64,000 nt of DNA from Kiloniella laminariae. GTDB lineage: Bacteria > Pseudomonadota > Alphaproteobacteria > Kiloniellales > Kiloniellaceae. This document shows, one piece after another, positions 1 through 64,000 of this stretch (position 1 is its first letter; the number at the start of each line of letters is the position of its first letter). Position numbers and translations under genes: made by a program. The notes beneath the pieces were generated by a model. The model saw nothing but the letters and a program-made list of their open reading frames with translations, was not told the origin of the DNA and searched no databases. Location of the stretch: contig NZ_JAPWGY010000006.1 in the NCBI RefSeq assembly GCF_027214005.1, positions 124,001-188,000 of the forward strand, written 5' to 3'.

Positions 1-726
1 AGCCAGATCATTCCAGGGGCCAACCCACTCAGCCGCATCCACAGTTCCCGCCTGCATGGCGGGGAAAATTTCGCCTGGAGGCAGCAATACCACATTTACG
101 CCAAGCCGCCGCATGGCTTCCCCGCCCAGTCCGGCAATGCGCATTTTGATCCCCTGGAGATCTGCAAGGCTGTTAATCTCCTTGCGGAACCAGCCACCAG
201 CCTGTGGCCCGGAAGATCCCGCATAGAAAGGAAGCACCCCAAAGGGTTCATAGGCGCGTTGCCAGAGTTCCTGGCCACCACCAAAATACAGCCATCCACT
301 ATGTTCCGCAGCTGTCAGGCCGAAAGGGACCCCGGTAAAAAAGTGGAAAGCCTGATTTTTTCCCTGCCAGTAATAGGGGGTCGCATGCCCCATCTGGGCA
401 ACATTGTTTGAAACCGCATCGAATACTTCAAAGGGCGGCACCAATTCTCCAGCAGCAAAGAGCTCGATCGTCAAACGTCCTCCGGACATTGTCGTAATCA
501 TCTCGGCCAGCCGCTGGGCATTTACCCCGACCCCCGGCACATTGCGCGGCCAGCTCATGGCCATTTTCCAGACAATTTTTTCATCCGCCCGCACAACAGC
601 AGGGGCCGCAAGACTGGCTGCTCCGCCAACGGCAAACGCACCCAGCAGTTCTCGCCGGCTGATTCCTTTAACCCTGGAATTATTCTGTTTTTCTAACGTT
701 CTTTGATTTTTCCGTGTATCAGACAT
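1..726 (-). CDS. TRAP transporter substrate-binding protein, DctP family (partial, 3' end outside window)
   Basis: The reading frame runs off the left edge after 242 codons. It starts at the ATG at 726, with a purine-rich GGGGGC just upstream. Residues 1-50 form a Tat-type signal: the twin-arginine motif SRRELLGAF, then a hydrophobic Ala/Gly-rich stretch ending APAVVRA. The mature part begins DEKIVWKMAMSWP and carries the DctP-like segments MTTMSGGRL, LQGIKMRIAGLGGE and IFPAMQAGTVDAAEW. Family role: a periplasmic receptor that delivers an organic or amino acid to a TRAP permease in a Na+-driven transporter. The permease genes would lie to the left and are not visible, so the substrate cannot be named. 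The gene follows arsJ in the same direction, but 124 bp separates them and nothing suggests a functional link. Confidence 0.88.
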   Translation of the reverse strand, partial: MSDTRKNQRTLEKQNNSRVKGISRRELLGAFAVGGAASLAAPAVVRADEKIVWKMAMSWPRNVPGVGVNAQRLAEMITTMSGGRLTIELFAAGELVPPFEVFDAVSNNVAQMGHATPYYWQGKNQAFHFFTGVPFGLTAAEHSGWLYFGGGQELWQRAYEPFGVLPFYAGSSGPQAGGWFRKEINSLADLQGIKMRIAGLGGEAMRRLGVNVVLLPPGEIFPAMQAGTVDAAEWVGPWNDLA

Positions 727-850
727 ATCAGCCCCCATGGATATTTTAATCCACTTTAGCTCTTCACGCATAAGACGCAATATCTCCTGCACTTCCCGGA
801 ACATTATTCCCGGATTGCCACAAGCTCCCCAGCATTGAGAAGGCCGGAAT

Positions 851-2098
851 TTAGCTGTCTTCAGCAGATTTTTCCCCATATTGGGAAAGAAGAAACAGAG
901 GAACAGTTGCAATCAGGACCATTACCGCCGAGACGACAAGGCAGGCTGTTAACCCGGCAAGCTGAAAGACAACACCGGACAAAAGAGTCCCGCCCAAGCG
1001 CCCCACTGCGTTGGCCATGTAGTAAAATCCGACATTTAACGCCACCTTGTCTGCATCCGAGAAGCCGACAATAAGATAGGAATGCAAGGAAGAATTCACT
1101 GCAAAAACAAAACCGAAAACCAGCAACCCGATGATCAGAATATAAAGGCTCGCCGCTGTATCCATCCAGATCCCCATGGCAATGAGCAATGGAACAGTCG
1201 CCAGCGTACCTCCCCAAAACCCGGCAGCCTTCACCCCCAGCTCTGGTGTTACCACTCCACGGGTAAATCTGGGAACCACGGCCTGTACCAGACCGTACCC
1301 TATAACCCAGACAGCCATAAAGGCGCCGACTTCTTCAAAGCTCCATCCAAAAGCAGAGTAGAGGAAAACCGGAAGCGCGACCACAAACCAGACATCCCGG
1401 GCGGCAAAGAGAAAAACTCTGGAAAACGATAGAAGATTGATTTCCCGGGTTTTAGAGAAGAGATCCCGAACCCCGACAGAGCTCTTCACCCGCCCCAATT
1501 CGCGTTCGGCCAGAGAAAAACTCCCGAGCAAAACCAGAACAAGGCCAAAGGCCAGCACCCAAAGCGAAAGCTGGAAACCGAACCCTTCCAGCAACAGCCC
1601 ACCCAGGAGAAAACCCAGCCCCTTGAGGGCATTTTTTGATCCTGTCAGCAAGGCTACCCAGCGAAAGAGCAAGCCAGGCTTGGTGTTCAAGATTTCTCCG
1701 CTGTCTTCTTTTACCACCAGTTTGACTGCAGATTTTGAACTCATTTTAGTCAGGTCTTTGGCAACACCTGACAGAGCCTGAGCCACCATGACATAAAACA
1801 CGGAAAAGCCGATGGACCATCCTGTATCCAGTGCAGAAAGCAGCAGCAGGGCAAAGACCTGTATTGCCAGCCCCATTAACAGGGTCAACCGCAAACCAAA
1901 GCGGGCTGCAATCCAGCCCCCGGCAAGGTTTGTGACAATCCCCATGGCTTCATACAGCAAGAACAGACTTGCCAGATCCAGAGGTGAAAAGCCGAGCAGG
2001 TGAAAATGCAGCAGGACCAGCATTCGCAAGGCCCCATCAGTGAGAGTGAAGCCCCAATAGGCTGCTGTTACAACCGCATAACCACGTAAATCAGTCAT
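851..2098 (-). CDS. arsJ: ArsJ, organoarsenical (1-arseno-3-phosphoglycerate) efflux MFS permease
   Basis: A 415-residue, very hydrophobic protein with about 12 predicted membrane helices. The start (WGFTLTDGALRMLVLLHFH) and the GGWIAARFGL loop are typical of ArsJ. Its ATG directly follows the TAG of the upstream GAPDH gene (no gap), so the two are translationally coupled. Known biology: GAPDH uses arsenate in place of phosphate to make unstable 1-arseno-3-phosphoglycerate. ArsJ exports this, and it breaks down outside to arsenate and 3-phosphoglycerate. The GAPDH-ArsJ pair is diagnostic of this pathway. No arsR, arsB/acr3 or arsC is visible next to it. Confidence 0.93.
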   Translation of the reverse strand: MTDLRGYAVVTAAYWGFTLTDGALRMLVLLHFHLLGFSPLDLASLFLLYEAMGIVTNLAGGWIAARFGLRLTLLMGLAIQVFALLLLSALDTGWSIGFSVFYVMVAQALSGVAKDLTKMSSKSAVKLVVKEDSGEILNTKPGLLFRWVALLTGSKNALKGLGFLLGGLLLEGFGFQLSLWVLAFGLVLVLLGSFSLAERELGRVKSSVGVRDLFSKTREINLLSFSRVFLFAARDVWFVVALPVFLYSAFGWSFEEVGAFMAVWVIGYGLVQAVVPRFTRGVVTPELGVKAAGFWGGTLATVPLLIAMGIWMDTAASLYILIIGLLVFGFVFAVNSSLHSYLIVGFSDADKVALNVGFYYMANAVGRLGGTLLSGVVFQLAGLTACLVVSAVMVLIATVPLFLLSQYGEKSAEDS

Positions 2099-3109
2099 CT
2101 AGAGATCCTGCCCGATCAAACGCAACAGGTCGACCATCCGGTTAACATATCCCCATTCATTATCGTACCAGGCGTAAACTTTGAGGTGCTGTCCATCAAC
2201 CACCATGGTGCTGGGGCCATCGATGATTGAAGAGCGGGGATCATTAACAAAATCGGCCGAGACCAGTGGACGTTCTTCAAAACCCAGTACACCTTTCAAG
2301 GATCCCTTTGCTGCTGCCCTGAACAGCTGATTGACCTCTTCAACTGTCGTCTTGCGCTGCAGTTCGAAGACACAATCCGTCAATGATGCATTAAGTAACG
2401 GAACCCGTACTGCGTGGCCGTTCAGTTTTCCCTTCAGTTCAGGATAGATCATTGTAATCGCGGTTGCAGACCCTGTTGTCGTCGGAATCAACGAGTTCAA
2501 GGCAGAACGGGCACGCCGCAGATCCTTGTGCGGGGCATCTACCATGACCTGGGTATTTGTGACGTCATGGATCGTCGTGATAGACCCCCTCTCGATACCC
2601 AGAGCCTCGTGGATCACCTTGACCACCGGAGCCAGACAGTTGGTCGTACAGGAGGCCGCAGTCAAAATGTGGTGCTGGTCTGGTCGGTACAGATCATGAT
2701 TGACGCCATAAACGAGGTTCAGCACTCCCTCGGATTTCACAGGGGCCGCAACCATAATCTTCTTTACGCCAGCTTCAAGAACCGGCGCCAGTGTTTCTAG
2801 CGTCTTGAACTTTCCGGAACACTCGAGAACAACATCCACACCACGGCTTTTCCAGTCGACCTTTACCGGATCCCGCTCTTCGGAAAAGCTGATCTCGCTG
2901 TCGCCAATCGAGAAGCCTGTTGCAGAGGCAACAACCTCCCTGTTCCACCGCCCATGGACAGTATCAAATTCCAGCAGATGTGCTGCACATTCAACCCCGC
3001 CCTGAATTTCGTTCACATGGACAAACTCAATCCCCGGAACACCCCATCCTGCCCGAAGCACCAAGCGTCCCATCCGTCCAAAACCATTGATTCCAACGCG
3101 TATTGCCAT
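2099..3109 (-). CDS. gap: Glyceraldehyde-3-phosphate dehydrogenase of the arsenate-resistance (GAPDH-ArsJ) type
   Basis: NAD-dependent GAPDH of about 336 residues. The Rossmann motif [10 protein letters not shown] is at residues 7-16. The active site [10 protein letters not shown] contains the catalytic Cys (about residue 154) and a His follows in the C-terminal half. [14 protein letters not shown] is the conserved end. I prefer the ATG at 3109: AGAGG sits 9 nt upstream of it, whereas the ATG at 3118 directly abuts that AGAGG. The gene is the first of a two-gene operon with arsJ, so its likely role is arsenylation of glyceraldehyde-3-phosphate for ArsJ export, not central glycolysis. The upstream palindrome at 3143-3160 is a candidate operator. 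Confidence 0.93.
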
Positions 3110-3142
3110 TGGTGCCATCCTCTATATGCACATCCATAATTC

Positions 3143-3160
3143 TATATTTCCGGAAATATA
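3143..3160. promoter_or_regulatory. Perfect 18-bp palindrome upstream of gap-arsJ (operator candidate)
   Basis: TATATTTCCGGAAATATA reads identically on both strands. It lies 34 bp upstream of the preferred gap start in the AT-rich gap between gap (leftward) and the flavoprotein gene (rightward). Position and symmetry suit a repressor such as an ArsR-family protein controlling the arsenate operon. The regulator is not encoded next to it, so the assignment is inference. Confidence 0.5.
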
Positions 3161-3180
3161 AAGATTATATGTGAATCTTT
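3160..3180. promoter_or_regulatory. Second inverted repeat, AAAGATT-N7-AATCTTT
   Basis: Perfect 7-bp arms (3160-3166 and 3174-3180) with a 7-nt spacer, directly abutting the 18-bp palindrome. It could be a second regulator site or part of the divergent promoter. The remainder of the 306-bp intergenic region (3181-3415) shows no gene and no further clear structure. Confidence 0.3.
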
Positions 3181-3415
3181 TATGACGTAATCGACATATT
3201 CCACGATATTTTCCACTATTCTTGGATGTCGTTATCCTGAAAGGTATTTTTCAGACCAGTCAATTTTTCAGGCCGGTCATAAGCAGAGCAAAAGATTGAT
3301 AAGTAATTCTGGTTGGTTGCCCTGCTCAAGATCTGACATCATCCACCAAAATTTCCCGGAAACCTATTATTAATCCGGGCAGGAACTGTCAGCCAGAGAC
3401 TAAAGAGAGTACAAA

Positions 3416-5482
3416 ATGCCTCGCGACCCCAGATACGATATTCTTTTTGAACCGCTGCAAATCGGCCCTGTTACAATCAAAAACCGTTTCTATCAGGTTC
3501 CACATTGCAATGGGCTGGGCTACGCCCGCCCCAGGAGCCTCGCTGCCATGCGTGGCATGAAAGCGGAAGGCGGATGGGGCGCAGTCTGCACCGAAGAGGT
3601 AGAGATTCATCCTTCATCGGAAATCTCTCCCTACATTGAAGGTCGCCTCTGGGATCAACGGGACATCCCTGCCCATCGCCTCATGACCGAGGCCGTACAC
3701 CAACACGGCTCTCTTGCCGGGGTTGAGCTTGTTCACAATGGCTTTCACGCACCCAACCGTACATCTCGCCTTCCGCCGATGGCGCCCTCGGCCATGCCGG
3801 TAAGTGCCTATGACCCTGTGCACGCCCGTGCCATGGATCTGACCGACATCAAAAATCTGCGCAAGTGGTACCGCCAGGCCGCCCTGAATGCCCGTGAAGC
3901 TGGTTACGATATCGTCTACGTCTATGCCGGACACTGCATGACCACGCTGATGCACTTCATGCTCCCCCGCTATAACCAGCGCAGTGATGCCTATGGCGGA
4001 TCTTTGGAAAACCGGGTCCGTCTGACCCGGGAAATTCTCGAAGAGACAAAAGAAGCCGTAGGTGATCAGTGCGCCATCGCCTTCCGTTTTGCCGTGGATG
4101 AGTTGCTGGGTAAAGACGGTATGACCTCAGAAGGCGAAGCAAGAGATGTTGTCGGTATGCTGGCAGAGCATCCGGATCTCTGGGACGTCAACATCAGCGG
4201 CTGGACCAATGATTCCTCTACCGCCCGTTTTGAGCCTATCGAAGGGTATCAGGAAAAATACACCACTTTTGTCAAATCCCTGACCAGCAAACCTGTGGTC
4301 GGGGTTGGGCGCTTCACCTCTCCCGATGCGATGGTTTCGCAAATAAAACGCGGCGTCCTGGATCTGATCGGGGCGGCCCGTCCCTCTATTGCCGATCCCT
4401 TCCTGCCCAACAAGATTGCCGAGGGACGCCATGATGAAATCCGCGAATGTATCGGCTGCAACATCTGTGTCACTGGCGACAATCTCTGTGTCCCGATCCG
4501 CTGTACCCAGAATCCGACAATGGGGGAAGAGTGGCGCAGAAAATGGCACCCGGAAAAAATCGCGCCAAAACAGTCTGACGATGCCGTCCTTGTCGTCGGA
4601 AGTGGTCCTTCTGGTCTGGAATGTGCCCTGCAACTGGCAAATCGGGGATATCAGGTTACCCTGGCCGAAGCAGGAACAGAACTGGGCGGGCGTTCGACCA
4701 GAGAAAGCAGGCTTCCCGGCCTTTCCAGCTATGCCCGTGTCAGGGACTACCGCAGCAACCTGCTGCAGCAAAAGAGCAACGTGGAGATCTACCTCGACAG
4801 CAAACTGGATGAAGCAGCTCTGCTGGAGTTTGGTTTTAAACATATCCTGCTCGCCACAGGATCCCGTTGGCGCAGGGATGGCACCGGAAGACAACACCAC
4901 GCTCCCTTACCCGGTCTGGAACTGCTTCCCGTCTTTACCCCCGACGACCTGCTTGATGGCAACAGTCCGGCAGGAGAAGTCGTGATCTTTGATGATGACC
5001 ATTACTATATGGGCGGGGTTCTGGCAGAAAAGCTGATCACAGAAGGCCAGAAGGTGACGCTGGTCACACCGGATGTAAAGGTTTCTGCCTGGACGGAATT
5101 CACGCTGGAACAGGAAAAAATCCAGTCCCGCCTGATGAAGCTTGGCGTAAGGATTATTACCAGTCACAGCGTCAACGCTGTCACCTCAGACGCTGTGGAA
5201 CTGGCTTGCTGCTATACAGGACGAACCAGCACGCTTCCTGCAGATGCCCTGCTCCTGGTCACGGCCCGCGATGCCAATGACGCACTTTATCACAGTCTGA
5301 AAAGCAACCCTGCCGCGCTTGCTGCAGCGGGCATCAAAACGGTGGAAGTAATCGGTGATGCCTATGCACCGGGATCTCTGGCTTCAGCTGTGTATTATGG
5401 TCATCTGGCGGCCCGTTGCTTTGAAGGAGAAAGCTGGGACGCGGCTCTTTTTGAGGGCGAACGTCCCGGTCTTGTCAACTGA
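3416..5482 (+). CDS. Trimethylamine dehydrogenase-family iron-sulfur flavoprotein (methylated-amine or DgcA-like demethylase)
   Basis: 688 residues with the TMADH layout. An N-terminal FMN TIM barrel (about 1-340) is followed by a 4Fe-4S loop and C-terminal FAD/NAD-type domains (about 385-680; nucleotide motif VVGSGPSG). Cys31 in RFYQVPHC matches the Cys that carries covalent 6-S-cysteinyl FMN. Cluster ligands are C345, C348, C351 and C363. By alignment from memory, the TMADH substrate bowl Tyr60/Trp264/Trp355 corresponds here to Glu61/Trp263/Asp355, while His173 and Asp266 are kept. This points to a charged amine, such as a dimethylglycine/sarcosine-type or diamine substrate, not trimethylamine. 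No electron-transfer flavoprotein genes are nearby. The 3' end lies 3 bp from the convergent ACT-like gene. Confidence 0.85.
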   Translation: MPRDPRYDILFEPLQIGPVTIKNRFYQVPHCNGLGYARPRSLAAMRGMKAEGGWGAVCTEEVEIHPSSEISPYIEGRLWDQRDIPAHRLMTEAVHQHGSLAGVELVHNGFHAPNRTSRLPPMAPSAMPVSAYDPVHARAMDLTDIKNLRKWYRQAALNAREAGYDIVYVYAGHCMTTLMHFMLPRYNQRSDAYGGSLENRVRLTREILEETKEAVGDQCAIAFRFAVDELLGKDGMTSEGEARDVVGMLAEHPDLWDVNISGWTNDSSTARFEPIEGYQEKYTTFVKSLTSKPVVGVGRFTSPDAMVSQIKRGVLDLIGAARPSIADPFLPNKIAEGRHDEIRECIGCNICVTGDNLCVPIRCTQNPTMGEEWRRKWHPEKIAPKQSDDAVLVVGSGPSGLECALQLANRGYQVTLAEAGTELGGRSTRESRLPGLSSYARVRDYRSNLLQQKSNVEIYLDSKLDEAALLEFGFKHILLATGSRWRRDGTGRQHHAPLPGLELLPVFTPDDLLDGNSPAGEVVIFDDDHYYMGGVLAEKLITEGQKVTLVTPDVKVSAWTEFTLEQEKIQSRLMKLGVRIITSHSVNAVTSDAVELACCYTGRTSTLPADALLLVTARDANDALYHSLKSNPAALAAAGIKTVEVIGDAYAPGSLASAVYYGHLAARCFEGESWDAALFEGERPGLVN

Positions 5483-5485
5483 CAG

Positions 5486-5821
5486 TCACGCCGTAAGTGC
5501 CATCCTGTCCTGACCAACTGCAGCTTTGCTATCATGAAAAGCTTCCACCAGATGTTGGCTTTTGTGAGGAACAAAGCTGCAGCTGACTGCATACACGGTA
5601 AAGACAGCCTTGAGTTTCGCTTCAATGATCCGAGCCCGCTGTTCTGTCAGATCGTCCGTTTCGATAACAACTCTCTGGGTTTCCTCTCCAGCCCGCATTG
5701 CCACGACAGAAAAGGGGACAGAACTGTTCAAGGCAAAAAGTTCGAGAATACGGGGCAAAGTTCCCGGCTCACTCTCGGCAAGGATCTGATAGGTCGCAAC
5801 CGGCTTTTTACTCACAGCCAT
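5486..5821 (-). CDS. Small ACT-domain-like protein
   Basis: About 111 residues. The core (ATYQILAESEPGTLPRILELFALNS followed by two further beta-like stretches) resembles a single ACT domain, a small ligand-binding regulatory fold, with an extra C-terminal tail. No enzyme domain is attached. The start is uncertain: ATG at 5836, ATG at 5821 or GTG at 5815. GGAG is only 1 nt from the 5821 ATG but 7 nt from the GTG, which favours 5815. The gene diverges from an Lrp/AsnC regulator and converges on the flavoprotein gene with a 3-bp gap. It may sense an amino acid for this locus, but that is a guess. Confidence 0.55.
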   Translation of the reverse strand: MAVSKKPVATYQILAESEPGTLPRILELFALNSSVPFSVVAMRAGEETQRVVIETDDLTEQRARIIEAKLKAVFTVYAVSCSFVPHKSQHLVEAFHDSKAAVGQDRMALTA

Positions 5822-5982
5822 TCTCCACAAAAACATTCACTAATCAGCTGCTCAAGAACACAGCCCGGGCCTTCCCCTGATATGCAGTATCTCCTATTGC
5901 AGGCGGTAAATCTTCCCTAAGCCAAGAGAAAAGTGATACAAAGAGGATCAGAATTTCACATTATCAAAAAAATACGGGAAAT

Positions 5983-6492
5983 ATGACCGAAACCCTTGAT
6001 GATCTCGACATACGTATCCTCGAAGTCCTGCAGCAGGATGTCACAATCCCTGTGACAGAACTTGCAGAACAACTTGGCTCATCCAAATCTGTTTGCTGGC
6101 GGCGTATCCAGCGTCTGCTCGATAATGGTGTGATCAAGGAACGTGTTGCCATCCTTGACCAGAAAAAAATCGGTCTGGGCGTCACCGTTTTCGCCCAGGT
6201 AAAAATGCATCACCACGTCAAAGGTGCTCTGCCCGATTTTGTCGAAGCAGTCAGGAAGTGTCCTCAAGTTATTGAGTGTCACACTCTCATGGGCAGCGTC
6301 GATTTTCTGCTAAAGATCGTAGTCGGAGATATAGAAGAATACGAACGTTTCTTCTGGCAGGAACTTTCCCAGATCGAAGGTGTACAGGAGATCAGTTCCT
6401 CTACGGCCCTAACCCGCTTTGTCGACACAACCCGGCTTCCTCTTGAACAGCTGTACCAGAATAACAACCAGAGTAACAAAAAGACGTCATGA
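5983..6492 (+). CDS. Lrp/AsnC family transcriptional regulator
   Basis: 169 residues. An N-terminal winged HTH (LDDLDIRILEVLQQDVTIPVTELAEQLG to about residue 60) is followed by an RAM/AsnC ligand domain (about 70-155; CPQVIECHTLMGSVDFLLKI). It is transcribed away from the ACT-like gene and followed by a DMT exporter, a common pairing in which the regulator senses an amino acid and controls its export. The C-terminal 15 residues (NNNQSNKKTS) are a low-complexity tail. Confidence 0.9.
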   Translation: MTETLDDLDIRILEVLQQDVTIPVTELAEQLGSSKSVCWRRIQRLLDNGVIKERVAILDQKKIGLGVTVFAQVKMHHHVKGALPDFVEAVRKCPQVIECHTLMGSVDFLLKIVVGDIEEYERFFWQELSQIEGVQEISSSTALTRFVDTTRLPLEQLYQNNNQSNKKTS

Positions 6493-6619
6493 TCCTGACG
6501 AACCGGAAAATACTTAAATAATACAGATCTTGCTGGTCATCAGCCTGAAAAACCTGTCGTATAGGCTCCCTGAGGCGTCCGGTATGTTCCGGCGCCCTTC
6601 ACAACATAGAAAAAATTCA

Positions 6620-7498
6620 ATGACCCAGAACCTGGACCATCCGGTTAGCCTCCGGGACTATAGCATCCTTGCGCTGATTTTCCTGCTCTGGGGTCTGAAC
6701 TATATCGCGATCAAGATAGGGGTCAGCGAGTTCCCTGTCTGGACGGCCTTGGCGATTCGTTTTACGATCATCTTCCTGCTGCTTGCCCCTTTTGTAAGAT
6801 ATCCCAAAGGTCAATTCCGTTCATTGCTCACCATCAGCCTGGTGTTGATCCCGGGACATTTTGGCCTGCTGTTCTGGTCTATCCAGCACACGGCCAGTGT
6901 TGGTGCCATTTCGGTGATCATCCAGCTTGGCCCGGCCTTTTCGGTACTTTTGGCCTGGATATTCTTCAAGGACGTTCCCGGCATCAAAAGAATTTCCGGT
7001 CTGACTCTTGGCTTTATCGGGGTCGTGATACTTTTTTATGAACCCACTTTTTTCGACAGTATGGATGCCCTGCTCGCCGGATTGGCGTCTGCTTTTTTTA
7101 TGGGCTTTTATACCATTCTGATCCGGGGCAAGAGCCAGATCTCTCCACTGGCAATCATCTGCTGGAGCTCGGCTCTTGGAATTCCCTTCTCGCTGACACT
7201 GGCCTTGCTGCTTGAACCCAGCATCATTGTTTCGATGGAAGCAGCCAGTCTGAACGGATGGCTTGGTGTTACCTATGCCGCGATTGCCTCCAGCATCATC
7301 GGTCACGGCTCCTGGGCATGGATGCTGCGCCAACATTCGATCTCTTTCCTTGCGCCCTTGACATTGAGTGTCCCCGTCATTGCCGTATTCGCCACTGTTA
7401 TGGTATTTGATGAACCATTCACACTGCATATGGCTTTTGCAGGGCTGATTGTATTAGCAGGCATAGGACTGATTACCGTCTCGAAGGCTTATAAATAG
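6620..7498 (+). CDS. DMT/EamA family transporter
   Basis: About 292 residues with ten predicted membrane helices in two EamA repeats. The first repeat starts SILALIFLLWGLNYIAIKIG and the second starts near LLAGLASAFFMGFYTILI. I choose the ATG at 6620 because family members begin close to this helix; the longer frame upstream starts only with TTG at 6530 and adds a non-membrane stretch. The gene follows the Lrp regulator in the same direction. Likely role: export of an amino acid or another small metabolite across the inner membrane. The substrate is unknown. Confidence 0.85.
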   Translation: MTQNLDHPVSLRDYSILALIFLLWGLNYIAIKIGVSEFPVWTALAIRFTIIFLLLAPFVRYPKGQFRSLLTISLVLIPGHFGLLFWSIQHTASVGAISVIIQLGPAFSVLLAWIFFKDVPGIKRISGLTLGFIGVVILFYEPTFFDSMDALLAGLASAFFMGFYTILIRGKSQISPLAIICWSSALGIPFSLTLALLLEPSIIVSMEAASLNGWLGVTYAAIASSIIGHGSWAWMLRQHSISFLAPLTLSVPVIAVFATVMVFDEPFTLHMAFAGLIVLAGIGLITVSKAYK

Positions 7499-7574
7499 GT
7501 TATCGCGATCAGCTACGCGCTCTCAGGTAAACGCTCTTTGGCAAAAAATCCCAAAAGGCAGAAGCGAGATCCCG

Positions 7575-8138
7575 ATGTTCAGGAATTTGATTATTGTGAT
7601 AAATTTGATCATGGGGTTATTCGCGGCGAGTTCTGCGGCGTCCCAGCCCTCATCAGCCCACGACTTCTCTTTTGAGGCGATCGAGGGTGGCAGCATCAGC
7701 CTTGCAGATTACAAAGGAAAAGCGGTCCTGCTGGTCAACACCGCCTCTTTTTGTGGCTTCACCAAACAGTACGCCGATCTTCAGAAGCTCTGGGAGAAAT
7801 ATGGTGAAAAAGAGTTGATCGTCCTTGCGGTCCCTTCCAACGATTTCGGAGCACAGGAACCCGGCAGCAAGGAAGATATAAAACAATTCTGTCAGATGCA
7901 GTACGGCATTGATTTCCCCATCACGGAAAAAGAGCGTGTCAAAGGCCCGGACGCGCACCCCTTCTACAAATGGGCCCGACAGGAACTGGGGATGGTTGCT
8001 GCGCCAAAATGGAATTTCCACAAATACCTTGTTGGACCGGATGGCAAACTGGTTGACTGGTTCAGTACAGTTACCCCCCCAAACTCCCCCAAAGTTATCC
8101 AGGCAATCGAAAAACTGCTTAAACCCGGAACCCGCTAG
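7575..8138 (+). CDS. Glutathione peroxidase-family protein with signal peptide
   Basis: 187 residues. The first ~23 residues form a hydrophobic export signal (LIIVINLIMGLFAASSAAS), so this copy is probably periplasmic. The GPx fold follows, with the expected catalytic tetrad: Cys60 (NTASFCGFT), Gln94 (FGAQEPGS), Trp146 and Asn147 (KWNFHKYLV). The active residue is Cys, not selenocysteine. Family role: reduction of hydrogen and lipid peroxides, in bacteria often with thioredoxin-like reductants. The 3' end faces a LysR gene 34 bp away. No co-transcribed partner is evident. Confidence 0.9.
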   Translation: MFRNLIIVINLIMGLFAASSAASQPSSAHDFSFEAIEGGSISLADYKGKAVLLVNTASFCGFTKQYADLQKLWEKYGEKELIVLAVPSNDFGAQEPGSKEDIKQFCQMQYGIDFPITEKERVKGPDAHPFYKWARQELGMVAAPKWNFHKYLVGPDGKLVDWFSTVTPPNSPKVIQAIEKLLKPGTR

Positions 8139-8172
8139 GTCAAAACTGCGAACCAGTCTCGCTATCGTTTTC

Positions 8173-9051
8173 TTATTTAAAGTACGCCTTGGCTTCGGCC
8201 CAGAGCCAGTCACGAAACCAGATAACTTCCGGTTTGGGACGGGACTGACTTTCAGGCATCAACAGATAGTGGGACTGTAAAGCAGGGAGTTCATGTTTGC
8301 TGGGGCGGATCAAACGCCCGTTTTCAAGATAAGGCTCTGCAAAACATTTCTGCACAGCCGTAAAACCAGATCCGGTCGCCGCCATTTCCAGAGCGGTGAG
8401 GGAATTATCAACCCGAACGCCTTTCACAAAGTCATATTCTTCCGGACCATGGGATTCAAACCAGCGTTTCCAAACATCCTCACTCCCCATAATGTGCAGA
8501 AGATTGTCAGACCCTGGCTCCAGCTTTTCCTCAAGCAAGGGCGAACAGACCGGAATTATCTTGTCATGACAAAGCAATTCCACATTGAAGCCACTCCAGT
8601 GCCCGTCGCCGAAACGTATCTCCAGATCCATCTCATCTTCACTAGATCCTTCAGCCCAGATTGAGGTGCAAAGCCGGATGTTCACCTCGGGGTATTTCTG
8701 GCGAAAATTTTTCAACCGTGGCCCAAGCCACAGTACTGCAAAAGATATGGTTGCCCGAACTGTTACCGACTTGTCGCGTTTGGGGCCAAACAAACCAACT
8801 GTGGTTGCCGACAGTTCGTCAAATGCCTTGCGTACAGCTGGTAAGTAAGCTTTCCCCATATCTGTCAGACGCAAACTGCGCGGCAGGCGTTCGAACAACG
8901 GAAAGCCAAGATGCTTCTCCAGTGACCGTACCTGATAACTGATTGCCGCCTGGGTTAACTGCAGTTCCTCCGCCGCAGCAGTAAAACTGGTACGACGGGC
9001 AGCAGCTTCAAAAGCCCGAAGCCAGATCAGGGGAGGCAGTTGGTACGACAT
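8173..9051 (-). CDS. LysR-family transcriptional regulator (GcvA-like)
   Basis: 292 residues from the ATG at 9051; a TTG at 9054 directly precedes it. The N-terminal HTH (LRAFEAAARRTSFTAAAEELQ, then LTQAAISYQVRSLE) matches the GcvA subgroup of LysR proteins, followed by a LysR substrate-binding domain (about 90-290). It diverges from the enolase-superfamily gene at 9226 across a 174-bp gap, so that gene and the aldehyde dehydrogenase behind it are the likely targets. The effector is unknown. Confidence 0.88.
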   Translation of the reverse strand: MSYQLPPLIWLRAFEAAARRTSFTAAAEELQLTQAAISYQVRSLEKHLGFPLFERLPRSLRLTDMGKAYLPAVRKAFDELSATTVGLFGPKRDKSVTVRATISFAVLWLGPRLKNFRQKYPEVNIRLCTSIWAEGSSEDEMDLEIRFGDGHWSGFNVELLCHDKIIPVCSPLLEEKLEPGSDNLLHIMGSEDVWKRWFESHGPEEYDFVKGVRVDNSLTALEMAATGSGFTAVQKCFAEPYLENGRLIRPSKHELPALQSHYLLMPESQSRPKPEVIWFRDWLWAEAKAYFK

Positions 9052-9225
9052 CAAACTTTATCCAAAAATTAATTTAGGCCTTAGCAGAATAATACTTCAT
9101 TTGTTTTTTGGTCAAGATTGATAAATCATGCCCTCATGAACAGTCGGTGATTCAAGGAATTTACAACTGAGGGCCCGACATTTCCGAAACCGATCCATCC
9201 CGTTGCAGGCAAGGCGCGATACAAG

Positions 9226-10377
9226 ATGAAAATTGAAAGCATCGAAACTTTCACCAATGAATTTGTCTCCGTCGTTCGCGTCAGAACCGACGAAGGCCAC
9301 GAAGGTTGGGGCCAGGTTGCCCCCTATCTCGCCGACATTACTGCACAGGTTGTTCACCGACAGGTCGCCCCCTGGCTGCTTGGCAGGGATCTAGGAACAT
9401 TATCGCTCGCTGATCTTGACGCTGCCACGGACGAGGTTCTTGAGCGCGAGCACAAATTCCCTTGTTCCTACCTCTACCGCGCGCTTTGTGGTGTTGATAC
9501 CGCCCTGTGGGATATCCGGGGAAAGATCCAGAATAAAAGTGTTTGCAAACTTCTGGGCGGAAGCGCGAGCTCCTTTCCTGCCTATGCCTCCAGCATGCAA
9601 CGGAACATCACTCCAGAACAGGAACTGGCCCGGTTCCAGAAACTAAAAGATCTCCACGGCTATCGCTCCTTTAAATTCCGCATCGGGAAAGAGTGCGGGC
9701 ACGATCAGGATCAATGGCCCGGCAGAACCGAAGCAATCATCCCGACCATCCGCAAAGGTTTGGGCGATGACGTTGCCCTGCTGGTTGACGCCAACAGCAG
9801 CTACAGTCCTCCCCGTGCCATCGAAGTTGGCAAACTGCTCCAGGAACACGGAATCAACCATTTCGAAGAACCCTGCCCCTATTGGGAGCTGGAATGGACC
9901 AAACAGGTAACCGATAGCCTGGATATTGATGTCAGCGGGGGCGAGCAGGACAACTATCTGCCTATCTGGCAAAAAATCACCCGCGAAAAAATTGTCGACA
10001 TTGCCCAGCCGGACATCTGTTATATGGGCGGCATCACCCGCACGCTCCGGGTTGTCGAGTTGGCAAAGCAGGCTGGAATGCCGATTACGCTTCATGCTGC
10101 CAACCTCTCTCTTGTGACGCTTTTCTCCCTCCATATGATGGGCGGGATTAGCAATCCCGGAAAATACCTCGAGTTTTCGATTGAAGGCCTCGACTATTAT
10201 CCTTGGCAGAATGATATTTTCACCCCCGGCTTCATGATCACAGACGGCAATCTGGCAATTCCCGACACCCCCGGCTGGGGCATTGAGCTCAACCCTGACT
10301 GGCTGGCACGACAGCAACATCAAATCAGTCGGATTGGGCAGGACTTCCCTGATCTGAAGCTGCGTGCAGGTCTTTAG
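9226..10377 (+). CDS. Enolase-superfamily enzyme, mandelate racemase subgroup (putative sugar-acid or carboxylate dehydratase/racemase)
   Basis: 383 residues: an N-terminal capping domain (1-115), then a TIM barrel. The metal and catalytic residues align with mandelate racemase: D188-x-N190 (VDAN), E214 (FEEP), E240 (SGGE), and the D263/H290 dyad (QPDICY and LHAAN). The base motif is K150-F-R152, so the usual second Lys of KxK is Arg. That suggests His290-side chemistry (dehydration or one-sided epimerisation). It lies 76 bp upstream of an aldehyde dehydrogenase in the same direction and diverges from a LysR regulator. The exact substrate cannot be read from sequence. Confidence 0.85.
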   Translation: MKIESIETFTNEFVSVVRVRTDEGHEGWGQVAPYLADITAQVVHRQVAPWLLGRDLGTLSLADLDAATDEVLEREHKFPCSYLYRALCGVDTALWDIRGKIQNKSVCKLLGGSASSFPAYASSMQRNITPEQELARFQKLKDLHGYRSFKFRIGKECGHDQDQWPGRTEAIIPTIRKGLGDDVALLVDANSSYSPPRAIEVGKLLQEHGINHFEEPCPYWELEWTKQVTDSLDIDVSGGEQDNYLPIWQKITREKIVDIAQPDICYMGGITRTLRVVELAKQAGMPITLHAANLSLVTLFSLHMMGGISNPGKYLEFSIEGLDYYPWQNDIFTPGFMITDGNLAIPDTPGWGIELNPDWLARQQHQISRIGQDFPDLKLRAGL

Positions 10378-10453
10378 GTTTCACGTAAAACCCAGAAAAA
10401 ATTTCAGACAACAAACATACTAACGCCCCCTCGGGCGACAAGGAATCTGCGTC

Positions 10454-11947
10454 ATGACCGGCAACTTGCAGCAACTCATCCAGGATTATTACAAACACGG
10501 CAGGATTTCTGATTTGCCGACGGACCTGTTCATCGATGGGAAATACTGTGCAGGCAGCAACAATGAACAGATGGAATCCTTCGATCCCGGTCTGGCCCAG
10601 GCTTTCGCCAGCTTTGCCTGTGCAACAGAAGAAGATGTTGAACGGGCGGTCGTAAGTTCTGAAAAAGCATATCGTAATGTCTGGCGCAAAACACTTCCTG
10701 CAGAGCGAAGCCGACTGCTTAACCGGGCTGCCGCTCTGCTGCGTAAAAACAGCGATCTGCTTTCGGTTACAGAAACAATCGATTCAGGAAAAACGCTGGC
10801 TGAGGCTCAAGGAGATATAAACAGCTCGGCACGTCTGCTTGAATACTACGCAGGTGCCGCTGATAAACTCGAGGGTGAAACCTTCCCCCTCGGGCCAGAT
10901 TATCTTTCTTTCTCTCTCCACGAACCTGTCGGGGTAACGGCCCACATCATTCCCTGGAACTATCCAACATCAACGATGATCAGGGGCATAGCTCCTGCCC
11001 TTGCCGCAGGCTGTACAGCCATCGTCAAACCTGCAGAAACCACGCCTTTTACCGCTCTGTTGATAGCCGGAATTTTCAAACAGGCCGGTTTTCCCGATGG
11101 TGTCCTCAATGTCATCAATGGCACCGGCGCCAACGCAGGCGCACCACTTGTCTCGCATCCGAAAGTGCGCCATGTCACCTTTACCGGGTCGGTTGATACC
11201 GGGATCAATGTCATGAAAGCAGCCGCCAGCAATGTTGCCAGTGTCACGCTGGAACTTGGCGGAAAATCACCGATCATTGCCCTTTCTGACTGCGACATGG
11301 ACGCCGCCGCCGAAGGAACACTCTGGGCCATCTTTTCCAATGCCGGACAAATCTGTTCCGCAGGCTCCCGCCTGATTGTCGAACGCTCCATTCACCAGCA
11401 GCTTCTCGAAAAAATTGTCGAGAAAGCAAAAGGCCTCAGCCTTGGACACGGTCTGCGCAATCCTTCTGTCGGAGCCATCAGCTCAGAATTACAGCTTGGG
11501 AAAATTGATGAATTTCTAGTTGATGCCAAAAAACGCGGCATCACTATTGCCCATGGCGGCAATAAAACCCATGACCCTGAAACGGGGAAGGGCTGGTTCT
11601 TCGAGCCAACCATTCTCGACCAGATTTCTCCGGATGACAGGCTGATTCAGCAGGAAATTTTCGGCCCTGTGCTTTCGGTACAGGTGGTTGATACAACAGA
11701 CGAAGCGCTGGATTTGGCCAATGGCACTGATTTTGGCCTCGCAGCCGGGATCTACACCCGAGACATCAGCAAAGCCCTGCGCCTCGCCCGGGACATTGAT
11801 GCAGGCCAGCTCTACATCAACGAATATTTTGCTGGTGGGGTAGAAGTTCCCTTCGGTGGCAACAAGCTTTCAGGCTTCGGGCGGGAAAAAGGTCTGGAGG
11901 CCCTGCGGAGCTATTGTCGGGTCAAGGCAGTAACTGCAAAAATCTAG
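10454..11947 (+). CDS. NAD(P)-dependent aldehyde dehydrogenase
   Basis: 497 residues of the ALDH superfamily. The cofactor-binding motif is PWNYP (168-172). The Rossmann turn is FTGSVDTG, the general base is Glu267 (LELGGKS) and the catalytic Cys is Cys301 (GQICSAGSR). AAGGA lies 9 nt before the ATG. Best general resemblance is to the betaine-aldehyde/phenylacetaldehyde dehydrogenase group. It follows the first enolase-superfamily gene and converges on a LysR gene. It probably oxidises an aldehyde arising from that enzyme's pathway, but the substrate is inferred only from context. Confidence 0.9.
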   Translation: MTGNLQQLIQDYYKHGRISDLPTDLFIDGKYCAGSNNEQMESFDPGLAQAFASFACATEEDVERAVVSSEKAYRNVWRKTLPAERSRLLNRAAALLRKNSDLLSVTETIDSGKTLAEAQGDINSSARLLEYYAGAADKLEGETFPLGPDYLSFSLHEPVGVTAHIIPWNYPTSTMIRGIAPALAAGCTAIVKPAETTPFTALLIAGIFKQAGFPDGVLNVINGTGANAGAPLVSHPKVRHVTFTGSVDTGINVMKAAASNVASVTLELGGKSPIIALSDCDMDAAAEGTLWAIFSNAGQICSAGSRLIVERSIHQQLLEKIVEKAKGLSLGHGLRNPSVGAISSELQLGKIDEFLVDAKKRGITIAHGGNKTHDPETGKGWFFEPTILDQISPDDRLIQQEIFGPVLSVQVVDTTDEALDLANGTDFGLAAGIYTRDISKALRLARDIDAGQLYINEYFAGGVEVPFGGNKLSGFGREKGLEALRSYCRVKAVTAKI

Positions 11948-11989
11948 AACGCTTCCGGAACAGCAAATGACAGGTCTGCCATGGACAAA

Positions 11990-12907
11990 TCAGTTGCTTG
12001 AATAGCGGGCTACTTCATCCTTCATCCAGTTGATGAAAACCTGTATCCGAGGATCGTCCTTAAGATCATTTCGACAGGCCAGTCCCCAACCTCCCGGAGC
12101 GAGGGCAACATGGTCAACCGGCTGCACCAGACGTCCCGCCTTGATGTCCCCTTCAGCAAAAGGTCCATTGACCATGGCTACACCCTCCCCATCCATCGCC
12201 ATTTCCAGCGCGATCGCAACAGTATCGACCCCGATAGATGAGCGCGCAGACGGTGCTGTAACCCCTGCGGATTGGAACCATTCATTCCAGTGATCGTCCG
12301 CAGTATAGACCTTGAGCAACGGCAGATGCAGTAAATCGGCAGCAACCATTTTACCTCCCTGCGCTGCCAAAAAATCGGGACTGCACACAGTTGTCAGCCG
12401 CGCCTCAAAAAGCGGAACCCAGTGCAGGTGTTCAGCTAAAGGTTTTGCCGTATAAATCATCCCGATGTCGGCAAGGGATTCATCAAAGGATCCATCAAGT
12501 ATGCTCGAGATAATCTGAAGATCAAACCCGGTTTCCAAGGCGCGGAAGCGGTGTAGGCGTCGGGCCAACCACCGGATAGAGAGTGTCACATAGGCCTGGA
12601 CTCTCAGATTCCGGGATTGCCCTGATCGCCGCAGGATCTCGGCACAGTTCAATAACTGCCCCAGGGCTTCGCGAACAACCGGATAAAAAATTTCACCTTC
12701 TCGTGTCAGCTTGACCGAACGCCCCGCGCGAACAAACAGGGCAACCGCCAGACTTTCTTCCAGCAATCTCACCTGATGGCTGATGGCTGTATGGGTAAGA
12801 TTCAGTTCATCCGCAGCCCCACGAAAACTCTCTAGTCGTGCGGCAGATTCAAAACCCTTGAGTGCCTTAAGGGGCGGAAGCTTGGTCGCATCCAATCGTC
12901 CGGCCAT
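11990..12907 (-). CDS. LysR-family transcriptional regulator (GcvA-like)
   Basis: About 305 residues. The start is set at the ATG at 12907, 9 nt after GGAG. The longer frame to 12982 would begin inside the inverted repeat at 12957-12987 and lacks this signal. The HTH is GFESAARLESFRGAADELNLTHTAISHQVR and the effector domain runs from about 95 to 295. It diverges from the second enolase-superfamily gene at 13121; the inverted repeat between them is the probable binding site. This is the second LysR regulator in this catabolic block. Confidence 0.9.
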   Translation of the reverse strand: MAGRLDATKLPPLKALKGFESAARLESFRGAADELNLTHTAISHQVRLLEESLAVALFVRAGRSVKLTREGEIFYPVVREALGQLLNCAEILRRSGQSRNLRVQAYVTLSIRWLARRLHRFRALETGFDLQIISSILDGSFDESLADIGMIYTAKPLAEHLHWVPLFEARLTTVCSPDFLAAQGGKMVAADLLHLPLLKVYTADDHWNEWFQSAGVTAPSARSSIGVDTVAIALEMAMDGEGVAMVNGPFAEGDIKAGRLVQPVDHVALAPGGWGLACRNDLKDDPRIQVFINWMKDEVARYSSN

Positions 12908-12956
12908 GTTTCCAGACTCCTTGTTAAAATATCCGGTATTCTTTCCACCAACTGAC

Positions 12957-12987
12957 GCTGATTGGAACAAAAAATATTCCAATCAGC
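12957..12987. promoter_or_regulatory. Inverted repeat with 11-bp perfect arms, probable LysR operator
   Basis: GCTGATTGGAA (12957-12967) and TTCCAATCAGC (12977-12987) are exact reverse complements with a 9-nt A-rich spacer. The element lies between the divergent LysR gene (start 12907) and the enolase-family operon (start 13121). The size and dyad symmetry, including a TTGGAA...TTCCAA core, fit a LysR-type recognition site that both autoregulates and activates the divergent operon. Confidence 0.7.
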
Positions 12988-13120
12988 AAAAAAACATCAT
13001 TTGTCGAAATAAAGGTTCAGGCGCAGAGTCACTGCGTCAGTCTAGCGGCTTAACCAAAACCATGCCCGGCAGATCATCTGTTAATATACAGATCCCCTGC
13101 AGCATGATCACGAGGACAGA

Positions 13121-14305
13121 ATGAAGATCACAGAACTCAAAACCTTCGTTGTTGGCAATCCACCACCCCATTTTGGTGGCCGCTACTGGATCTTCACAAA
13201 GCTGACCACAGACAACGGCATTGAAGGCATTGGAGAGGTCTATTCTGTTCCTTTTCATCCACATGTGGTGGAAAGTATGATCCGCGATGTTTTTGAACGT
13301 TACGTCGAGGGCATGAACCCTTTCCGGATCGAAACGCTTTGGCGCCGGGTTTATTCCAGCGGCTTCACCCAACGTACCGACATCTCGATCATGGGCGTCC
13401 TAAGCGGCCTGGAGATGGCCCTTTGGGATATTGTTGGCAAGTCACTCGACAAACCCGTCTATGAACTCCTTGGCGGAAAGGTACATGAAAAACTCCGCTC
13501 CTATACCTATCTTTATCCGCAGGACGGCGACAAGACCGATGTTTATATGGATCCGGATCTTGCCGCCGAACGTGCTGCGGACTACGCGTCCCAAGGCTTC
13601 ACCGCTGTAAAGTTTGATCCCGCCGGGCCTTACACCGCGTTTGATCCCCGCCAGCTTTCACTTGAAGAACTGGATCGCTCCGAAGCTTTTGCCCGAAAAA
13701 TTCGCGAAGCCGTAGGCAGCCGTTGTGACCTGCTTTTCGGCACTCATGGGCAAATGACAGCAGCAGGCGCCATCCGCCTGGCGAAACGCCTCGAGCCCTA
13801 TGACCCACTCTGGCTTGAAGAACCCACCCCGCCTGATAATCAGGAAGAGATGGCCAAAGTCGCCCGCGGCACCTCCATTCCGATCGCGACGGGCGAACGC
13901 CTGGCAACCAAATATGAATTCCAGCGTGTCCTGCAAAGTGGCGCTGCCTCTATTCTCCAGTTTGCACTGGGCCGGGTTGGCGGCATTCTCGAAGCAAAAA
14001 AAATCGCTGCCATGGCCGAAGCCAGCTATGCCCAGATCGCTCCACACCTCTATTGTGGCCCTATTGAAGGTGCTGCGAATATCCAGATTGGCGCCTGTAG
14101 CCCCAACTTCCTGATTCAGGAAAGCATCCAACAGTGGCAAGGCTTCCACACTGAAATCCTCAAAAAGCCAATTCGCTGGGAAAATGGCTACATCATTCCG
14201 TCGGATGAACCCGGACTTGGGGTCGAACTGAACGAGGTTGTTGCAGAGGCTCACCCCTATAACGGGGACATGCTGCACCTGGAAATGCACCAGCATCCGG
14301 TGTGA
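13121..14305 (+). CDS. Enolase-superfamily protein, galactonate dehydratase-like
   Basis: 394 residues. Capping domain at 1-125, barrel from about 125. K164-F-D166 stands at the KxK position, E233/E234 in WLEEP, E259 in ATGER and H309 in IAPHLYCGP; these match the D-galactonate dehydratase (DgoD) branch. The position of the first metal ligand (Asp in DgoD) reads FGTHGQM, so Gly207 seems to replace it while His209 stays. Either metal binding differs or activity has changed. GAGG lies 5 nt before the ATG. It leads a run of genes (reductase, ALDH) that suggests sugar-acid or hydroxy-acid catabolism. Confidence 0.83.
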   Translation: MKITELKTFVVGNPPPHFGGRYWIFTKLTTDNGIEGIGEVYSVPFHPHVVESMIRDVFERYVEGMNPFRIETLWRRVYSSGFTQRTDISIMGVLSGLEMALWDIVGKSLDKPVYELLGGKVHEKLRSYTYLYPQDGDKTDVYMDPDLAAERAADYASQGFTAVKFDPAGPYTAFDPRQLSLEELDRSEAFARKIREAVGSRCDLLFGTHGQMTAAGAIRLAKRLEPYDPLWLEEPTPPDNQEEMAKVARGTSIPIATGERLATKYEFQRVLQSGAASILQFALGRVGGILEAKKIAAMAEASYAQIAPHLYCGPIEGAANIQIGACSPNFLIQESIQQWQGFHTEILKKPIRWENGYIIPSDEPGLGVELNEVVAEAHPYNGDMLHLEMHQHPV

Positions 14306-14381
14306 GCGGACAACTGAAGCAAATCAATAATTCCCAAAACATCAGATCGCCCTGCATCAGCGGCGCATTCAGGAGAGAAAA

Positions 14382-15305
14382 ATGAAAATTGGCTTTGTAG
14401 GACTTGGAAGTCTGGGCGAACCTCTGGCAATGAATCTCGTGCTGGCCGGACACGAAGTAACGGTTACAGATCTCAACCGGAAAAATGCCGAACGCTTACT
14501 GTCTGCAGGTGCGATCTGGTCTGACGACATCGCCGGAATTTGCCGTTCTGCGGAAACGGTCATCACCGTGCTGCCTTCTCCCGAAGCCTCCCGGAAAGTC
14601 GCCGAAGGTGAAGGGGGAATATTCGACAGCCTCCCGGCAGGCAGCACCTGGATTGAAATGAGCACGACCGATTTCGAAGACCTGAAACGCCTGAGTGAAA
14701 AGGCCAAAACCAGAGGGATCGACGTACTGGAGTGCCCCGTCACAGGCGGTGTTCACCGTGCGCACTCCGGCCAGATCACCATCCTTGTCGGCGGCGAGGA
14801 ATCTGTGTTCAACAGGGTCAGGCCAGTGTTACAGATCATCGGGGGCGAAATCATCTATATGGGGCCGATTGGTCACGCGACCGTGGTCAAGGTTGTCACC
14901 AATATGCTCGCCTTTATCCATCTCGTCGCCGCCAGTGAAGGTATGATGCTCGCCCGAAAATTTGGTGTCGATATGGATGCAATCTGGAAAGCCATTCGCC
15001 ACAGTTCCGGCAACAGCTTTGTCCATGAAACCGAATCAAAGCTGATTCTCAGTGGCAGCTATAATGTCAACTTCCCCATCGACCTAGTGCTCAAAGACCT
15101 TGGCCTCGCGCAAGGTATTGCAGAAAAAACCGGTGTGCCCCTCGAACTGGGCAGCGCCACTCAACAGATCTACCGCCGCGCCAAAGGACTTTTTGGCGGG
15201 CAGGCGCAATCCCCGGAAGTTGCCAGAATGATTGAACAGGCCTGTGGAATTGATCTCAGAGCAGAAGGCTACCCGGTTGAGTTGACCGAAGAGAATGTCG
15301 GATAG
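14382..15305 (+). CDS. 3-hydroxyisobutyrate dehydrogenase/tartronate semialdehyde reductase-family oxidoreductase
   Basis: 307 residues. The N-terminal NAD(P)-binding Rossmann motif is GFVGLGSLGEPLA (residues 4-16). Asp30 after the second strand favours NAD. The substrate-binding signature is ECPVTGGVHRAHSG. The catalytic Lys is Lys170 in GHATVVKVVTNML. The C-terminal all-helical domain is present and full length. AGGAG lies 6 nt before the ATG. The gene sits between the galactonate-dehydratase-like gene and an ALDH, so it probably interconverts a 3-hydroxy acid and a semialdehyde in the same pathway. Confidence 0.9.
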   Translation: MKIGFVGLGSLGEPLAMNLVLAGHEVTVTDLNRKNAERLLSAGAIWSDDIAGICRSAETVITVLPSPEASRKVAEGEGGIFDSLPAGSTWIEMSTTDFEDLKRLSEKAKTRGIDVLECPVTGGVHRAHSGQITILVGGEESVFNRVRPVLQIIGGEIIYMGPIGHATVVKVVTNMLAFIHLVAASEGMMLARKFGVDMDAIWKAIRHSSGNSFVHETESKLILSGSYNVNFPIDLVLKDLGLAQGIAEKTGVPLELGSATQQIYRRAKGLFGGQAQSPEVARMIEQACGIDLRAEGYPVELTEENVG

Positions 15306-15372
15306 CTAACGCCCTATCTCTGGCAAGCCTCCATAATGAACAAGTTGAAGTGATTTTCAAAAAGGTACTGAC

Positions 15373-16887
15373 ATGGGACTAAATGCATTATCTTCCTTAA
15401 CCAAGGCTGACTGGCAGGTAAAAGCACAGGCCCTGGAGATCAAAACAGGCTTGTTTATTGATGGGTGCTTTGTCCCTTCTGTCGATGGCAACCGCTTTTC
15501 GACCACAAACCCGGTCAATGGCGAAGTCCTGGCCGAAATGTCAAAGGGCAGTACAAGGGATATAGATCTGGCGGTTACCTCAGCCCAGAACGCCTGGCGC
15601 GATGGTCGCTGGCGTCATATGCCCCCGCGGAAACGAATGGCTGTGCTCTCGCGCATGGCTGATCTGGTCGAAGCCAATGCGGCTGAACTTGCCGTTCTTG
15701 AAACGCTGGATATGGGCAAGCCCATCAGTGATGTTTTGAACATCGACCTGCCAGAGGTCATCGTCACTCTCCGGTATTTTGCCGAATGCATCGACAAGAT
15801 TGAAGGGACGGTCACCAACACGGTCAAAGATGCCTTGCACTTTGTTCTACAGGAACCGCTCGGTGTGGTTGGTGCCATCTCGCCCTGGAATTACCCCATG
15901 CTGATGGCGACGTGGAAGTTTGCCCCCGCCCTCGCAGCCGGAAACTGTGTGGTGCTGAAACCTGCCGAACAGGCCCCCATGAGCTGCCTGCGTCTGGCTG
16001 AACTCTTCGTTGAAGCAGGTGGCCCGACCGGGGTTTTTAACGTGGTCAACGGCTTTGGTCCGGAAGCTGGCAAAGCTCTGGCCCTGCACAATGATATCGC
16101 CAAGATCACCTTCACCGGCTCGACCGCGGTGGGTAAACTGATGCAGATTTATTCCGGACAATCCAATCTGAAACGCGTTTCCTTGGAATGCGGTGGAAAA
16201 AGTCCGCAGATCTTTATGCCCGACCTCAAAGATCTTGACCGGGCAGTCGACTATGCCTTTGCAGGTATCTATGACAATGCCGGGCAGGTCTGCAATGCTG
16301 GGTCGCGCCTGCTGGTCCACAAATCCTTGCAGGAAGAATTCTCTGCCCGTTTCGAACAGCGCGCACTGGCGGCCTATCAACCCGGAGAGCCACTTGACCC
16401 TGTCACATCTATGGGGCCCATGGTCAGCAGCTCTCAACAGCAGGCCGTACTGGAAAAAATCGGGCGCGGCATAAGTGAAGGTGCCAGACTTTCTTTTGGC
16501 GGCAAGGCTCCCGAAGGGCTGGAAAGCGGTGCTTATGTCGCCCCAACACTTCTCAACAGCGTGACCAGAGACATGAGCCCGGCCCGCGAAGAGATTTTTG
16601 GTCCGGTTGCATCGCTCATCACATTCGATACTGAAGAAGAAGCCCTGGAAATCGCCAACGACAGCATCTACGGTCTGGCCGCAAGTGTCTGGACCCAGGA
16701 CGTGACCACGGCACACCGCATGGTCAAGGAAATTGAAGCAGGAGTCGTCTGGGTCAACTGTTTTGGGGATGGTGACATGACCCAGCCTTTTGGCGGTTAC
16801 AAACAGTCAGGCAACGCCCGAGATAAATGTTTTGCCAGTCTCATGAGCTACACCCAGAGCAAGTCTGCCTGGTTTAGTCTGGAATAA
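15373..16887 (+). CDS. NAD(P)-dependent aldehyde dehydrogenase (PuuC/betaine-aldehyde-type)
   Basis: 504 residues with all ALDH hallmarks: PWNYP at 171-175, FTGSTAVG, general base Glu272 (LECGGKSP), catalytic Cys307 (GQVCNAGSR) and a C-terminal PFGGYKQSG. It most resembles the gamma-glutamyl-gamma-aminobutyraldehyde/betaine-aldehyde class. AAGG lies 7 nt before the ATG. It is third in the run that begins at 13121. Its likely task is to oxidise the semialdehyde made by the preceding reductase-family enzyme, though the substrate is not proven. Confidence 0.9.
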   Translation: MGLNALSSLTKADWQVKAQALEIKTGLFIDGCFVPSVDGNRFSTTNPVNGEVLAEMSKGSTRDIDLAVTSAQNAWRDGRWRHMPPRKRMAVLSRMADLVEANAAELAVLETLDMGKPISDVLNIDLPEVIVTLRYFAECIDKIEGTVTNTVKDALHFVLQEPLGVVGAISPWNYPMLMATWKFAPALAAGNCVVLKPAEQAPMSCLRLAELFVEAGGPTGVFNVVNGFGPEAGKALALHNDIAKITFTGSTAVGKLMQIYSGQSNLKRVSLECGGKSPQIFMPDLKDLDRAVDYAFAGIYDNAGQVCNAGSRLLVHKSLQEEFSARFEQRALAAYQPGEPLDPVTSMGPMVSSSQQQAVLEKIGRGISEGARLSFGGKAPEGLESGAYVAPTLLNSVTRDMSPAREEIFGPVASLITFDTEEEALEIANDSIYGLAASVWTQDVTTAHRMVKEIEAGVVWVNCFGDGDMTQPFGGYKQSGNARDKCFASLMSYTQSKSAWFSLE

Positions 16888-16914
16888 AACAAAGCTGAGC
16901 CGAAGGCGGTCACC

Positions 16915-17385
16915 TCAAAAAACACCCGCCTCAAGCCCTGCTGCCATCAACAACCCCAGCTCCTCACACTGGTTGAGGAATGCTTCGTCATAGGCCCCGC
17001 GACAGATCAGCGGCTCTTCCTGCACAGCCTTCCAGCGTAAACCGGTGATAATCGTCTCGACCGCCCGACGCGTGCCAGTACCATCATGCCCCGCGCGGAT
17101 ATAAAGCCCGTAGGGCAATCCTTGTTTTTTCTCAAGACAGGGATAATAGATCCGGTCAAAAAAATCCTTCAGCGCACCGCTCATATATCCCAGATTTTCT
17201 GTTGTACCCAGGATGATAGCATCGGCAGCAAGTACGTCTTCTGGTCCCGCCTCAAAAGGCGTTCGAACCACCAGATCAATCCCAGAAATATCCTCATGCC
17301 TTGCCCCTTGAGCCACCGCATTACACAGTTGCTGTGTATTCGGCGAAGGCACATGGGCAACGATCAACAGGCATTTATTCGACAT
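16915..17385 (-). CDS. Flavodoxin-like/NADPH-dependent FMN reductase-family protein
   Basis: About 156 residues. The flavodoxin fold is visible: the first strand and phosphate loop LIVAHVPSPNTQ, then ADAIILGTTENLGYMSGALKDFFDRIYY, a typical WrbA/flavodoxin isoalloxazine-binding segment. The start is either the ATG at 17385 or a TTG at 17391; a GAAGG lies 6 nt before the TTG, so the longer form is possible. It converges on the ALDH (27-bp gap) and diverges from the SDR gene. Role: an FMN-dependent redox protein of unknown partner. Confidence 0.75.
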   Translation of the reverse strand: MSNKCLLIVAHVPSPNTQQLCNAVAQGARHEDISGIDLVVRTPFEAGPEDVLAADAIILGTTENLGYMSGALKDFFDRIYYPCLEKKQGLPYGLYIRAGHDGTGTRRAVETIITGLRWKAVQEEPLICRGAYDEAFLNQCEELGLLMAAGLEAGVF

Positions 17386-17507
17386 ATCCAATTACGACCT
17401 TCGCAAGTGGGGGATAAAATGATAACAAAACGATACCCTTAGCAGTTATTACTGACTAGGATAGCTCGGCTATTTTGTTACAAGAGTCTATTCGAAAGCA
17501 GAGGGTT

Positions 17508-18206
17508 ATGGGAAATAAAAATCGCACTGTGCTGGTAACGGGGGCGACCAGCGGTGTCGGACTGGCAACTGTCCAGACTTTAAAATCATCTGGATACAAT
17601 GTGGTTCTCACAGGTCGAAACCCTGACAAGGTCGCCGAGTGCGCACAAAAAACGGGGACTTCAGGTTATGTTTTGGACGTATCCTCGGAAACCAGTTGCA
17701 GCAAGGTTGTTGCCCAGGTTGAACAAGAAGTCGGGCCTCTATGGGGGCTGGTCAACAACGCCGGTATCTGGCTTGAGGGGAATTTTGAAACCCACACTCC
17801 CGCTGATATACGCAGTGTCATGGAAACCAATACACTGGGCACCATGCTCATGACCCATGCCGTCTTGCCCGGCCTGCTCGAACGGAAAAGCGGAGCCGTT
17901 GTGAATGTGGTCTCGACTGCCGCACTTTATTGCCGGAAATCAATAGCTGTCTACAGTGGCAGCAAATGGGCAATCCGTGGGTTTACCGGCTGCCTGGAAG
18001 TTGAGTGCGCCCCCAAGGGGGTTCGGGTCATGGGTTTTTACCCTGGAAAAGTTGACAGCCAGATGTACGCCTCTGCCGGGATCGACCGTGATTTGCAAAT
18101 CGCCATGTCCCCAGCCGATGCCGCCGGGATGATCGAGCACATGCTCTCTGACGAAAAGATGCTCTGGGGTCACGTCTCCGGCAGAAGCGCGCACGACTAC
18201 GCCTGA
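17508..18206 (+). CDS. Short-chain dehydrogenase/reductase (SDR)
   Basis: About 232 residues. The classical SDR motifs are VTGATSGVG (cofactor loop), VNNAG, the catalytic Ser in VSTAALYC and YSGSK (Tyr-x3-Lys), followed by FYPGKV at the place of the usual PG motif. I chose the ATG at 17508, preceded by GAGGG; a TTG at 17475 would add 11 residues. It may reduce or oxidise a hydroxy compound in the neighbouring catabolic block. It is closed by the strong terminator at 18243-18274. Confidence 0.87.
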   Translation: MGNKNRTVLVTGATSGVGLATVQTLKSSGYNVVLTGRNPDKVAECAQKTGTSGYVLDVSSETSCSKVVAQVEQEVGPLWGLVNNAGIWLEGNFETHTPADIRSVMETNTLGTMLMTHAVLPGLLERKSGAVVNVVSTAALYCRKSIAVYSGSKWAIRGFTGCLEVECAPKGVRVMGFYPGKVDSQMYASAGIDRDLQIAMSPADAAGMIEHMLSDEKMLWGHVSGRSAHDYA

Positions 18207-18242
18207 CCCGGTCTTGCACATCGCGATTCTAGCCTGAAACCA

Positions 18243-18274
18243 AAAAGCCCTTCGAATTTCTTCGAAGGGCTTTT
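18243..18274. terminator. Strong bidirectional Rho-independent terminator
   Basis: AAAAGCCCTTCGAA and TTCGAAGGGCTTTT are perfect 14-bp arms around a TTTC loop, giving a T-run on both strands. It lies between the convergent SDR gene (ends 18206) and phnE2 (ends 18298) and can end both transcripts. Confidence 0.92.
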
Positions 18275-18297
18275 CCAAAAACATACCTGAACCAGGA

Positions 18298-19116
18298 TCA
18301 GATAATCGCAGCGCGTACCTTGGCTGAAACCATTTCGCTGATAATGACCGCAATAAAGACAATCAACAGGATCAGGGTGACCTGGGGCCAGGCCAATACG
18401 TTTAGCGAGGATTGCATTTGCAAACCGATCCCGCCTGCCCCCACCAGACCCAGCACCGTTGATTCACGGATATTGATGTCCCAGCGAAATACCGTGATCC
18501 CGGCAAAGGACGGCATGATCTGGGGAACAATGGCATAGGCCATCACCTGCCAGCGGCTGGCCCCGGTCGCCGTTATTGCCTCAACCTGCTTCTCGTCAAT
18601 CTCTTCGATCGCCTCGTAAAGCAGCTTGGCACAGAAGCCAATGGATCGCAGGGCAATGGCAATGGTCCCGGCAAAGATCCCCGGACCAATGATGGCCACC
18701 AGTAATAAAGCCCAGATCAGAGAGTTGATCGACCGTGAGGAAACGATAATCAGAAGCGCCGGCCAGCGACAGAAAACCGGATGTGGCGTCGTGTTACGCG
18801 CCGCCAAAAAAGCGACAGGAACCGCAAAGAACAGAGACAACAGAGTTCCCAGTGTCGCTATGTTGATTGTATCCCACAGCGGTTCCCAAAGCTGGTCGAT
18901 ATAGGACCAGCGGGGCGGCAAAGCACGGGACCCGATATCACCCGCAATCCGTGGCGCATCCCAGACAAAAAACCACTCGGTCTGGCTGGAAATTTTCTGC
19001 CAGCAATACATAATGATGGCAACAGCAATAAAGAGAAAAAACCAGCGCAGGATCTGGTTATTCCTGTCCCGGAGTTGCCAGATCTTCTGGCCATTATTCT
19101 TGATAGAAACAGCCAT
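18298..19116 (-). CDS. phnE: Phosphonate/phosphite ABC transporter permease PhnE (second)
   Basis: 272 residues with about six membrane helices. The permease coupling loop is EAITATGASRWQVMAYAIVPQ, followed by the PhnE-typical [20 protein letters not shown]. Its ATG shares one base with the TAA of the upstream permease gene. It pairs with the permease at 19116-19925 as the membrane channel of the PhnCDE importer. The 3' end is followed by the terminator at 18243-18274, so this is the last gene of the operon. Confidence 0.92.
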   Translation of the reverse strand: MAVSIKNNGQKIWQLRDRNNQILRWFFLFIAVAIIMYCWQKISSQTEWFFVWDAPRIAGDIGSRALPPRWSYIDQLWEPLWDTINIATLGTLLSLFFAVPVAFLAARNTTPHPVFCRWPALLIIVSSRSINSLIWALLLVAIIGPGIFAGTIAIALRSIGFCAKLLYEAIEEIDEKQVEAITATGASRWQVMAYAIVPQIMPSFAGITVFRWDINIRESTVLGLVGAGGIGLQMQSSLNVLAWPQVTLILLIVFIAVIISEMVSAKVRAAII

Positions 19117-19925
19117 TACTGTAACCTCGCTCTGATCATCCCGGACAGGTATTCAAGCGCCATGACCACCACAATAATGATCACAATAATGGCGGCAGCG
19201 GTATCGAACTCATAACGGTCAAAGGCCGTATTAAGCGTGGCACCGATCCCCCCCGCGCCAACAAGGCCAAGGATGGCTGATTCTCGGAAATTGATATCCA
19301 GCCGGTACATGGAAAGTCCGATCAGTCGCGGCATGACCTGTGGCTGAATACCGTAATTGATCCACTGCAACCAGGAAGCTCCTGTTGCCTTTACCGCTTC
19401 AGATTGGGATCGGTCAGTTGATTCAATATCTTCAGCCAGCAGCTTTGCAAGAAAACCAATGGTCGCGAAAGAAAGCGTCAAAAACCCGGCCAAGGGCCCG
19501 AAACCAAAAATTGCCACCAGCAAAATTGCAACAATGATTTCATGCAAGGCTCGGGAAACAGCAATAATCCCCCGGCAGAGATAATACACTGGCAAAGGTG
19601 CAATATTGCGCGCCGCTCCGAGCCCGATAGGAATAGATATGATGATCCCAGCTGCCGTCGAGGTAATCGTCATGATGATCGATTCAATCATTCCAGCAGA
19701 AATATCAGACCAACGGCTGGCGAAATCGGGATGAGAAAAGGCAAGAATAAACTGTTTTCCTCGCTCTAACCCTTCATAGACCCTCGCCCAGTTCACCTCC
19801 ATCGTCCCGATTGCCAGAACAAGATAGACCAGGGCAAAAACAATCAAGCCCCAGCGGGCTAGGGGATTTCGAATAAAAGGCGGCTTCCGCCACTTCCTCC
19901 GCTCTGACGCAAGAACTGCGCTCAT
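19116..19925 (-). CDS. phnE: Phosphonate/phosphite ABC transporter permease PhnE (first)
   Basis: 269 residues, paralogous to the next gene, with the coupling motif [21 protein letters not shown] and the conserved [20 protein letters not shown]. The start overlaps the phnC stop as ATGA, and the stop overlaps the next ATG, showing tight co-translation. Two separate PhnE genes imply a heterodimeric channel. Confidence 0.92.
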
Positions 19926-20725
19926 GCAACAGCCCCCTCTGCCAGATCATCATCGTCATCTTCAACCTTGGCTATGGTTGCTTCCCAGTCTTCCTCGCCA
20001 TAAATCTGGGTCAGGATATCTGGCGACAGACCATCAGGCGGACCATCGTAGACCACCTCACCCAACTGCAGACCGACCACCCGCTGAACAAACATTTGTG
20101 CCAAAGCCACATCGTGAATATTGATGATTGCCGCCAGCCCGCGTTCGGCACAAAGTTCACAAATCAGACGCATGATCTGTCGTGAGGTCTTTGGATCAAG
20201 TGATGCTGTCGGCTCATCAACCAGAAGCAACTCCGGATCCTGTATCAGGGCGCGGGCGATCCCCACGCGCTGTCGCTGACCACCGGACAGCTCATCTGCC
20301 CGCTTGTCCGCCATATGATCCAGTCCGACACGTTCGAGCAGGCGAAAGGCCTCATCCACATCACTCTGCGGATACCAGCGGAAAAAGGACCGCCAGAATC
20401 CAACGTACCCCAAACGCCCCGACAGAACATTTTCCATCACTGTCAAGCGCTCGACCAGGGCGTACTCCTGAAAGATCATCCCCATCCGGCGACGTGCCTT
20501 GCGCAGGGCACCAGCACCCAAACGAGTCAATTCTGTTCCGTTCAGCACAACCGCACCCGATGTCGGCTCTACCAGACGGTTAATACAGCGGATCAGGGTA
20601 CTCTTGCCCGCGCCGGAAGGGCCGATCAGGGCAACAACCTGCCCCTTGGGGATTTGCAACTCCACATCAGTCAACGCTTTATCGCCCGTGGCGTACTGTT
20701 TGGTCAGTTTATTCAGGTGTAACAT
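19922..20725 (-). CDS. phnC: Phosphonate/phosphite ABC transporter ATP-binding protein PhnC
   Basis: 267 residues. Walker A is GPSGAGKST (around 34-42), the signature is [15 protein letters not shown], and Walker [13 protein letters not shown] precedes a switch His in NIHD. The C-terminal ~30 residues end in an acidic DDDDD run beyond the usual PhnC length. It energises uptake through the two PhnE permeases. It is separated from phnD by 114 bp that contains a GC-rich hairpin (20771-20794). Confidence 0.93.
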
Positions 20726-20770
20726 CTACTCTACCTGTACCTGTGGCAATAAAATGCCTGTGCCCGAAAA

Positions 20771-20794
20771 CCCTGGCACCATAAGGCGCCAGGG
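20771..20794 (-). promoter_or_regulatory. Intercistronic hairpin between phnD and phnC (attenuator-like)
   Basis: On the transcribed (minus) strand this reads CCCTGGCGCC-TTAT-GGTGCCAGGG, a 10-bp stem with one G-U pair, followed by TTTT. It lies just after phnD. Such structures typically protect or partially terminate the transcript so that the binding protein is made in excess over the ATPase and permeases. Confidence 0.6.
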
Positions 20795-20839
20795 AACTAT
20801 CAGGAGTTAACTGGAAAAGACGACCTGCTTCCTGCCACG

Positions 20840-21817
20840 TTACTGGCAGGAATAGGACACGTCATTTGCTGCATCGATTTTACGGATGACGTCCCAGAAT
20901 TCTTTGTAATTCATAGGCAGAAACTGGGCTTCATTAGACTTGGAGAACTCTGTTTCCAGAGACGTCCCGGCCCACTCAAAGCTGAAGAAAGCATCCTTGA
21001 TCTGAGCCTGAAGCTCCGGCTTCAGATTATAAGCCACGCCAAAGCCGGTTGTCGGGAAGGTCTGTGACTTGTAAATGGTCACAAGCTGATCCTCTTTGAT
21101 CACATCCCGTGAAATCATCCGGAATTTCACAGAGTTGGCGATGGAGGCCGCCACATAATCCTTATTGGCGACACCGAGAATAGAGTTATCGTGTTTGCCT
21201 GAGAAAGTCGGTTCAAAGTCCCGCTCCGGGATCATATCAAAATCGGCCTTGAGGATGGCGGAGGGTGCCTTGAAACCTGAATTTGATGTCGGAGACGTAA
21301 AAGCAAGGCTTTTACCCCGCAGGTCTTCGACCTTTTCTACACCACTGCCAGGGTAGGTGATGATTTCCATCTCGTACCCGTAACTGCCATCGGCACTGGC
21401 CATAATGGTAAAGGGGTTGAAACCGGCACAGTTCACGGCAAGCGGGTTTGATCCTGTGTTAAAGCCCGCGATATGAAGTCGGCCAGATCGCATGGCTTCA
21501 ATTTCAGCTGCATTGGACTGAACCGGGAAGAACACAACTTCCTTGCCGGTCTTTTCCTCAAGATAATCAATAAAATCTGACCAGGCTTCTTTATACACCG
21601 CAGGATCTTCAACGGGTGTATAGGCAAAAATCAATGTATCCGGATCCAGCCATTCTGACGGATCCGTTGGGGTATCCGCAATCAGATCGCCATCAACATC
21701 ACAAAAACGGGTGTCGAGAGCTCCGCGAGGACAATCCTGCGCGGCGGCTGTTGTCAGGTTAAGAGAAAAACAGGCCAGCGCACTTGCACAACCCAAGAGA
21801 ATGTCCCGAAGTTTCAT
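20840..21817 (-). CDS. phnD: Phosphonate/phosphite ABC transporter periplasmic binding protein PhnD
   Basis: 325 residues. A Sec signal covers residues 1-26 (cleavage after TTAAAQ or nearby). Ligand-site features of the PhnD family are present: the T-S-x-S turn in AFTSPTSNSGFKAP, HDNSILGVANKDYVAA and IYKSQTFPTTGFG. GGGAGG lies 7 nt before the ATG. An unusual N-terminal insert (CPRGALDTRFCDVDGDLIAD, with two Cys and an acidic calcium-loop-like pattern) precedes the family core. The ligand could be a phosphonate, phosphite or a related ester; no C-P lyase, phosphonatase or ptxD is in the window to decide. Confidence 0.92.
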   Translation of the reverse strand: MKLRDILLGCASALACFSLNLTTAAAQDCPRGALDTRFCDVDGDLIADTPTDPSEWLDPDTLIFAYTPVEDPAVYKEAWSDFIDYLEEKTGKEVVFFPVQSNAAEIEAMRSGRLHIAGFNTGSNPLAVNCAGFNPFTIMASADGSYGYEMEIITYPGSGVEKVEDLRGKSLAFTSPTSNSGFKAPSAILKADFDMIPERDFEPTFSGKHDNSILGVANKDYVAASIANSVKFRMISRDVIKEDQLVTIYKSQTFPTTGFGVAYNLKPELQAQIKDAFFSFEWAGTSLETEFSKSNEAQFLPMNYKEFWDVIRKIDAANDVSYSCQ

Positions 21818-22229
21818 TAATACCTCCCAGTATCAAAACCAGAATTGAATCTGATTATTGTTTTTGATCATTACCAGTTCGAATAGAAACCAGATCAGGA
21901 CGAAGACCTGACGAAAACCAGTAATTTATTGCGTGTTATTATCAACCTTACCTTCAATTGAAACACAACTTGGCTTCATTTGAAATAAAATTTCACAAAT
22001 CAGTATTTGCTGTTCTCCTGACCTCTGTAGCAGAGGAGCAACAAGCTCGAAATACTCATGCTCACCCCTCATCTGAATATAATTTTAATTAAATTTATCA
22101 AGAACTCTTGCTTAATTGCTTCTTAAGAACTTCAACCTACACTCATAAGCTGTATGATGCTATTGTGATGTAATTATAAAGACCCAATACACTGAATCGT
22201 TCCTTATTCCAGAGAGGTGATTCAAACAG
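21818..22229. other. 412-bp AT-rich divergent intergenic region
   Basis: This separates phnD (leftward) from the chemotaxis operon (rightward), so both promoters must lie here. The only structure noted is a small hairpin, CCTCTG-TAG-CAGAGG (22022-22036). No convincing ORF, Pho box or sigma-28/54 consensus was seen by eye. Confidence 0.6.
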
Positions 22230-22532
22230 ATGAAATTGGAAGTATCTGAGCAAACTGCCACAATAAGCTTAAATCCCTGCCTGGACATGGCTTCAGCAGA
22301 GAGTTTGCTAGAAATTTTCCTTGATTGCGACAACAGGGCATTAAATCTGAAGATAGATGCCAGCGCAGTTGAAAAGGCCTCAACAGCCTGTATCCAGGTC
22401 ATTCATTCTGCAGCCGTGAGCTGTATTGATGCAGGAAGAGCGTTTCAAATAAGCCAAGCATCAGAAACGCTTGTTACCGCTTTTAAAGACTTGGGGCTCT
22501 ATTCAAACATTACGATGATGGATGAAGGATGA
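22230..22532 (+). CDS. STAS-domain protein at the head of the chemotaxis operon
   Basis: 100 residues forming a single STAS (anti-anti-sigma-like) domain: LKIDASAVEKASTACIQVIHSAA is the central strand-helix, with Ser51/Thr52 at the place of the phosphorylatable Ser of SpoIIAA-type proteins. Its TGA overlaps the cheY start as ATGA. Small STAS proteins often open chemotaxis operons of alphaproteobacteria; their exact role is poorly defined. A second, more canonical STAS gene is at 32560. Confidence 0.8.
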   Translation: MKLEVSEQTATISLNPCLDMASAESLLEIFLDCDNRALNLKIDASAVEKASTACIQVIHSAAVSCIDAGRAFQISQASETLVTAFKDLGLYSNITMMDEG

Positions 22533-22900
22533 TGGCATTAAAAGTTCTCGCTGTAGACGATTCAAAAACCATGAGGGATATGGTTTCCTTTACCCTCAAA
22601 AGCGCCGGACACGACGTTATAGAGGCCTCTGACGGGCGCGACGCCCTTACAAAACTTGCCGGCAGCGGCCGGGTCGATTTGGTCATCACGGATGTCAACA
22701 TGCCCAATATGGACGGTTTGACACTGGTGAAGGAAATCAGAGCAAACCCGACCCACCGCCTGACGCCGATCCTGGTTCTGACCACAGAAGCCGACGGCGC
22801 CAAGAAAGATGAAGGTCGCGCCGTTGGGGCAACAGGCTGGATCGTGAAACCTTTCAATCCGGAAAAGCTGCTTCAGGTGGTCCAGAAAGTTTGTCCGTAA
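22529..22900 (+). CDS. cheY: Chemotaxis response regulator CheY
   Basis: 123 residues, a stand-alone receiver. Acidic pocket D9/D10, phosphoacceptor Asp54 (DLVITDVNMP), Thr in LVLTTEA and the conserved Lys in WIVKPF are all present. Phosphorylated by CheA, it is expected to bind FliM at the flagellar motor or act as a phosphate sink. It overlaps the STAS gene by 4 bp and precedes cheA. Confidence 0.93.
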   Translation: MMALKVLAVDDSKTMRDMVSFTLKSAGHDVIEASDGRDALTKLAGSGRVDLVITDVNMPNMDGLTLVKEIRANPTHRLTPILVLTTEADGAKKDEGRAVGATGWIVKPFNPEKLLQVVQKVCP

Positions 22901-23021
22901 TCCCGGGCAGAAGCAACCGGGACCAACTTGTCCCAAGCATACGTAAGTCGGTTCAGAGGAGTTTATCAATAGCACTGCACAGGTAATTCACCATCTTGCG
23001 CAAACTTGTGAAGGGGGAGTT

Positions 23022-25250
23022 GTGAGTAACAACGAATTCAATCTTGATCAGTTTAAAGCCACTTATTTTGAAGAGTGTGCCGAACTGCTGATAGATGCAG
23101 AAACAAGATTGGCTCTGCTGCAACAACATCCTGATGCAGTCGATGTTGAAGATCTTCACGCAATTTTCCGTGTTGTTCATTCTGTAAAAGGTGGGGCCGG
23201 AGCCTTTAGCTTTGATCAGCTCGTCGGCTTTGCTCATATATACGAGACCCTGTTAGACAAGATGCGTCAGGGCACAATCCCGGTTACCGAAGAACTGATA
23301 ACCCTTTTGCTGGCCGCAAATGATATTCTCACCCGCCTTATTCAAGCAGCTCAGGATGGTGTCACTCTTACAGATACGAGCCTCCAGGACATAACCAGCC
23401 AGCTCAAACTCTTCGCAGAAGGTGGCCCCGGAGAACAGCAAACAGAGTCTGCCCGGCCTCTTGCTCAGGAACCAGCAGAACAGGAAGAAAAAAACTCCAC
23501 TGCCAAATCGAAGTATATCATCAGCTTCTCACCAAAACCGCATCTGTTTCAACATGCAAACGAGCCCCTCTTGCTCGTCAGGGAAATGAAGCAACTGGGT
23601 GAACTGAGCACAACAGTCAACACCGAACGCTTGCCCAATATTCGAAAAATAGAGCCTGATATTGCCTATTTCTCTTGGGTTTTTGAGCTTGTTACTGATC
23701 GTCCTCTCGAAGATATCGAAGAAGTATTTGAATTTGTAACAGATGATTGTGACCTCGAAATCAAGGTAGAGACTCTCGACACAGAACCCGGGACAGCCAA
23801 ACAGCCCTCTCCTGAGGATCCAGACCCGGCTGAGCAAACTTCTGCTCTCCCAGGCACTTTTGAAAACACAGGCGCTCCAGTACAGGCCGCCCCCCCTCTG
23901 ACCACGACCCCGGGCCCGGTCCCCCCTGCAGGAGCAGCGCCCACCACGGCAAAGGTTTCCTCAATCCGCGTTGATCTCGATCGGGTTGATCGCCTGGTGA
24001 ACATGGTTGGCGAACTGGTCATCACCCAGGCCATGCTCAAACAACAGGTCGAAAATCTTCCCCCGGAATTTGCCCAGTACATGTCCAAAGGCTTTGAGGA
24101 TCTGGGTATGCATACCCGGGAAATCCAAGAATCTGTTATGGCGGTTCGCATGCAACCGGTCAAATCCGTCTTTTCCCGGATTCCGCGACTGGTTCGGGAA
24201 CTGGCGTCCAAGCTGAACAAGCAGGTAGAGCTAATCACCCTCGGCGAACATACCGAAGTTGATAAAACCGTGATCGAACAGCTGGCGGATCCTCTGATAC
24301 ATATGATCCGGAACTCTCTGGATCATGGTATCGAAGAAACAGCTAACGATCGCATTGCAGCAGGAAAACCCGCAAAAGCAACCGTTACCCTGTCTGCTGA
24401 GCACCGCAGTGGCCGTATCCACATTATCGTAATTGATGACGGTCGCGGGATAAACCGGGAGCGTGTCCGCATCAAGGCGATAGAAAAAGGCATTATCAGT
24501 TCAGATGCCTCTTTGAGTGACGAGGCGATCGACGAACTGATTTTCAGCCCCGGTTTTTCCACTGCAGATGAAGTAACAGACGTCTCCGGGCGCGGTGTCG
24601 GGATGGATGTTGTGCGCCGGAACATCATAAATCTTGGTGGCCGCATTGCGGTTCAATCAACACCAGGGCAAGGCACAAAATTTATTATGTCGCTCCCCCT
24701 GACACTGGCTGTACTTGACGGCATGATCGTTTCTGTTGGCCAGGAAAAGTTCATCATCTCTCTCACCTCGATCATCGAGAGTCTGCGGCCAGCAAAAAAA
24801 GACATCCACCCTCTTTCAAATGGTTCCACTGTCGTCGCCATTCGCGGGGAATACCTGCGCCTGGTTCTTTTGCACAATCTCTTCAACATACCCGGTGCGC
24901 AACACGATCCCAGCAAGGCCATCGTTGTTGTTGTCGAAATAGAAGGCGGTCGGCGTGTCGGTGTACTGGTTGACGAACTGCTTGGTCAACAGCAGGTCGT
25001 GATCAAAAGCCTCGAAGAAAATTATGATCCGGTAGAAGGCATTTCAGCCGCAACCATTCTTGGAAACGGGAAAGTTGCCCTGATCCTTGATGTTGATGGT
25101 CTTGACGCCATGGCCAAAGCAGAAATCAAAACATCGGCACCAGAAACATCCGGGCAAGGGTTTTCCGAAATCCCCCAGGGAACAGCCCTGCCTCTGGACA
25201 AGCCGGCGACGATAGATCCCCGTGAACTCGCTGTCATGGAGCAGAATTAA
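23022..25250 (+). CDS. cheA: Chemotaxis histidine kinase CheA
   Basis: 742 residues from a GTG start with AAGGGGGAG directly upstream. P1 HPt domain with phosphorylated His53 (VVHSVKGGAGAF). A P2-like region covers about 165-250 and is followed by a Pro/Ala-rich linker (about 255-310). Dimerisation helices (about 315-375) contain LVNMVGELVITQAML. The HATPase has N box HMIRNSLDHGIE, G1 DDGRGIN and G2 GRGVGMDVV. A C-terminal CheW-like domain runs from about 585 to 715. It phosphorylates CheY, CheB and possibly the REC domains encoded downstream. Its TAA overlaps the cheW ATG by one base. Confidence 0.95.
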   Translation: MSNNEFNLDQFKATYFEECAELLIDAETRLALLQQHPDAVDVEDLHAIFRVVHSVKGGAGAFSFDQLVGFAHIYETLLDKMRQGTIPVTEELITLLLAANDILTRLIQAAQDGVTLTDTSLQDITSQLKLFAEGGPGEQQTESARPLAQEPAEQEEKNSTAKSKYIISFSPKPHLFQHANEPLLLVREMKQLGELSTTVNTERLPNIRKIEPDIAYFSWVFELVTDRPLEDIEEVFEFVTDDCDLEIKVETLDTEPGTAKQPSPEDPDPAEQTSALPGTFENTGAPVQAAPPLTTTPGPVPPAGAAPTTAKVSSIRVDLDRVDRLVNMVGELVITQAMLKQQVENLPPEFAQYMSKGFEDLGMHTREIQESVMAVRMQPVKSVFSRIPRLVRELASKLNKQVELITLGEHTEVDKTVIEQLADPLIHMIRNSLDHGIEETANDRIAAGKPAKATVTLSAEHRSGRIHIIVIDDGRGINRERVRIKAIEKGIISSDASLSDEAIDELIFSPGFSTADEVTDVSGRGVGMDVVRRNIINLGGRIAVQSTPGQGTKFIMSLPLTLAVLDGMIVSVGQEKFIISLTSIIESLRPAKKDIHPLSNGSTVVAIRGEYLRLVLLHNLFNIPGAQHDPSKAIVVVVEIEGGRRVGVLVDELLGQQQVVIKSLEENYDPVEGISAATILGNGKVALILDVDGLDAMAKAEIKTSAPETSGQGFSEIPQGTALPLDKPATIDPRELAVMEQN

Positions 25251-25819
25251 TGGAAGGCAACAGACAGATGATGGAGGAAAAGATGCCTGCAGTCCTGACA
25301 ACAGATGACAGTGCAGGAACTGCTATCTCCAAAACAGCTATTCAGGAACAGGCACAGTTCATTACATTCACGATTGATGACCAGGAATACGGCGTCGACA
25401 TCATGTCCGTAAGGGAAATCAAAGGCTGGGTAGAAACAACAGTCCTGCCGAACACGCCACAACACATGCGAGGCGTCCTGAATCTTCGTGGGGTTATTGT
25501 CCCAATATTCGATTTGCGATGTCGCTTCGGGCTAGGAAAAACCTCTGCGACCAAAATGCATGTGATCGTCATTATCGAAGTAAAAAACCGGATGATCGGC
25601 ATACTCGTCGATACGGTTTCAGACATTCTGACCGTTTCTATCAACGACATTCGGCCCGTCCCACGGATGGAGCGGATTGTCGATGATGAATACCTCACAG
25701 GCCTCGTTACCATCAAAGAACGAATGGTCGCCCTGCTAAACCAAGAGCGTCTCTTCAATAGCCAGCTGATTGAAGAAGGTGTAGCCACCGGCAGAGCATG
25801 GAAATCAGATTCAGCGTAA
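25250..25819 (+). CDS. cheW: Chemotaxis coupling protein CheW
   Basis: 189 residues. A CheW beta-barrel covers about 40-180 (ITFTIDDQEYGVDIMSVREIKGW, then LPNTPQHMRGVLNLRGVIVPIFDLR). The ~35-residue N-terminal extension is longer than in E. coli CheW and polar. GGAG lies 8 nt before the ATG. It links CheA to chemoreceptors such as the one encoded next. Confidence 0.93.
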   Translation: MEGNRQMMEEKMPAVLTTDDSAGTAISKTAIQEQAQFITFTIDDQEYGVDIMSVREIKGWVETTVLPNTPQHMRGVLNLRGVIVPIFDLRCRFGLGKTSATKMHVIVIIEVKNRMIGILVDTVSDILTVSINDIRPVPRMERIVDDEYLTGLVTIKERMVALLNQERLFNSQLIEEGVATGRAWKSDSA

Positions 25820-25853
25820 GCGATGAATACAAAGATGCAGAATGGAGAGAAAG

Positions 25854-28733
25854 ATGCGTGGTTTGTTCAATATTTTTTCGATGAAAATTTCACGAAAATT
25901 ACCCATCTTGTTTATACTTATATCGACCATATCCGTCATATCCGTAGGCATTTTCAGTATTTTCAACACGACAGAGAACCTCGTTTCGCTGCAACAACAA
26001 AAACTTCAAGTTTTGTCGGAATCCAGGGAGTCCAGCTTGCGGCAATACCTTCTCTCTATTGAGGAGGACCTCATTGTAACAGCAGCCAGTGACAGTATCG
26101 AACAGGCTTTGTCAGGTTTCAGCCTGGGGTTTCGCGAGGAACGACGCTTCGATAGCGACCCCCAGAAATCGCTTCAGAGCATCTATATAAACGAACGTGA
26201 CAGTACAGCCACAAGCCCTATAGGAAATAACGAACGAATCGGCCAAAAACATCTTTTCGATGGTCCGGCTATTGAGGGAACCTATCATCAGGAACATCGA
26301 AAGTTTCATCCCTGGTTCCGGCTCACGGCTGAAAAGCGGGGGTATTATGACATTTTTCTTGTCGATCTTGAAGGCAATGTCATCTACAGCTTGTACAAAG
26401 AACTGGATTTCGCAACCAATCTGGTTAATGGAAAATACCGCGATAGCGGCCTGGCACGGACATTCAAGGCAGCCGTGAACAATCCTCTTCCAGGTTTCAC
26501 AAATTTCACAGATTTCGAAGCCTACGCCCCCAGCAATGGAGCCCCTGCCAGTTTCATCGGAACTCCTATTATAAAAAACAACGCAGTTCAGGGCGTTTTG
26601 ATTTTTCAGATGCCAATCGAGCGTCTCAACCAGATTTTAACCTCACCTGTCGGACTCGGGGAAAGTGGCGAAACATATATTGTCGGCTCCGATTATCTCA
26701 TGCGAAGTGACTCACGCTTTGCTTCGGAATCCACAATTCTAAAAACCGAAATCAAGGCAGGCCCAACTTTAAATGCTTTGGAAGGAGAAACCGGGATCGA
26801 GGTCCTAAATGACTTTCGTGGTATTTCTGTGGTCGCCGCCTACAGACCTTTTGATTTTGGAGGGGTCAGATGGGCCCTCGTCGCAAAAATCAATGAAGAA
26901 GAAGTTCTCGTACCTGCTTACCAGGCCGGGCTTGCCATTCTCGTAATCGGGTCAATCATCCTGCTCGTCGTCGCCTTACTCGGCTGGCTATTCGCCCGCT
27001 CAATCGTGCGTCCTCTGCAGAAGTCGACCGCAGAAATGTTGCTCTTGGCAAATGGCGATAAATCTTTCGAGATCACAGGCCTGCAGCGCAGTGACGAGAT
27101 CGGCGAAATGGCCTCTGCACTTCAGACTTTCAAGGAGAATGCGATTAAGCAGGATGAGATGGTTACCGAAAACATGCGCATTGCCTCGGAAAACATGCGC
27201 GTGAGAGTCGCCCTCGACAGCTGCTCTGCCAATGTCATGGTCGCAGATAACGATCTCAACATTATCTATATGAACGAAGCTGTTACCGCGATGATGAAAG
27301 ACTGCGAAGCTGATCTTCGTAAAGATCTGCGCGAATTTAACACAGCGACACTCCTTGGCGGCAGTATCGATCGCTTTCACAAGAACCCCGCCCATCAACG
27401 GGCCATTTTACAGGCTCTGAACTCTACTTACAGAAGTCAGATTTCTGTCGGTGGACGTAGTTTCAACCTGGTCGCCAACCCTATTGTCAATAGTCAGGGA
27501 GAGCGGCTTGGATCAGTGGTCGAGTGGAGTGACATCACCCAGGAACTGGCAATCCAACAGGAAGTTGATTCCATGGTCAATGCCATATCAGAAGGCGATT
27601 TCACAAAATCTCTCTCCACAGAAGGCAAAGCAGGTTTCATGCTTGCCCTGGCTAATGCCCTCAATGCGCTAAACAACAATGTTAACAATGTCGTCAACGA
27701 CGTTGCCTCGGCCTTGGCTGCGCTATCGAGTGGCGACCTGACTCACCAGGTCAAAACCGATTACAAGGGCATGTATGAAACCCTGAAACAGGATGTAAAT
27801 CAAACCGCACAGCGTCTTTCCAGAACCGTTGGAGAGATCATTGCCTCTGCTGACGAGATAGGTAGTGCCTCAACCGAAATTTCAGCAGGTTCCATAGATT
27901 TGTCTCAAAGAACCGAGGCCCAGGCTTCCAGCCTGCAGCAGACCGCTGCGTCAATGGAAGAGATGTCCACCACGGTCAAACAGAATGCTGACAACGCCCA
28001 ACAGGCCAATCAACTGGCTATCAATGCCTGCGAAACAGCCGGGAAAGGTGGCGAAGTTGTCAAGCAAGCCGTAATTGCTGTCACCGGCATTGAGCAGGCT
28101 TCGCAAAAAGTTTCCGATATTATTGGCGTCATCGACGAGATTGCCTTCCAGACCAATCTGCTTGCCCTCAATGCAGCCGTCGAAGCAGCAAGAGCAGGAG
28201 AAGCAGGTAAAGGATTTGCCGTCGTCGCGGCAGAGGTTCGTACACTGGCACAACGCTCCAGTGAAGCAGCCAAGGACATCAAAACTCTGATTGTTGAAGC
28301 GAATGATCAGGTCAAGCAGGGAGTAAGCCTTGTAAATAACACCGGTACTACTCTTGCGGAAATCGTCGACTCTTCCAAGCGTGTCGCAGACATTATTGCA
28401 GAGATTGCCGCTTCAAGCAGAGAACAGGCATCTGGTGTAGAAGAAATCAATACGGCAGTGACTTCAATGGATGAAATGACTCAGCAGAATGCTGCGCTTG
28501 TTGAAGAAAGCTCTGCATCTGCAAGATCCCTCGAAGAGCAGGCAGAAGCCCTGACCAAGCTGATTTCTTTCTTCAAAACTGACCATGTAAGGGCTGCTCC
28601 TGCAAGAGCACTGAAAGAAGTAAAAGCCACTCACAGATCAGGTTCAGCCCCTGGAAAAGTTGCCGTCCTCAAGTCAGCAGCCCGTTCATCAGCGGTCGGA
28701 GTTGAGGATGATGACGATTGGTCAGAGTTTTAA
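25854..28733 (+). CDS. Methyl-accepting chemotaxis protein with Cache-type sensor, PAS and HAMP domains
   Basis: About 959 residues; the ATG at 25854 follows GGAGA at 5 nt, an upstream ATG at 25842 lacks such a signal. TM1 is near 15-35. A large periplasmic Cache-like sensor spans about 40-355 and TM2 about 360-385, followed by a HAMP segment ([11 protein letters not shown]). A PAS-like domain lies at about 445-560, then one or two more HAMP-like units ([30 protein letters not shown]). The canonical signalling hairpin tip [24 protein letters not shown] follows. It ends DDDDWSEF: the last five residues (DWSEF) fit the x-aromatic-x2-aromatic tether that recruits CheR in other receptors. The ligand is unknown. 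Confidence 0.93.
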
Positions 28734-28780
28734 ACCGCAGATTGGATCAAGCAGTGGAAAAATGAGGAAAGCCCCCCTGA

Positions 28781-29629
28781 ATGACTGCGCCAGAATCACT
28801 GAGAAAGCGGGAGTTCCCCTTTACTGATAAGGACTTCAAAACCTTGACAAGCATGGTTTACCAACAAACAGGCATCGTCCTGAAAGAGAGCAAAAAAGAT
28901 ATGGTCTATGCACGTCTTGCCCGGCGGTTACGGAGCTTGGGACTCAGCTCGTTCAGGGAATATCTCGACCTGCTGGAAGGAAATCAGGGGAATACCGAAA
29001 TCGGGATGCTGATTAATGCCATCACGACAAATCTAACCAAATTTTTCCGTGAAGCCCATCATTTCAGGCACCTATACCAGGCCTGCCTTGCCATAACATC
29101 CGACCAACTCGCCAGAGGTCTTCCGAAACGATTGAGGATCTGGTCAGCAGGATGTTCATCCGGGGAAGAACCTTATTCTATTGCCATCATCATGAATGAA
29201 TTGATGAAGAAGACTGGTCCCGTCGATGTCAGGATTTTGGCAACAGATCTGGATACCAGAATGCTGCAAACCGGTATGGAGGGAGAATACAGCCACAAAG
29301 CAATCGAAGACATGCCGCGTCCGTTCCGCAGTCGTTATACAAGAGAACACGCACCAGGCTATTGCACGATGAATCAGGAGTTACGAAAACTGATCACCTT
29401 CAAGCAGCTAAATCTTATGGCTCCCTGGCCGATGAAGGGTCCCTTTGATGCAATCTTTTGCCGTAACGTAATGATTTATTTTGATCATGACACCAAGCTC
29501 AGCTTAACCGGACGTTTCTCCGAGAAACTCGGGCCCGGCAAATGGTTGTACATCGGTCATTCAGAAAGTCTCTCGGATAACCGCACTGATCTAGTTTTGA
29601 TCGGGCAAACCATACATCAACGGGTATAG
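28781..29629 (+). CDS. cheR: Chemoreceptor glutamate methyltransferase CheR
   Basis: 282 residues. An N-terminal helical domain (about 15-85; GIVLKESKKDMVYARLARRLR) binds receptors. A SAM-dependent methyltransferase domain follows, with the motif IWSAGCSSGEEPYSIA, the DLD acidic loop in ILATDLDTRML and FDAIFCRNVMIYF. The beta-subdomain region is present, consistent with binding the DWSEF receptor tail of the preceding gene product. The downstream cheD starts 3 bp after its stop. Confidence 0.94.
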   Translation: MTAPESLRKREFPFTDKDFKTLTSMVYQQTGIVLKESKKDMVYARLARRLRSLGLSSFREYLDLLEGNQGNTEIGMLINAITTNLTKFFREAHHFRHLYQACLAITSDQLARGLPKRLRIWSAGCSSGEEPYSIAIIMNELMKKTGPVDVRILATDLDTRMLQTGMEGEYSHKAIEDMPRPFRSRYTREHAPGYCTMNQELRKLITFKQLNLMAPWPMKGPFDAIFCRNVMIYFDHDTKLSLTGRFSEKLGPGKWLYIGHSESLSDNRTDLVLIGQTIHQRV

Positions 29630-29631
29630 AG

Positions 29632-30300
29632 ATGGCCGTACTTCCATCATCAAAAAACCAGCAGGGCAAGGTCGATCACTACTTCTCCGATGACACCGAC
29701 CTGCAACACCCGCATGTCGGCGAACCGAAACGTTTTTTTGATCCAAAATTCAAGCACTTCGCTGTCAAGATCATGCCAGGGACCCATTACGTCACAGCCC
29801 GCAGAGATGAAATGTTAATCACAACCCTTGGCTCCTGTGTCAGTGCCTGCATCCGTGACACAGCTTTGGGAGTAGGAGGCATGAACCACTTCATGTTGCC
29901 AGAAAGCGAGACAGGTCAATGGAGCGGCGCAAATGCCGCCATGCGTTACGGTAACCACGCCATGGAAACACTCCTGAACGACGTATTGTCGATGGGTGGA
30001 GCTAAAAACCGGCTGGAAATAAAGCTTTTTGGCGGTGGTCATGTACTCGACACCACGAACGAGGTTGGGCAAAAAAACATCAAGTTTGTCTTGAAATATC
30101 TTAAGAACGAGCATCTCGCCACTCTTGCCGAGCATCTGGGCGGTGAACAGGCACGGAAGATCGTCTATTTCCCCCGGACCGGCATTGTGAAGATGAAACT
30201 CCTTGATCGCACTTCAAATGCACAGGTGCAAACTGAAGAAAAAGAATTGCTGACCACCCTGAACAGGCAATCGATCGAAGGCAGCATAGAACTCTTTTAA
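29632..30300 (+). CDS. cheD: Chemoreceptor glutamine deamidase CheD
   Basis: 222 residues, longer than minimal CheD (about 160-180) because of a ~45-residue N-terminal extension. The Cys-His-Thr active site lies in TTLGSCVSACIRD and GGMNHFMLPES. CheD deamidates receptor Gln residues and in some species binds CheC. It ends EGSIELF, closely similar to the tail of the MCP-like protein at 31443-32540 (see findings). It sits tightly between cheR and cheB. Confidence 0.93.
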   Translation: MAVLPSSKNQQGKVDHYFSDDTDLQHPHVGEPKRFFDPKFKHFAVKIMPGTHYVTARRDEMLITTLGSCVSACIRDTALGVGGMNHFMLPESETGQWSGANAAMRYGNHAMETLLNDVLSMGGAKNRLEIKLFGGGHVLDTTNEVGQKNIKFVLKYLKNEHLATLAEHLGGEQARKIVYFPRTGIVKMKLLDRTSNAQVQTEEKELLTTLNRQSIEGSIELF

Positions 30301-30312
30301 CAGGATGATGAC

Positions 30313-31380
30313 TTGAAACAGACCAAAGTATTGATTGTCGATGATTCAGCACTGATGCGCGAACTGTTACAGGCACTCCTGTCACGGGATCCTGGAATAG
30401 AGGTTGTCGGCACTGCCGCAGATCCTTTTCAGGCGCGCCAGATGATTAAAAAACTGCTCCCCGATGTCATCACACTCGACATTGAGATGCCGAAAATGGA
30501 TGGCCTGTCTTTTCTCGAAAAAATCATGACGTTACGCCCTATGCCGGTCGTCATGGTTTCTTCGCTTACCCAAAAAGGGGCAGAAGCGACCATCAGGGCC
30601 CTTGAACTCGGGGCGGTTGATTTTTTCTCCAAACCCAAACTCGGAATGCAAAAAGGAATAGAGGAACGCGCAGACGAACTGATCACAAAAGTAAAATCAG
30701 CCGCGGGGGCACGCGTAAAAGCCCTTCAAAAAAATGATCATGAATTGAACAGGCCCAACCTTCTTGCCTCTGTAAACTTCTCTACAACAGAAAAAATTAT
30801 TGCGATCGGGGCTTCTACCGGCGGCGTTGAAGCCTTGCGAGAGGTTATATGCCGACTTCCGGCCAACAGCCCGGCTGTACTGATTACCCAGCACATGCCA
30901 GAAAAATTTACCCAGACCTTTGCCGAGCGGCTGGATAAAGTCAGCGCTGTTTCTGTTAGTGAGGCACGACATGATGAAAGAGTTCTGCCTGGACATGTCT
31001 ATATCGCTCCCGGCAACAAACACCTCAAGTTAAAGCGTTCTGGTGCAAACTATATCTGCCAGTTGTCCGACACACCACCCGTGTCAGGACACCGCCCTTC
31101 AGTAGATGTACTTTTCAGCTCGACCTGCGAGGCCGCAGGCAAAAATGCTGTCGGGGTCATATTGACTGGTATGGGAAAAGACGGCGCAGCGGGCCTTTTG
31201 GAATTGCGCCAGGCCGGAGCAATAACCCTGGGCCAGGATGAAACATCCTGCGTTGTTTATGGCATGCCGCGGGCAGCTTTCGAAATTGGGGCAGTTGAAC
31301 AGCAACTTCCTCTTCGGCTCATTACAGAGGCCATGCTGAATGCCTGCGGCAGTATCCAGGACAGGCATATTCGAGTTTAA
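30313..31380 (+). CDS. cheB: Chemotaxis methylesterase/response regulator CheB
   Basis: 355 residues from a TTG start, with an AGGA 8 nt upstream. The receiver domain has D10/D11 and phosphoacceptor Asp56 (DVITLDIEMP). A linker precedes the methylesterase domain with catalytic Ser in GASTGGVEAL, His in ITQHMPEKF and Asp in GMGKDGAAGL. It removes methyl groups from receptor glutamates and opposes CheR. It belongs to the same operon as cheR and cheD. Confidence 0.95.
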   Translation: MKQTKVLIVDDSALMRELLQALLSRDPGIEVVGTAADPFQARQMIKKLLPDVITLDIEMPKMDGLSFLEKIMTLRPMPVVMVSSLTQKGAEATIRALELGAVDFFSKPKLGMQKGIEERADELITKVKSAAGARVKALQKNDHELNRPNLLASVNFSTTEKIIAIGASTGGVEALREVICRLPANSPAVLITQHMPEKFTQTFAERLDKVSAVSVSEARHDERVLPGHVYIAPGNKHLKLKRSGANYICQLSDTPPVSGHRPSVDVLFSSTCEAAGKNAVGVILTGMGKDGAAGLLELRQAGAITLGQDETSCVVYGMPRAAFEIGAVEQQLPLRLITEAMLNACGSIQDRHIRV

Positions 31381-31442
31381 CCGGCACGGGAAAGCAGACG
31401 AAACCAGATACAGAGCAGCTAGGGCCCCGCGGAGAAAAAACA

Positions 31443-32540
31443 ATGGCAATGACGGCAGAAGCACAATTCAATGACACCTCCGGACAGGAGGCTGAAGACA
31501 TGCACCAGCTTATAACACTCTGGGTCGGCCTGTCCGATGTGCAAAAAAGAACATTCCGCGCCCTGACAAAAGAGGTCGAAATTGCCTCGTCATTGGTGGA
31601 AACAAGTACAGATGATCTCTCGCAGAACTTTCAAGAGCTGGCAACATATTCCAGACAACAGGCAAAAGAGCTGAAAAACATCGTTGATACTGCCGGCAAC
31701 GTCCTTGTCGACGGGGTCAATGTACCACTGCCAGAAGTATTAACCACACTGGAGAACAGTCTATCGGGCGTTGTCGAGCAGATTTTACGGATCTCCAAGC
31801 ACGGTATGAGTATGACCTACGCCCTTGAGGATCTCCTTCTCTATGTCGAGAAAGTACAGACCCGAGTGGATGACATCGAAAAGGTCAACAAGCAGACCAA
31901 TCTTCTTGCCCTCAACGCCAAAATCGAGGCTATGCGAGCCGGTTCCGCCGGTGCAGGCTTTTCAGTTGTTGCAGACGGCGTGCGCGAATTGTCCCAATCC
32001 GTCAAAGACCTTTCAAAAAAAATCCGGGAAGAGATTTCAAACGTTTCCAAGAGTCTCGCAGAAACCAGGATAACTCTTGAAAACGTGACATCGATCGACA
32101 TGTCGGAAAACATTCTGGCCAAAGATAAGATCGACAAAATCATGAACAGCATGCTTGAACGGAACAAAGAGTTCAGTGCCACAATATCCCAATCCGCCGG
32201 AAGCTCTGATGCCATCACTAAAAAAATCTCTGAGATGATCAAAGGGATGCAGTTTCAAGACCGTACCAGCCAAAGATTGGCCCATATTCTTGATGCCTTT
32301 CAGGTCATGATACAGGCCAATGACGATATGATCAGACGAACAGAAGAAGCCTTGGGCGAGGATATCACGCCGGAGCTTGACCGTGAATGGCTGGACACCC
32401 TGATCAATGGCTTCAACCTCAGCGAGATGCGTGAGAGATTTATCATGCACGCACTGTATGATGAAGATACCGAAAGCACAAAAGACAGCCCAGAAAGTGA
32501 TGAAGTATCTGCTGACGATGACGATATAGAACTATTTTAA
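31443..32540 (+). CDS. Cytoplasmic MCP-like coiled-coil protein with CheZ-type D-x3-Q motif
   Basis: 365 residues without membrane helices. Residues 140-205 carry a degenerate MCP hairpin tip ([21 protein letters not shown]). Residues 271-277 read FQDRTSQ, which keeps the Asp and Gln of the E. coli CheZ active motif FQDLTGQ (here D273 and Q277). The C-terminus is an acidic tail ending DDDDIELF, reminiscent of the acidic-hydrophobic CheY-binding tail of CheZ. GGAG lies 8 nt before the ATG. I infer a CheY-P phosphatase (CheZ-like) or a soluble array protein with such activity. No other cheZ, cheC or cheX phosphatase is in the operon, which supports this. Confidence 0.72.
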   Translation: MAMTAEAQFNDTSGQEAEDMHQLITLWVGLSDVQKRTFRALTKEVEIASSLVETSTDDLSQNFQELATYSRQQAKELKNIVDTAGNVLVDGVNVPLPEVLTTLENSLSGVVEQILRISKHGMSMTYALEDLLLYVEKVQTRVDDIEKVNKQTNLLALNAKIEAMRAGSAGAGFSVVADGVRELSQSVKDLSKKIREEISNVSKSLAETRITLENVTSIDMSENILAKDKIDKIMNSMLERNKEFSATISQSAGSSDAITKKISEMIKGMQFQDRTSQRLAHILDAFQVMIQANDDMIRRTEEALGEDITPELDREWLDTLINGFNLSEMRERFIMHALYDEDTESTKDSPESDEVSADDDDIELF

Positions 32541-32559
32541 AACCGGAGATCAAAACATC

Positions 32560-32868
32560 ATGGATTATTCTCTTCTACCCGACAAAAAGAATGTCAAGTG
32601 CATCATGAAAGGGGAATTTACCTTCAGCGATCATCCGACCTTCAGAAGCATGATCGACGAAGCCGTCAAAACAGGTGCCCACACCATTCAGGTTGACCTC
32701 GCCAACGTAGACTATGTTGATTCTGCGGGTCTGGGTATGTTTTTGGTCGCCCAGGAGAGGGCCCAGAGTGAAGACTGGACTCTCCGGATCAGCAATCCCA
32801 AAGAACGGGTAAAAACCATGTTCAAACTGGTAAAACTGGAGACACTTATTCAGGTAATTAATGAGTAA
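32560..32868 (+). CDS. STAS-domain anti-anti-sigma factor (SpoIIAA/RsbV-like)
   Basis: 102 residues, one STAS domain. The signature VDLANVDYVDSAGLGMFLVAQ is canonical, with Ser55 as the phosphorylation site. It lies directly before a REC-PP2C phosphatase gene and faces a REC-HATPase gene. Family role: bound and phosphorylated by an RsbW-like kinase, reactivated by an RsbU-like phosphatase, to release a sigma factor or other target. The ultimate target is not visible here. Confidence 0.9.
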   Translation: MDYSLLPDKKNVKCIMKGEFTFSDHPTFRSMIDEAVKTGAHTIQVDLANVDYVDSAGLGMFLVAQERAQSEDWTLRISNPKERVKTMFKLVKLETLIQVINE

Positions 32869-32937
32869 AACTGCCCAGGTCTGCCCGCAAAAAACCATTC
32901 GAGACATCCTCCAGATTTTTACCTAAGGACATAATCC

Positions 32938-34131
32938 TTGCATGTGAGTAGCGAAAAAGTTCCGCTAGAAGACATTCTCAACCGAAGAATTCTGGTTGTG
33001 GACGACGCAAAATCTCTTTGCGTTCTAATCTACTCAATTTTAAAAAAAGCGGGATTCACCAATATAATCATGGCCGAAAATGGCATGGAAGCGATGTCAA
33101 CAATCGCGGCCACTCCCCCAGATCTGATCATTCTCGATCTGATGATGCCCATTATGGATGGCATGGAAGTCTGCAGACTGGCACGCCAGATTGAAGATAC
33201 GGCCTCAATACCCATTATTATTCAGACCGCAATGGATAATCAGGGAGAACGCCTCAAGGCCTTTGCTGTCGGGGCAAGCGACCTGATTACCAAGCCCGTC
33301 TATCCCCAGGAGCTCGTTGCCCGGACAAAGTTACATCTCCAGAACCTTGTCCTCGCCGAAAAACAGGAACGATATCTCAACCGTGTCGCCGATGAACTGG
33401 CCATGGCAAAAGATGTTCAGCAAAACTTGCTGCCCTCGTCCCAGTTTCTGGCAGACATCAAATCCCGTTTTCAAGTCAACATAGCCTCTGTTTGCGAACC
33501 TTCCTCCGAACTCGGTGGGGACTTCTGGCGGGCAGAACCTCTAAAAAACGGTTCTTTGGGATTTTATATCGCCGATTTCTCCGGCCACGGTGTTGTCTCT
33601 GCCCTCAATACTGTCCGTTTGCATACTCTCATGTATAACATTGATCATGATTGGGATAATCCCTGTGCCATCCTCGAACAGATCAATCTGGATCTATGCA
33701 GAATTCTTCCCACTGGCCAGTTTGCCACAATGATGATCGGCATCATTTCACGCGAAGAAAATACCCTTTATTATGCAGCAGCCGCATCTCCACAGCCGAT
33801 TTATGGAAAATGGGCCGACCCGGATAGCATCGAATACCTCGACACCTCTGGCCTCCCTCTCGGGATAAGCGAGAAAGCAAGCTATGAAACAAGAAAAATC
33901 GCTTTTTCTAAAGACAATTTCCTCTTTTGCTATAGCGATGCCTTAACCGAAACCCAGATGAAAGATGGCAAATACCTTGAAGGTGATCTCCTGCTGGAAA
34001 AGGTCAGAAGTTTGTCGTCCGCTTCAGAAAACAAACACCTTCTGGATCAGGTCATGAAAGATTTTTATGAAAATAAAGGACACCTTCTCAAGGATGACCT
34101 TACCGCTGTTAGTTTTGACTATCTCGACTAA
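32938..34131 (+). CDS. Response regulator with PP2C (RsbU/SpoIIE-type) phosphatase output
   Basis: 397 residues. The TTG at 32938 is preceded by AAGGA at a better distance than the GTG at 32944. The receiver (about 17-130) has D22/D23, phosphoacceptor Asp67 (DLIILDLMMP) and Lys in ITKPVYP. A short helical linker contains AKDVQQNLLPSS, typical of RsbU-type proteins. The PP2C domain (about 185-395) has metal-binding Asp in ELGGDFW and DFSGHG. Expected to dephosphorylate the STAS protein encoded just upstream when phosphorylated, possibly by CheA. Confidence 0.92.
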   Translation: MHVSSEKVPLEDILNRRILVVDDAKSLCVLIYSILKKAGFTNIIMAENGMEAMSTIAATPPDLIILDLMMPIMDGMEVCRLARQIEDTASIPIIIQTAMDNQGERLKAFAVGASDLITKPVYPQELVARTKLHLQNLVLAEKQERYLNRVADELAMAKDVQQNLLPSSQFLADIKSRFQVNIASVCEPSSELGGDFWRAEPLKNGSLGFYIADFSGHGVVSALNTVRLHTLMYNIDHDWDNPCAILEQINLDLCRILPTGQFATMMIGIISREENTLYYAAAASPQPIYGKWADPDSIEYLDTSGLPLGISEKASYETRKIAFSKDNFLFCYSDALTETQMKDGKYLEGDLLLEKVRSLSSASENKHLLDQVMKDFYENKGHLLKDDLTAVSFDYLD

Positions 34132-34225
34132 AAATGTCTTTTCGATTTTGCGTCTCTGACCAGAAGAAAGAGCAAACGAAAACCCACGGCTTTCACCAAA
34201 ACATTCTCTAAAACATTCAAGCGCA

Positions 34226-35119
34226 TCAGATCTCCATTCTGGCTGTGACCTGGTTACCCTTTTCATTATAATCAAGTTCTGAAAAAGCCATCATTGAGGC
34301 AAAAGCTATGCCCCGCCCATGTGACTCTGCAAGTCGTTCGTCATCAAGGGACAGGTACTTGCGCCAATCGAAACCTGCTCCTTCATCCGTAACGATGAAT
34401 ATAACTTCTTTTTCACGACGCTCGAATGACAATGTAACCAGTCTGTCTTTGTAAGGTGCGGTTGCCAGACGCTTTTCAATTTCCTCGGGTAAATTACCCT
34501 TTCTGAGAAGCTCGGTTTTTAAAGCATACCCGATCTCGAGATTGCCATGTTCAATGGCATTTTGCAGAAGTTCGCTTAACCCAATAACCACCCTTTCGGC
34601 CGAAGGACTGGCAATCGCCAGCATGGTCGTTAAATTTCTGGCCTGTTCTGGGCTGCGAAACTCAAAGGTACCAGATGTGATCAGTCCGATAGCTGAAGAG
34701 CGCCGCTCCAGTTGCAACAGCAAGTCCCTTACATTGCTGTATTGTTCAAGCCCCGCCATAACAGCAGAACAGAGATTCTGGGGAACCAGAGGCTTATAAA
34801 TAATATGGAAGCAGCTTCCTAGAAGCCGTTCAAAGGCTGGTTTTCGTTTCCCCTGCCGGGACATCACGATTATTGGAATTTTTTGTTTGAGCTTTTCATT
34901 ACCACCACCTGACAGGGATGAGGCCATCAGGGTTTCTCGATCAAAATCATCAGAGACGAGGATCAGACTGACAGGAGATGTCTCGGCCAGGGAATCAAAA
35001 ATAACTTCATCAGGACATTCAGCTGTGACCACCTGCAGATTTTTTTCACCGAGTATTTGTGAAACATCACAATGCGTCTTTTCATCATGATCCAGAAGCA
35101 ATATTCGCTGTGATCCCAC
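34226..35119 (-). CDS. Degenerate receiver fused to RsbW-like HATPase (anti-sigma/serine kinase)
   Basis: 297 residues from a GTG start. Residues 1-125 look like a receiver: acidic cluster DHDE at 10-13, Lys109 in IIYKPL. The usual phosphoacceptor position is Ser56 (LILVSDDFD) with Asp57 next to it, so phosphorylation may be lost or shifted. Residues 150-297 form a HATPase_c_2 domain (N box LSELLQNAIEHGN, G1 VTDEGAGFDW, G2 SHGRGIAFA). Convergent with the REC-PP2C gene, it completes a kinase-phosphatase-STAS switch. Serine-kinase activity on the STAS protein is inferred from the family. Confidence 0.85.
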   Translation of the reverse strand: MGSQRILLLDHDEKTHCDVSQILGEKNLQVVTAECPDEVIFDSLAETSPVSLILVSDDFDRETLMASSLSGGGNEKLKQKIPIIVMSRQGKRKPAFERLLGSCFHIIYKPLVPQNLCSAVMAGLEQYSNVRDLLLQLERRSSAIGLITSGTFEFRSPEQARNLTTMLAIASPSAERVVIGLSELLQNAIEHGNLEIGYALKTELLRKGNLPEEIEKRLATAPYKDRLVTLSFERREKEVIFIVTDEGAGFDWRKYLSLDDERLAESHGRGIAFASMMAFSELDYNEKGNQVTARMEI

Positions 35120-35294
35120 GTTCCCATATTCTCCATATGTTCAACTTAAGCAGCCTGCCGATGATCTTTGGTACGAAACAATAAGCCTTCGGAAATTCTA
35201 GATTTATTTTCTAAAGAAATTCTGAATGAATACCACTCAAAATTGTTATCGTTGTCACACATTCCTTTACTAAAAACCTTATCACATTCTTGAT

Positions 35295-35338
35295 AAAACA
35301 GTTACAGGCATCTCACCTGAGACGCCTGTAACTGTTTT
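35295..35338. terminator. Long hairpin terminator downstream of betC
   Basis: AAAACAGTTACAGGC and GCCTGTAACTGTTTT are perfect 15-bp arms. The inner part (TCTCA...TGAGA) can extend the stem. T-runs occur on both strands. It lies 25 bp beyond the betC stop on the minus strand. The flanking 35120-35294 region is AT-rich with no gene. Confidence 0.85.
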
Positions 35339-35362
35339 CACTATCGCACTTAACCCTGTATT

Positions 35363-36880
35363 TTACTCGCCTCTTGGATATCTGGCATTCTCTTCAAGCG
35401 TATTGAGATCCATATGGTTACGCATATACTTTTCTGAAGCCTTTTGCAGAGGCTGAAAATCCCAGGGGAAATAGCCTCCATTTCGCAAAGCCTCATACAC
35501 AACCCATCGTCGTGCCTGACTTTCCCGGACCTGAGAATCAAACAACGCCATATCCCAACGGGACTTAACCTTCAGCATAAAGCTGTCAACCAGCTCTTTC
35601 CATTGCGGAAGACCGGCAAGATTACTCTGTTCTCCAGGGTCACTTTCCAAATCAAACAGCTGGGGAGGATCAAGTTCACAATGATTAAACTTATACCTTC
35701 CTTCTCGAATAGAGACCATTGGCGCATAAGACCCTTCAGCCGCATATTCCATATAAACCGGACTGGCTCGCTCTTCCCCCCTGCCCAAAGGCAGCAGAGA
35801 TTCACCATCTGTCCAGGGCAGAACTTCTGAAAGATCCACGCCTGCAAGCGCCGCAAGTGTCGGGGTGATGTCCAGATTGGAAACGGGCGTATCAACCAGT
35901 CTTGGTGTAATCCCCGGGCCTGAAATCATCAGGGGCACCCGGCTGGATCCTTCATAGAAGTTCATTTTGAACCACAGGCCACGTTCACCAAGCATGTCGC
36001 CATGGTCCGAGCAGAAAACAACAATCGTGTTGTCGCGCATTCTGCATCGTTCCAGCACATCAAGCAACTGTCCTACCTTTTCGTCCAGATAGGAGATATT
36101 GGCAAAATAGGCCTGACGGGATCGCCTGATATTTTCATCTGCAATATCAAATTTTCTGTAATCATTGGCGTTGTATAGCCGCTGCGAATGCGGATCCTGA
36201 TCCTCATAGGCAATATGAGGGATCACAGGAGAGAGATATTCACAATCTTCATAAAGATCCCAGAATTTACGTCTGGCGACGTAAGGATCATGGGGATGGG
36301 TAAAACTGGCCGTCAGACACCAGGGGCGATCATCCTGATTTCGGGCCAGTTGATAGAGCTTCTGCTGAGCGTGATAAGCCACCTCATCATCATATTCCAT
36401 CTGATTGGAGATCTCGGCAACGCCAGCTCCGGTTACAGAACCCAGATTGTGATACCACCAGTCGATACGTTCGCCCGGTTTGCGATAATCTGGCGTCCAG
36501 CCAAAATCTGCCGGATAAATGTCTGTTGTCAGACGATCTTCAAATCCGTGCAATTGATCCGGCCCGACAAAATGCATCTTGCCACTCAGACAGGTGTAAT
36601 ACCCCGCTCGCCGGAGGTGGTGCGCATAGGTCGGGATATCAGACGCATATTCGGCTGCGTTGTCATATACGCGGGTCCGGGAAGGCAACTGTCCGGACAT
36701 AAAGGATGCGCGACCTGGGGCACAGAGAGGACTGGCCGTATAATTGTTTTTAAAACGCAGTGATTGTTCTGCCAGAGCACGCAAATGCGGCGTATGCAGG
36801 AAATCAGCCGGACCATCTGGAAAGAAAGTACCATTCAGCTGGTCAACCATGATAATCAGAATATTGGGTTTGCTACTCAT
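35363..36880 (-). CDS. betC: Choline-sulfatase BetC
   Basis: 505 residues, alkaline phosphatase/sulfatase fold. The N-terminal metal site is IIMVDQLN. The sulfatase signature is SPLCAPGRASFMSGQ, where Cys53 is the residue converted to formylglycine (C-x-P-x-R). SDHGDMLGERGLW holds further metal ligands. The C-terminal block with FPWDFQPLQKASEKYMRNHMDL is characteristic of choline sulfatases. It lacks a signal peptide, so it acts in the cytoplasm on choline-O-sulfate to give choline and sulfate. A LysR gene diverges from it, as in known choline-sulfate loci; no choline transporter or betAB lies alongside. Confidence 0.94.
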   Translation of the reverse strand: MSSKPNILIIMVDQLNGTFFPDGPADFLHTPHLRALAEQSLRFKNNYTASPLCAPGRASFMSGQLPSRTRVYDNAAEYASDIPTYAHHLRRAGYYTCLSGKMHFVGPDQLHGFEDRLTTDIYPADFGWTPDYRKPGERIDWWYHNLGSVTGAGVAEISNQMEYDDEVAYHAQQKLYQLARNQDDRPWCLTASFTHPHDPYVARRKFWDLYEDCEYLSPVIPHIAYEDQDPHSQRLYNANDYRKFDIADENIRRSRQAYFANISYLDEKVGQLLDVLERCRMRDNTIVVFCSDHGDMLGERGLWFKMNFYEGSSRVPLMISGPGITPRLVDTPVSNLDITPTLAALAGVDLSEVLPWTDGESLLPLGRGEERASPVYMEYAAEGSYAPMVSIREGRYKFNHCELDPPQLFDLESDPGEQSNLAGLPQWKELVDSFMLKVKSRWDMALFDSQVRESQARRWVVYEALRNGGYFPWDFQPLQKASEKYMRNHMDLNTLEENARYPRGE

Positions 36881-36940
36881 ACAATTTCCTCTCAGCCAGA
36901 TCGGCCCCGGTAGACATCTTCAGCGTATCATGTGGCGACA

Positions 36941-36956
36941 TTCTGGATAGCCAGAA
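36941..36956. promoter_or_regulatory. Inverted repeat TTCTGG-ATAG-CCAGAA in the betC/LysR intergenic region
   Basis: Perfect 6-bp arms with a 4-nt spacer, 60 bp upstream of the betC ATG. With the palindrome at 36991-37004 it is a candidate site for the divergent LysR regulator. Confidence 0.4.
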
Positions 36957-36990
36957 ACGACATAACTTCACGCTTCGATTGCCTTGCTTC

Positions 36991-37004
36991 ATAAAATATT
37001 TTAT
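36991..37004. promoter_or_regulatory. Palindrome ATAAAATATTTTAT between betC and LysR gene
   Basis: A perfect 14-bp palindrome flanked on both sides by CTTC. It is 52 bp upstream of the chosen LysR start. It could be a regulator site or a symmetric promoter element; AT-richness makes chance more likely than for GC-containing repeats. Confidence 0.4.
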
Positions 37005-37055
37005 CTTCAAAAAACTTACACCAAAGAGAAAACAGGCAACAGATCGATAATTTTC

Positions 37056-37997
37056 ATGTCTGACATAAATAATATGTACAACAAACTACACCATCACCTT
37101 TCAGATCTGCACGCCTTTGACACCGCCGCCCGACAGGGGAGCCTGACTAAAGCAGCAAAACTGTTACGCCTGACACAGCCAGCCCTCAGCCAAAAAATCA
37201 AACGTCTTGAAACCTATATGGGCGAACCTCTCTTTCACCGCCAGAACCGCGGGATAACCCTCACCCGCGCGGGACAGCTACTCCACGCAACATCCCGGGA
37301 AAATTTTAACGACCTGCTTCAGGTTTTTCACTCGATTGAAAACGAAAAAACCACCACTCGCGTTCGCATCAGCACTGACTTTGCCTTTGCCTCCCATTGG
37401 TTACTCCCCAGATTGCCACTGCTTCGCGACCAGTTTCGGGATCTTGATATCCAGGTCTTCACCTCCCAAACCCCTTCTGACGCCCTGGCAAAAGATCCGG
37501 CACAGGTAACGATCCTTTCATCGGACATAGAAAGCGATTTGGTCATTGCCCTGACAACGCCACCAGAAAGCACACCAACAAACCAGATCCTCTTTGCCGA
37601 AGAGGTCCTCGCTGTTTGCAGTCCTGTATTTCTGGAAAAATATGGGCCGATTACAAGCCCTCATGATTTGTTGAAACTTCCCCTTCTCAACCTCTCTGCT
37701 GCCCCCGAAGCTCCCTGGTACAACTGGGACAGCTGGTTTCAAAGCCAGGATATTCTCGGGCCCAAAACGCATGCACCCACGAGCCTCAGCAACTACGCAT
37801 TGGTCCTACAGGCAGCTCTGGATCACCAGGGTGTCGCCCTGGGATGGTATGGGCTGATCGACAAGTTTCTTGAAAGCGGTCAGCTTGTCCCCGCTTGCCC
37901 CGGCACGGTTAAAAGCAACCGGGCCTATATTCTCTATCGCCGCAAAGCGACAAGTTCCAATGTCGAAGCGGTTTTCAACTGGATTACCAAACAGTAA
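37056..37997 (+). CDS. LysR-family regulator divergent from betC (choline-sulfate utilisation regulator-like)
   Basis: About 313 residues from the ATG at 37056; a longer frame begins only with a TTG at 36984, within the intergenic repeats. The HTH is LHAFDTAARQGSLTKAAKLLRLTQPALSQKIKRLE and the LysR effector domain runs from about 95 to 300. Divergent placement next to betC matches the known arrangement of choline-sulfate utilisation regulators, so it probably activates betC in response to choline or choline sulfate. Confidence 0.85.
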   Translation: MSDINNMYNKLHHHLSDLHAFDTAARQGSLTKAAKLLRLTQPALSQKIKRLETYMGEPLFHRQNRGITLTRAGQLLHATSRENFNDLLQVFHSIENEKTTTRVRISTDFAFASHWLLPRLPLLRDQFRDLDIQVFTSQTPSDALAKDPAQVTILSSDIESDLVIALTTPPESTPTNQILFAEEVLAVCSPVFLEKYGPITSPHDLLKLPLLNLSAAPEAPWYNWDSWFQSQDILGPKTHAPTSLSNYALVLQAALDHQGVALGWYGLIDKFLESGQLVPACPGTVKSNRAYILYRRKATSSNVEAVFNWITKQ

Positions 37998-37998
37998 T

Positions 37999-38020
37999 CC
38001 CCTTTTAGCGGCAAAAGGGG
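37999..38020. terminator. Hairpin after the LysR gene
   Basis: CCCCTTTT-AGCGGC-AAAAGGGG has perfect 8-bp arms and begins just after the LysR stop codon. A following T-run is missing on the plus strand, so termination may be weak. Confidence 0.5.
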
Positions 38021-38114
38021 TGATCAGAATGGATGAGCATCCAAATCTGACTTGTTGAACAGCTTTTGGACGCGTATGACACAAGCTACATTTCCTCTAA
38101 GCAAGTGATCCGTT

Positions 38115-39353
38115 ATGAAACAAGCTCACGAGGCCCAACCGATGAAAGCCGGGGAATTCATTCCCCTAATGGCTTTGCTGATGTCTCTGGTCGCCTTATC
38201 AATTGATGCCATTTTACCCGCACTCCCCCTTATAGGAGAAGATCTCGGGCTGGCAAATTCCAATGATGCCCAGTTGATGGTCGGTGTTCTTTTCCTTGGG
38301 CTGGCTATCGGGCAAATCTTTTTTGGCCCAATGTCTGACAGCTATGGTCGCAAGCCCGCAATCTACCTTGGCCTCGTCATTTTTCTGGCTGGCTCTGTTA
38401 TCTCTGCGCTGGCCACCGATTACACACTGATGCTGGTCGGACGGTTCTTGCAAGGCATTGGGGCCTCTGGTCCGAGAACCATCAGCATCGCCCTGATCCG
38501 CGATCAATATGAAGGACGGGCTATGGCCCGGATCATGTCCTTTATCATGGCTGTGTTTATCCTGGTTCCGACAATCGCCCCGGCACTCGGACAGATGATC
38601 CTGCAACTGGCCCAATGGCACAGTATTTTCTACAGCTTCTGCCTTCTCGGCACCATTGCCCTTATCTGGTTCGCCCTGCGTCAGCCGGAAACACTTTCAC
38701 TGGAAAACCGCAGCCCCTTTTCCCGCACTCATATCTGGGGCAGCATCAAAATCATTCTGGCCAATCGCCAATCGCGTTCCTATATGATTGCAGCCGGCGT
38801 TGTTTTTGGTGCTTTTGTCGGCTATCTCAATAGCGCCCAGCAGATTTTCCAGGACATTTACTTTATCACTGATCTCTTCCCGCTGTATTTTGCTGTCCTC
38901 GCCCTTTCAATCGGGATTGCCTCTTTCGTCAACGCGAAACTTGTTATCAAACACGGTATGCGCAAGCTCTCACAAACAGCGTTGGTGGCCATGACAATAC
39001 TGGCCCTGGGCTTCTCTCTTATGGTTGCCCTGACAAACAGTGCTCCCCCGCTCTGGGGCTTCATGGCCTACATGATCACAAGCTTTTTCTGTATTGGCCT
39101 GCTTTTCAGCAACTTTAACGCCCTTGCAATGGAGCCCTTGGGCAAGATTGCCGGAATAGCCTCTGCTGTTATTGGGTCTGTCACAACTTTCATCTGTATG
39201 GCTATCGGTGTCACCATTGGCCAGATCTATAACGGCACAGTTCTGCCACTGGTTTCTTCTTTTGCAATACTCGGTCTGATTTCGCTCTTGATCGTATTCT
39301 GGGTAGAACGCAAAAGCACCACTGCCATCGGCTCACAGCCAACTTCTCGCTGA
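38115..39353 (+). CDS. MFS multidrug efflux transporter, Bcr/CflA family
   Basis: 412 residues with 12 predicted membrane helices. The family signature is FFGPMSDSYGRKPAIYLGL in the helix 2-3 loop, with the drug-exporter motif C region GRFLQGIGASGPRTISIALIRD. Proton-driven export of drugs or metabolites is expected. It stands alone between the LysR gene and the DoxX gene, with no regulator of its own. Confidence 0.88.
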   Translation: MKQAHEAQPMKAGEFIPLMALLMSLVALSIDAILPALPLIGEDLGLANSNDAQLMVGVLFLGLAIGQIFFGPMSDSYGRKPAIYLGLVIFLAGSVISALATDYTLMLVGRFLQGIGASGPRTISIALIRDQYEGRAMARIMSFIMAVFILVPTIAPALGQMILQLAQWHSIFYSFCLLGTIALIWFALRQPETLSLENRSPFSRTHIWGSIKIILANRQSRSYMIAAGVVFGAFVGYLNSAQQIFQDIYFITDLFPLYFAVLALSIGIASFVNAKLVIKHGMRKLSQTALVAMTILALGFSLMVALTNSAPPLWGFMAYMITSFFCIGLLFSNFNALAMEPLGKIAGIASAVIGSVTTFICMAIGVTIGQIYNGTVLPLVSSFAILGLISLLIVFWVERKSTTAIGSQPTSR

Positions 39354-39370
39354 GGCAGCGCGCTAAATCC

Positions 39371-39405
39371 ACAAGGGCCTCCGTCATATATCCGGAGACC
39401 CTTGT
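39371..39405. terminator. Hairpin between convergent MFS and DoxX genes
   Basis: ACAAGGGCCTCCG and CGGAGACCCTTGT form a 13-bp stem with one mismatch around an 8- to 9-nt loop. It lies 17 bp after the MFS stop and 27 bp after the convergent DoxX stop. The T-tail is short. Confidence 0.6.
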
Positions 39406-39432
39406 GAGTTTCATCACTTAAGCATCATAAGA

Positions 39433-39837
39433 TCAATCGGGCTTGATTGCGTAACGCCCGCTACCAGTAAAGAGCAGCACCACAGCTGTCATCAGGAAAA
39501 AGCCCTGCAATTCGAGTTCCCAACCACCGCTTTTGGTGAAGTTGGCAAACTGGTCCGAGTGCACCAGGATAAGTGCAAAGATCATATTTCCCGCGACAAG
39601 AAGTGCACCCAACCGCGAGAATACACCGAAGATTATAAGGATAGGCCCAAGAACCTCTCCAAGGAATACACCATAGGCAATAAAGCCAGGGAGCCCTATT
39701 TCAAGGAGCTTCCCGCCAATGAAATCAAGGCTACCCGGATTACCGACCTTGGCAAACCCATGAAAAATCATCAGCCCCCCAAGCGTAAGACGCAGCAATA
39801 AAAGACCAAAAGCAGGATTGTTGAAAATGCTAAGCAT
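39433..39837 (-). CDS. DoxX-family membrane protein
   Basis: About 134 residues with four membrane helices; LLLLRLTLGGLMIFHGFAKV and GVFLGEVLGPILIIFGVFSRLGALLVAGNMI are typical of DoxX. The ATG at 39837 follows GGGGG at about 5 nt; an ATG at 39849 lacks a good ribosome site. DoxX-like proteins are linked to thiosulfate oxidation and redox stress in some organisms; the function here is unknown. It follows the xsc gene in the same direction but is separated from it by a terminator. Confidence 0.82.
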   Translation of the reverse strand: MLSIFNNPAFGLLLLRLTLGGLMIFHGFAKVGNPGSLDFIGGKLLEIGLPGFIAYGVFLGEVLGPILIIFGVFSRLGALLVAGNMIFALILVHSDQFANFTKSGGWELELQGFFLMTAVVLLFTGSGRYAIKPD

Positions 39838-39971
39838 TGTTGCCCCCATGTTGTTTCATCGTGAGCATGACAGAAATCCGGAATAAATTCCAGATCTGCT
39901 GTTTTATCGGACGACGAAGGACAAGAACGGCATAACTGGCCATATCCGCGATCTGATTGCACACACAAAAA

Positions 39972-39996
39972 AGAGCCACTCCAGAGGAATGGCTCT
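39972..39996 (-). terminator. Rho-independent terminator after xsc
   Basis: On the minus strand AGAGCCA...TGGCTCT (7-bp outer stem plus TCC/GGA inner pairs) is followed by six T. It begins 33 bp beyond the xsc stop. Confidence 0.85.
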
Positions 39997-40028
39997 CTTC
40001 TTTAAATCAGGTGAAGGCTGTCAAAATA

Positions 40029-41804
40029 TCAGACACCTTGCTGCGGCTGCATATCAGCGGGATCAATTCCTGCCACCTGCACCGGCTTGGTCATCGCATC
40101 ACGACGGAAAGGCTCACCCAGTTCCTGATTGAGGATCACCTCGATAAACGTCGTCACACCACTGCTCTGCGCAGCACAGGCTTCCTTCAGGGCAGACGTC
40201 AGTTCTGCCTGGGTTTTGACCGTTACGCCTTTCAGGCCACAGCCCTCGGCGACCTTGGCATAACTCAGGTGCGGATCAAGCTCTGTCCCGACAAAGTTAT
40301 TATCGTACCACAGGGTTGTATTGCGCTTTTCTGCACCCCATTGATAGTTACGGAAAATCACCATAGTTATGGCAGGCCACTCTTTTCTGCCAACAGAAGT
40401 CATTTCGTTCATGCTGATTCCGAAGGCACCATCACCGGCAAAGCCAACAACGGGAGTATCAGGACAGCCGATTTTTGCTCCGATGATAGAAGGAAAACCA
40501 TACCCACAGGGTCCAAAAAGCCCCGGCGCCAGATACTTGCGCCCCTGCTCAAAGGTTGGATAGGCATTCCCGATCGCACAGTTGTTCCCGATATCGCTTG
40601 AGATGATTGCTTCTTTTGGCAAACCATCCTGAATTGCCCGCCAGGCCATGCGCGGGGACATGCGATCTGCATCTCGTTTGCGAGAGTCTGCATTCCAGCT
40701 GGTTCCGGGATCATCTTCTTCATGATCCATACTGCTAAGCGTCTGCAACCAGGAAGACTTGGTATGGTGGATCAGCGCTTTACGCTCTTCGCGCCCCTTA
40801 TCACCCGCTGTTGGGCTCAACTGGGCCAGGATCTGCTGTGCAACCAGCTTGGCATCACCGCAGATACCTACCGTTACCTTTTTTGTCAGGCCAATACGGT
40901 CTGCATTGATATCCACCTGGATGATATTCGCCTGCTTCGGCCAATAATCGATACCATAACCGGGGAGTGTCGAGAATGGATTGAGACGTGTGCCGAGCGC
41001 TAGGACAACATCAGCCCTGGAAATCAGCTCCATCGCCGCTTTGGATCCATTATACCCCAACGGACCACAGGCCAGTGGGTGGCTGCCCGGGAAGCTGTCA
41101 TTATGTTGATAGCCACTGGCAACCGGCGCATCCAGTCGCTCGGCCAAAGCCTGGCAATCAGGGATCGCGTTACCAATCACCACTCCCGCCCCGGAAAGAA
41201 TAACCGGAAACTTTGCTTCGGAAAGCAGCCTTGCAGCCTCGGCAATTGCTGTTGCGCCTCCTGCAGGACGTTCAATCTTGACCCGTTGTGGCAGTTCGAT
41301 GTCGATGACCTTGGTCCAGAGATCGCGCGGCACGTTGACCTGGGCAGGGGCAGATCCTCTGATGGCCTTTTCAATCACACGGTTAAGAACTTCAGCCATC
41401 CGGGAAGGATCTCGTACTTCTTCCTGATAGCAGACCATATCCCTGAAAAGAGCCATCTGCTCAACTTCCTGAAACCCACCCTGACCAATTGTCTTGTTTG
41501 CGGCCTGGGGGGTGACCAGCAACATGGGGGTATGGTTCCAATAGGCCGTCTTGATCGGGGTGACAAAACCGGTAATTCCAGGCCCATTTTGCGCAATGCA
41601 CATGGCAATTTTGCCGGTTGTACGGGTGTAGCCGTCACAGATCATGCCGCCATTCGTTTCATGAGCCACATCCCAAAACTTGATACCTGCCTTGGGGAAG
41701 AGATCCGAAATCGGCATAAAAGCCGAACCGATAATTCCGAACCCGTGCTCGATGCCGTGCATCTGCAGGACTTTTACAAAAGCCTCTTCTGTCGTCATTT
41801 TCAT
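40029..41804 (-). CDS. xsc: Sulfoacetaldehyde acetyltransferase Xsc
   Basis: 591 residues from the ATG at 41804, 9 nt after AAGGGA. A ThDP-dependent enzyme: N-terminal PYR domain (MKMTTEEAFVKVLQMHGIEH, a near-signature of Xsc), central domain, and C-terminal PP domain with the ThDP motif GDGAFGISMNEMTSVGRKEW...FRN. It converts sulfoacetaldehyde plus phosphate to acetyl phosphate and sulfite, the key step for using taurine, isethionate or sulfoacetate. Phosphate acetyltransferase and sulfite-handling genes, often adjacent, are not found here. It has its own terminator and probably its own promoter. Confidence 0.95.
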   Translation of the reverse strand: MKMTTEEAFVKVLQMHGIEHGFGIIGSAFMPISDLFPKAGIKFWDVAHETNGGMICDGYTRTTGKIAMCIAQNGPGITGFVTPIKTAYWNHTPMLLVTPQAANKTIGQGGFQEVEQMALFRDMVCYQEEVRDPSRMAEVLNRVIEKAIRGSAPAQVNVPRDLWTKVIDIELPQRVKIERPAGGATAIAEAARLLSEAKFPVILSGAGVVIGNAIPDCQALAERLDAPVASGYQHNDSFPGSHPLACGPLGYNGSKAAMELISRADVVLALGTRLNPFSTLPGYGIDYWPKQANIIQVDINADRIGLTKKVTVGICGDAKLVAQQILAQLSPTAGDKGREERKALIHHTKSSWLQTLSSMDHEEDDPGTSWNADSRKRDADRMSPRMAWRAIQDGLPKEAIISSDIGNNCAIGNAYPTFEQGRKYLAPGLFGPCGYGFPSIIGAKIGCPDTPVVGFAGDGAFGISMNEMTSVGRKEWPAITMVIFRNYQWGAEKRNTTLWYDNNFVGTELDPHLSYAKVAEGCGLKGVTVKTQAELTSALKEACAAQSSGVTTFIEVILNQELGEPFRRDAMTKPVQVAGIDPADMQPQQGV

Positions 41805-42188
41805 CTTACGTAATCCCTTGCCTAAAAATTCTTCTCTTCGAACCAAGAAAATTCTCACCCGTTTCGGCCGTTTGAGCCGTTATTTTTATTCTGTCGCCTT
41901 GAGGCTGCATTATCAGAACAGCCGGTTTCAATAATCGGTAACCTTTGCACTGCCGCGTCTGGTTAGCACCGGCTCATCCGAGCCGCTCTTCACCCTGTAC
42001 TGCGACCACCTGCAACTCATCACCTCTTCACAAAAGCAACAAAATTGTCAGGCGCATAGGTCCAGATCGTTGGATCAATGAGACCAGATATTTCACTCAA
42101 GAAAATCGTTCCGAAAATGGTTGTTTTTGATCAGAAAAAAGAACGCTTTTCTATTACTTCAGACATGTTTCAGACGAGACGGCCCAAC
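41805..42188. other. Intergenic region upstream of xsc
   Basis: About 380 bp without a convincing gene; short ORFs here have no ribosome site or recognisable domain. It must contain the xsc promoter because the upstream TRAP-usp operon ends at the terminator at 42189-42225. No clear operator was recognised. Confidence 0.6.
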
Positions 42189-42225
42189 AAAAAAAGGGAG
42201 GCCGTCTCAGTTGAGACAGCCCCCC
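42189..42225 (-). terminator. Strand-specific Rho-independent terminator after usp
   Basis: In the minus-strand RNA, a 14-nt arm starting GGGGGGCTGTCTCA pairs with TGAGACGGCCTCCC (two G-U pairs), followed by seven T. On the plus strand the two G-U pairs become A-C mismatches, so it acts mainly leftward. It separates the TAXI-TRAP-usp operon from xsc. A second repeat, GAGACGGCC (42176-42184), could compete for the GGCCGTCTC arm (42200-42208). Confidence 0.88.
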
Positions 42226-42294
42226 TATTATAATCCATACAACATCTTCAGCGGATTTTTTTGTATCACCCCGCCAAGATCAGAACAGAAGCAT

Positions 42295-42723
42295 CTAGTT
42301 TCGCACCACCAGAACCGAACACTTTGCATGGCGCATCACCCGCGCAGCGTTCGGACCCAGCAGATAGTCCTCCATTCTTGGACGATGAGCCCCCATGATA
42401 ATCACATCACAGTTGATCTCATCGGCCACTCTGAGAATTTCTTCATAGGCATTCCCGTGGCCAACAATATGCTGCACCTTGATCTTGCTCGGGATATGCT
42501 CCATGACAAAAGCCTTCAGGGCATTTGTTGCACTTTGCATCACCTTTTCCTCATGATCTTTAGGAAAGAATGAGCTGACAATGCTGCTGCCAAAATTCGG
42601 CACCACCGTCATCACATGCAAGGTCGAGCCAAATGCATTGGCATATTCAACCCCGGCAGGCAAAGCTTTGTCCCAGCTATCCGCCTGCTGAAGATCGACA
42701 GCCAATAGGATATGTTTAAACAT
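42295..42723 (-). CDS. Universal stress protein (UspA family) linked to TRAP transporter
   Basis: 142 residues; the ATG at 42723 follows GAAGGAGAG at 7 nt, whereas a longer frame would overlap the permease gene. The Usp fold shows ILLAVDLQ at the start, VIIMGAHRPR, and an ATP-loop-like LLGPNAARVMRHAKCSVLVVRN at the end. It lies 13 bp after the TRAP permease stop. Usp proteins encoded with TRAP systems, such as TeaD of the ectoine TRAP, bind ATP and modulate transport; a similar role is likely. Confidence 0.9.
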   Translation of the reverse strand: MFKHILLAVDLQQADSWDKALPAGVEYANAFGSTLHVMTVVPNFGSSIVSSFFPKDHEEKVMQSATNALKAFVMEHIPSKIKVQHIVGHGNAYEEILRVADEINCDVIIMGAHRPRMEDYLLGPNAARVMRHAKCSVLVVRN

Positions 42724-42736
42724 CTGTTTCTCTCCT

Positions 42737-45559
42737 TCAGGCCGAGACCAGTTTTCCATCAGCTGTCCGCTCACGCCGACGCTGTAACATCACAACCAGC
42801 CCCAAAAACAACAGGGCAGGAATATAAAAAAGCTCCTTTGCGGGGCGTTCCACCGGCATCCCGATGGATAGAATTGTCTGATCAAAATCAAACCCGGCTT
42901 TTTCCGCTGGGGAATCGAAAGTGACCGCATCAATGATATGTTTGCCATCCTGTTCGATCACTTCCAGCCCGTAGGCCTCCAAACGCTCCTCGCCTGTCGG
43001 CTCATCTCCGACAACCAAAAGCATGGTCAGACTGATCGGTTGCCCCACTTCATCAAAACCATCCACCCGCAGCCGTAGCTCATCTTTCGGAGAAGCATCC
43101 ATCAGGGATTGCACCAACTGGTCACCCCCACGTTCCTCATAAGGAGGAATAACGTAATCCAGCCAAAACCCCGGACGGAAAAGGGTGAAGGCAATCAGCA
43201 CCAAAGCGATAGATTCCCATATTTTTGACTTGGTCAGGAAATACCCCTGCATCCCCGCAGTAAAAATCAACATCGCCGCCGTCGCGACAATAAAGACAAA
43301 AATGCCTTCCATAATCGTAACGTCGATCAAGAGAAGATCTGTGTTGAAGATAAAGAGGAACGGCAGAAGCGCGGTACGCATGGAATAGAAGAAGGCAACA
43401 AAGCCTGTCCGGATAGGATCACCCCCAGATACCGCTGCAGCGGCGAAGGAAGCCAGCCCGACCGGAGGCGTTACATCTGCCATAATCCCGAAATAGAAGA
43501 CAAACAGATGGACCGCAATCAATGGAACAATCAATCCGTTCTGCTGTCCAAGAGCAACAATCACCGGGGCCAGCAAGGCTGAAACCACAATATAATTGGC
43601 GGTCGTCGGCAGGCCCATTCCAAGGATCAGACTTAATATTGCCGTCCAGATCAGGATCAACATGATCTGCCCCATGGAAAGCAACTCAACCAATGCCGCC
43701 AGTTTGCCGCCGACACCCGTCTGATCAACCGCACCAACAATAATCCCGGCTGCAGCCGTTGCAATCCCGATGCCGATCATGTTCCGGGCACCACCGATCA
43801 TACCTTCAACCAGTTCATTGAACCCCCGGGCAAGAGTCCCGGTTTTGTCTTCGTGACGGAAGAAAGCGAAAACATAACGCTGTGTCAGCAGGATAAACAG
43901 CATCAAGGAAGTTGCCCAGAAGGCTGAAAGACTTGGCGACTTGCGCTCGACCATCAGCAACCAGATCAGCACCACGACGGGAAGCAGAAAATGCAGTCCC
44001 GATTTAAGTGTCGCACCGATCTCAGGCAAGGTCATCACAGGTTCGTTCGGATCATCCAAAACAAGGTCAGGATAGGATGAGCTGAAACGGACCAGAAGCA
44101 GATAGACAAACAGCACCAGGCCGCCCATGACCCAAGGCGTCCAAACAGCCCCGGCATAATTTTGAATCAGTGCCGTCAGGAAAAACAGACCAAAGGAGCC
44201 GATCACCAGATTGCCTAGAACAATCGCTCCGGTAGAAATCGTCCGGGCGAAGGTTTCATCGCTGGCCAAGCGTTTTGTTAACTTGATCAGGAAAAATTGA
44301 ACCACCAGGATAAACAGCACCGCCCCCAGCCGCATTGCTGTAGTTTCGAGCACCGCATAGACCTCGGAAAGATAATACAGCCCCCCCATTAAAGTCAAAA
44401 TGACGGACATCGTGATGGCCCAGGACAGACAAATATCCTTGCCGGATTTCGATACACCTGGTTTTTGCAAACCCTGCATACCAAGCTTCTTGGCTTCAAG
44501 ATGAACAATGTACACCAGTGCAATATAGGAAATAATTGCGGGCAAAAAGGCGTGTTTGACGACTTCAAAATAAGGAATATTTACATATTCCACCATCAGG
44601 AAAGCCGCTGCCCCCATCACCGGTGGCATGATCTGACCGTTCACAGAAGAGGCAACCTCGACGGCTCCGGCTTTTTCAGCGCTGAAGCCGACACGCTTCA
44701 TCATCGGGATTGTAAAGGTCCCCGTCGTCACAACGTTAGCGATGGATGACCCGGAGATAAGACCGGTCATACCCGAGGCAACAACCGCAGCTTTCGCCGG
44801 GCCGCCACTGAAATGTCCCATCAGGGAGAAGGCAACTTTAATGAAGTAGTTCCCGGCACCAGCCCGATCAAGCAATGCTCCAAAGAGGACAAACAGGAAA
44901 ACCAGATCCGTCGAGACCCCCAAAGCAATGCCAAAGACGCCATTGGAAGACAGCCACTGTTGATCAACGACCCCGCCAAACGACGAGCCTTTCCAGGCGA
45001 TCAGATCAGGGGCAAAGGGCCCAAAGAAGGTGTAGCCGAGAAAAACCATAGCCACCACCATCAGCGGAGGGCCAAGTGCCCGACGGGTTGCCTCCAACAA
45101 AAGTACCATTCCGATAATGGAGACAACAATGTCAATCTGGTTTGGACTTGCCGGGCGACTGGACAGTCTTGACCCTGTCAATGTATTGACCAGGGCTGTA
45201 TCAGCAATAAAAATGTAAAAAGCACAAAACGCACTTAATAACGCCAAAGCCCAGTCAAACATCGGAATGCTGCGACGGGGGGAATTTTTGAATGCGGGAT
45301 AAGCCAGAAAAGCCAGAAAGATGGCAAACGCCAGGTGAATGGGACGAGCTTCTTTGGCTGAGAACGATCCCCAGGAAATAGCCGACGGGACAGGAGATGA
45401 GATCCAGATCTGAAATATTGACCAGATCAGCGCCGTCGCGGCCATAAGCAACACAATTTTCCGGTTGGTCGGGATACGCCCTCCCGTATCGGTCGATGCG
45501 ACGAGGTCCTGGAGCTCTTCTTCGCTCAGCGTCGCATTGTCAGAATTATCTCTAGCCAT
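42737..45559 (-). CDS. TRAP transporter fused permease (DctQM type, TAXI-associated)
   Basis: About 940 residues, many membrane helices: an N-terminal DctQ-like part (about 35-160) and a DctM-like 12-helix core (about 170-700) with GMTGLISGSSIANVVTTGTFTIPMMKRVG and GMGLPTTANYIVVSALLAP. The C-terminal extension (about 700-940) carries a soluble segment with a PDZ-like AVTFDSPAEKAGFDFDQTILSI and ends with one more helix, as in TRAP-fused proteins with a DUF3394-like tail. The ATG at 45559 follows AGGGA at 7 nt. It works with the TAXI receptor encoded upstream. Confidence 0.93.
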   Translation of the reverse strand: MARDNSDNATLSEEELQDLVASTDTGGRIPTNRKIVLLMAATALIWSIFQIWISSPVPSAISWGSFSAKEARPIHLAFAIFLAFLAYPAFKNSPRRSIPMFDWALALLSAFCAFYIFIADTALVNTLTGSRLSSRPASPNQIDIVVSIIGMVLLLEATRRALGPPLMVVAMVFLGYTFFGPFAPDLIAWKGSSFGGVVDQQWLSSNGVFGIALGVSTDLVFLFVLFGALLDRAGAGNYFIKVAFSLMGHFSGGPAKAAVVASGMTGLISGSSIANVVTTGTFTIPMMKRVGFSAEKAGAVEVASSVNGQIMPPVMGAAAFLMVEYVNIPYFEVVKHAFLPAIISYIALVYIVHLEAKKLGMQGLQKPGVSKSGKDICLSWAITMSVILTLMGGLYYLSEVYAVLETTAMRLGAVLFILVVQFFLIKLTKRLASDETFARTISTGAIVLGNLVIGSFGLFFLTALIQNYAGAVWTPWVMGGLVLFVYLLLVRFSSSYPDLVLDDPNEPVMTLPEIGATLKSGLHFLLPVVVLIWLLMVERKSPSLSAFWATSLMLFILLTQRYVFAFFRHEDKTGTLARGFNELVEGMIGGARNMIGIGIATAAAGIIVGAVDQTGVGGKLAALVELLSMGQIMLILIWTAILSLILGMGLPTTANYIVVSALLAPVIVALGQQNGLIVPLIAVHLFVFYFGIMADVTPPVGLASFAAAAVSGGDPIRTGFVAFFYSMRTALLPFLFIFNTDLLLIDVTIMEGIFVFIVATAAMLIFTAGMQGYFLTKSKIWESIALVLIAFTLFRPGFWLDYVIPPYEERGGDQLVQSLMDASPKDELRLRVDGFDEVGQPISLTMLLVVGDEPTGEERLEAYGLEVIEQDGKHIIDAVTFDSPAEKAGFDFDQTILSIGMPVERPAKELFYIPALLFLGLVVMLQRRRERTADGKLVSA

Positions 45560-45644
45560 CCCCAATTCCCTGTTTTCTCACCTGAGCGTCGGCTTCTACG
45601 AGCTTTCATGATCAGGATTTTGTGCAGATTGAGATCAACGCAAA

Positions 45645-45678
45645 TACGGGCGGAAGACTCGAGGTCCTCTCGCCCGCA
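45645..45678 (-). promoter_or_regulatory. Intercistronic hairpin between TAXI receptor and permease genes
   Basis: On the minus strand TGCGGGCG pairs with CGCCCGTA (one G-U pair) around an 18-nt loop that can extend the stem further. It begins 14 bp after the receptor stop. Like the phnD-phnC hairpin it may favour excess receptor over permease. Confidence 0.55.
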
Positions 45679-45691
45679 TCACTGGACCGGA

Positions 45692-46660
45692 TTACATCCA
45701 GCCGCGTTCTTTGTAATAACGGATCGCACCCTCGTGCAAAGGAGCAGACAGATTTTTCACAATCATGTCTTTTTCTTCAAGGTGCTCAAATGCAGGATGC
45801 ATTTTCTTGAAACGACCAAAGTCATCAAAAACTGCTTTCACCATCTGATAGACGACTTCTTCATCAACAGCGGTTGAGCTGATGAAAGTTGCGCCAACAC
45901 CAAAGGTCGTGATGTCTTCATCAGTACCTGTATAGGTTCCGCCCTTGATGGATGTCATGTCATAATAGGCATTATCAGCAGCAAGTTTCTGGATCACATC
46001 GTTATCGACATTGATCAATTTTGATTCGCAAGAAGTCGTTGCTTCCTTGATGGTTCCACTTGGGTGACCAACTGTGAAAACAATCGCATCTACCTTGCCA
46101 TCACAAAGTGCAGCAGCCTGCTCGGAAGATTTCAATTCACCGGCAAAGGAGAAATCATCCATGGCCCAGCCCATTTTCTCCATCACGACTTCCATGGTCG
46201 CCCGCGCACCGGAACCCGGATCCCCGACGTTTACTTTTTTACCTTTCAGATCTTCAAAGGTCTTGATGCCGGAATCAGATCTGGCAACAACAGTAAAGGG
46301 CTCTGGGTGAACAGAGAAAACAGCCCGGAGTTCCTGATAAGCCCCATCCGGGAAGGTATCGGGAGCAGTTCCGTTATACCCATGATACTGCCAGTCTGAC
46401 TGGGCCACGCCCATGTCCAGATCACCCGAGCGCATACCATTGATATTAGCAACGGATCCGCCGGTTTTGTGGGTACAGTTGATATCGTGATCACTGGAGC
46501 CCTTGTTTACCAGACGGCAGATTGCACCACCTACCTGATAATAAACTCCTGTCTGCCCACCTGTACCAATCACAACGTGTTTGGTATCGGCAGCAAAAGC
46601 AGCGGATGACAGCAGGGCCGCACCTGCAACCGCAGTGAGTGCCAGTTTACGTACAAACAT
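45692..46660 (-). CDS. TAXI-family TRAP transporter solute-binding protein
   Basis: 322 residues. A Sec signal peptide covers residues 1-23 (MFVRKLALTAVAGAALLSSAAFA). The mature start VVIGTGGQTGVYYQVGGAICRLVNK is the hallmark of the TAXI family, followed by DLDMGVAQSDWQYHGYNG and GKKVNVGDPGSGARATMEVV. It captures a substrate in the periplasm for the fused permease. The ligand is unknown; nearby xsc hints at a sulfonate, while the shared RpiR site links it to the aminotransferase-BKACE operon. Confidence 0.93.
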   Translation of the reverse strand: MFVRKLALTAVAGAALLSSAAFAADTKHVVIGTGGQTGVYYQVGGAICRLVNKGSSDHDINCTHKTGGSVANINGMRSGDLDMGVAQSDWQYHGYNGTAPDTFPDGAYQELRAVFSVHPEPFTVVARSDSGIKTFEDLKGKKVNVGDPGSGARATMEVVMEKMGWAMDDFSFAGELKSSEQAAALCDGKVDAIVFTVGHPSGTIKEATTSCESKLINVDNDVIQKLAADNAYYDMTSIKGGTYTGTDEDITTFGVGATFISSTAVDEEVVYQMVKAVFDDFGRFKKMHPAFEHLEEKDMIVKNLSAPLHEGAIRYYKERGWM

Positions 46661-47120
46661 GCCTAACTCCTTGTTTGAATACTATTTTGTTACGAACGTT
46701 TTACAGATACCGAGTTCAGGGTCAAGATTAAGTCACCCCGGCATTCCAGGTTTTTTTGGACAAGATTGTCAGCCGACTGATATCCACGGGGAAACATCTC
46801 ACCCGCAACTAAAATCGGTAACAAAACATCCCTGGAAAATGATGCTTTTCTCATGTTTTATGAGCTTAAACTGCAGGAAACCCGCCTCTACCGAACATTT
46901 ATGATGCAGGCATTGTTACTGCGGAATTCTTTTTGATCCGCTTGATACTCAGCAACATGTTTCTCCCTAAGAATAAGTTTGAAACTATAAGGTTTGTTCT
47001 GTGCTATATGGTCGCGGATGTATTATTTCAGGTCAACAGATAACATTTGTTATTTTTTGATATAACAGCGTTCCAGCATCATTGATCAACAAGATGGCGT
47101 CTGTTTTTTTCACTTTAACG
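46661..47120. other. 460-bp promoter region of the TAXI operon
   Basis: No gene seen. Its notable feature is the 14-bp operator-like site at 47040-47053. A possible -35 element TTGACC (minus strand, 47036-47031) abuts that site, which would give a long 5' leader of roughly 300 nt before the receptor start. No riboswitch fold was recognised in that leader by eye. Confidence 0.5.
47040..47053. promoter_or_regulatory. RpiR operator candidate upstream of TAXI operon
   Basis: ATAACA-TT-TGTTAT, a perfect 6+6 dyad. The same arms form the centre of the large palindrome next to rpiR (48049-48062, ATAACA-AA-TGTTAT). Two occurrences at the promoters flanking rpiR make a shared RpiR site likely. Confidence 0.68.
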
Positions 47121-48014
47121 TTATGGCTGCCAATAAACCTTGGCACTTTTCCTAAGATAATTAACTGATTGAATTCTTTTAGTTATCTTGTCTCCTCCCT
47201 TTTCTACCAAGGCGGTAATCAACCACTCGGAAAGAGCAAAAAATCCGACAAAACTGTCAAAGCCGTAAAAATTTTCAAAATGCCGGGGCGTCCCTACCGG
47301 CGAAATAAGTGTTATATCCGGCTTCAGCGGCAGGGAGTTAGCGGTACTGTCAGAAAGAAGTAACAGCTTTGCCCCCCTCGATTTGGCGTATCTGCAGGCC
47401 TCAATTGTCTCTTTGGCGAAGGGGGTGATAGAGATTGCGATCACCATATCCTTGGACGACACTCCAAGAATTTCATCTAAGGGAGAATTTGCATGGCGGG
47501 GAGCTACAATCAGGTTTGGCAGAGCCATACGTCCGATATAATACAGGTAATGTACCAAGGTATATGAAGCCCGCGTCCCCATTAGGTAAACATTTTCGGC
47601 AGCAAGAATTAACTCAGCGGCCAGTTCGATCGCGTCAGTATCATTCTGGCGAAGAGCTTCTGTCACATTGCCAACAACACTGGTTACTGTATCGGCCCTG
47701 ATACGTTCTTTGTCACCACGTTCATAGAGCTCATTAACCCACTGGCTTGTGTTTGCCGTCGCAACATTGGATGTCAGGGCGAGACGAAAAGGTTCTCTTA
47801 ACTGTTGATAACTCTCAAAGCCTAATTTTTGTGCCAAACGCACCAAAGTATTTGTACTGACACCTGTGGCTTCAGCGCTGTCCCGAATGGAATTCATTCC
47901 AAATTCCGCAGGATTATCAATGATAAAGATCGCAGCACGACGCAATGACTTTGGATAGCTTGGTAGTGCGCTCGTCAACTGCTCAACAACCAGAGACTTG
48001 GTTTTCAACCCCAT
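47121..48014 (-). CDS. RpiR-family transcriptional regulator (HTH + SIS)
   Basis: 297 residues from the ATG at 48014, 7 nt after AAGGAA; the longer frame to 48044 would start inside the palindrome. The N-terminal HTH_6 domain (about 1-75; DSAEATGVSTNTLVRLAQKLGFESYQQLRE) is followed by a SIS sugar/phospho-ligand domain (about 115-255; VYLMGTRASYTLVHYLYYIG). It sits between the TAXI operon and the divergent aminotransferase-BKACE operon, and operator-like sites lie at both promoters. Many RpiR proteins sense sugar phosphates, but some control amino-acid-type pathways. Confidence 0.92.
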   Translation of the reverse strand: MGLKTKSLVVEQLTSALPSYPKSLRRAAIFIIDNPAEFGMNSIRDSAEATGVSTNTLVRLAQKLGFESYQQLREPFRLALTSNVATANTSQWVNELYERGDKERIRADTVTSVVGNVTEALRQNDTDAIELAAELILAAENVYLMGTRASYTLVHYLYYIGRMALPNLIVAPRHANSPLDEILGVSSKDMVIAISITPFAKETIEACRYAKSRGAKLLLLSDSTANSLPLKPDITLISPVGTPRHFENFYGFDSFVGFFALSEWLITALVEKGGDKITKRIQSVNYLRKSAKVYWQP

Positions 48015-48030
48015 CAAGTTTCCTTCACAG

Positions 48031-48080
48031 ATCACTAATGGCAATATAATAACAAATGTTATTATATTGCCATTAGTGAT
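48031..48080. repeat. 50-bp near-perfect palindrome between rpiR and aminotransferase gene
   Basis: Two exact 24-bp arms (48031-48054 and 48057-48080) around AA. The core is ATAACA-AA-TGTTAT and the outer arms read ATCACTAATGGCAATATA. TATAAT occurs on both strands inside it (48045-48050 plus, 48066-48061 minus), so bound RpiR would cover divergent promoters. The arms are much longer than one dimer needs and could extrude as a cruciform. It begins 16 bp upstream of the rpiR start. Confidence 0.92.
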
Positions 48081-48094
48081 ACAAATGATATTTT
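48067..48094 (+). promoter_or_regulatory. Candidate sigma-70 promoter for the aminotransferase-BKACE operon
   Basis: TTGCCA (48067-48072), a 16-nt spacer and TATTTT (48089-48094). The -35 box lies within the right arm of the palindrome, so RpiR binding would block it. Judged by eye only. Confidence 0.4.
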
Positions 48095-48212
48095 AAGACA
48101 AGAATAATGCTTCTGTTTTGTACGACTCCAACAAGACAAACTCGACAAAGCAGTACTAATTTTCAGTTTTCAACCACCCGAACCTGACCGCTCACTTTAG
48201 AAAGTGCATCCG

Positions 48213-49544
48213 ATGTCTCATGTGTTCCCCCGTCACACCAAAGCAAACTTACCAACCGCTGTATCCGGTGAGGGCTGTTATATCATCGACAGCAACGGCA
48301 AGCGTTATTTTGATGGCTCGGGTGGCGCTGCGGTTTCCTGTTTGGGGCATTCTGACCAAACCGTACGGCAGGCGATTAAAGATCAGGTGGATGAACTCGC
48401 CTTTGCCCACTCCGGGTTTTTCACCTCTGATCCTGCCGAAAAGCTTGCTGATTTGCTGATCGCCCATGCACCAGAAGGGATCGAAAGGGTTTATTTTGTC
48501 TCCGGAGGGTCCGAAGCGGTCGAGGCCGCCTTGAAGCTGGCCCGGCAATACCACCTTGAACGCGGCGATGACAAACGCAGCCATATCATCGCACGTTGGC
48601 AGAGTTATCATGGCAATACACTCGGAGCCCTCTCCGCTGGCGGTAACAGGTGGCGGCGCAAACCCTTTGAACCCTTGCTGGTTCCCATGACTCATATTGA
48701 TCCCTGCTATGCCTACCGCTATCAGGCGCAAGGGGAAAGCCTGGAAGACTATGCAATCAGGGCGGCAGACTTGCTCGAAGCCGAAATTCTGCGTGTCGGC
48801 CCCGAGAAGGTTGCCGCCTTTATCTGCGAACCTGTTGTCGGCGCCACCATGGGCGCGGTTACTGCTGAGCCCGGCTACCTGAAACGCATCCGCAAGATCT
48901 GTGACCAATACGGTGTATTGCTCATTCTGGATGAAGTCATGTGTGGCATGGGACGGACAGGTTCACTCTTTGCCTGTGATCAGGATGGCGTCTCTCCGGA
49001 TATTCTCTGCATCGCAAAAGGGCTTGGCGCAGGTTACCAACCGATCGGGGCCATGCTCTGCAGCGGAAAAGTCTACAAGGCCATTGAAGACGGATCCGGT
49101 TTCTTCCAGCACGGTCACACCTATATGGGACATCCTGTCGCCTGTGCAGCAGGCCTTGCTGTTATAACCGCCATGTTCGAGCGTAACCTGCTGGGCAAGG
49201 TACAAAAGCGTTCACTCCAGTTGATGACGGCCTTGACCAGTGCCTTTGGACAACATCCCTACATCGGCGATATTCGTGGCCGGGGCCTGTTCATCGGCCT
49301 GGAACTGGTCCGGGATCGGGAAAGTAAACACCCCTTCCCTTCCGACCTTGCCCTTCATGCCAAGGTCAAGAAAATTGCCTTTGCCAATGGTTTGATCTGT
49401 TACCCCATGTCAGGCACCATCGACGGGCAATCTGGCGATCACATCCTGCTTGCGCCCCCCTTTATCATCGAAGAAGAGCACATCGGCGAAATCGTCGACA
49501 AGCTGGCCAAAACCTTCGCCATGATTCCAGAACTGGAACACTAG
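48213..49544 (+). CDS. Class III PLP-dependent aminotransferase
   Basis: About 443 residues; the ATG at 48213 (MSHVFPRHTKANLP) is favoured over a GTG at 48204. Fold-type I aminotransferase: phosphate loop VSGGSEAVEAALKLAR, WQSYHGNTLGAL, LILDEVMCGMGRTGSLFA (Asp contacts PLP nitrogen) and the PLP Lys in CIAKGLGAGYQPIGAM. It resembles the omega-amino acid/YodT-like group. It is followed 2 bp later by a beta-keto acid cleavage enzyme, suggesting that it deaminates a beta-amino acid to a keto acid for cleavage. A taurine transaminase role feeding Xsc is a less favoured alternative. Confidence 0.9.
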   Translation: MSHVFPRHTKANLPTAVSGEGCYIIDSNGKRYFDGSGGAAVSCLGHSDQTVRQAIKDQVDELAFAHSGFFTSDPAEKLADLLIAHAPEGIERVYFVSGGSEAVEAALKLARQYHLERGDDKRSHIIARWQSYHGNTLGALSAGGNRWRRKPFEPLLVPMTHIDPCYAYRYQAQGESLEDYAIRAADLLEAEILRVGPEKVAAFICEPVVGATMGAVTAEPGYLKRIRKICDQYGVLLILDEVMCGMGRTGSLFACDQDGVSPDILCIAKGLGAGYQPIGAMLCSGKVYKAIEDGSGFFQHGHTYMGHPVACAAGLAVITAMFERNLLGKVQKRSLQLMTALTSAFGQHPYIGDIRGRGLFIGLELVRDRESKHPFPSDLALHAKVKKIAFANGLICYPMSGTIDGQSGDHILLAPPFIIEEEHIGEIVDKLAKTFAMIPELEH

Positions 49545-49546
49545 AC

Positions 49547-50386
49547 ATGTCCCCGACAATCATTATGGCTGCCCCGAACGGGGCTCGGAAAACCCAGGCA
49601 GATCATCCGCATCTGCCTGTAACAGTCGAGCAGATTATTACCGAAGCGCTGGCCTGCCAGAAAGCAGGAGCAGCCATGGCTCACTTGCATGTGCGGGATG
49701 CCCAACAACAGCATGTTCTGGACGCCGGGCTTTATCGGGAAGTCATTGCAGGCATAAACTACGAGGCTGGGTCCGATCTTCTGGTTCAGATCACCACAGA
49801 AGCAGTCGGGCGTTATGGACAACAGGCCCAGATCGACTGCGTCAAAGCCACCGAACCCGAAGCCGTCAGTGTTGCCCTCCGTGAAATGATGCCGGATGAT
49901 GGCGAAAGAAGCGGGTCAGGCTTTTATCACTGGGCCAATGAAGCCGGAATACATCTGCAGCATATCCTTTATGATCTCAGGGATTTGGAACGGTTTATCG
50001 AATTTGTCAGGCTCGGCCTGATCCCGGTGCAGACGCCTTCCCTGCTCTTTGTTCTGGGGCGTTACGCCAGCAACAATCTGGGAGAGCCGGAAGAACTCGA
50101 CCCTTTTACTGCTGCATTACAAAAACAAAAATCCTTTGCCCCTGGCCCTTGGTTTACCTGCGCCTTTGGCCACCTGGAAGCGGCCTGTATGACCAGAACC
50201 TTTCAACAGGGCGGGCACGCCCGCGTCGGTTTTGAAAACAACAGCAAGCTGCGCAATGGACAGGAAGCGGAAGCGACATCTGAAATCGTCGCTCAAACCC
50301 GCGATGAAATCCTCGCTCTGGGCAAAAAACCAGCTTCCGCCAAAGAAGCCCGGCAGTTGCTCGGCATTAGTTCTGGAAAGAGCTGA
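49547..50386 (+). CDS. Beta-keto acid cleavage enzyme (BKACE, 3-keto-5-aminohexanoate cleavage family)
   Basis: 279 residues, TIM-barrel BKACE (DUF849) family. The zinc ligands H-x-H are in AHLHVRDAQ. IIMAAPNGARK opens the first strand, VQTPSLLFVLGRY and the RVGFENN segment near the C-terminus are typical. Known reaction: condenses a beta-keto acid with acetyl-CoA to give acetoacetate and a new CoA ester. It starts 2 bp after the aminotransferase stop, so the two form one operon; substrates of the family range from 5-amino-3-oxohexanoate to dehydrocarnitine and others. Confidence 0.92.
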   Translation: MSPTIIMAAPNGARKTQADHPHLPVTVEQIITEALACQKAGAAMAHLHVRDAQQQHVLDAGLYREVIAGINYEAGSDLLVQITTEAVGRYGQQAQIDCVKATEPEAVSVALREMMPDDGERSGSGFYHWANEAGIHLQHILYDLRDLERFIEFVRLGLIPVQTPSLLFVLGRYASNNLGEPEELDPFTAALQKQKSFAPGPWFTCAFGHLEAACMTRTFQQGGHARVGFENNSKLRNGQEAEATSEIVAQTRDEILALGKKPASAKEARQLLGISSGKS

Positions 50387-50387
50387 G

Positions 50388-50531
50388 CGCGACTACGTTT
50401 CTTTGATAATATTGCTGGCCCTCGGACGTATTCCCGGACTGCGTATCGACCGCACCTGGATCCCCATGACATTGATCTCCATGAGCCTTGCAGTAACCTG
50501 GCTCTGGCTCGGTGGCTGGATGGCGTTTTAG
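50388..50531 (+). pseudogene. Possible relic of an SLC13/ArsB-type anion permease (N-terminal fragment)
   Basis: After the BKACE stop, the reading frame starting at 50388 translates to RDYVSLIILLALGRIPGLRI, then DRTWIPM and a second hydrophobic stretch, ending at TAG 50531. The ALGRIPGLRIDRT sequence strongly recalls the first helix and loop of citrate/anion permeases of the SLC13/ArsB group. The frame has no start codon or ribosome site of its own and stops after about 47 codons, so it is probably a decayed gene. A small membrane peptide cannot be excluded. Confidence 0.4.
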
Positions 50532-50664
50532 CTCCACATCCAAACTGGAAACGCTCCAGTTGAAGCATTCTGATTTCGGATAAACAGCAAGAAACGAGGT
50601 GTGTTCCTCTGCGTGATGCGCAAGTATGGAACCTTGACCCAATAGAACAGGACACCAGCCCCGC

Positions 50665-51621
50665 ATGTCAGGCTCATCCACTCCCCATCACAACATGTCT
50701 GCTCTCGAGTGGGGCATGCTCATCGCCCTATCTCTGTTGTGGGGAGGTTCCTTCTTTTTTAACGGCATTGCTGTTCGGGAACTGCCTCCCCTGACCATTG
50801 TCGTCAGCAGGATTGCCCTCGCGGCTATGGCATTGTTTATTGTGATGCGGGTTCTGCGCCTTGAAATGCCAAAAAATCCCGAGGTTTGGCTGGCATTTTT
50901 TATCATGGGGCTGTTGAACAACGCCCTGCCCTTTACCCTGATCGTCTGGGGACAGATTCACATTGCATCCGGTGTGGCCTCAATCCTGAATGCCACCACA
51001 CCGCTTTTTACTGTCCTTGTTGCCCATATGCTGACAACAGATGAAAAGCTGACCCTGCCGCGCCTTTGTGGCGTGGTCCTGGGGTTACTGGGTGTTGTGA
51101 TCTTGATCGGCGGGGACGTCATTCAGACTATCGGCAACAACCTTCTGGCCCAACTGGCTGTACTTGCCGGTGCCATATCCTATGCTTTTGCCGGGGTATA
51201 TGGTCGGCGCTTCAAGTCAATGGGTGTCCCGCCGATCGCAACCGCAACCGGCCAGGTAACTGCTTCCAGTATTCTTTTACTGCCCCTGATGCTCTATATC
51301 GACCAACCCTGGACCTTGCCTTTACCAAGTCCTGAAGCCCTGGCGGCGCTGGTCGGCATTGCCCTGCTTTCGACCGCCCTCGCCTATATTCTCTACTTCC
51401 AGATCCTCGCCCGCGCAGGGGCGACCAATCTGTTGCTGGTTACCTTCCTGATTCCCGTCAGCGCCATCCTGCTCGGCGTTCTGTTTCTGGGAGAAGTCAT
51501 TCTCGCCAAACACCTCATCGGCATGACCTTTATCGGCGGCGGACTCGCGGCAATCGATGGGCGGATAACACACCGCCTCAGACGAGGGCTGACGACCGGC
51601 CCAGGACCTCAGGATTCTTGA
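50665..51621 (+). CDS. DMT/EamA family transporter
   Basis: 318 residues, ten predicted helices in two EamA repeats (EWGMLIALSLLWGGSFFFNGIAVREL; LLAQLAVLAGAISYAFAGVYGRR). Likely an exporter of an amino acid or related metabolite. An ATG at 50695 (MSALEWGML) is an alternative start; AGGA upstream of the first ATG is distant. It follows the BKACE operon in the same direction but after 278 bp that includes the permease relic. Confidence 0.87.
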   Translation: MSGSSTPHHNMSALEWGMLIALSLLWGGSFFFNGIAVRELPPLTIVVSRIALAAMALFIVMRVLRLEMPKNPEVWLAFFIMGLLNNALPFTLIVWGQIHIASGVASILNATTPLFTVLVAHMLTTDEKLTLPRLCGVVLGLLGVVILIGGDVIQTIGNNLLAQLAVLAGAISYAFAGVYGRRFKSMGVPPIATATGQVTASSILLLPLMLYIDQPWTLPLPSPEALAALVGIALLSTALAYILYFQILARAGATNLLLVTFLIPVSAILLGVLFLGEVILAKHLIGMTFIGGGLAAIDGRITHRLRRGLTTGPGPQDS

Positions 51622-51789
51622 AACTCCAGAAACACCAAACTGTCTTTCGACACAATAGTATCGCCCAGCACCATACAGTCCCACCCCCCCCGTTACAGCA
51701 TTAATTCTCTGACAACAGAGCCCGTAACAAGAGGGGTCGGCAACTTTATACTGGGTTATTCAGCCTATTCAGGAAAGAGCGCTTAGAGA

Positions 51790-52857
51790 TCAAAAGGCCA
51801 CTGGATAGTCTTGGTAAACCTTGTGAATATCGGCGAGACACTCTGCGGACAACTCAACATTAACCGCGTCGATATTACTTTTGAGCTGGTCCATCTTGGT
51901 CGCTCCGATGATTGAGCTGGTAACCCAGGATTTGCTCAGCGTGAAAGCAATCGCCATCTGGCAACTGTCGAGCTGATATTTTTCTGCCACAGCAAGATAG
52001 GCCTTCACTGCCTCTTCCACATGCAAGGAGACACGGGTGTTAAAGCGATCCCACTGGTCGCCCATGATCTCTTTTGAAAAACGTGTTCCGGCCGGGAATT
52101 TGCCTTCCAGATACTTGCCGCTCATCACACCCATAGCCAGTGGTGACCAGGGCAGATAGGCAACCTGTTCCAGCGCACAGGTCTCGGCAACATCATGATC
52201 GTCGCGTCGGCGCAGCAGGTTATATTCGTTCTGGATGCTCACCATCCGGGGCAGGTTGTGTTTTTCAGCCAGATCAACAAACTGTTTGATGCCCCAGGCG
52301 GAATCATCCGAAAGGCCGATGTGACGGATTTTCCCCTGCTTGATACAATCCTGAAGCGTGTTCAGGGTCTCCAGCTTGTTTTCGATAATCTGTTGCTTGG
52401 CTTCGGCCCCGGATGCAGGCTCAAAGGTCCACCAGTTGGCAAAATGATAGTTCGGACGGTTGGTCGGCCAATGAAGCTGGTACAGATCGATATAGTCAGT
52501 CTGCAGGCGCTTGAGACTTTCCTCAACCGCGGTCATTAGACTTTTCCTGTTCGTGGTCGGGTTGGCTTCACCACGCGCCCAGGACACGGGTGAAAACTTG
52601 GTCGCCATAACAACTTCATCACGTTTGCCCCGGGCCTTGAACCAGTTCCCGATGATGCTTTCTGTTGTTCCATAGGTCGCAGGTGTCGGTGGAATGCTGT
52701 ACATTTCTGCCGTGTCCCAGAAGTTCACCCCCTGGGCCAGCGCATAGTCCATCTGCTCAAACGCCTGTTCCTGCGTGTTTTGCACACCCCAGGTCATGCT
52801 GCCCAGACAAATACGGCTTACCTTGAGATCGGATGCTCCCAGCTTTGTATACTTCAT
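51790..52857 (-). CDS. Aldo/keto reductase (Tas-like)
   Basis: 355 residues, AKR TIM barrel. The catalytic Asp and Tyr are in FWDTAEMYS, Lys in ATKF and His in YQLHWP. NADP-binding residues occur near the C-terminus (SIIGATKMDQLKSNIDAV). The insert with NRPNYHFANWW and the overall length resemble E. coli Tas. NADPH-dependent reduction of aldehydes or ketones is expected; the physiological substrate is unknown. It is a single gene with the 3' end facing the DMT gene. Confidence 0.9.
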   Translation of the reverse strand: MKYTKLGASDLKVSRICLGSMTWGVQNTQEQAFEQMDYALAQGVNFWDTAEMYSIPPTPATYGTTESIIGNWFKARGKRDEVVMATKFSPVSWARGEANPTTNRKSLMTAVEESLKRLQTDYIDLYQLHWPTNRPNYHFANWWTFEPASGAEAKQQIIENKLETLNTLQDCIKQGKIRHIGLSDDSAWGIKQFVDLAEKHNLPRMVSIQNEYNLLRRRDDHDVAETCALEQVAYLPWSPLAMGVMSGKYLEGKFPAGTRFSKEIMGDQWDRFNTRVSLHVEEAVKAYLAVAEKYQLDSCQMAIAFTLSKSWVTSSIIGATKMDQLKSNIDAVNVELSAECLADIHKVYQDYPVAF

Positions 52858-53002
52858 TGCTTTCCCTTTTTATGGTCAAAGGGTTAGATGGTATGCGTCT
52901 GGAGAGATTCAAGGCTGGCTGTTCGTTTAGACATCAACTGCGAACCCAACATTCCTTTCTCGACATCTTTTTATCCCAGTGACTATCCTCTTGTCTTGAG
53001 GC

Positions 53003-53668
53003 CTAGAGGCAGGACCACAAAGCCGCAGGAGCAACCCGAATTTGTCCGGAAATCTGGTTGGCCCGGCTCTGGACATTGTGGCTCGGCCGCCCCGCATTAC
53101 GTTCCAGCGGGTTGGGCAGGACAGCGGCAAGACGCGCAGCCTGACCGCGCGTCAGCCCTTTGGCATCGCGGTTGAAGTGAGCTTGCGCCGCAGCCTCAGC
53201 CCCATAAATCCCCTCACCAAACTCGGCGATATTGAGATAGAGCTCCAAAATACGGCGTTTGGGCAAAAGGGTTTCCAGCATCAGGGTCAGGGGAATTTCC
53301 AGCGCCTTGCGGATCTTGCTGCGCGTGGGCCAGAGGAACAGGTTCTTGGCCGTCTGCATTGAAATGGTACTGGCGCCACGGGATGCAGATCCGGTATTGA
53401 GCAGTTCATCCCAGACGATCCCCATCTGCTTCCAGTCAAAGCCGCTGTGTTCACAAAAACGCTGGTCTTCCGAAACCAGAACAGCCTGGACAAGACTTGG
53501 AGAAATTTGTTCCAGATCGACAAAGTCATAGCGCATCGGCGCATCCCGAACCAACATCAGCGGCGTGACCAAAGGTGGCAACAGACGATAGAGCAGAATG
53601 GTCGTTATCGGAAAAACCAGCCCGATCAATACGCCTGCCCAGATCAACCGTCGCAGCACTGTCTTCAT
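53003..53668 (-). CDS. mtgA: Monofunctional biosynthetic peptidoglycan transglycosylase MtgA
   Basis: 221 residues. One N-terminal membrane helix (about 7-28) anchors a GT51 domain with catalytic Glu67 in LVSEDQRFCEHSGFDW, the second motif GASTISMQTAKNLFLWP, then RRILELYLNIAEFG and GAEAAAQAHFNR. It polymerises lipid II glycan strands at the outer face of the inner membrane without transpeptidase activity. The length is normal and no operon partner is visible. Confidence 0.94.
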   Translation of the reverse strand: MKTVLRRLIWAGVLIGLVFPITTILLYRLLPPLVTPLMLVRDAPMRYDFVDLEQISPSLVQAVLVSEDQRFCEHSGFDWKQMGIVWDELLNTGSASRGASTISMQTAKNLFLWPTRSKIRKALEIPLTLMLETLLPKRRILELYLNIAEFGEGIYGAEAAAQAHFNRDAKGLTRGQAARLAAVLPNPLERNAGRPSHNVQSRANQISGQIRVAPAALWSCL

Positions 53669-53819
53669 GGATTTGCGCTTAGCGATGAGTTTGCCCCCGC
53701 CCCTGCCATTACCCGCCCCAGAGCGGTCCGTCTCACGGTGAGTTTATCGATCCCTGAAGACTGCACAAGGGCCTAGGGAAAGCAGATCTACGAAACAGGA
53801 AATTTTGCCAGTGAACCAC

Positions 53820-53909
<90 letters not shown>

Positions 53910-53961
53910 GCGATGCCCTAGTGCTAATCCAGAGAAGCGCCGCTGTCCAGAGCCCAAACGC

Positions 53962-54008
53962 AACAAACCCGGCTCTGGATGAAAAAAAAATCCGGACCCG
54001 AGTTTGTT
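53962..54008 (-). terminator. Long imperfect hairpin after doeD
   Basis: Two 19-nt arms (AACAAACCCGGCTCTGGAT and ATCCGGACCCGAGTTTGTT) with three imperfect pairs surround an A-rich loop. It begins 23 bp beyond the doeD stop and probably ends the ectoine operon transcript, though the following T-run is poor. Confidence 0.6.
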
Positions 54009-54030
54009 ATCTAAACGATCCGATTGGATC

Positions 54031-55413
54031 CTAGCCGAGTTTGCTTGCCACTGACTGGATGGCATCGCGGGCGGCTTCGATGATCATATCAGCCTCGGCG
54101 CGTGTCATACAAAGTGGCGGGGCAAACCCGAGGATATCGCCCTGAGGCATGGCCCGGCCAATCACCTTGCTCCGTTCCAGCAGCGCGGCTGCAACCTGGG
54201 GACCAACCTTGAGCGCCGGGTCAAAGAACTCCCGGGTGTCGCGGTCTTTGACAAATTCAATCGCCGCCAGAATGCCTTCTCCTCGTACATCGCCAACGAT
54301 GGAAATATCATCCAGCGCCGCTTTGAGGCCCTGATTGAAATAGGTCCCGGTATCGCGAGCATTGTCTACCAGTTTCAGATCATCAATCAGCTTGAGGTTG
54401 GCAACACCAGCCGCAGCTCCGATCGGGTGGGCGGAATAGGTCCAGCCATGGCCGATCGGGCCAAGTTTATCCGTGCCTTCTTCCAGCACCTTCCAGACTT
54501 TATTCGAAACAATCGATCCGGACAACGGCGCATAGGCCGAGGTCAGACCCTTGGCAATGGTGATGATATCCGGCTCGATATCATAGTGGTCAGAACCGAA
54601 CATGCTGCCCAGACGACCAAACCCGGTCACGACCTCATCGGCGATCAACAGGATATCGTGTTTTTTCAGCACTGCCTGAATTGCTTTCCAGTACCCGGCG
54701 GGTGGCGGCACGATCCCGCCAGTCCCCAGAACCGGTTCGCCGATAAAGGCGGCGATGCTATCCGCGCCTTCACGGGCGATCAGCGCTTCGAGACTGTCAG
54801 CACACTGTTTGACAAAGTCGGCTTCGCTCTGACCTGTGTCGGCACGGCGGAAGTAATAGGGCGCATCAGTATGCACCACCTGTGACAGCGGCAGATCGAA
54901 CTTGTTGTGGAACAGCTCCAGCCCGGTCAGAGATCCCGTCATCAGGCCCGAGCCGTGATAACCACGCCAGCGCGAAATGATCTTTTTCTTTTTCGGACGA
55001 TCCAGCACGTTGTTGTAATACCAGACCAGCTTGATGTTGGTTTCATTGGCATCCGAACCGGACAGACCGAAGTAGACCTTCGACATGTTGGCTGGTGCCC
55101 GGTCGATTATCATCTTCGCCAGGGTGATCGATGCTTCGGTGCCGTGGCCGACATAGGAATGGTAATAGGCCAGTTCTTTTGCCTGCTTGGCGATGGCCTC
55201 TGCCACTTCCTGCCGACCATAGCCGATATTGACACAATAGAGCCCGGCAAAGGCATCCATCAGACGTGTGCCATCACGGTCCTCAATATAAAGCCCATCG
55301 CCGCCAGAAATAATCCGGTTCCCCAGATCCCCCCGGGCAAACTGGGCCAGATGAGTGGAAGGGTGAAAGAAGTTCTCGCGATCCCATTCGGCGAGTTGAT
55401 CATTTTTCAGCAT
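54031..55413 (-). CDS. doeD: DoeD-type class III aminotransferase (diaminobutyrate transaminase of ectoine catabolism)
   Basis: 460 residues, PLP class III aminotransferase. FGLSGSDANETNIKLV, RWRGYHGSG, LIADEVVTGFGRLGSMFG and PLP Lys in TIAKGLTSAYAPLSG are all present, as in the SpuC/putrescine-pyruvate-type subgroup. As the last gene of an operon with doeA, doeX and doeC it most likely converts L-2,4-diaminobutyrate to aspartate semialdehyde. Without that context it would be called a putrescine or GABA transaminase. It lies 77 bp after doeC. Confidence 0.85.
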   Translation of the reverse strand: MLKNDQLAEWDRENFFHPSTHLAQFARGDLGNRIISGGDGLYIEDRDGTRLMDAFAGLYCVNIGYGRQEVAEAIAKQAKELAYYHSYVGHGTEASITLAKMIIDRAPANMSKVYFGLSGSDANETNIKLVWYYNNVLDRPKKKKIISRWRGYHGSGLMTGSLTGLELFHNKFDLPLSQVVHTDAPYYFRRADTGQSEADFVKQCADSLEALIAREGADSIAAFIGEPVLGTGGIVPPPAGYWKAIQAVLKKHDILLIADEVVTGFGRLGSMFGSDHYDIEPDIITIAKGLTSAYAPLSGSIVSNKVWKVLEEGTDKLGPIGHGWTYSAHPIGAAAGVANLKLIDDLKLVDNARDTGTYFNQGLKAALDDISIVGDVRGEGILAAIEFVKDRDTREFFDPALKVGPQVAAALLERSKVIGRAMPQGDILGFAPPLCMTRAEADMIIEAARDAIQSVASKLG

Positions 55414-55490
55414 GGTTTTGTTCCTCGATTTCCGGGCCGCTGCCGGACCGTTAAATTTGTAGAAAGCTTAAGGTCTGCTTTTCAGATCTG

Positions 55491-56981
55491 TCACAGAAAA
55501 TTGCGACAGACATATTTGATTTCGGTAAAGGCCTCCATACCCTGACGTGCACCTTCGCGGCCAAGCCCTGACTGTTTCATCCCGCCAAAGGGGATGGGTG
55601 CGCCTGTCAACTTGGTTCGGTTGATCGCCACCATACCGTATTGCAACGCCCTGCTGGCCGTATAAACCCGTTTGGCATCCCGTGTGTGGACATAGGCCAC
55701 CAATCCGTATTCGCTGTCATTGGCCCGGGCAATAATATCCTCCCCGGTTTCAAAAGGGGTCAGACAAGCCACCGGACCAAAGGTTTCCTCAAAGAAAACC
55801 AGCGCCGAAGCAGGCACATCACCAAGAACCGTGGGCTGGAAAAACAACGGCCCGAGAGGATGACGGGAACCACCGGTGAGCAGAACCGCTCCGCGTTTGA
55901 GGGCATCGGCCACATGGGCTTCCTGTTTTTTTACCGCAGCCTCATTCATTAAGGGTCCGATATCAGGATCCTCCAGCCCCGGACCAACGCTCAGGGCTTT
56001 GGTCGCAGCTGTGAATTTTTGCACAAATTCATCGTATAGAGGGCGCTCGATAAAAATCCGGTTTGCCGCCAGGCAATCTTGACCAGAGGTGGCAAACTTC
56101 GCCGCGATGGCGCAAGTCACGGCGTGATCGATATCTGCATCACCGTAGACAATAAAGGGTGCATGCCCGCCGAGTTCCATCACCAGTCGTTTGATCGTTG
56201 GGGCAGACTGGGCATAGAGCAACCGCCCGATCTCGGTTGATCCGGTAAAGGATACCACCCGCACCCGGCTATCTGTCGTCCAGGGCTCAACGATTTCTGC
56301 TGGCTCGCCCGTCACCACGTTGAAAACTCCCGGCGGGAAGCCGGCGCGTTCGGCCAGTTCCGCCAACGCGGTGGCAGAAAAGGGGGTTTCCTTCGAAGGA
56401 TGCACCACACAGCTGCACCCTGCAGCAAGAGCAGCTGCCGCCTTGCGGGTGATCATCGCGTTGGGAAAGTTCCAGGGGGTAACCAGTGCAGCCACACCAC
56501 AGGGCTCACGCCAGACCTCGACCTCGCCACCCGGCATATGTGACGTCACGCTTTCAATATTCGGGCGTTTGGCTTCTTCAGCATAGAATTCAATAAAATC
56601 GGCAGAATAGTCGATCTCACCCCGGGCTTCTGACAGAGGTTTTCCCTGTTCCAGCGTCATAATCAGCGCCAGATCATCCCGATGCTGTTTCAGTAACTCG
56701 AACCAGCGCCGCAAAATCGCCGAGCGTTCCTGCGGCAGACGTGCTGCCCAGTCAGGGAAAGCGGCCTGAGCGGCATCCACCGCCCGTTTGCTTTCTTCAC
56801 CGGACATCTTTGGGACAGCCCCAAGCATTTCCTGTGTTGCAGGATCTGTCACCAGAACAGTGCTGCCGGAACCAGCAGCACACCATTCACCGTTTATATA
56901 GCTGAATTCCCTGAAAAGCCGGGGATCATTCAAATCCCCAAAGGCCGATGACCGGCTTTTCTCTTTAACTGTCTGCTGCAT
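55491..56981 (-). CDS. doeC: DoeC-type aldehyde dehydrogenase (aspartate-semialdehyde/succinate-semialdehyde dehydrogenase family)
   Basis: 496 residues; the ATG at 56981 follows AGGAG at 8 nt, a longer frame to 57038 lacks this. GabD-like ALDH: PWNFP at the cofactor site, FTGSTEIG, general base Glu in MELGGHAP and catalytic Cys in SGQDCLAANR, ending PFGGMKQSGLGREGARQG. GabD homologues in ectoine clusters oxidise aspartate semialdehyde to aspartate; a succinate-semialdehyde dehydrogenase role is the alternative by sequence alone. It lies between doeX and doeD. Confidence 0.88.
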   Translation of the reverse strand: MQQTVKEKSRSSAFGDLNDPRLFREFSYINGEWCAAGSGSTVLVTDPATQEMLGAVPKMSGEESKRAVDAAQAAFPDWAARLPQERSAILRRWFELLKQHRDDLALIMTLEQGKPLSEARGEIDYSADFIEFYAEEAKRPNIESVTSHMPGGEVEVWREPCGVAALVTPWNFPNAMITRKAAAALAAGCSCVVHPSKETPFSATALAELAERAGFPPGVFNVVTGEPAEIVEPWTTDSRVRVVSFTGSTEIGRLLYAQSAPTIKRLVMELGGHAPFIVYGDADIDHAVTCAIAAKFATSGQDCLAANRIFIERPLYDEFVQKFTAATKALSVGPGLEDPDIGPLMNEAAVKKQEAHVADALKRGAVLLTGGSRHPLGPLFFQPTVLGDVPASALVFFEETFGPVACLTPFETGEDIIARANDSEYGLVAYVHTRDAKRVYTASRALQYGMVAINRTKLTGAPIPFGGMKQSGLGREGARQGMEAFTEIKYVCRNFL

Positions 56982-57136
56982 GGCTCTTGCTCCTGTTTGA
57001 TGAGGACCATCATGAGCGACTTCCCGGCGAAGGTGCATCTAAAGACAGGAGGGAATTAAGAGAAGACCACTGCTATTCTGCAATGAAGAGGAAACTTCCT
57101 CTTTAGCAAGAGCCGCTGTCCAGAAAGGACACAACT

Positions 57137-57637
57137 CTAGTCTGCAAGGTCGGCTGTAAGCAGGTCCAGCGGCAGGGCTGTCTGGTGCTTGACGGGTTTT
57201 GTCACCACATAGGAAAAATACCGCCGCAGTCCGATCTTGGCCTCAAGCAAACGATCGACCAGACGCTGATAACTGTCGATATCCCGGGTCAGAATGCGCA
57301 AGACATAATCAATGCCACCACCGACAGCCCAGCATTCCACGATCTCCGGGTAATCAGCCATCGCCGCCTCGAAACGATCAAAATCCTCTGCCTTGTGGCT
57401 GTCGAGTTCCGCTTCCATAAAGACGATTGTAACGGGTGAGAATGCCTTGAGCGACAGCCGGGCTTCATAGCTTTCGATCAACCCTGCCTGTTCCAGACGT
57501 TTCAACCTTTCCCAGCAGGGCGTAGGAGAAAGATTAACCCGCTCGGCCAGTGCGGCTTTGGTGATCCGGCCCTCGGTCTGGAGGATATTGAGAATCGCGA
57601 GATCGCGATCATCCAGTCGAAGTCCTGCTATCTGCAT
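57137..57637 (-). CDS. doeX: Lrp/AsnC family regulator DoeX of the ectoine operon
   Basis: 166 residues. HTH: LDDRDLAILNILQTEGRITKAALAERVNLSPTPCWERLKRLE. The RAM domain (about 65-150) has YPEIVECWAVGGGIDYVLRI. The AsnC/Lrp protein placed inside an ectoine degradation cluster is DoeX/AsnC, reported to respond to ectoine-derived intermediates. The 155-bp gap before doeC could hold an internal promoter. Confidence 0.86.
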   Translation of the reverse strand: MQIAGLRLDDRDLAILNILQTEGRITKAALAERVNLSPTPCWERLKRLEQAGLIESYEARLSLKAFSPVTIVFMEAELDSHKAEDFDRFEAAMADYPEIVECWAVGGGIDYVLRILTRDIDSYQRLVDRLLEAKIGLRRYFSYVVTKPVKHQTALPLDLLTADLAD

Positions 57638-57725
57638 GATTTTACCAGACTGTTTCTTGGAAGTGGTCCCTTACTTAACGGGGTTCTCCCAATAATGACA
57701 AGCCCCCAAACAGCCCCAGACATCA

Positions 57726-58889
57726 TCAATTTGATTGATGTACGGCGAGATCTGCCAGAAATGCCAGGCAGCGCTTGAGCTCAGAAATCTCGATATACTC
57801 ATCCGGCTTGTGTGCCTGATCAATCGAACCCGGTCCAAAAACCACCGTAGAGATACCGACACGCTCGAAGTGTCCGGCATCCGTTCCGAAGGAAACAACC
57901 TCGCTTGTATTGCTCCCGGTGATTTTTCGGATCAGATTGACAGCAGGAGAATCCTCGCTGGCCAGTAATGGCGGTACATCCGCAAGCAGCTTGGTCCGGA
58001 TCTCTGCCTCGGGGTAGACTTCTCGCATTTTCGGAACCAGTACCGTTTCTGCATAGTCTTTGATCCGATCAAGAATCGCATAGCCGTCGTCTCCGGGGAT
58101 CGGACGGATTTCCCAGTTGATCACACAGCTGCCCGCCGTAATATTTGTCGCAATCCCGCCCTCGATCCGGCCGATATTACAGGTCGAATAGGGCGGTTCA
58201 AAAGGTGAATCCTGAACGGGTTTTGCCGCCAATTCAGCCTTGATATCCAGAATTTTGTCGATATAGAGAGTGGCGTATTCTATCGCGTTCACCCCCTTGC
58301 CCGGATCCGAGGCATGAACCTCGAAACCATCAAATTCGGTCTGGATCTCGAAACCTGCCTTGTGCCCGGTAACCAGTCGCATCCCGGTCGGCTCTCCCAC
58401 AATGGCAATGGCAGGTGTCATTGACTTGGACATTATGTCTTCGGCAAGAACAGGGGCCCCGAAACCACCGGTTTCCTCGTCATAACAAAATGATACATGG
58501 ATCGGACGTTTTAGATCCTGTTTTTTGAACTCTGGCACCATTGCCAGACTGCAGGCGAGGAAGCCTTTCATATCCACCGCACCACGTCCATAAAGCCTCC
58601 CCTGCTTTTCCAGCAAGGTGAAAGGATCGGCACTCCATTCCTGACCTCTGGTTGGCACCACATCCGTATGACCATTGAGCACCACCCCCCCATCGACTTC
58701 CGGGCCTATGGTGGCATAGAGATTAGCCCGTAACCCGGTTTCGTCATAACTGAGAGACGAGGCTACTCCCTGCTGCTCCAGGTACTCCCTGATATAGCTG
58801 ACCATAGCCAGATTTGACAAACCTGACAGGCTTTCAAAAGCGACCAGTTTGCCCAAGATTTCCTTGGTGAGGTTCAGTGTATCCGACAT
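57726..58889 (-). CDS. M20-family (ArgE-like) deacetylase in the DoeB position of the ectoine operon
   Basis: 387 residues, acetylornithine deacetylase-like metallopeptidase. Zinc ligands: H74 (LNGHTDVVP), D106 (GRGAVDMKG), catalytic E138/E139 (CYDEETGG), E166 (VGEPTG) and a His in QAHKPDEY. The dimerisation lid lies at about 180-290. It lies 18 bp downstream of doeA. Known DoeB/EutE enzymes belong to the AstE/aspartoacylase family; here an M20A enzyme takes the place. Its expected reaction is deacetylation of N2-acetyl-L-2,4-diaminobutyrate, one carbon shorter than acetylornithine. A true arginine-biosynthetic ArgE is the alternative. Confidence 0.85.
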   Translation of the reverse strand: MSDTLNLTKEILGKLVAFESLSGLSNLAMVSYIREYLEQQGVASSLSYDETGLRANLYATIGPEVDGGVVLNGHTDVVPTRGQEWSADPFTLLEKQGRLYGRGAVDMKGFLACSLAMVPEFKKQDLKRPIHVSFCYDEETGGFGAPVLAEDIMSKSMTPAIAIVGEPTGMRLVTGHKAGFEIQTEFDGFEVHASDPGKGVNAIEYATLYIDKILDIKAELAAKPVQDSPFEPPYSTCNIGRIEGGIATNITAGSCVINWEIRPIPGDDGYAILDRIKDYAETVLVPKMREVYPEAEIRTKLLADVPPLLASEDSPAVNLIRKITGSNTSEVVSFGTDAGHFERVGISTVVFGPGSIDQAHKPDEYIEISELKRCLAFLADLAVHQSN

Positions 58890-58907
58890 AAAAACCCGTC
58901 TTGTATC

Positions 58908-60101
58908 TTAGGAAATAACAAACAGTTCACGCGGGACAGAAGACAGGCATTCCGGCCCCTTGTCACCAATCACAATACTTTCAGTGATCTCCAGTCCCCA
59001 GTCTTCAAGCCACAGACCTGTCATGAAGTGAAAGGTCATTCCCGGCTCCAAAACCGTGCGATCCCCCTTGCGCAGACTCATGGTGTGTTCACCCCAGTCC
59101 GGGGGATAGGACAAACCGATGGAATAACCGGTGCGACTGTCCTTGATGATGCCATGCTTTTTCAGAACCGCGAAGAAGCTATTGGCAATATCCTCACAAA
59201 AATTTCCCACCCGGGCCTGTTCAAGTCCGGCTTCCATCCCCTCCAGCACCGCCTTTTCTGCATCGAGGAATTTCTGCTCCGGCTTGCCGAGAAACACTGT
59301 GCGCGACAGCGGACAGTGATAGCGTTTGTAACAGCCCGCGATTTCAAAAAAAGTCCCCTCCCCAGACCGCATGGGACGATCATCCCAGGTCAGATGGGAC
59401 GCCGAGGCATCCGCGCCAGAAGGCAGCAACGGTACAATGGCGGGATAATCCCCGCCCGCGCCTTCGACACCGCGCAAGCCTGCATCATAGATGGCAGCGA
59501 CCAGTTCATTTTTGCGCAGGCCGGGTTTGACAGTTTCGCGGATACGCTGGTGCATCACCTCAACAATCTTGCCCGCCTTGCGCATATAGTCCAGCTCTTG
59601 CGGGGACTTTACCACCCGCTGCCAGTTCACCAGATTGGTCGTGTCCTTGAAAGTAACGTTTGGTAAATGACGCACCAGAGACGCATAGGCCGCAGCAGAG
59701 AAATAATAGTTGTCCATCTCCACCCCGATAGAGGCTTTTCCAAATCCCTTGGCATCAAGGATTGACGCCAACAGATCCATCGGGTGGCGTTCGGTGGACT
59801 GAACATAGTGATCCGCATAGCCGATGATATTGTCATGGGACAGATAACAGGTGCGCTTGGCCCCGTTAGCGTCCATCGAACGCCCAAACCAGATCGGCTG
59901 CCCCTCTCCGGTGACAATCACACACTGGTGCACATAAAAGGACCAGCCGTCATAACCCGTCAGCCAGGCCATGTTTGAAGGATCTGTCACAACCAGACAG
60001 TCCACCCCTGCGGATTGCATTGCCCGTCGTGTCTTCGCCAGACGCACATCATATTCTGAAAGATCGAAACACAACTCTATTCCTGCGGGATTCAACGCCA
60101 T
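58908..60101 (-). CDS. doeA: Ectoine hydrolase DoeA (EutD)
   Basis: 397 residues; the ATG at 60101 follows AAGGAA at 7 nt. M24 (creatinase/prolidase) fold with the ectoine-hydrolase-typical run TDPSNMAWLTGYDGWSFYVH and SMDANGAKRT...LSHDNIIGY. The usual M24 metal ligands are not conserved: the strand reads FFEIAGCYKRYHCPLSRT, with Glu253 and no second Asp. That fits the non-metal mechanism described for EutD. It opens the ectoine ring to N-acetyl-diaminobutyrate. First gene of the operon doeA-M20-doeX-doeC-doeD. Confidence 0.93.
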   Translation of the reverse strand: MALNPAGIELCFDLSEYDVRLAKTRRAMQSAGVDCLVVTDPSNMAWLTGYDGWSFYVHQCVIVTGEGQPIWFGRSMDANGAKRTCYLSHDNIIGYADHYVQSTERHPMDLLASILDAKGFGKASIGVEMDNYYFSAAAYASLVRHLPNVTFKDTTNLVNWQRVVKSPQELDYMRKAGKIVEVMHQRIRETVKPGLRKNELVAAIYDAGLRGVEGAGGDYPAIVPLLPSGADASASHLTWDDRPMRSGEGTFFEIAGCYKRYHCPLSRTVFLGKPEQKFLDAEKAVLEGMEAGLEQARVGNFCEDIANSFFAVLKKHGIIKDSRTGYSIGLSYPPDWGEHTMSLRKGDRTVLEPGMTFHFMTGLWLEDWGLEITESIVIGDKGPECLSSVPRELFVIS

Positions 60102-60425
60102 GAGATTTCCTTTGCCCAGCGCCACTTTATGTCAACGAGTTCATTATCACCTTGCCGACTGGCTTTATGACTGTTCTGCGATACCAGTTTGAAGACATTC
60201 TGCCCTAACTTTGACCGGAGATCCTTCTCTTGTCTGCCAGCAAATCAGAATAGCTATCGGAAAATACCGCGGTCACACCTGATTTTTATCGCCAGATGCT
60301 GCACTCCAGAAGGCATCCAGCATACCATTAGTAATTAGGCATCAGGATATCATCGCTCTACTTCAAGGATTCCCTGAAGGCACAGAGATCCCTGATCGCG
60401 ACAACATCTCCCATCAAGAATCAGT
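60102..60425. other. Promoter region of the ectoine degradation operon
   Basis: About 320 bp with no gene recognised. It should hold the doeA promoter and regulator sites; no clear repeat was found by eye. Confidence 0.5.
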
Positions 60426-60462
60426 AAAAAAATGAGGAGATAGCCAAATCCTACCCCCTCAT
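60426..60462 (-). terminator. Rho-independent terminator after VOC gene
   Basis: On the minus strand ATGAGGGGGTAG pairs with CTATCTCCTCAT (12 bp, two G-U) around a 7-nt loop, then T6-7. Next to it, CAGGAAAC-T-GTTTCCTG (60465-60481) forms a further short dyad. Confidence 0.85.
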
Positions 60463-60505
60463 CCCAGGAAACTGTTTCCTGTAGACCCTACAAGGAATTA
60501 CAGAA

Positions 60506-61099
60506 TTATTCCGGCAAATCACGCGGACTGAATAGATGGAGTGCATCAGGCTGTTTCTCATAGGCGATACCCTCAGGTTCGCTCATCAGAAAAATCAACA
60601 TCCCCCATGGGGCCTTGGCATAAACCCAGCTTCTCCCTGCTATCGGCCCTTGATCAACCAGCTTTATATCGCCCAACACCTCAACATTTTTTGATTTGAG
60701 TTCATCAACAAAACTCTTGAGGTCATCGACGTAGAATCCCAGTGATGTCGCCCCGTAATCTTCCCGTTTCGGCCAGTTTGCCACCTGGTCAGGCGATGCA
60801 AACTCAAACAGCTCTACATTGGTTGCATTTCCACACTTCAGAGCTGAAATTTTCAATGTCGCCTTGTCATGCGTTCCGACATTCTGGCTCATCCAGCTTC
60901 CCTCAGGATCGGCAAATGGTCCCAGTTGAAATGCTTCCTGGCATCCCAGCTTTTCGGTAAAAAACTCCTTGGCTTCTTGAAGGTCTGGCACGGTAATCCC
61001 GACATGTTCCATCCCCCTTACACCCCCTGCATGAGCTGAGAATACGGGCTGGAACATCACCACAACCATAAGAAGAAATAATCTTATAACCCCAGACAT
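60506..61099 (-). CDS. Exported VOC/glyoxalase-fold protein
   Basis: 197 residues. A signal peptide (about 1-24, RLFLLMVVVMFQPVFSAHA) precedes a VOC fold in two beta-alpha-beta halves: MEHVGITVPDLQEAKEFFTEKLG at the start, and YGATSLGFYVDDLKSFVDEL in the second half. His at MEHVG and Glu in VELFEF are candidate metal ligands. Most VOC enzymes are cytoplasmic, so export is unusual. No partner gene in the same direction; function unknown. Confidence 0.82.
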   Translation of the reverse strand: MSGVIRLFLLMVVVMFQPVFSAHAGGVRGMEHVGITVPDLQEAKEFFTEKLGCQEAFQLGPFADPEGSWMSQNVGTHDKATLKISALKCGNATNVELFEFASPDQVANWPKREDYGATSLGFYVDDLKSFVDELKSKNVEVLGDIKLVDQGPIAGRSWVYAKAPWGMLIFLMSEPEGIAYEKQPDALHLFSPRDLPE

Positions 61100-61258
61100 G
61101 ATAAATATTATTCCCCTGTTTATTATGTTAAATACTTCCCCAAAGTAAAACGGATCACCTTCAGGATATTCTGTTGTACATAAAAACCCATCGTACTAAA
61201 TTAATACTTAATTTTGGAAAACTTTGTCATTCTTGAATGGTTATTCAGTGGGGTTTCA

Positions 61259-61996
61259 ATGCAAAAATCAGGGAGATTCTTCGGCGCTGTCTTTGCATTG
61301 TTGGTCATGGGATATCTTTCCAAAGCTGATGCCCGGGAACTTAAATTTATTACTCTGGAAACGGCCCCCTGGGCTTCCTTTGAACCCGGATCGGACAGAC
61401 CCGTTGGCGCCTTCCCCGAAATAGTACGGGAACTGGAAAGACGCAGTGGACATCAAATACAGATTTCCCTGAGACCTTTTGCCCGGATCAATCAGGACCT
61501 CGAATCTGGTGATCAGGATTGCACCATTATTCTCTGGAGTGAAAGCAGGGCTTCTATTGTAGAAAAAGGTGCAGAAGTCTACCAGATGCCTTTTGGGGTC
61601 ATTGCACGCAAGGGAGTATCTCTTTCAAGCTATGAAGATCTCAAACCCTTGACCATTTCCTTGCTTCGCGGCCTCAAGATTACACCCGAATTTGATAACG
61701 ATACGAGCCTGCAGAAAGAATATGACAAGGATTACCAGATCGGGCTGCTAAAAATTGCACATCAGCGCCTGGATGCCATCGCTGGTGCTATCCCGACTAT
61801 TTTCTATATGGCAAAACAGGAAAACTACCCAGATCTGCTTGATAATTACCTTGTTATGAAAAGGATTCCTATCGCCTTGCAGTGCTCCAGGAAGTCACCC
61901 AACCTTGATGTCATGCAAGAACTTAATACAGTGATACAAACGATGGGCGAAGATGGAACGCTGACTCGCCTGCTGAACGATAATTCATATTTTTAA
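61259..61996 (+). CDS. Periplasmic solute-binding protein, family 3 (PBP2-type), linked to histidine kinase
   Basis: 245 residues from the ATG at 61259, with GGGG upstream. The signal peptide is about residues 1-26 (ending KADA). The mature protein has the family 3 pattern: ITLETAPWASFEP at the start, PVGAFPEIVRELERRSGH and a C-terminal MQELNTVIQTMGEDGTLTRLL. No ABC transporter genes accompany it. A histidine kinase gene starts 52 bp downstream in the same direction, so it may be the periplasmic sensor subunit for that kinase. Confidence 0.83.
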   Translation: MQKSGRFFGAVFALLVMGYLSKADARELKFITLETAPWASFEPGSDRPVGAFPEIVRELERRSGHQIQISLRPFARINQDLESGDQDCTIILWSESRASIVEKGAEVYQMPFGVIARKGVSLSSYEDLKPLTISLLRGLKITPEFDNDTSLQKEYDKDYQIGLLKIAHQRLDAIAGAIPTIFYMAKQENYPDLLDNYLVMKRIPIALQCSRKSPNLDVMQELNTVIQTMGEDGTLTRLLNDNSYF

Positions 61997-62048
61997 CCAA
62001 AGAAAAAAATAACAAGCGGTTATATTCAGGGAATTTAAGGGAGCTGAA

Positions 62049-64000
62049 TTGTCGAAGAAGAAAGACATCGTTCGAATGTCTGGTGACGACTTTGTTTCGA
62101 CCAGGAACGGAAGCGTAGCTTACGAATCTCAAACAAAGGCCCCACAAGAGACTGTTAATACAAGCCCTCACCGCCCGGACGATTTCGCGCTGCCTTCGAA
62201 AGGCGATTCCCCCTTGCCCTTCAGTCGTGGAATTGGTCGACGCCTGCTTCTGGCAATTCTGCTGTTTAGCTCTCTCATTACCCTAATCCTGACGGCTGCC
62301 CAGCTTTATCTCGATTACCGCCGGGACGTGAATTCCATATCTGATCGTTTGCTGGAGATAGAGCGCAGCTATCTTAACAGTATCGCGGGTAGCCTGTGGA
62401 ACGTTGATACAGAACAGCTGAAAATTCAGCTAAGCGGCATTGTTCGCCTTCCTGACATACAGGCTGTTGAAGTGCACGAAACAGTCTCTGAAGTCAAAAA
62501 ACCACTTCTGGTTACAGTCGGTGAACGCCTTGAACACAACACAATTTCCTGGTCTCTGCCCATTGTCTACAATGATCGCGACACAGCCCGAACAATAGGC
62601 ACCCTCTATATCGAGGCGACACTTGAAGGCGTCTACAACCGTTTATGGGAAAAGACACTTGTGATTCTGGGAACCCAGGCAATAAAGACTTTTCTTGTCT
62701 CGTTTTTTATCCTCTACGTTGTACACTACCTGATCACACGACACCTGGTTTCTCTAGCAAACTTTGCCAGTAGCTACAGTCTCATTGGTCAATCTCCGGT
62801 CTTCCGGCTCAAGCGTCGAGCTTACCGTACCCCCGATGAATTGGACCGGGTTGTATCAGCCTTTAACGCCATGTGTCAGAACCTTGGCATTGCCTATAAA
62901 AACCTCAACACAGCCAACATTGATCTGGAAGCGAGAGTCGAAGAACGTACGCGCAATCTCCAACAGGAAATCTCAGAGCGTATCGCGGCTGAACAAGCCC
63001 TCAAGTTCAGCGAAAAACGTTTCAGGGACATTGCCGAAACAGTCACAGATCTTTTCTGGGAAACAGACGAGAACTTGTCGATCACCTTTATTTCCGGTCA
63101 CTTTCACCTGATTGGCATTGATGCGGCAGAAAACCTCATCGGACAGCCTCTGGCCAACCTGATCACCACCGAAAGCCGGAACAATAAAGAAGGGGACTGG
63201 AAACAAGATATCGAGCAGTATCGGCAAAAACATAGTCCTTTCCGAAACCTCGAATATCATTGCAACAGAAACAACGGCAACATTATCGCCGTATCCATCA
63301 GCGGCATCCCCATCTTTGATCAGGACAAGACTTTCACCGGCTATCGCGGATCTGTTCGCGATATCTCTGATCGTCGCAAGGCAGAAATCCTCATCCAGGA
63401 AGCCAAGGAAACGCTCGAACGCCGTGTGCAGGAAAGAACTCAAGAACTTTCAACCGCCAAAGAAGAGGCCGAACTGGCCAATCGAAGCAAAACAGATTTC
63501 CTGAACAACATGAGCCACGAGCTAAGGACGCCTCTAAACGCCGTCATCGGCTTTGCCCAGATGATGCAACACGAGATCATGGGCCCTCTCGACAACCCTC
63601 ACTATAAATCCTATGCCAGCGACATCAATTCTTCGGGGCTGTACCTTCTGGGGATCATCAGCGACATCCTAGATGTTTCAAAGATTGAATCCGGTCACAT
63701 GGCGCTTGAGATTGAAACCGTACACCTTGGTACTGTGGTCGAAAAATGCATCTCGATGATGCAAGATCGTGCCGACAAGGCAGAGGTGACCCTGAACGTT
63801 ACCCCGGATGTCAGCCTGTATCACATCAAGGCTGATGAACGGCGTTTCATGCAGATCATCATCAACCTTGTCTCCAATGCCATCAAGTTTACCAATAAAA
63901 CCGGGGAAATCACCATTTCAGCAACCCGGGAAGGAACAGGTGATCTTCTCCTTGCCATAGCAGACAACGGAATAGGTATCCCGAAAAATCAGCAAGAAGG
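62049..64000 (+). CDS. Membrane PAS-histidine kinase (partial, 3' end outside window)
   Basis: Open for 650 codons and cut by the window edge. It starts at a TTG at 62049 preceded by AAGGGAG at 5 nt; an in-frame ATG at 62076 is weaker. Polar N-terminus, TM1 about 64-86, a periplasmic sensor of ~115 residues, TM2 about 205-228 followed by a HAMP-like region, a coiled coil, a PAS domain (about 322-440), a second coiled coil and HisKA with phosphorylated His490 (MSHELRTPLNAVIGFAQMM). The HATPase N box NLVSNAIKF and G1 DNGIGIP appear before the edge. A hybrid receiver beyond the edge is possible. Confidence 0.9.
   Translation, partial: MSKKKDIVRMSGDDFVSTRNGSVAYESQTKAPQETVNTSPHRPDDFALPSKGDSPLPFSRGIGRRLLLAILLFSSLITLILTAAQLYLDYRRDVNSISDRLLEIERSYLNSIAGSLWNVDTEQLKIQLSGIVRLPDIQAVEVHETVSEVKKPLLVTVGERLEHNTISWSLPIVYNDRDTARTIGTLYIEATLEGVYNRLWEKTLVILGTQAIKTFLVSFFILYVVHYLITRHLVSLANFASSYSLIGQSPVFRLKRRAYRTPDELDRVVSAFNAMCQNLGIAYKNLNTANIDLEARVEERTRNLQQEISERIAAEQALKFSEKRFRDIAETVTDLFWETDENLSITFISGHFHLIGIDAAENLIGQPLANLITTESRNNKEGDWKQDIEQYRQKHSPFRNLEYHCNRNNGNIIAVSISGIPIFDQDKTFTGYRGSVRDISDRRKAEILIQEAKETLERRVQERTQELSTAKEEAELANRSKTDFLNNMSHELRTPLNAVIGFAQMMQHEIMGPLDNPHYKSYASDINSSGLYLLGIISDILDVSKIESGHMALEIETVHLGTVVEKCISMMQDRADKAEVTLNVTPDVSLYHIKADERRFMQIIINLVSNAIKFTNKTGEITISATREGTGDLLLAIADNGIGIPKNQQE

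Follow-up and report, generated by a model that had tools for sequence, protein, structure and literature searches.

An ArgE-like M20A protein as the probable replacement of EutE/DoeB in an ectoine degradation operon of Kiloniella laminariae

As outlined in PMC3187862, H. elongata converts ectoine to aspartate with DoeA, DoeB, DoeD and DoeC. The deacetylase of the pathway, EutE/DoeB (TIGR02994), is of the AstE/aspartoacylase type and is encoded in the slot after doeA. EutD and EutE have been described as acting as a hydrolase-deacetylase bimodule, for which a stable complex was reportedly not seen (PMC8739950). A second deacetylase, DoeB2 (NF038260), is an M20D amidohydrolase. In the gammaproteobacterial-type cluster of genome G599 (locus L192), doeB2 is followed, in this order, by doeD (diaminobutyrate transaminase), doeA_2 and an aldehyde-dehydrogenase-like ORF recognized by eye. 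The doeB of Methylotuvimicrobium alcaliphilum is reported to share 22% identity with H. elongata DoeB (PMC7192451), and from this value and the gene order we infer that it belongs to the DoeB2 family. In PMC13188858, an abgB-type amidohydrolase is described from putative ectoine clusters of Bacillota. The gene name argE is reported from GABA regulons (PMC5320631), and the accessible portion of PMC10203224 mentions no argE gene. Among open-licence papers, we found no published report of an ArgE-like replacement in ectoine degradation.

The window, i.e., the whole stretch of 64,000 nucleotides of K. laminariae DNA that was analysed, carries on its minus strand, between positions 54031 and 60101, the genes doeA, M20, doeX, doeC and doeD, in the order of a doe operon:

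58908..60101, minus strand: doeA/eutD, ectoine hydrolase (M24), start ATG at 60101; TIGR02993, 745 bits (cut-off 613)
57726..58889, minus strand: ArgE-like M20A protein, proposed N2-acetyl-L-2,4-diaminobutyrate (ADABA) deacetylase; PF01546/PF07687, with NF005710 and TIGR01892 above cut-off
58347..58349, minus strand: codon (GAG) for Glu181, marker of doeA-associated M20s, from residue comparison across aligned M20s
57137..57637, minus strand: doeX/asnC, Lrp/AsnC-family regulator; PF13412 and PF01037, position kept in the genomes of the genus
55491..57038, minus strand: doeC/ssd, aldehyde dehydrogenase, predicted to oxidize aspartate semialdehyde; PF00171, 522 bits
54031..55413, minus strand: doeD/atf, class III aminotransferase, predicted to convert DABA to aspartate semialdehyde; PF00202, and PRK07482 (NF005684), 836 bits (cut-off 687)

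The preliminary description had recognized doeA, doeX, doeC and doeD in order around a deacetylase gene, and both the profile matches and the synteny within the genus bear this out. The M20 ORF encodes 387 amino acids and starts 18 bp 3' of doeA; eutE/doeB is absent from the cluster. DoeC was named by position and similarity. Its top NCBIfam matches are succinate-semialdehyde dehydrogenase models, all below their cut-offs, and it is 62–72% identical to the copies in the named doeA-M20 clusters L051, L053 and L056. DoeD is 73–77% identical to the copies in ten named doeA-M20 clusters.

We consider it very likely that this operon turns ectoine into aspartate and that its ArgE-like M20A protein, with the reaction and substrate preference predicted for it here, is a non-orthologous replacement of EutE/DoeB. 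The basis for this reading is the gene order, an exchange in situ, the lack of any EutE found, mutual exclusion in the searched genomes, phylogeny and the Glu181 marker. DoeA would open ectoine to ADABA, and the acetyl group would be stripped by M20 metal-dependent hydrolysis, carried out by the ArgE-like protein and not by an AstE-type EutE/DoeB. DoeD would transaminate DABA to aspartate semialdehyde, which DoeC would oxidize to aspartate, and DoeX is probably the regulator of the operon. The M20 would represent a scaffold of the acetylornithine-deacetylase type that has turned to a substrate shorter by one CH2, and by analogy the chemistry of ArgE on N2-acetylornithine fits N2-acetyl-DABA. 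It belongs to a widespread doeA-associated group marked by Glu181.

The protein has the two domains of the ArgE/M20A scaffold, Peptidase_M20 (PF01546) and M20_dimer (PF07687). It scores 460 bits against PRK07522 (NF005710, cut-off 412) and 384 bits against the acetylornithine-deacetylase equivalog model TIGR01892 (AcOrn-deacetyl, cut-off 298), and acetylornithine may therefore be accepted. TIGR01892 is also passed by a doeA-adjacent M20 from another genome, G407 (357 bits), so that the model is unable to separate a biosynthetic from a doeA-linked role. His74, Asp76, Asp106, Glu138, Glu139, Glu166 and His360, which we take to be the metal and catalytic residues of M20, are invariant in alignments of 8, 23 and 45 rows. 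The solved fold nearest to the AlphaFold (AF2) model of the protein (pLDDT 96) is that of E. coli ArgE (8uw6; TM 0.83, 32% identity). ArgE (TIGR01892; E. coli 7rsf/8uw6) is thus similar in fold, in the M20 motif residues and in its chemistry on N2-acetyl diamino acids. It differs in having Ser at the position of Glu181, whereas the window M20 has doeA as its partner and a host with ArgJ. The model scores and the nearest structure would suit an ordinary biosynthetic or salvage ArgE that merely sits in the doe operon. Against this, ArgJ (TIGR00120) is present in the same genome (383 bits, cut-off 298), so that a biosynthetic ArgE is unnecessary for the supply of ornithine, and the slot would otherwise be without a deacetylase. 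Together with the recurrence and the tree described below, this makes an ordinary ArgE very improbable.

EutE/DoeB, by inference, carries out the same reaction from the same slot after doeA, but is unrelated to the window M20 by sequence. BLASTP of the M20 against an annotated plasmid-borne EutE gave no similarity (best E 0.14), which, with the Pfam and NCBIfam matches, upholds the earlier assignment of the deacetylase as an M20A relative of ArgE and not an AstE-type DoeB/EutE. A second DoeB/EutE elsewhere in the genome was also looked for. The best matches to TIGR02994 scored 80 and 20 bits, far from the cut-off of 402.7, and neither was the window M20. Similarly, no EutE above cut-off was found in seven other genomes of the genus. 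The DoeB2 model NF038260 had three matches in the genome, the best at 361 bits and below the cut-off of 550.

Since DoeB2 is likewise an M20 enzyme, named as an ADABA deacetylase, the window M20 might be taken for a member of that family. This assignment was rejected, and we regard it as almost inconceivable: BLASTP against a DoeB2 gave no similarity (best E 0.74), and the three NF038260 matches in the genome do not include the window protein. DoeB2 also goes with DoeA_2, in a different gene order (L192), while the window DoeA is of the canonical type (745 bits, versus 203 for DoeA_2). NF038260 was searched in 37 genomes and exceeded its cut-off in one, the positive control G599. The abgB-type system resembles the window operon in having a putative amidohydrolase in a cluster without eutE. 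It differs in being Gram-positive and in its synteny; it is tentative according to its authors, and we liken it from the description in PMC13188858. The replacement proposed in the preliminary description therefore stands as far as the ArgE-like exchange is concerned, but an M20 stand-in for DoeB is not wholly new, given DoeB2 (NF038260).

Other proteins of the genome might deacetylate ADABA, leaving to the operon M20 a by-product, for instance the gamma-acetyl isomer or a hydroxylated derivative. Three such proteins exist: the M20D protein that gave the 361-bit match, an M20A paralogue (G000:C22:406514-407650) that lacks Glu181 and is 42% identical to the window M20 (both on contig C22 of this genome, G000), and the 80-bit AstE-like protein (L043). 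H. elongata DoeA in E. coli is also reported to have yielded both acetyl isomers (PMC3187862). The neighbours of these genes, named by eye from the ORFs, are not ectoine genes, however: the M20D gene lies with the M20A paralogue next to a peptide-type ABC transporter, and the AstE-like gene adjoins a RimK-like gene. Nor were eutB or eutC seen within the 64-kb window. Division of labour of this kind is therefore very doubtful, and we retain deacetylation of ADABA by the operon M20 as the preferred reading. The side-by-side arrangement of M20D amidohydrolase and M20A ArgE-like genes with the adjoining transporter (L042:8292-10671) has counterparts in Yoonia, Loktanella and Roseobacter CCS2 loci, where M20D and M20A genes lie near each other. 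The ectoine synthase profile PF06339 had no match in the window's genome, nor did it match in the controls.

DoeA exceeded the cut-off in 16 of the 23 genomes searched from the window's family. Denitrobaculum tricleocarpae appears to be a member of this family, since the DoeA match in G832, the genome with locus L115, agrees in coordinates and score with that in G004, one of the 23. In the window's genus, eight genomes (its own included) have such a DoeA, and doeA-M20-doeX is found in seven of them; in the eighth (G012), the contig stops at doeA. A ninth genome of the genus, G010, is 77% complete and has no DoeA above cut-off. In the two sister genera, by contrast, doeA is followed by eutE in all eight genomes with DoeA above cut-off. 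The exchange of EutE for M20 thus happened in situ, in the same operon slot. The M20s of the doeA-M20-doeX clusters are 70–92% identical across the genus, and conservation of the arrangement shows that it is due neither to chance nor to a frame artefact. One congener has a second DoeA, 57% identical (L044:9572-10759, G007:C35), with divergent eutC and eutB and an Ehu-like ABC transporter. No deacetylase adjoins this gene, and its product may therefore need the M20 encoded in the first operon.

The search for EutE (TIGR02994) was extended to 49 genomes, namely the eight of the genus, 33 reached via M20 loci and eight sister-genus controls. EutE exceeded the cut-off in none of the 41 genomes of doeA-M20 type (8 genus + 33), as opposed to all eight controls. 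This cut-off is strict, and a candidate EutE adjoining doeA in G391 scores only 377.5 bits. AstE-family proteins scoring 202–288 bits, below the cut-off, were present in 10 of the 33 genomes reached via M20 loci, and no doeA was found within 1.5 kb of their genes. The AstE-family gene of G046 (288 bits) has EutB-like (36%) and EhuB-like (33%) stretches as neighbours, and a protein of this type could share ADABA deacetylation there.

The pairing of doeA with an ArgE-like M20 recurs in many Alphaproteobacteria and is not an isolated case. The top-ranked plasmid relative, from Mesorhizobium sp. 131-2-5, lies 128 bp 3' of doeA and is annotated argE; doeA was found in this one of the three plasmid regions around M20 matches, and not in L039 or L040. 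A scan of named genomes with eight doeA-linked M20s as queries gave 589 confirmed stretches, of which the best 80 were analysed. A same-strand doeA neighbours the M20 in 24 of the 80, within 400 bp in 23 cases and at ≈0.5 kb in one (L072); in L048, the adjoining doeA stands downstream of M20. Nitratireductor (N. luteus, for example), Pelagibacterium, Falsiruegeria, Phaeobacter, Thioclava and Mesorhizobium are among the genera represented. Three of the clusters (L051, L053 and L056) also contain eutB, eutC, doeX and doeC, with no eutE in the stretch examined. All doeA-adjacent loci fall in the two doeA-linked groups of the tree described below, and none of the 44 loci (of the best 80) outside these groups adjoins doeA. 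The 12 non-adjacent loci inside the groups, and G262, all have DoeA elsewhere in the genome (13/13, E ≤ 1e-90; the match in G798 has an internal stop), versus 15 of the 44 genomes of the other M20s (Fisher p = 1.5e-5, ignoring relatedness).

We also surveyed 385 genomes of the class, with at most 4–5 candidates scored per genome. DoeA was found in 43 of these (E ≤ 1e-140). By comparing the genome lists by hand, EutE (E ≤ 1e-90) was assigned to 21 of the 43, and an M20 with Glu181 was read in 10 (G000, G008, G162, G172, G209, G277, G351, G385, G407 and G433), with zero overlap between the two sets. In the remaining 12, these searches found no EutE, and no Glu181 M20 among those checked, so that DoeA alone predicts neither partner. 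Among all 385 genomes, EutE (E ≤ 1e-90) was present in 0 of the 14 in which a Glu181 M20 was read. Adjacent doeA-M20 pairs occur in at least nine of the 385, including G268, G357 and G434, whose DoeAs are divergent (39–42% identity). That the pairing recurs across families, and was never found together with EutE, also weighs against an ordinary ArgE. In six further loci (L170, L172, L173, L174, L176 and L181), DoeA scores 604–685 bits, with no EutE or M20 within 1.5 kb on either side; five of these DoeAs exceed the cut-off and that of L181 (604 bits) falls just under it.

The M20 tree comprised 95 rows, with E. coli ArgE as the last. All doeA-linked M20s (31 rows by the 400-bp rule) sit in two groups. 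The first consists of the window's genus and three MAG sequences and is weakly joined at its base (83/89); the second contains 34 rows from Rhodobacterales, Hyphomicrobiales and SAR11-type genomes (100/99). Fifty other M20s form a supported group of their own (100/99) with no doeA link. A phylogeny of the M20 had been suggested as a check, and it places the window protein with the doeA-linked M20s and apart from the 42% identical ArgE-like paralogue of the same genome; the separation of doeA-linked M20s from the others is a further point against an ordinary ArgE. A common origin of all doeA-linked M20s is possible, as a single clade is not rejected (p-AU = 0.43), although the two groups are joined with weak support.

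Position 181 (window numbering) lies just after the HKG motif. Glu is found there in all 44 rows of the doeA-associated groups and in none of the 51 other rows, two of which have Asp (L002 and L042 among the 51 are one protein). Since the position was chosen on the rows of the tree, it was re-tested on other sequences, comprising 21 loci (G407 and 20 of the top scores of the class survey). Glu is present in all seven M20s that adjoin doeA. Because L205 is nearly the same protein as tree row L063 (99.5% identity), the other six are counted as new (6/6), these being ≤71% identical to any row of the tree. Of the non-adjacent M20s, 5 of 14 have Glu and the other nine do not; four of the five genomes have DoeA at E ≤ 1e-140, and G262 just misses this level. 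Glu181 was absent from the M20s of 13 of the 21 genomes with DoeA and EutE (0/13, one each) and from seven proteins of six of the 12 genomes with neither partner (0/7). Related proteins are not independent, and with a single clade compatible with the data, shared ancestry alone could explain the pattern; we thus take Glu181 as a marker only. In the binding of ADABA, it may touch the amino side chain, which is shorter than that of acetylornithine. Two further candidate markers were rejected: P196 is also present in 9 of the 51 other rows, and F334 in 12 of 51, while the doeA-adjacent M20 of G407 has Tyr at 334.

The DoeA tree (50 rows) carries a program warning of long branches. In it, the window DoeA groups with EutE-linked DoeAs in a set of 15 rows (84/94) that includes Rhizobium, Chelatococcus and sister-genus proteins as well as the M20-linked DoeA of the Mesorhizobium plasmid. 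Most remaining M20-linked DoeAs form a separate set of 19 rows (100/99). With the neither-partner rows removed, the tree requires five changes between M20 and EutE, and for the EutE label a minimum of two changes follows from the well-supported branches by themselves. The deacetylase beside DoeA was thus probably exchanged more than once, and either direction is possible.

Taken with the exchange in situ and the exclusion of EutE, the trees support the non-orthologous replacement that had been proposed from the window alone. The best reading is that the doeA-linked M20s are a third, separately recruited class of putative ADABA deacetylases, concealed by the name argE. A bolder version, in which an ArgE-derived ‘DoeB3’ with Glu181 arose as a third independent ADABA deacetylase, replaced EutE more than once, re-evolved the coupling with DoeA and uses Glu181 to read the side chain, is put forward tentatively, and we think it rather less probable than its negation. 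Because the genes are named argE and the genomes seemingly lack eutE, surveys keyed to EutE miss the doeA-M20 type. A 2026 survey that, by its section 8, focused on genomes encoding EutD, EutE and EutB (PMC13188858) would pass over such genomes. If the replacement is real, ectoine use in Alphaproteobacteria would be wider than counts of EutE imply and might extend to SAR11-type genomes. Related DoeAs beside two unrelated deacetylases also offer a natural test of EutE-specific coupling to DoeA.

Glu181-type M20s with DoeA some kb away were seen in SAR11-type (Pelagibacteraceae) or similar genomes of 0.8–1.3 Mb (L062, L071, L204 and L206), hinting at ectoine use in that group. In G407 (1.6 Mb, 86% complete, 5% contamination), doeA is directly followed by a divergent M20 (L179 / L197:7400-8569), which is 48% identical to that of Mesorhizobium and has Glu181. 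In the window itself, at 48204–50386, a PRK07483-type aminotransferase gene (752 bits, cut-off 485) is followed 2 bp on by a gene whose product is distantly similar to 3-keto-5-aminohexanoate cleavage enzyme (109 bits, cut-off 382).
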